Below are positions 1 to 15,629 of a stretch of 15,629 nt of DNA, piece after piece. The first letter of the stretch is position 1. Each line of letters begins with the position of its first letter. This DNA is from Veillonellaceae bacterium (GTDB lineage: Bacteria > Bacillota_C > Negativicutes > UBA1444): the NCBI GenBank assembly GCA_012798135.1, contig JAAZNU010000038.1:1-15629 (forward strand). Direction: 5' to 3'. Both the position numbers and the translations under genes were made by a program. The notes under the pieces are model-generated. The model was not told where the DNA came from. It saw only the letters and a list, made by a program, of their open reading frames with translations, and did no database searches.

Positions 1-1485
1 TCCGGTAGCTGCCGCGACCCGAATAACCTCATTCAAATCCACCGCATAGCCGTCGCGGGCCAACAACAGGCGGCCGGTCGGATGGCCGAGCATTGTCAGG
101 TACGGATTTCGCATGGCCGCCACTATGCGCCCGGTCATGGCGGCTTCTGTCATGCCGAAAGAAGAATGGACCGAACCGATGACAAAGTCGAATCCGGCCA
201 GGGTGGCTTCATCGTAATCCAGTGAACCGTCGGGCAAAATATCGCTCTCGATGCCGGCAAAAACCCGAAAGTCCGGCTGCGCCGCGTTAAAGGCGTCGAT
301 TTCCCGCAACTGCTCCGCCACGGCATCGGCTTTAAGCCCGCCGGCATAAAAAGCCGTCCGGCTATGGTCGCTGATCCCCAGATAGCTCCAGCCCCGTTGT
401 CGGGCCGCAGCCACCAACTGCGCCAGCGAATCCCGCCCGTCGGACCTGGTGGTATGAATATGAAAAGCGCCTTGCAACTGTTCTTCCCGGACCAGAACCG
501 GCAACCGGCGCTCGCGGGCGGCCGCTATTTCATCGCCGCCTTCCCGCAGTTCCGGCTCAATGTAGTCCAGATCCAGCAGCCGGTACAAGGCCGCTTCGCC
601 CTCCACCCGCATGATCGAGCCATCCGGCCGTTCCACGCCGTATTCGCTGATTTTGAATCCCTGGTCCCGGGCCAGCCCGCGCAGTTTGATGTGGTGTTCC
701 TTGCTGCCGGTGAAGTGATGCAGGGCGCTGGGATATTCCACCGGCGTCACCAGCCGCACATCCAGATTCAGCCCGTTTTGCAGCGTTACGCTGGTCTTGG
801 TCGGCCCCCGCGCAATCAGCGCCTGTGCCTCCGGCAGCGTCGCGACCGTTTCCATCACCGGGCTTGCCGGATTCGCTCCCACCACAATGTCGATATCGCC
901 GACGGTCTCCTTCCGTCGACGAAGGCTACCGGCCACGGTCGCCGCCGTCACTCCTGGCAGCCGGGCCAGTCTGCCAGCGATCGTTTCGGCCAGCGGCAAC
1001 GCCTCGCTGATCAGAAATCTGCCCTGGAAGCGACGCAACGATTCGATCCCGGCCAGAATTTTTGCCTGGGTCTTAGCGCCGAACCCCGGCAATTCCAGCA
1101 ACCGATTTTCCCGGCAGGCATACTCCAGTTCGCCGATCGACTGGACGTCCAGCTTTTCATATAGCACCCGGGCTTTTTTGGCGCCCAGGCCGGGAATCTT
1201 GACCATTTCGAACAGAACGGCGGGAATTTCGGCTTTCAGATCATCATGGTAGGCAATGTGTCCGGTTTCGAAGAACTCCCGCGTCTTGGCGGCAATGGCC
1301 CGGCCGATGCCCGGAATATCTTCCAGCCTGCCGTCACGCGACAAGGCGGCCGGATCTTCGTCCAGTTGTTCGAAAGTCCGAGCGGCCGTCTCATAGGCAC
1401 GAATCTTAAAGGGGTTATCCCCACGGAGTTCCAGCCACTGGGCGATTTCCAGAAACAACTCCGCCAGCTTTTCCTTGTCTGACAT
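1..1485 (-). CDS. polX: DNA polymerase/3'-5' exonuclease PolX (C-terminus cut by window edge)
   Basis: Bacterial family X DNA polymerase fused to a PHP phosphoesterase; in this family it fills short gaps during base excision repair and trims 3' ends. The 495 visible residues show an N-terminal helix-hairpin-helix region (IPGIGRAIAAK near 57, IPGLGAKKA near 97, LPGFGAKTQ near 132). A nucleotidyltransferase core follows, with GSLRRRKETVGDIDIVV (186-202) carrying catalytic D197 and D199, D242 as the likely third carboxylate, and HHFTGSKEHH (256-265). The PHP domain then begins at FHIHTTRSDG (341-350), with metal ligands H342, H344, H374, E413, H440 and H468. The family usually has about 570 residues, so roughly 75 are missing beyond position 1. 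The ATG at 1485 lies 8 bases after the PBP stop, with a GAGG/AGGCGAG purine stretch upstream. It is the last visible gene of the string. The assignment is secure. Confidence 0.96.
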   Translation of the reverse strand, partial: MSDKEKLAELFLEIAQWLELRGDNPFKIRAYETAARTFEQLDEDPAALSRDGRLEDIPGIGRAIAAKTREFFETGHIAYHDDLKAEIPAVLFEMVKIPGLGAKKARVLYEKLDVQSIGELEYACRENRLLELPGFGAKTQAKILAGIESLRRFQGRFLISEALPLAETIAGRLARLPGVTAATVAGSLRRRKETVGDIDIVVGANPASPVMETVATLPEAQALIARGPTKTSVTLQNGLNLDVRLVTPVEYPSALHHFTGSKEHHIKLRGLARDQGFKISEYGVERPDGSIMRVEGEAALYRLLDLDYIEPELREGGDEIAAARERRLPVLVREEQLQGAFHIHTTRSDGRDSLAQLVAAARQRGWSYLGISDHSRTAFYAGGLKADAVAEQLREIDAFNAAQPDFRVFAGIESDILPDGSLDYDEATLAGFDFVIGSVHSSFGMTEAAMTGRIVAAMRNPYLTMLGHPTGRLLLARDGYAVDLNEVIRVAAATG

Positions 1486-1493
1486 CGTCTCGC

Positions 1494-3461
1494 CTACCTC
1501 GGTTCAAACCGAACCGTGATTTCTGTACCCGGGCTCACCGGCGCCTGTGGCGCCACGCTCTGTCGGACGGCCACACCGCTCCCCTCGGGGATCAGGAATA
1601 GTCCATGCTGTTTCAGGAGTTGGGCCGCTTCCCGGATTGTCCGGCCCCGGACATCCGGCATCGGCATTTTCCCTGTCGGGGTTGGCGCCGGCGCAGGCGG
1701 TTGCGGCGCCGGTTGCCTGAGCGCAGCCGGCTGCGCCGGCTTGGGCGGCTGAAACGCCGCTGGTGGTTGCGATGGGCGGATTCCCAAAATCCTGACGATT
1801 TGCGTCATTGCTTCCGCAAATACCGGCGCGGCGACTTCCCCGCCGTAATATAGTCCCCGAGGGCTGTCAATAGCCACCAGGGCCGCCAACTGGATGTCAT
1901 CCAGCGGACCGAACCCAACAAAAGAAGCAATATAACGGCCCGGATCATAACCGGCCCCATTGTCCCGCAACCGCTCTGCGGTGCCGGTCTTGCCGGCGAA
2001 ACGATAACCTTCGACCCGCGCCCGTTTGCCACCGCCGTCGGTCACAACCTTTTCCATCAGTCCGACTACTTCGTGGGCGACTTCCGTAGAAACCGGCTGG
2101 CGAACAACCTGCGGCGAGGAATAACTGACCAGCAGGCCGTCGCTGTCCCGAATCTCCTTGATAATGTGGGGTTTCAACAGTTTTCCGTCATTGGCCAGCG
2201 AACATACCGCCGTCAACAGTTGCAGCGGCGTGACGGCGACAGCCTGGCCGATCCCCATCGTGGCCACGTCGGCGGGCTGCATGGAGTCCAGACTGAGCAA
2301 AATTCCTTCTTCCTCTCCCGGCAGCTCAACCCCTGTCGCCTTACCGAGCCCAAAGTTTTCGGCATAGTGCAGCATCCGTTTTCCGCCCATGCGTTGGGCG
2401 ACGGCGGCAAATCCGGTATTGATCGAGTATTTGACGAAATCGGCGAACGGCATGGCTCCGTAACTGCCGCCGTCCCAGTTCTGAATCACCCGGCCGCCGA
2501 CGTCGATGGCGCCGGTGTCATTAAATATTTCCTGGGCCGTGACCACTTTTTCCTGAAAAGCGGCCGCCGTCACCAGTGATTTGAACGTTGATCCCGGCTC
2601 GTAAATGCTGGCGATCGCCCGGTTGCGCCAATCCTGTTCCCGAAACCGGAAAAAAGTATTGGGATTGAAGGAGGGGCGGCTGGCCATGGCCAAGATTTCC
2701 CCCGTTTTGGGGTTCATCACGATCATGGTCGCACCTTGCGCCTGCGTCCGTTGCATGGCCCGGTCCAGAGCCTGTTCCACGGCGAATTGGACCGCACTGT
2801 CGATCGTCAGGTAGATGGATTGGCCGGCTTTCGGTTTTTGAAAGGCGAAAATGGATTTAAAGATCGGCGTTCCCTTGCTGTCGGTGTCCAAAATCTGTTT
2901 GTGCGTCTGACCCCGGATCACCGCATCCATCGCCATCTCGATCCCGGCCAGGCCTTTGTCGTCGGTCCCCACGAACCCAAGAACATGCGCCGCCAGCATA
3001 TCGTTGGGATAAACGCGCCGGCTTTCCTCCAGAAAATTCAGTCCATGGATCTTGTCACGTTCGATGAACGCCGCGATCCGCTGATATTCCGGCGGCTCCA
3101 GCGTCCGTTTCAACCAGATGAAAGCGCCTTTAACCTTGAGACGGTCCCGCAGGACATTCTCGTCCATTTTTAACAACGGGGCCAGTTTTTTGGCCAAGCC
3201 ATCCGGATCCTTCACTTCCCGGGGATTGGCATACAGCGACTTGGCCATGTGGCTGATGGCCAGTTCCTTGCCGCCGCGGTCGTAAATCGCGCCGCGGGGG
3301 GTTTTCAGGCTGCGGCTTTCCTGCAATTGTTCCCGGGCCCGTTCCGACCAGGTTCCGCCGTCAACCAGCTGAACCCAGGCCAGACGGACGACCAGAACAA
3401 CCAACAGGCCCAGCATCAGCAGACAGAGTTTCTTAAATTTTTTTGTAGACGGCAAATGCAT
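1494..3461 (-). CDS. Class B penicillin-binding protein (PBP2/SpoVD-FtsI type) with one PASTA domain
   Basis: Membrane-anchored peptidoglycan D,D-transpeptidase of 655 residues. A short basic cytoplasmic tail and one membrane helix (about 11-30) come first, then the PBP dimerisation domain (about 48-200). The transpeptidase domain (about 215-555) carries the catalytic serine motif STFK (291-294), SIN (346-348) and KTG (491-493). A Pro/Ala/Gln-rich linker (564-597) leads to a single PASTA domain (about 600-655, MPDVRGRTIREAAQLLK). All active-site motifs are intact. One terminal PASTA domain is typical of SpoVD-like and some FtsI proteins, so the role could be septal or sporulation wall synthesis; the sequence alone does not decide. 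An open frame runs back to 3590, but that part lies inside mutY. I chose the ATG at 3461, just before the basic tail and helix. A TTG at 3470, behind GGGAAAGG at 3483-3490, is an alternative. The nearby SEDS gene is a plausible partner. Confidence 0.93.
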   Translation of the reverse strand: MHLPSTKKFKKLCLLMLGLLVVLVVRLAWVQLVDGGTWSERAREQLQESRSLKTPRGAIYDRGGKELAISHMAKSLYANPREVKDPDGLAKKLAPLLKMDENVLRDRLKVKGAFIWLKRTLEPPEYQRIAAFIERDKIHGLNFLEESRRVYPNDMLAAHVLGFVGTDDKGLAGIEMAMDAVIRGQTHKQILDTDSKGTPIFKSIFAFQKPKAGQSIYLTIDSAVQFAVEQALDRAMQRTQAQGATMIVMNPKTGEILAMASRPSFNPNTFFRFREQDWRNRAIASIYEPGSTFKSLVTAAAFQEKVVTAQEIFNDTGAIDVGGRVIQNWDGGSYGAMPFADFVKYSINTGFAAVAQRMGGKRMLHYAENFGLGKATGVELPGEEEGILLSLDSMQPADVATMGIGQAVAVTPLQLLTAVCSLANDGKLLKPHIIKEIRDSDGLLVSYSSPQVVRQPVSTEVAHEVVGLMEKVVTDGGGKRARVEGYRFAGKTGTAERLRDNGAGYDPGRYIASFVGFGPLDDIQLAALVAIDSPRGLYYGGEVAAPVFAEAMTQIVRILGIRPSQPPAAFQPPKPAQPAALRQPAPQPPAPAPTPTGKMPMPDVRGRTIREAAQLLKQHGLFLIPEGSGVAVRQSVAPQAPVSPGTEITVRFEPR

Positions 3462-3475
3462 ACCCGACAAAATTC

Positions 3476-4582
3476 TTACATACCTTTCCCAACAATTTGC
3501 TGAGCCAGTTCCTGGTCCAGCCAGGCGGCGATTTTTCGATGCGGCCCGGCCCAGGTCAGCGAAGCGATCCGCTCCCGGTCCAGCCAGCAACCGGCCTCAT
3601 CAGCGCCGAGAAGCGCCCGGCGACCGCCCTGGCAGAAAAATGTCCGCATCTGCCATTGGCGGTGACTGAAGATATGCGTCAGCGGCCGCCATTCCGCCTG
3701 CACTGAAATATCCTGCCCCAATTCATGGAAGCGTTCTTGCAGCAGTTGTTCCACATCGCCTAACGCCGCCGGCGCATCCGGGCTTTCCACGGATGGAAAT
3801 TCCCACATGCCGGCAAGCAGTCCGCGAGGCGGCCGTTGCATTGCCAGCACCCGGCCATCCCTCACCAACAGGCCGGTAAGCACATGCACGGTTCGGGGCG
3901 GCGCCGGTGTTTTGCGAATCGGCAGAGCGTCCTGTGCGTTCTCTAGCCTGGCCGCGCAGTGGATCTGCCAGGGACAGGCGTCACAGCGGGGATTGCGTGG
4001 AATACATACCAAGGCGCCCAGTTCCATTAAGGCCTGCGTCACATCCCCGCAGCGGGAGATTCCAGCCATCATTTCCCGCACCGCCGTTTCAATCCGCCGC
4101 TTCACCGGCAACCGGTCGACCGGCTCACGGATGCATAAAAGCCGGCTGAACACACGCAGAACATTGCCGTCGACAGCCGGTTCCGGCTTATTGTGAGCGA
4201 TACTGAGAATTGCGCCGGCAGTGTAGGGGCCGATTCCCGGCAATGCGCCTATCTCGGCGCGGGAATCCGGCAGGTGGCCGCCATAGCGGGCCTGCACTTC
4301 CCTCACGCCTTGTTGCAAATGGCGCACCCGGGAATAATAGCCCAGCCCTTGCCAGACCGACAGCAGTTCCTCCGACGTCGCCGTCGCCAAGGAACGCATG
4401 TCCGGAAAGCGTTCCAGAAATCGCCGATAGTAGGGAATCACTGCTTCTACCCGGGTTTGTTGAAGCATCACTTCCGATACCCAGATCCGGTAGGGATCGG
4501 TCTCCGTCCGCCACGGCAGCTCCCGCCGGTTCCGGTCATACCATTCCAGCAGACGAGCGGTCAGTTCTGCGTAATCCATCAT
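3476..4582 (-). CDS. mutY: A/G-specific adenine glycosylase MutY
   Basis: Base excision repair glycosylase that removes adenine mispaired with 8-oxoguanine; 368 residues, normal for the family. The N-terminal catalytic domain has SEVMLQQT with catalytic E37, the helix-hairpin-helix LPGIGPYTAGAI (114-125) and the catalytic aspartate D138 in AVDGNV. A [4Fe-4S] loop uses C193, C200, C203 and C209 with the classical 6-2-5 spacing. The C-terminal NUDIX-like domain (about 230-360) keeps the FSH loop (F305-S306-H307), which in the Geobacillus enzyme recognises 8-oxoG, so the protein looks fully functional. Its ATG at 4582 directly follows the ftsW stop codon with no spacer and no clear Shine-Dalgarno sequence, so translation is probably coupled; a second ATG at 4579 is possible. 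The stop lies 14 bases before the PBP start. Confidence 0.97.
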   Translation of the reverse strand: MMDYAELTARLLEWYDRNRRELPWRTETDPYRIWVSEVMLQQTRVEAVIPYYRRFLERFPDMRSLATATSEELLSVWQGLGYYSRVRHLQQGVREVQARYGGHLPDSRAEIGALPGIGPYTAGAILSIAHNKPEPAVDGNVLRVFSRLLCIREPVDRLPVKRRIETAVREMMAGISRCGDVTQALMELGALVCIPRNPRCDACPWQIHCAARLENAQDALPIRKTPAPPRTVHVLTGLLVRDGRVLAMQRPPRGLLAGMWEFPSVESPDAPAALGDVEQLLQERFHELGQDISVQAEWRPLTHIFSHRQWQMRTFFCQGGRRALLGADEAGCWLDRERIASLTWAGPHRKIAAWLDQELAQQIVGKGM

Positions 4583-5800
4583 TCAGCGACCATGCCGGGC
4601 CAGCCGCTCCGACAGGCGTTGTTTGGGACGAAAAGAAGTTTCCGTGGCCGGGCGGGCGCTTTCCGTGCGGCCGCGCCGGGCGGATTCCACCGCCACGCTG
4701 AATAAAAAACCCATGGCCCAGATGTTGACGATCAGCGCGGACCCCCCATAACTAAAAAAAGGCATCGGCACGCCGGTAACCGGCAACAGGCTGAGCACCA
4801 TGGCAATATTGCCGATGGCCTGTCCCACAATCATAAAAATAATGCCAATGGCCAGGATGCGGCCGCGACCATCATTGGATTCCAACGCGATCCGGATGCC
4901 GTAGCAGGTCAGCGCGCCGATCAGCAGCAACACGATCACCGCGCCGACAAAGCCGGTCTCCTGCGCCCAAATGGCAAAGGCGAAGTCCGTGTGGGCCTCC
5001 GGCAGATAGTAGAACTTGCTGGCGCCCATACCCAGGCCTGTTCCCTTGAGCCCGCCCGAGCCAATGGCCAGCAGCGACTGCAACGGTTGATAGCCGCTGG
5101 TCTGCGAATATCCTTCGGGATTGACCCAAGCCAAAATTCGCTCGGCCCGGTAGGCGGCCCTGGAAATCAGCAATCCGACGCCGCCGCCGCCGATAATTCC
5201 CAGAGCAAACCATTCGCGCCGGGGAATCCCCGCCACCAGATACGGCACCAGACACATGGCAAAAATAATCATGCCGGTTCCCATGTCCGGCTGGATAATC
5301 ACCAGCGCGGCCAAAGCGGCGGTGATCAGGATCGGATAGGAGAACAGGGAAACCGCCCGCCGGTCCAGCCGCGGACCGATGTAGGCGGCAGCCGCCAAAA
5401 CCCCGACCAGTTTGGCCGGTTCGGACGGCTGGAATGTGGTAAATGTGCCGATGGCCAGCCAACGGCGGGCGCCATTCGCTTCCACGCCGATGAAGAAAAC
5501 GGCGATCAGCAGGGCCATGGTCAGCACTGTCCAAAGCGAAATTCGTTTCAAAAACCAGGAGTAGCCCTGGCGAATGATAAAGGCCATGCCGGCCAGGCCA
5601 ATCAGGGCGGCCGCCAGATGCCGCTTCAGAAAATACAGGCTGTCCCCGAGCAACTGCGACCCCAGGACAAAACTGGCGCTAAAAACATTGATCGTGCCCA
5701 CCAGAAACAACAGGATGGTCACAAAGCCCAAGCCCTCCAACGGACTGGCCCAAATTCGCATCCCGAAACCGCCGCGTGATCTTTCCTCTGCGTCAGGCAT
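4583..5800 (-). CDS. ftsW: SEDS-family peptidoglycan glycosyltransferase (FtsW/SpoVE-like)
   Basis: Polytopic membrane glycosyltransferase that polymerises lipid II, normally working with a cognate class B PBP; 405 residues, normal size. About ten hydrophobic segments lie between residues 20 and 372. SEDS signatures present are QPSEPAKL (124-131), QPDMGTG (170-176), LPEAHTDFAFAIWAQETG (266-283) with D272 as the presumed catalytic aspartate, and PVTGVPMPFFSYGGSA (340-355). The GVPMPFFSYGGSA form fits FtsW/SpoVE better than RodA, but both are related. I chose the ATG at 5800, which overlaps the trmB stop by 8 bases and has GGGGGAGG 9 bases upstream; the longer frame from 5839 would sit deep inside trmB. 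A class B PBP lies one gene downstream. Whether this serves division or sporulation is not settled by the sequence. Confidence 0.93.
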   Translation of the reverse strand: MPDAEERSRGGFGMRIWASPLEGLGFVTILLFLVGTINVFSASFVLGSQLLGDSLYFLKRHLAAALIGLAGMAFIIRQGYSWFLKRISLWTVLTMALLIAVFFIGVEANGARRWLAIGTFTTFQPSEPAKLVGVLAAAAYIGPRLDRRAVSLFSYPILITAALAALVIIQPDMGTGMIIFAMCLVPYLVAGIPRREWFALGIIGGGGVGLLISRAAYRAERILAWVNPEGYSQTSGYQPLQSLLAIGSGGLKGTGLGMGASKFYYLPEAHTDFAFAIWAQETGFVGAVIVLLLIGALTCYGIRIALESNDGRGRILAIGIIFMIVGQAIGNIAMVLSLLPVTGVPMPFFSYGGSALIVNIWAMGFLFSVAVESARRGRTESARPATETSFRPKQRLSERLARHGR

Positions 5801-6470
5801 CGGTTGGCGCCTCCCCCGAATCGACAAAGCGGGCTTCACAATAATGGATGGGAAGTCCGGCCGCGTAAAACTTCATTTCGTATTCCGTCATCACGGAAGA
5901 AAGGTTGGCGCCCTCTGCATGGAGATTGCGGGAAACGTGCAACAATTCCATGCCGGACGCCACGAAGGAGGCCAGGGAATATTCAAACAGTTCCGGGTTG
6001 TCGGTTTTAAAACACAGGGTCCCGGTCGGTCCCAGAATTTGCCGATATCGCCGCAAAAAATCCGGATGGGTCAGCCGCCGCTTTTCATGCCGGCTTTTCG
6101 GCCAAGGATCGCAAAAATGGATGTATATCCCGTCGACTTCCGCCGGGGCGAACATTCGGTCCAGCCACTGCACGTCTCCCAGAATGAACTTCAGGTTTGT
6201 CAGCTCCAGTTCCCTGGTTTTGCGAACGGCCTGAATCAACACGTCCGGTTCCTTTTCCAGACCGACAAAACAACTTTCGGAATGTTGTCGGGCCATTTCC
6301 TGCAAAAATCGTCCTTTGCCGGTTCCCAGTTCCAAAAACAGCGGCCCGGAAACGGAGAAATGCTGTTTCCAGGTTCCGCGGCCGCAACAATTCTCATCGG
6401 CGATTACCACCAGTTCGGGAATTTGGCCCAAAACTTCCGCCACTCCCGGTCTTCTTCGCAACCGTCCCAT
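5793..6470 (-). CDS. trmB: tRNA (guanine-46-N7)-methyltransferase TrmB
   Basis: SAM-dependent enzyme that forms m7G at position 46 in the tRNA variable loop; 225 residues, normal for the family. It opens with the typical basic MGRLRRRPG stretch. The SAM-binding glycine motif is LELGTGKGRFL (46-56), with acidic E72 in GLEKEPD. The family signature HFCDPWPKSRHEKRRL (118-133), KTDNPELFEYS (155-165) and TEYEMKF (195-201) are all present and match the substrate-binding residues of TrmB. The ATG at 6470 is 14 bases after the regulator stop, with AGGTG about 11 bases upstream. The end overlaps ftsW by 8 bases, which suggests coupled translation. Nothing looks degenerate. Confidence 0.97.
   Translation of the reverse strand: MGRLRRRPGVAEVLGQIPELVVIADENCCGRGTWKQHFSVSGPLFLELGTGKGRFLQEMARQHSESCFVGLEKEPDVLIQAVRKTRELELTNLKFILGDVQWLDRMFAPAEVDGIYIHFCDPWPKSRHEKRRLTHPDFLRRYRQILGPTGTLCFKTDNPELFEYSLASFVASGMELLHVSRNLHAEGANLSSVMTEYEMKFYAAGLPIHYCEARFVDSGEAPTDA
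5810..5817 (-). promoter_or_regulatory. Ribosome binding site deciding the ftsW start
   Basis: GGGGGAGG on the minus strand, 9 bases before the ATG at 5800 and inside the 3' end of trmB. It supports the internal ATG over the upstream in-frame ATG at 5839. Confidence 0.75.
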
Positions 6471-6484
6471 CGGGAGGAAAACAC

Positions 6485-8374
6485 CTACTTTCGATTTCTC
6501 TCCAGCCCATATTTCTCCAAATATCGGTATAACGTAACCCGGCTAACCTCCAGGTTTGACGCCAGCCGGCTGATGTTGCCGCCGCAGGCTTTCCAGGCGT
6601 CAACAAATGCACTCCGGTCCCGTTTCCAGGCTTTGCCCCAACCACTGCCGCCCGGCAGCACCAAATCCGTCGGTTGGATCACAGCGCCGTGCGCATGGAA
6701 AAACCCCTGTTCCAGCACTCCCTGCAGTTGTTTGACGTTGCCGGGCCAGTCATGGTTCATCAGCAGATTTACGGCCATCGGCGACAGTTGCTTGCGTTCA
6801 CCGGGATGCTGCAGAGACAATTCCTTCAGAATGTCCTCGGCGATCAGCGGAATATCCGTCTGGCGGTGCCGCAGGGAAGGCGTCCGAATCACTGCCTGGG
6901 CGATCAGATAATACAGGTCCTCGGAAAACAATTCTTTCGCAACCAGTCGTTTCGGGTCGACATCCGCCGCGGCGATAACCCGGACCTCTTTTTCCCGCTT
7001 CAAAGCCGCCGCCAGTTCGTCGCCCAACGCAACCGGCATTTTGTCGATTTCATCGATAAACAGGGTGCCGCCCCGGGCCAATTCGATCTTTCCCGGCACA
7101 TTGGAATCGCCGGCGGTCGCCACCCGGCCGAACAACTCCGACGGCAGCAAGTCGGCGGGAGTATCGCCGCAACGCACGGTAATCAAAGGCCCTGCGGCAT
7201 GAGGGCTGGCCTGGTGAATGCCATGGGCGAGACGTTGCTTGCCGGTGCCCGGTTCGCCCAAAATCAACAAATGATCGAGGTGGCGGGCGCAACGGGCCGC
7301 CTTGTCCTTCATGGCCGAAAATCTCGGTGCTTCGCCCACCAGGCTGGACAGGCTGTACCGCGCCTTGTATTGGGACGCATATGCCAACAACGTCTTCATG
7401 TCTTCGATCGGCGTGGAAATCACCGTCGCGCTGGCAACAAACTCGTCCGTCTGGTCCGGCCAGACACTGGCAATATCCTCATAGGTTTTCCCGCCAATAA
7501 TCCAGACCAGTTCCCGGTTGAAGGAAGGAACGCCCAAAAACGCCCGCGGGATTTGCGTATGCCCGTAATTCAGGACCGTTTCGTTCAAATTCAGGCGATG
7601 CTCCATGCTGTGGCTGCGCTTCATACCCCTAATCAACCGCTCGTTGCCCAGTCGATTCGCATACAGGACTTCGCCGGCGGGGTCGACCTGATATATCGCC
7701 ATCGGCACTTTATCCAGCAACGACTCCCGCCCGGTCAGCTGTTCTTCCAGTGTCAGCGTCTGTTCCAACAGATGTTTCACCGACAGTAGCAATGCCATCA
7801 ACCCGTCCATGGATAACCGCTGTTTTTCGGTTCCGTCCATGACTACCATGGTGACCAGATAGCGAATTTTATCGTCGACAATGATCGGCGCTGTGGCCGC
7901 ATCGGAATCATGGCAATCCTCGATCCATATCTCCGGGCCGAACAAAACGAACGGCGTCCGATGCGCCGCTGCAATACCGACGCTCGATGCGCCGATATCC
8001 CGCTCCGCCAGACGCGCCCCTTCCAGTTCGCCGGGAGTCCGCTGATAAAAAGACATGGTATAGCTTTTCAGCACATAGCTCTCGTCATCCAGCAGCAAAA
8101 TGCTGATATTGTTCCGGCTGAGAAACTCCCGGATGCTGTCATAAAACGCGTCCAACTGCCGGATCACTGCATGGGCCGCCGCGAGCCGCTCTCCCCGTTC
8201 GGCTTCGGTCAGACGAACAAAGGGACCGAAATTTTTGGCCGGCACTCCCAGACTGCGACTTTTTTGCCAGGCCTCGCCCACCCACGGATGAACATTGGGG
8301 TCGAGGATTCCCTGCGCCATGAATTTCTGGTAATACGTTCGCAATTTTTCCCGGTTTCGTTGTTCGCGGATCAT
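6485..8374 (-). CDS. GAF-PAS-AAA-Fis regulator, AcoR/DhaR-like, with degenerate AAA+ module
   Basis: Transcription regulator of 629 residues with the layout of a sigma-54 enhancer-binding protein. An AcoR-like lead (VHPWVGEAWQKSRSLGV, 28-44) precedes a GAF domain (about 70-205), a PAS domain (about 215-325), an AAA+ domain (about 343-575) and a Fis-type helix-turn-helix (GGNISRLASNLEVSRVTLYR, 598-617). Walker A (GEPGTGKQ, 373-380) and Walker B (GGTLFIDEI, 435-443) remain. The GAFTGA loop expected after ELFG (413-416) is absent, both arginine-finger positions are replaced (FSEDLYYL, 483-490), sensor I reads AAAD (468-471) and sensor II reads PGNVKQ (544-549). It is therefore probably not a working sigma-54 activator and may act on sigma-70-type promoters, as TyrR does; this is inference. 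The ATG at 8374 has AGGGGGTG close upstream. It may be the first gene of the string down to polX. Its ligand and target are unknown. Confidence 0.9.
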   Translation of the reverse strand: MIREQRNREKLRTYYQKFMAQGILDPNVHPWVGEAWQKSRSLGVPAKNFGPFVRLTEAERGERLAAAHAVIRQLDAFYDSIREFLSRNNISILLLDDESYVLKSYTMSFYQRTPGELEGARLAERDIGASSVGIAAAHRTPFVLFGPEIWIEDCHDSDAATAPIIVDDKIRYLVTMVVMDGTEKQRLSMDGLMALLLSVKHLLEQTLTLEEQLTGRESLLDKVPMAIYQVDPAGEVLYANRLGNERLIRGMKRSHSMEHRLNLNETVLNYGHTQIPRAFLGVPSFNRELVWIIGGKTYEDIASVWPDQTDEFVASATVISTPIEDMKTLLAYASQYKARYSLSSLVGEAPRFSAMKDKAARCARHLDHLLILGEPGTGKQRLAHGIHQASPHAAGPLITVRCGDTPADLLPSELFGRVATAGDSNVPGKIELARGGTLFIDEIDKMPVALGDELAAALKREKEVRVIAAADVDPKRLVAKELFSEDLYYLIAQAVIRTPSLRHRQTDIPLIAEDILKELSLQHPGERKQLSPMAVNLLMNHDWPGNVKQLQGVLEQGFFHAHGAVIQPTDLVLPGGSGWGKAWKRDRSAFVDAWKACGGNISRLASNLEVSRVTLYRYLEKYGLERNRK

Positions 8375-8495
8375 TGCGCACCCCCTGCTAGTTGTATTTT
8401 TTATTTATAAGTTTAAAAACAACCTCAACATGTAGAAGGAATATTTATTATCCTGTAGAATTAAATAACTGCGAATTAATTCTCGGAGGTGCTCC
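8375..8495. promoter_or_regulatory. AT-rich divergent intergenic region with TGTAGAA direct repeats
   Basis: The 121 bases between the minus-strand regulator and the plus-strand small gene are far richer in A/T than their surroundings and must hold both promoters. TGTAGAA occurs twice in the same direction, at 8431-8437 and 8454-8460, with a period of 23 bases (about two helical turns). TATTAT (8446-8451) between them is a possible -10 box for the + gene, with a weak TCAACA at 8425-8430. TATAAA on the minus strand (8404-8409) may serve the regulator. No start site can be fixed from sequence alone. Confidence 0.45.
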
Positions 8496-8774
8496 ATGTT
8501 CATTGACGGGGTAAAAGTCATTGCCGATCCGACTTTCAGCGCGGAGGAGATTCAATATTTCGTTGCCGAAGAAAAGCGCCTGTGGCAAAACAAAAATAAA
8601 CAGCTGGGGCAATTGGCGCTGGAACTTGACGGCGAGGAAGTCATCCTGAAGGGAACCGAAAAATCGCCGATTCGTCGCATCCGCCGGATTACCGGCTACC
8701 TGAGTTCTATTGACAACTTTAACGACGCCAAAATTGCCGAATGCCGGGCCCGCGTTACCCACGGCGCTTCATGA
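8496..8774 (+). CDS. Small protein with NrdD-like glycyl-radical tail motif
   Basis: A 92-residue protein, the only + strand gene here. The start is firm: GGAGGTG lies 5 bases before the ATG, and a strong terminator follows the gene. Residues 58-89 contain RRIRRITGYLSSIDNFNDAK followed by AECRARVTH. This resembles, from memory, the extreme C-terminus of class III anaerobic ribonucleotide reductase (NrdD), where RxTGY/RxCGY carries the glycyl radical; the equivalent glycine would be G67. The rest of NrdD is absent, including the ten-stranded barrel and the four-cysteine zinc site that normally precedes the tail; C83 is the only cysteine. The N-terminal half (1-55) is charged and I do not recognise it. 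It could be a replaceable radical tail, an accessory protein, or an NrdD-derived protein with a new role. The similarity is moderately sure; the function is open. Confidence 0.8.
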   Translation: MFIDGVKVIADPTFSAEEIQYFVAEEKRLWQNKNKQLGQLALELDGEEVILKGTEKSPIRRIRRITGYLSSIDNFNDAKIAECRARVTHGAS

Positions 8775-8843
8775 CGGCTTCCGTTTTTGCGGTTGCCGAC
8801 TGATTGCAAACTATCCGGCCGGACCTCGATCAAGAGTCTGCAC

Positions 8844-8870
8844 CGGCGGCTGAAGCCGCCGTTTTTTTTT
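8844..8870 (+). terminator. Intrinsic terminator of the small NrdD-tail-like gene
   Basis: Perfect 7-bp GC stem CGGCGGC / GCCGCCG (8844-8850 and 8855-8861) with a TGAA loop, followed by nine T (8862-8870). It lies about 70 bases after the stop at 8774. Read on the minus strand the stem has no T-run after it, so it ends only the + transcript and not the converging HD-GYP transcript. Confidence 0.93.
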
Positions 8871-8876
8871 GCCGCT

Positions 8877-9929
8877 CTACATGATCACCAGGTGATTCAA
8901 CTGGAGCAGGTCCACCTCTTGCCCCGGCGCGACCCGCTTACCGGTCGCGTCTTCAAAAATCCGGACAACCGGTCGCAGGGGGAATCCTTTATTTTGAGCC
9001 AGCACTACCGCTTTTCGCCCATCGTTCAGGCGCACGGTCGTCCCTGTGGGACAGGCGGGTATACAGTCGATGAACAGCTTGACCAGCTCCAGGTCAAACC
9101 AGTCCCGGGCTTTGCCGTTCATAGTTTCCAGCGCTTCCTGAATACTCAGTCGGCGGGAAAAGGGATGTCCGCCGGCCAGTTCTTCCAGGCAGTCCACCAG
9201 GCCGACAATCCGCGAAAACTCGTGAATATCGCCTTTTAAGAGTCGCCGGGGATAGCCCGAACCATCCGAACGTTCATGGTGGCAAAGCAGCACACTGCGC
9301 GACAACGGCGAAACTTCCCAGTTTTCTTTGACCCGGTAATAGCCGATGACGGCGTGTTGTTCATACAACAATTTTTCTTCCGCAGTGAATTCCTGCCGTT
9401 TTTTCAGCAACGAATGCGGCATGCCGGCCACGCCGATGTCGTGTAGCAGCGCGCCCATCCCCAATTTTTGCATTTTGTCGGCATCATAGCCCAGACGTTT
9501 TGCCAACAGCAACGACAAAACAGCAACATTGACGGAATGGCTCAGAAAGTCGCCGCCGCAACATTGCATTTCGCAGACGTTGACCAACATTTCCCGGTTG
9601 TCCAGAACTTTTCGGATCAAAACCCGCACGGTCTGCTTGATTGGTTGGTAGTCCGGTTGCTGGTCCAGCTCGCACTTTTCAAAAATCCGGTCCAGGGCCT
9701 GTTCGGCGCAAATCCGGGTCTCTTCGGCAATGGTCGCGGGAATCGCCAAATCTCTCGCGACATCATCTGCAACATACAAATAATGTACATCCATGCTCCG
9801 CAGGCGATCCGCATAATGCGGCAAGCCGCGCGTACCCGCACCGAGCAGTATTCTGCCGGTATCCGGATCAAGCACTTCCCGGGCCAACTCCATATCCACC
9901 GTCAATTCTTCAACCGCAACAATCCGCAT
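8877..9929 (-). CDS. HD-GYP domain protein (putative cyclic-dinucleotide phosphodiesterase)
   Basis: A 350-residue cytoplasmic protein. The N-terminal region (about 1-120) resembles the DUF3391-like lead found on many HD-GYP proteins, and an HD-GYP domain spans about 125-295. Metal-site residues are visible: H131, H163-D164, H192, HHE (217-219) and D246, plus the GYP signature in HHERSDGSGYP (217-227). HD-GYP proteins hydrolyse cyclic di-GMP. The usual HDIGK reads HDIGV (163-167), so a conserved lysine near the ligand is missing. No membrane helix or receiver domain is seen. A C-terminal extension (about 295-350) is beta-rich and of unknown role. AAGGAG lies 9 bases before the ATG at 9929. 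It stands alone between the permease gene and the convergent small gene. The family call is strong; enzymatic activity is uncertain. Confidence 0.88.
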   Translation of the reverse strand: MRIVAVEELTVDMELAREVLDPDTGRILLGAGTRGLPHYADRLRSMDVHYLYVADDVARDLAIPATIAEETRICAEQALDRIFEKCELDQQPDYQPIKQTVRVLIRKVLDNREMLVNVCEMQCCGGDFLSHSVNVAVLSLLLAKRLGYDADKMQKLGMGALLHDIGVAGMPHSLLKKRQEFTAEEKLLYEQHAVIGYYRVKENWEVSPLSRSVLLCHHERSDGSGYPRRLLKGDIHEFSRIVGLVDCLEELAGGHPFSRRLSIQEALETMNGKARDWFDLELVKLFIDCIPACPTGTTVRLNDGRKAVVLAQNKGFPLRPVVRIFEDATGKRVAPGQEVDLLQLNHLVIM

Positions 9930-9992
9930 GGCACACTACTCCTTTTTCGTCGGCAAATCGGACATCCGCCGGCGGAAACACAACCGATGCAC

Positions 9993-10020
9993 ATTCTATA
10001 CAATGTTCGACATTTGAACA
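9993..10020 (-). promoter_or_regulatory. Putative HD-GYP promoter with a 0A-box-like element
   Basis: On the minus strand TAGAAT (9998-9993, five of six to TATAAT) lies about 65 bases before the HD-GYP start. Just upstream is TGTCGAA (10012-10006), an exact match to the Spo0A box TGNCGAA, set within an imperfect palindrome TGTTC-N7-GAACA (10020-10004). No good -35 box is seen, which fits an activated promoter. A 7-base match can arise by chance. Confidence 0.35.
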
Positions 10021-10068
10021 GCTTTACCTTCCAAATATCAATAATCCAGTAGACAATTATTCATAATT

Positions 10069-11001
10069 TCACAGAAAAAACGCCGGAAAAATCAACAGCA
10101 GGTACACCGCTGTCGATACTACGAAAGCGCCAACCGACAAATGCAGGTTCAGACCGAACAGTTTCATCGCAATGACCGCGTTTACCGCCGTTGGCTGCGC
10201 CGCCAGCAAAATCACGGTCCGGAAAGCGATTTCGTCATGAATCAGCCACCTGGCCAGACCGCCGGCCAGCACCGGTGTAATGACGCATTTGATGATGGTA
10301 ATGTCCAAGGCGTCCCGCCAGTATTGACGGACTTCGCCAAAGTCCATGGAATACCCTACCGGCACCAAAAACGTCCATGCCGAAAAATGCACCATCAAAT
10401 CGAATACCGGCAAAAACCCCACTGGGCGCGGCACCGCCAGCCCATTCAGCAGCACGCCAACGATCAGGCCGACCAGCGGCATCTGATTACGGTTGAAAAT
10501 AATCTGCCGATAGTCCAGCCTCATACCCCGGCCATGCTCGTGACAGTTCCGATAATGCTGGGCCAGCGGATAAGCAAAGCCGAACATCAACAGGCTATTG
10601 AACAGGAGCGCCATCTGCGTGTAGGCGTAACCGATTTCGCCGTACAAGATGTAGGCGGACAAAGATCCCAGTGTGACATGATTCGATAAAAAGCCGGCAA
10701 TGGTGTAACTACCGTAGTCCAAGCTGCTTTGGTACTTGCGGCGCCCCCATAACAAGGCCAGCCCACCGGGCAACAGGTGCAGCAACACCCCAAATGCCGG
10801 CAGCCAGACCAGATCAAACACCGGTTTCAATCCCCAGACACTGAAAGCCGTCATGACCGGAAACAAAAGGATGATTCCCAGCGAAATCAGCCAGTTGAAC
10901 AACCACGCCCCCGGCCAGTCGAACCGACGCCACAGATAACCGACGACTAACGGCAGAATCATATCCACAAAAATGGTTGTAAACTTGGCGAAAATATCCA
11001 T
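10069..11001 (-). CDS. AEC-family (auxin efflux carrier-type) permease
   Basis: A 310-residue integral membrane protein with about ten hydrophobic segments and the usual length for the family. The C-terminal half carries the family hallmark AAQPTAVNAVIAMKLFGLN (267-285), matching the PTAVNA motif of bacterial AEC transporters such as the MleP/MdcF types, which move malate, malonate or other organic acids. The substrate cannot be read from sequence; the neighbouring hydroxy-acid oxidation operon makes an organic acid plausible. I chose the ATG at 11001 because AGGGGTGG lies close upstream and the first helix starts soon after. The frame stays open to an ATG at 11082, but the 27 extra residues (MNWRTAAEVLF...) are encoded by the hairpin element and are not expected in the family. 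No terminator is evident after the stop, so read-through into the HD-GYP gene is possible. Confidence 0.88.
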   Translation of the reverse strand: MDIFAKFTTIFVDMILPLVVGYLWRRFDWPGAWLFNWLISLGIILLFPVMTAFSVWGLKPVFDLVWLPAFGVLLHLLPGGLALLWGRRKYQSSLDYGSYTIAGFLSNHVTLGSLSAYILYGEIGYAYTQMALLFNSLLMFGFAYPLAQHYRNCHEHGRGMRLDYRQIIFNRNQMPLVGLIVGVLLNGLAVPRPVGFLPVFDLMVHFSAWTFLVPVGYSMDFGEVRQYWRDALDITIIKCVITPVLAGGLARWLIHDEIAFRTVILLAAQPTAVNAVIAMKLFGLNLHLSVGAFVVSTAVYLLLIFPAFFL

Positions 11002-11041
11002 CGGCCACCCCTGGCATTTTTCTCCCGGCCGCAACAGCTTA

Positions 11042-11120
11042 GGCGGACAAAAAAGGACCTCCGCTGCTGTCCGCCAGTTCATGATAATTATACATGCTGG
11101 AGAACAAAAAGCGAAGGTCC
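11042..11120 (-). terminator. Terminator with alternative hairpin and embedded -10 box (between glcF-like and permease genes)
   Basis: Read on the minus strand, GGACCTTCGC (11120-11111) can pair with GCGGAGGTCC (11064-11055) to make a 10-bp stem with one G-T pair, directly followed by six T (11054-11049): an intrinsic terminator 11 bases after the GlcF-like stop. Its 46-base loop holds an inner stem CCAG/CTGG around TATAAT (11092-11087). A second perfect 8-bp hairpin, GGCGGACA (11075-11068) with TGTCCGCC (11049-11042), overlaps the T-run and encloses the 3' arm, so both cannot form together. This may be an attenuator or a terminator combined with an internal promoter for the permease. Confidence 0.6.
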
Positions 11121-11130
11121 GGTGTTAAGT

Positions 11131-12348
11131 TTACAGAACCTGGCTGATATGCAGCGCCTTGAACTTGCCGCTGGCTTTGGCGGCCTTGTTCAGCTGGATC
11201 AGGCAGCCGGGACAGCCGGTCACCACTACATCGGCGCCGGTTGCCTCAATATTTTTCCGTTTCTTGTCGATAATACTGTCGGATATTTCCGGATAATCCA
11301 TGAAGAATGAGCCGCCGCCGCCGCAGCAAACATCCGAATCCTTCATCTCCTTGTATTCACCGGCGGCCGCCAGCAGGGACCGCGGTTCTTTTTTAATGCC
11401 CTGGCCCCGACAAAGATGGCAGGGATCATGGTAAGTGATTTTGGCGTTGCTTTTCTGGCGCGGCGTATAGCCGGCCTTGACCAGATATTCGGACAAATCC
11501 ATGACCTTGCTGCTGAACGCGGCCGCCCGCTCTTTCCATGCCGGGTCGTCCGCCAGATAGGAGCCGACGTGTTTTAACGTGCCGCTGCAGCTGGCGCAAT
11601 CGCTGACCACAATATCCACATCTTCGAACTGCCGGATATTCTCCTTGGCCAGTTCCCGGAAGTCCGGCCCCATGGCGTGCGCCAGGTGCGGCAGACCGCA
11701 GCACACATTGTCGCGGGTCACTGGTTTCGTGAGCCGCCCCAGTATCTCCATGGTCTGGTCAGCCGCCTCCGGAAACAGGATCTGCATGCCGCAGCCCTTG
11801 AAATAGGCTACCTTGCTGTCTTTGCTCACCGTCGTTCCGGACGGAGCTGTCGCGCTTCCCAGTGCAGCCGGACCGGCGAACGCCGTCAGAAAATGGGTGC
11901 GAGTATACTCGTCGGGAGCGGCGCCGAACGGGGCCAGCGAATTCAGCCCCAGTTTGCGGGCCACCGCCAGTCCCGCCGCCCCTAGCTTGATCAGCCAGGG
12001 CCGGGCCATCACGCCGCCGACGAAGCGGTACTTCACCGAAGCGCCGCCGGCGTTGTCGGCGAGATATTGCCGGGCCAGAATCATGGCCTCGTCGGTTTTG
12101 ACCTTGGCCGGACAATTTTCCACGCAACGCTGACAGAGGATGCAAAAATCCAGAGCCGCCCGGACTTCCGGCGTAGCTTCCAACCCGCCATCCGCCATCG
12201 CCCGCAGAATCGAATTCTTGCCGCGAGCCGCCGAGGATTCGATATCCCGGCTGCCGAACAGGGGACATACCGTAAGGCAATTCCCGCAGCGGTCGCATTG
12301 GGATACCAGTTCCCGGGCCGCCGCCAATTTTTCCTGAGATTTATTCAT
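11131..12348 (-). CDS. glcF: Iron-sulfur subunit of 2-hydroxyacid dehydrogenase (GlcF-like)
   Basis: A 405-residue soluble electron-transfer subunit of the GlcF/CCG family, pairing with the FAD subunit encoded just upstream. Two [4Fe-4S] ferredoxin motifs are intact: C18, C21, C24, C28 (CDRCGNCLTVCP) and C69, C72, C75, C79 (CILCQRCVENCP). Two cysteine-rich CCG domains follow: C186, C216-C217, C251/C254, and C310, C341-C342, C379/C382. Such domains bind noncubane clusters or pass electrons to quinone or other carriers in HdrB-like proteins. Length matches GlcF. GGAGG lies 9 bases before the ATG at 12348, only 15 bases after the dehydrogenase stop. No GlcE gene is present, as is usual for two-gene GlcDF sets in Bacillota. 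The electron acceptor is not apparent from the sequence. Confidence 0.93.
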   Translation of the reverse strand: MNKSQEKLAAARELVSQCDRCGNCLTVCPLFGSRDIESSAARGKNSILRAMADGGLEATPEVRAALDFCILCQRCVENCPAKVKTDEAMILARQYLADNAGGASVKYRFVGGVMARPWLIKLGAAGLAVARKLGLNSLAPFGAAPDEYTRTHFLTAFAGPAALGSATAPSGTTVSKDSKVAYFKGCGMQILFPEAADQTMEILGRLTKPVTRDNVCCGLPHLAHAMGPDFRELAKENIRQFEDVDIVVSDCASCSGTLKHVGSYLADDPAWKERAAAFSSKVMDLSEYLVKAGYTPRQKSNAKITYHDPCHLCRGQGIKKEPRSLLAAAGEYKEMKDSDVCCGGGGSFFMDYPEISDSIIDKKRKNIEATGADVVVTGCPGCLIQLNKAAKASGKFKALHISQVL

Positions 12349-12363
12349 ACGGAGCTTCCTCCA

Positions 12364-13755
12364 CTACCAAATCTTTCCTGGGTTAAGGATTCCCTTGGGA
12401 TCCATCGCCTGCTTGACTGCTTTCAACGCGGCCACGCCAGCTTCGCCCAAGGCTTTATAGATATAGGGCCTCTTGGTAATGCCGATGCCATGTTCGCCGG
12501 ACAAAGTTCCCCCAACGGCCAGCGCCGCGTCGAAGATCTCACCGACCACTTCGTGGGCTAGCTTCTCCTGCGCCGGGTCGCTGAGATCGCACAATACCGA
12601 GGGGTGCAGGTTGCCGTCGCCGGCGTGGCCGAACACGGCAATGGGCAATCCTTTGCGCCGGGAAATTTCCTTCAGCCGCCTAACCGCCTCCGGAAAGGCG
12701 TCGCGAGGAACCGAGATATCCTCGCCCAAACGATTGGGTGCGGTCGCGGCGACCGCCGAACTTAAGCCGCGCCGAATCGCCCACAGCTCGTCCGTTTCCG
12801 CCTGGGATTGCGCCACGCGGAACGAAACGGCCTGATGCTCGGCAACCACCTGGCCGATGGCGTCGGACTGCAATTTGAGCGAGGCCTCGTCCGGGCCGTC
12901 GATCTCCAGGATCAGGCAGGCTTTCGCCGCCGGATCGAACGGTGTTTTTTTCTGCCGGGCCACCGCGTCCAGACTGACGTCGTCAATCAATTCCGCAGCC
13001 GACGGCACGATGTTCCGTTGCAACATGGTATGTACTGCGGCACAGCCATCGTCCAGCGACCGGAAAAACACCTGCATGACCCCACGTTTCGCCGGCATCG
13101 GGATCAATCGCAAAATGGCCTTGGTCACAATGCCCAGGGTTCCCTCGGAACCAACCATAAGTTGCGTCAAATTATAGCCGGTGACATTCTTGATCGATTT
13201 GCCGCCGGTATGGATGATGTCGCCGTTGGCGAGAACCACTTCCAGTCCCATGACATAGTTCGATGTGACGCCATATTTGACGGCGCGCATTCCGCCGGCA
13301 TTCTCGGCAACATTGCCGCCGATGAGGGAATATTTCCAGCTGGCCGGATCCGGAGGATAAAACAGGCCTTTCTGTGCGCAGAAATTGTAGAGGTCCATCG
13401 TCCGCACCCCGGCTTCGGTGGTGACCATCATATTTTTCTCATCCAGTTCCAAAATGTCGGTCATCCGGTCCAGCGTCAGCACAATGCCGCCCTGCAGCGG
13501 GACACTGCCGCCGCTCCGGCCACTGGAGGCGCCGCGCGGCGTAACGAAGATTCCGTTCGCATAGGCGATTTTCATCACCTGCGACACCTCTTCCACCGTG
13601 CGGGGACGCACGACGACCTCCGGTTTGTTCGGCGGCGTCAGCGGCACCGGTGACGAATCATAGGAATAGCCGAACCGATCCAGGTCCGAGGTCAAAACAT
13701 GTTCTTTGCCGACAATGGCCCGCAGTTGTCCGACAATGGTTTCGTTGACGTTCAA
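12364..13755 (-). CDS. glcD: FAD-binding 2-hydroxyacid dehydrogenase (GlcD-like)
   Basis: Catalytic flavoprotein of the GlcD/D-lactate dehydrogenase (VAO/PCMH) family, oxidising a 2-hydroxy acid such as glycolate, D-lactate or D-2-hydroxyglutarate to the 2-oxo acid; 463 residues. The FAD-binding PCMH domain (about 40-225) shows PRGASSGRSGGSVP (73-86), GGNVAENAGGMRAVKYG (147-163) and GSEGTLGIVTKA (212-223). The C-terminal oxidase domain has FGHAGDGNLHP (365-375) and the SGEHGIGITK signature (419-428), so it appears active. I chose a TTG start at 13755, which has AGGAG 8 bases upstream; the frame is open to an ATG at 13797, but those residues have no ribosome binding site and are atypical. It sits 62 bases after the DASS permease and 15 bases before the GlcF-like gene. 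The exact substrate is undecided. Confidence 0.93.
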   Translation of the reverse strand: MNVNETIVGQLRAIVGKEHVLTSDLDRFGYSYDSSPVPLTPPNKPEVVVRPRTVEEVSQVMKIAYANGIFVTPRGASSGRSGGSVPLQGGIVLTLDRMTDILELDEKNMMVTTEAGVRTMDLYNFCAQKGLFYPPDPASWKYSLIGGNVAENAGGMRAVKYGVTSNYVMGLEVVLANGDIIHTGGKSIKNVTGYNLTQLMVGSEGTLGIVTKAILRLIPMPAKRGVMQVFFRSLDDGCAAVHTMLQRNIVPSAAELIDDVSLDAVARQKKTPFDPAAKACLILEIDGPDEASLKLQSDAIGQVVAEHQAVSFRVAQSQAETDELWAIRRGLSSAVAATAPNRLGEDISVPRDAFPEAVRRLKEISRRKGLPIAVFGHAGDGNLHPSVLCDLSDPAQEKLAHEVVGEIFDAALAVGGTLSGEHGIGITKRPYIYKALGEAGVAALKAVKQAMDPKGILNPGKIW

Positions 13756-13763
13756 ACACTCCA

Positions 13764-13768
13764 CTCCT
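13764..13768 (-). promoter_or_regulatory. Ribosome binding site supporting a TTG start of the GlcD-like gene
   Basis: AGGAG on the minus strand ends 8 bases before TTG at 13755. The ATGs at 13797 and 13794 have no purine-rich site at a proper distance and give extra residues not expected in the family. Confidence 0.7.
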
Positions 13769-13817
13769 CTCCATCTGCAAAAATGATTTGCCATCAAAAA
13801 CAGATCTTATATTTGAA

Positions 13818-15215
13818 TTATAACACACCGATCCATTTCCAGTATGTATAGACTACGACGCTGAAAAACGCGGCCGCCAGAATGCTGACACAGGCCCCCG
13901 TCCGCATAAGCTCGCTGGATTTGACATGGTTGGTGCCATTAATGACCGCGTTCGGCATGTTGGACACCGGCAACAAGTACTGATGCGGCATATTCATGCC
14001 CAGCACCAGGGCGAACACCATCGGATTGGCGCCGATCGCGACGGCATGAGCGATGACGATTGGCGTAAGCGCCGTTGTTTTCGGCCCGCCGCCAGTGAAG
14101 AAGACCTGCAGGGCGGTCGCAATCCAGATCAACAACACGATCTGCAGGGAGTGATCCATAGCGGCGATCGGTTTCAGCATGGTGCCAGCCAGCCACTTTG
14201 CTGCACCAGAGGTAACCAGCGCGCCGCCCATGGAGAGTCCGGCGCCGTACAGGACGAAAATGCTCCAGGGCACTTTGGTCTGCGCTTCCTTCCAGGTCAT
14301 GACGCCGATTCCCGGCCAGATCAATAAAATGACGGACAGCAAGCCGACAATGGCCACATTGATCTTATGGATGGAATCGGTTGCCCACAAGGCCAGTGTC
14401 AGGGAAAACACAACTAAAGTATAAATTTCTTCCTTTTTGATACCGCCGAGTTTGGCCAGTTCGTCTTGCACGTAACTGTGGCCGGCGCCGAGATTCTTGA
14501 TTTCCGGCGGCCACAGGAAGCGGATCAGAAGTACCGAAACAAAGGCCAGCGTAAATGCCGGCGGCGCTCCAACCTTGAACCATTCCGCCCAGGAAATCGT
14601 TTGCTTGGTGGCGGCCTGGATGAGGCCCACGGTAATCGGATTACCTACATGAGCGGTCAAGACGCCGATGCTCATGGCCGTCCCGCTCATAGCCACGATA
14701 AACAACAACCCTTTAACGATGTTGCTCTGTCCCTCCTTGGCGTTGAAAGCCTGCCCGATGCCCAGCACGATCGGCAGCATCAGAAGCGTTCGGGCGGTGA
14801 TCGACGGCACCAGGAACGTCATGACCAGCATGACCAGGGCAATGGCCCAGTAAATCTTATTGGCATCGCCGCCAGCGAGGTTGACCAGATACAGGGCGAT
14901 TCGCTTCGACAGCCCGGACTTCTCCATCGCCGCCGCCATGATGAAGCCAATGACAATCAACCATAAGGCGGTATTGGAATACCCGGAAAAAGCTCCCGCC
15001 AGCGTGGTCGCCTTTAACGCCGCCAATAAAAATACGATGATAAGACCGCTCAGAGCATCTTCCACAGCTTGGGTCACCCAAATGATGATGGCGAATACCG
15101 CCACCGCCAGCGCCATTTTTGCTGCCGCCGGCAATCCGGGCACTGCCGGAGTTCCGAAGGCAATCAGCAACAGGACCGCAATGCCTCCCCAAAGACCCAG
15201 CTTCCCTTTTGTCAT
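13818..15215 (-). CDS. DASS-family (SLC13/CitT-type) anion permease
   Basis: A 465-residue membrane transporter with about twelve hydrophobic segments, the usual length of the divalent anion:sodium symporter family (citrate, succinate, tartrate, 2-oxoglutarate/malate carriers). Family-like sequences are VPSITARTLLMLPI (136-149), SGTAMSIGVLTAHVGNPITVG (177-197 region), TGGGPKTTALTP (374-385) and LPVSNMPNAV (415-424). The two signature SNT motifs read SIT (138-140) and GPKTT (377-381), so ion binding may differ from the sodium-coupled VcINDY type. GAAGGGGG lies 7 bases before the ATG at 15215. It is first in an apparent operon with the GlcD and GlcF genes, so it probably imports (or exchanges) the hydroxy acid they oxidise. 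The substrate is not fixed by sequence. Confidence 0.9.
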   Translation of the reverse strand: MTKGKLGLWGGIAVLLLIAFGTPAVPGLPAAAKMALAVAVFAIIIWVTQAVEDALSGLIIVFLLAALKATTLAGAFSGYSNTALWLIVIGFIMAAAMEKSGLSKRIALYLVNLAGGDANKIYWAIALVMLVMTFLVPSITARTLLMLPIVLGIGQAFNAKEGQSNIVKGLLFIVAMSGTAMSIGVLTAHVGNPITVGLIQAATKQTISWAEWFKVGAPPAFTLAFVSVLLIRFLWPPEIKNLGAGHSYVQDELAKLGGIKKEEIYTLVVFSLTLALWATDSIHKINVAIVGLLSVILLIWPGIGVMTWKEAQTKVPWSIFVLYGAGLSMGGALVTSGAAKWLAGTMLKPIAAMDHSLQIVLLIWIATALQVFFTGGGPKTTALTPIVIAHAVAIGANPMVFALVLGMNMPHQYLLPVSNMPNAVINGTNHVKSSELMRTGACVSILAAAFFSVVVYTYWKWIGVL

Positions 15216-15253
15216 AGTACTTCCCCCTTCTATTTACAGAAAATTTCAACCTA

Positions 15254-15282
15254 ATATTACGGAATCGCAACGGCAAGGCCAA
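15254..15282 (-). promoter_or_regulatory. Possible sigma-A promoter of the permease-GlcDF operon
   Basis: On the minus strand TTGGCC (15282-15277) and TAATAT (15259-15254) each match the -35 and -10 consensus at four of six positions with an ideal 17-base spacer. They lie between the strong upstream terminator and the DASS start, about 40 bases before the ATG. This is a moderate match only. Confidence 0.4.
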
Positions 15283-15301
15283 CAAACTTGCAACGAACGA
15301 C

Positions 15302-15343
15302 AAAAAAAGACGCCCGAACCGCTTTACGGCGGTACGAGCGTCT
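15302..15343 (-). terminator. Strong intrinsic terminator after the 2-oxoacid oxidoreductase gene
   Basis: On the minus strand a 15-bp stem, AGACGCTCGTACCGC (15343-15329) with GCGGTTCGGGCGTCT (15322-15308), has one mismatch and one G-T pair, a 6-base loop, and seven T directly after (15308-15302). It lies 45 bases after the upstream stop and separates that operon from the permease operon. Confidence 0.95.
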
Positions 15344-15387
15344 CTATATCCCATGGTTTGGTTTGGGAATGGTCTCGCCTGGTCTTA

Positions 15388-15629
15388 TTATTCCTGTTTC
15401 GCCAGTTGGAAGCCGAGGTCGAGGGCCTTGCGATTCTTGTCCTCGGTTCCCTTCGGCACCCGGTCCAGCACCGCCTTCTCCAGCGATTCCCGGCTCACGG
15501 TCCCCGTCAGCCCCACGATCGCTCCCAGGGCGATGATGTTGGCGAACATGTCCCGGCCCAGTTCCTCCCGCGCCGCCTTGGTGATCGGCAGCGCAATCAG
15601 CTGCGCCTTGGTCTCTTTCAGTTCCCGCA
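15388..15629 (-). CDS. 2-oxoacid:ferredoxin oxidoreductase gamma subunit, C-terminal part (KorC/PorG type)
   Basis: The last 79 residues and stop codon of a gene that starts beyond the window. The visible protein has ITKAAREELGRDMFANIIAL, then GAIVGLTGTVSRESLEKAV and RVPKGTEDKNRKALDLG. These are typical of the gamma (POR/KOR gamma) subunit, which helps bind thiamine diphosphate/ferredoxin partners in oxidative decarboxylation of 2-oxo acids to acyl-CoA under anaerobic conditions. Which 2-oxo acid (2-oxoglutarate, pyruvate or branched-chain) cannot be told from this fragment; the spelling is closest to KorC as I remember it. Two TAA stops stand in tandem (15390-15385). It is the last gene of its operon, since a strong terminator follows. 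Confidence 0.87.
   Translation of the reverse strand, partial: RELKETKAQLIALPITKAAREELGRDMFANIIALGAIVGLTGTVSRESLEKAVLDRVPKGTEDKNRKALDLGFQLAKQE

What the first reader, a model, noticed from the sequence alone, without database searches (positions are those of the whole stretch)
8496..8774. Stand-alone NrdD-like glycyl-radical tail: possible spare part for anaerobic ribonucleotide reductase
The 92-residue protein ends in a stretch (58-89) resembling the glycyl-radical C-terminus of class III ribonucleotide reductase, with RITGY placing G67 where the radical glycine would be. The catalytic barrel and zinc-cysteine site are missing. In E. coli, YfiD/GrcA is a free glycyl-radical domain that replaces the oxygen-cleaved tail of pyruvate formate-lyase. 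By analogy this protein could restore oxygen-damaged NrdD, act as a decoy for the NrdG activase, or have moved to another function. The gene has a strong ribosome binding site, its own AT-rich upstream region and a clean terminator, so it does not look like a decaying fragment. The NrdD similarity is from memory; the repair role is inference.
Basis: partly seen in the sequence, partly recalled or inferred. Interest (0 to 1): 0.72.

Follow-up and report, generated by a model that had tools for sequence, protein, structure and literature searches.

The report
Detachable radical loop of anaerobic ribonucleotide reductase
A small bacterial protein is a free-standing copy of the oxygen-sensitive glycine-radical end of the anaerobic enzyme that makes DNA building blocks, and many related bacteria seem to depend on such a separate piece because their enzyme has lost its own.

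Summary
The 92-aa ORF at 8496-8774 matches the last 33 positions of PF13597 just above the curated cut-off. G67 is invariant in 44 of 44 aligned homologues, the gene is under strong purifying selection, and a predicted beta-alpha-beta-beta domain precedes the tail.

In 61 of 200 sampled genomes of the class, at least one NrdD stops just after its zinc finger and lacks the glycyl-radical loop; all 61 also encode a stand-alone tail. In 50 of them no intact NrdD was seen. Tail type matched core type in 28 of 28 rows, the finger-loop motif is kept in 58 of 58 core sequences, and in at least 26 genomes the tail gene lies just upstream of nrdG. Window orthologues sit beside tail-less type-A NrdD in four genomes. 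In the window's nearest relatives NrdD keeps its own tail, so here the protein is most likely an exchangeable spare.

Stand-alone tails also occur on phage-like contigs. A trans-acting glycyl-radical loop for class III RNR is the best reading. Oxygen repair is unproven, and one genome has the tail but no detected NrdD. Ten literature searches found no report of it.

The parts
8496..8774 (+). CDS of the stand-alone NrdD-type glycyl-radical tail protein (92 aa)
8496..8660 (+). N-terminal domain, residues 1-55: predicted beta-alpha-beta-beta, block mean pLDDT 87-94; proposed docking module (inference)
   Evidence: alignment
8661..8771 (+). Glycyl-radical loop and C-terminal tail, residues 56-92, homologous to PF13597 530-562
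8694..8696 (+). Codon GGC of the predicted radical glycine G67 in RITGYL; invariant in 44 of 44 homologues
8485..8489 (+). Shine-Dalgarno-like GGAGG, 6 nt upstream of the ATG
8844..8871 (+). Terminator-like hairpin with T tract between convergent genes
6485..8374 (-). Divergent AAA+/HTH_8 regulator of the sigma-54 activator family without a GAFTGA motif; divergent neighbour of the tail gene in 14 of 47 genomes whose tail loci were searched

Best explanation
The protein is a trans-acting glycyl-radical loop for class III ribonucleotide reductase. Its C-terminal 35 residues dock into the barrel of NrdD where the built-in tail normally sits. NrdG then makes a radical on G67, and that radical starts nucleotide reduction through the finger-loop cysteine of NrdD. 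The N-terminal beta-alpha-beta-beta domain probably supplies the extra affinity that the covalent link gives in ordinary NrdD. In many relatives a stand-alone tail is the only glycine loop that was found, so there it would be an obligate separate subunit. In the window's organism, whose nearest sequenced relatives keep a tail on NrdD, it is most likely an exchangeable spare for enzyme cut by oxygen at its own glycine. Shown by computation: homology, conservation, presence in every sampled genome with tail-less NrdD, matching sequence types, linkage to nrdG. Inferred: docking, radical formation on G67, repair.
For: PF13597 tail match above cut-off; G67 invariant in 44 of 44; dN/dS 0.062. Tail-less NrdD (profile match ends at 530-540 of 562): 50 genomes with only such NrdD and 11 with both kinds, of 200; all 61 carry a stand-alone tail, against 45 of 137 genomes with only intact NrdD. 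Core C-termini end just past the zinc finger, some with remnants (RRVRKIIE in G069, FERIHRITE in G266). Finger-loop MGCR kept in 58 of 58 core sequences. Tail type equals core type in 28 of 28 rows from 27 genomes for which both sequences were in hand. Gene order core-tail-nrdG in G057 and G105; in 15 genomes the tail gene is next to nrdG with the core elsewhere. Window orthologues with the same divergent regulator occur with tail-less type-A NrdD in G042, G064, G010 and G027; in G010 and G027 it is the only glycine loop found. 16 of 19 genomes with only tail-less NrdD that were tested show no match to the class II RNR profile, which also rings in E. coli and B. subtilis.
Against: No biochemistry. 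The window's own genome is not held, so its NrdD is unseen. G095 keeps the tail and its regulator but shows no NrdD and only a weak NrdG match, and has two class II RNRs; either the genome is incomplete, or the loss is recent, or this tail has another use. G042 has a second stand-alone tail and G064 a second tail-like match in a 55-aa frame, so the window orthologue is not the only candidate loop there. The window's tail is not linked to nrdDG. The profile margin is small. The glycine loop is predicted with only moderate confidence (block means 65-74). Genomes are related and of unstated completeness. No complex could be modelled here.
Confidence: 0.8

Rival explanations
1. In the window's organism the protein is not a spare but the obligate radical subunit, because its own NrdD also lacks the tail.
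For: In G042, G064, G010 and G027, whose tail genes sit beside the same regulator, the type-A NrdD is tail-less.
Against: The nearest relative (G001, tail 93% identical) and G002 keep a tail on their type-A NrdD, as do seven more genomes with this regulator. The window's genome is not held.
Confidence: 0.2
2. A decoy or brake: the free tail competes with NrdD for NrdG and tunes activation rather than joining catalysis.
For: Tail genes sit next to nrdG in at least 26 genomes; extra copies occur in 45 of 137 genomes with only intact NrdD; the window copy has a conserved regulator next to it.
Against: Does not explain why each of the 61 sampled genomes with a tail-less NrdD carries one, nor why tail type follows NrdD type.
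Confidence: 0.08
3. The tail serves another glycyl-radical or radical-SAM system and the NrdD resemblance is ancestral.
For: G095 has the tail and its regulator but no NrdD was found.
Against: 106 of 107 carriers have NrdD; the tail positions shared with NrdD are invariant; the type match with NrdD is 28 of 28 rows.
Confidence: 0.06
4. A neutral leftover or chance similarity.
For: Only 34 residues match the profile, with a margin of 1.2 bits.
Against: 140 homologues at E<=1e-3; dN/dS 0.062; invariant glycine.
Confidence: 0.01

Closest known systems
Autonomous glycyl radical cofactor GrcA (YfiD of E. coli, Y06I of phage T4)
   Same: Small free protein made of an N-terminal part plus a glycyl-radical C-terminus; both bacterial and phage versions exist. 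In the proposed model YfiD recognises enzyme that still has the residues just before the cut; natural tail-less NrdDs also end just before the glycine (PMC8683613, passages and section 7 part 2).
   Different: The partner is NrdD, not pyruvate formate-lyase; no PFL-type match; the N-domain is predicted folded, while the abstract of PMC8683613 says the YfiD N-terminus is disordered; here a stand-alone tail is often the only glycine loop found rather than a repair part.
Class III anaerobic ribonucleotide reductase NrdD (PF13597, TIGR02487)
   Same: The glycyl-radical loop and C-terminal tail.
   Different: No barrel, no finger loop, no zinc site, no ATP cone; separate gene.
Split RNR genes in phages and split class II RNR (PMC3653736, passages; the Pseudomonas case only as a title in a reference list)
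   Same: One RNR divided over two genes.
   Different: The passages describe introns, inteins, homing endonuclease insertions or adjacent ORFs; where in the protein each cut falls was not checked. Here the cut falls between zinc finger and radical glycine, recurs on the NrdD tree, and the small piece often has its own domain and gene location.

Membership tests
NrdD (class III RNR) | Glycyl-radical loop and tail at the C-terminus | tested here: met
   PF13597 530-562, 27.4 bits over cut-off 26.2; G67 invariant in 44 of 44
NrdD (class III RNR) | Alpha/beta barrel with finger-loop cysteine | tested here: not met
   92 aa; only profile positions 530-562 match
NrdD (class III RNR) | Four-cysteine zinc site before the loop | tested here: not met
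   Translation has a single cysteine; the zinc site stays on the core proteins
GrcA / YfiD | Free small protein ending in a glycyl-radical domain | tested here: met
   Stand-alone ORF with RITGYL tail
GrcA / YfiD | Sequence homology to the pyruvate formate-lyase glycyl-radical domain | tested here: not met
   hmmscan up to E 1 lists only PF13597
GrcA / YfiD | Takes a glycyl radical from the activase and restores oxygen-cut enzyme | not testable with these tools
   Needs EPR and activity assays
Split intein (trans-spliced tail) | Intein splicing motifs on the tail protein | tested here: not met
   No intein model among the three NCBIfam hits of P0001 up to E 1

The most novel reading that the evidence does not exclude
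Class III ribonucleotide reductase exists naturally as a two-polypeptide enzyme whose radical-bearing glycine sits on a small exchangeable subunit. That subunit began as a spare part, which let NrdD lose its own tail several times, and phages carry their own versions to keep or take over the host's anaerobic dNTP supply.
Probability: 0.6. Interest if true: 0.9.

Novelty: new variant of a known kind. Interest (0 to 1): 0.8.

Why it matters
The authors of the YfiD study state that only two spare parts, both for pyruvate formate-lyase, were validated and that other glycyl-radical enzymes might have them (PMC8683613, passages and section 7 part 2). This family gives NrdD a candidate, with a natural test at hand: enzymes that have lost the tail. 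It would mean that the stored radical of an essential DNA-precursor enzyme can sit on a separate chain, and that NrdDs without a C-terminal glycine should not be written off as broken. In 16 of 19 genomes with only tail-less NrdD that were tested, no class II or class I-like RNR match was seen, so the pair may be essential. Copies on phage-like contigs suggest a compact way to sustain host dNTP synthesis.

Tried and rejected
Own-genome search: no genome is held for the window, so co-occurrence was tested in relatives.

Trans-splicing by a split intein: rejected, no intein model on the tail protein; the intein found in the NrdD of G002 (and the matching gap in G001) lies near profile position 150, not at the tail.

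Frameshift or assembly error as the cause of tail-less NrdD: rejected, since similar end points recur across genomes, a full N-domain usually precedes the separate tail, and the two genes are often on different contigs.

Literature: ten searches, seen as listings, showed no report of a stand-alone NrdD tail or of NrdD split at the glycine loop. Passages only were read of PMC12288474, PMC9669993, PMC4390871, PMC11226230, PMC12208373, PMC3653736, PMC4493059 and PMC3019208; of PMC8683613, passages plus section 7 part 2. The library lacks most subscription journals and preprints, so this is not proof of absence in print.

Rows dropped or chosen: one search aligned 44 of the 120 homologues listed, picked for spread. 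The 46 locus-derived rows of the 62-row alignment were cut out with a pattern that requires the R..GY motif, so their invariant glycine is partly built in; one search is the unbiased count. For the NrdD tree, a 'quick' LG+G4 tree with several long-branch warnings, ten loci were dropped by name (L104, L190, L194, L193, L189, L199, L206, L231, L005, L227) and rows under 45% identity to the references as well; 134 rows were used. One search printed CORE for L104 (NrdD followed by a glutaredoxin-like stretch), L190 (gene broken across contigs) and L194 (ends in MNGYL, so has a tail); these labels were not used. In the tally, G087's divergent NrdD-like frame that ends at profile 525 was not counted as a core.

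Full report
WHAT IS THERE. The ORF at 8496-8774 encodes 92 residues. Residues 56-89 match the last 33 positions of PF13597 (NRDD) at 27.4 bits, over the curated cut-off of 26.2; the close relative in G001 scores 25.2, just under it. NCBIfam NrdD models hit the same stretch. No other Pfam family was reported up to E = 1. The barrel, finger loop and zinc site of NrdD are absent. One search returned 140 homologues; most of the 120 listed are 89-93 residues long. In an alignment of 44 of them G67 is invariant, with E26 K35 S57 P58 R61 R63 R64 I65 T66 Y68 L69 S70 F75 N76 K79 E82 R86 H89. In a wider alignment of 62 rows, 46 of which were cut from loci with a pattern that requires R..GY, 13 positions stay invariant, G67 among them. 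Against the 93% identical relative in L001, dN/dS is 0.062, and 0.026 in the tail half.

STRUCTURE. AlphaFold2 with the 62-row alignment gives mean pLDDT 83.5: strand, helix, two strands over residues 2-55 at high confidence, then the loop with G67 and a C-terminal helix at lower confidence. A distant relative from G057 shows the same order of elements at lower confidence (74.0). The N-domain has no specific match among solved structures.

TAIL-LESS NrdD. The key evidence came from relatives. In 200 genomes of the class of G002 (the relative with locus L002, titled a Sporomusaceae MAG), PF13597 found NrdD in all but two: G103 has no match and G095 only the stand-alone tail. Reading match ends genome by genome and stand-alone tails by the A2 profile at E <= 1e-14, the tally is: 50 genomes whose only NrdD matches stop at profile position 530-540, 11 with such a core plus an intact NrdD, 137 with only intact NrdD, and 2 with none. 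Stand-alone tails occur in 50 of 50, 11 of 11, 45 of 137, and 1 of 2 (G095). The 45 is a lower bound, since short tails without the N-domain could be missed. Fisher's test on the first three groups gives p = 2.5e-22, but genomes are related, so this overstates the evidence. Genomes whose NrdD is in pieces (G016, G026, G143) were counted as intact because a piece reaches position 562; in G138 the intact copy and in G162 the core are each split over contigs.

The cores end shortly after the second CxxC of the zinc finger, some with remnants of the lost tail such as RRVRKIIE (G069) or FERIHRITE (G266). All 58 core sequences checked keep the MGCR finger-loop motif. On a quick maximum-likelihood tree of 134 NrdDs, tail state needs at least 13 changes; branch warnings apply, and counts alone cannot tell gain from loss, but the remnants point to repeated loss.

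MATCHING PARTS. NrdDs with RITGYLS-type tails (type A, about 675 aa) and RITGYLVGT-type tails (type B, about 740-830 aa) coexist, beside a third type with RRTCGY tails. In the 27 genomes for which both a core and a stand-alone tail sequence were in hand, the tail is of the core's type in 28 of 28 rows, 18 B and 10 A, including genomes whose intact NrdD is of another type (G030, G041, G053, G064). Some A assignments rest on small margins (G042: 0.62 against 0.61). In G057 and G105 the order is core, tail, nrdG, with the tail and nrdG ORFs overlapping by 14 bases. In 26 genomes the tail gene is 10-451 bp upstream of nrdG on the same strand, and in 15 of these the core gene is on another contig or, in G170, far away; this is a lower bound because lists are cut. 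NrdG matched in 200 of 200 genomes, above cut-off in 195. Of 19 genomes with only tail-less NrdD tested with the class II profile NrdJ_Z, which also rings in the E. coli and B. subtilis controls, 16 had no match. Completeness of these genomes is not stated.

THE WINDOW COPY. Upstream and divergent lies a regulator with a sigma-54 interaction domain and HTH_8 but no GAFTGA motif. It is the divergent neighbour of the tail gene in 14 of 47 genomes whose tail loci were searched, G010 by a short match at a contig end. Among these 14, G042, G064, G010 and G027 have a tail-less type-A NrdD, G001, G002, G054, G004, G024, G135, G087, G079 and G091 have an intact one, and G095 has none. In G010 and G027 the window orthologue is the only glycine loop found; G042 has a second stand-alone tail (L042) and G064 a second tail-like match in a 55-aa frame. 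So the same gene at the same place accompanies a tail-less type-A NrdD in four genomes and an intact one in nine. G001 and G002 are nearest to the window, which is why I favour a spare part there; the window's genome itself is not held.

BEYOND THE CLASS. A phylum-wide search (398 genomes, 192 with a match, NrdD's own tails included) led to 26 genomes chosen mostly because they carry a stand-alone tail; 12 of these have tail-less NrdD, one in pieces (G583) and one beside a second, divergent NrdD (G507). Eight (G391, G415, G439, G462, G507, G526, G547, G566) have short tails next to the core without the beta-alpha-beta-beta domain, which looks like at least one separate fission. This set was chosen for having tails and is not an independent test.

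PHAGES. In IMG/VR, 371 of 527 candidate stretches encode a relative; the best 80 loci were kept. In 79 the frame is under 260 aa; one of these (L281) is a piece of an NrdD, and one locus (L305) is a longer NrdD. 77 show no match to three NrdD queries and one NrdG query in the fetched flanks of up to 4 kb. Neighbours from 19 loci (118 of 150 listed ORFs) include endolysin, terminase, portal, integrase and DNA polymerase families, so phage or prophage origin is likely for at least some. The second tail of G042 (L042) is found on viral contig locus L250 (60 residues compared). INPHARED gave two short unannotated records with a match; plasmids gave only partial matches of 29-32 residues. Whole phage contigs were not searched for nrdD.

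READING. The family works as the glycyl-radical loop of class III RNR on a separate chain. It works like YfiD/GrcA but is not a member by sequence. [quoted passage not shown] natural tail-less NrdDs end in just that stretch, and most tails keep an N-domain. Oxygen cuts class III RNR at its glycyl radical (PMC3019208, passage). Radical formation on G67, docking and repair are inferences. The main contrary case is G095.

Noticed in passing
L231 1032-2477 (G002); also G001: The type-A NrdD of G002 carries a 482-residue in-frame insert near PF13597 position 150 that matches the intein C-terminal model TIGR01443 above cut-off; G001 shows the same break in its match.
   Followed up: partly
window 6485-8374 (-): Divergent sigma-54-activator-family regulator lacks the GAFTGA motif, as do its versions in L001 and L002; it may act without sigma-54.
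   Followed up: partly
L234-L313: Stand-alone NrdD-type tails are common on phage-like contigs, some near endolysin genes.
   Followed up: partly
L027 (G095): Tail gene with its regulator in a genome with no NrdD match, two class II RNRs and only a weak NrdG match.
   Followed up: partly
G064 C19:96111-96206: A second NrdD-tail match (profile 533-562) in a 55-aa frame, about 7 kb from the intact type-B nrdD of G064.
   Followed up: no
L104 (G099): NrdD whose frame continues into a glutaredoxin-like stretch with CPNC after the tail.
   Followed up: no
L230 (G087 C1:1263042-1264622): A divergent NrdD-like 570-aa frame matching profile 1-525 only, E 2.2e-112, of unknown role.
   Followed up: no
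L174, L179-L180, L183-L185, L187-L188: Short tails without the beta-alpha-beta-beta domain directly after tail-less cores outside the class.
   Followed up: partly
L013, L020: A small ORF that looks from memory like a carboxymuconolactone decarboxylase lies just upstream of two tail paralogues; possible stress link, not scanned.
   Followed up: no
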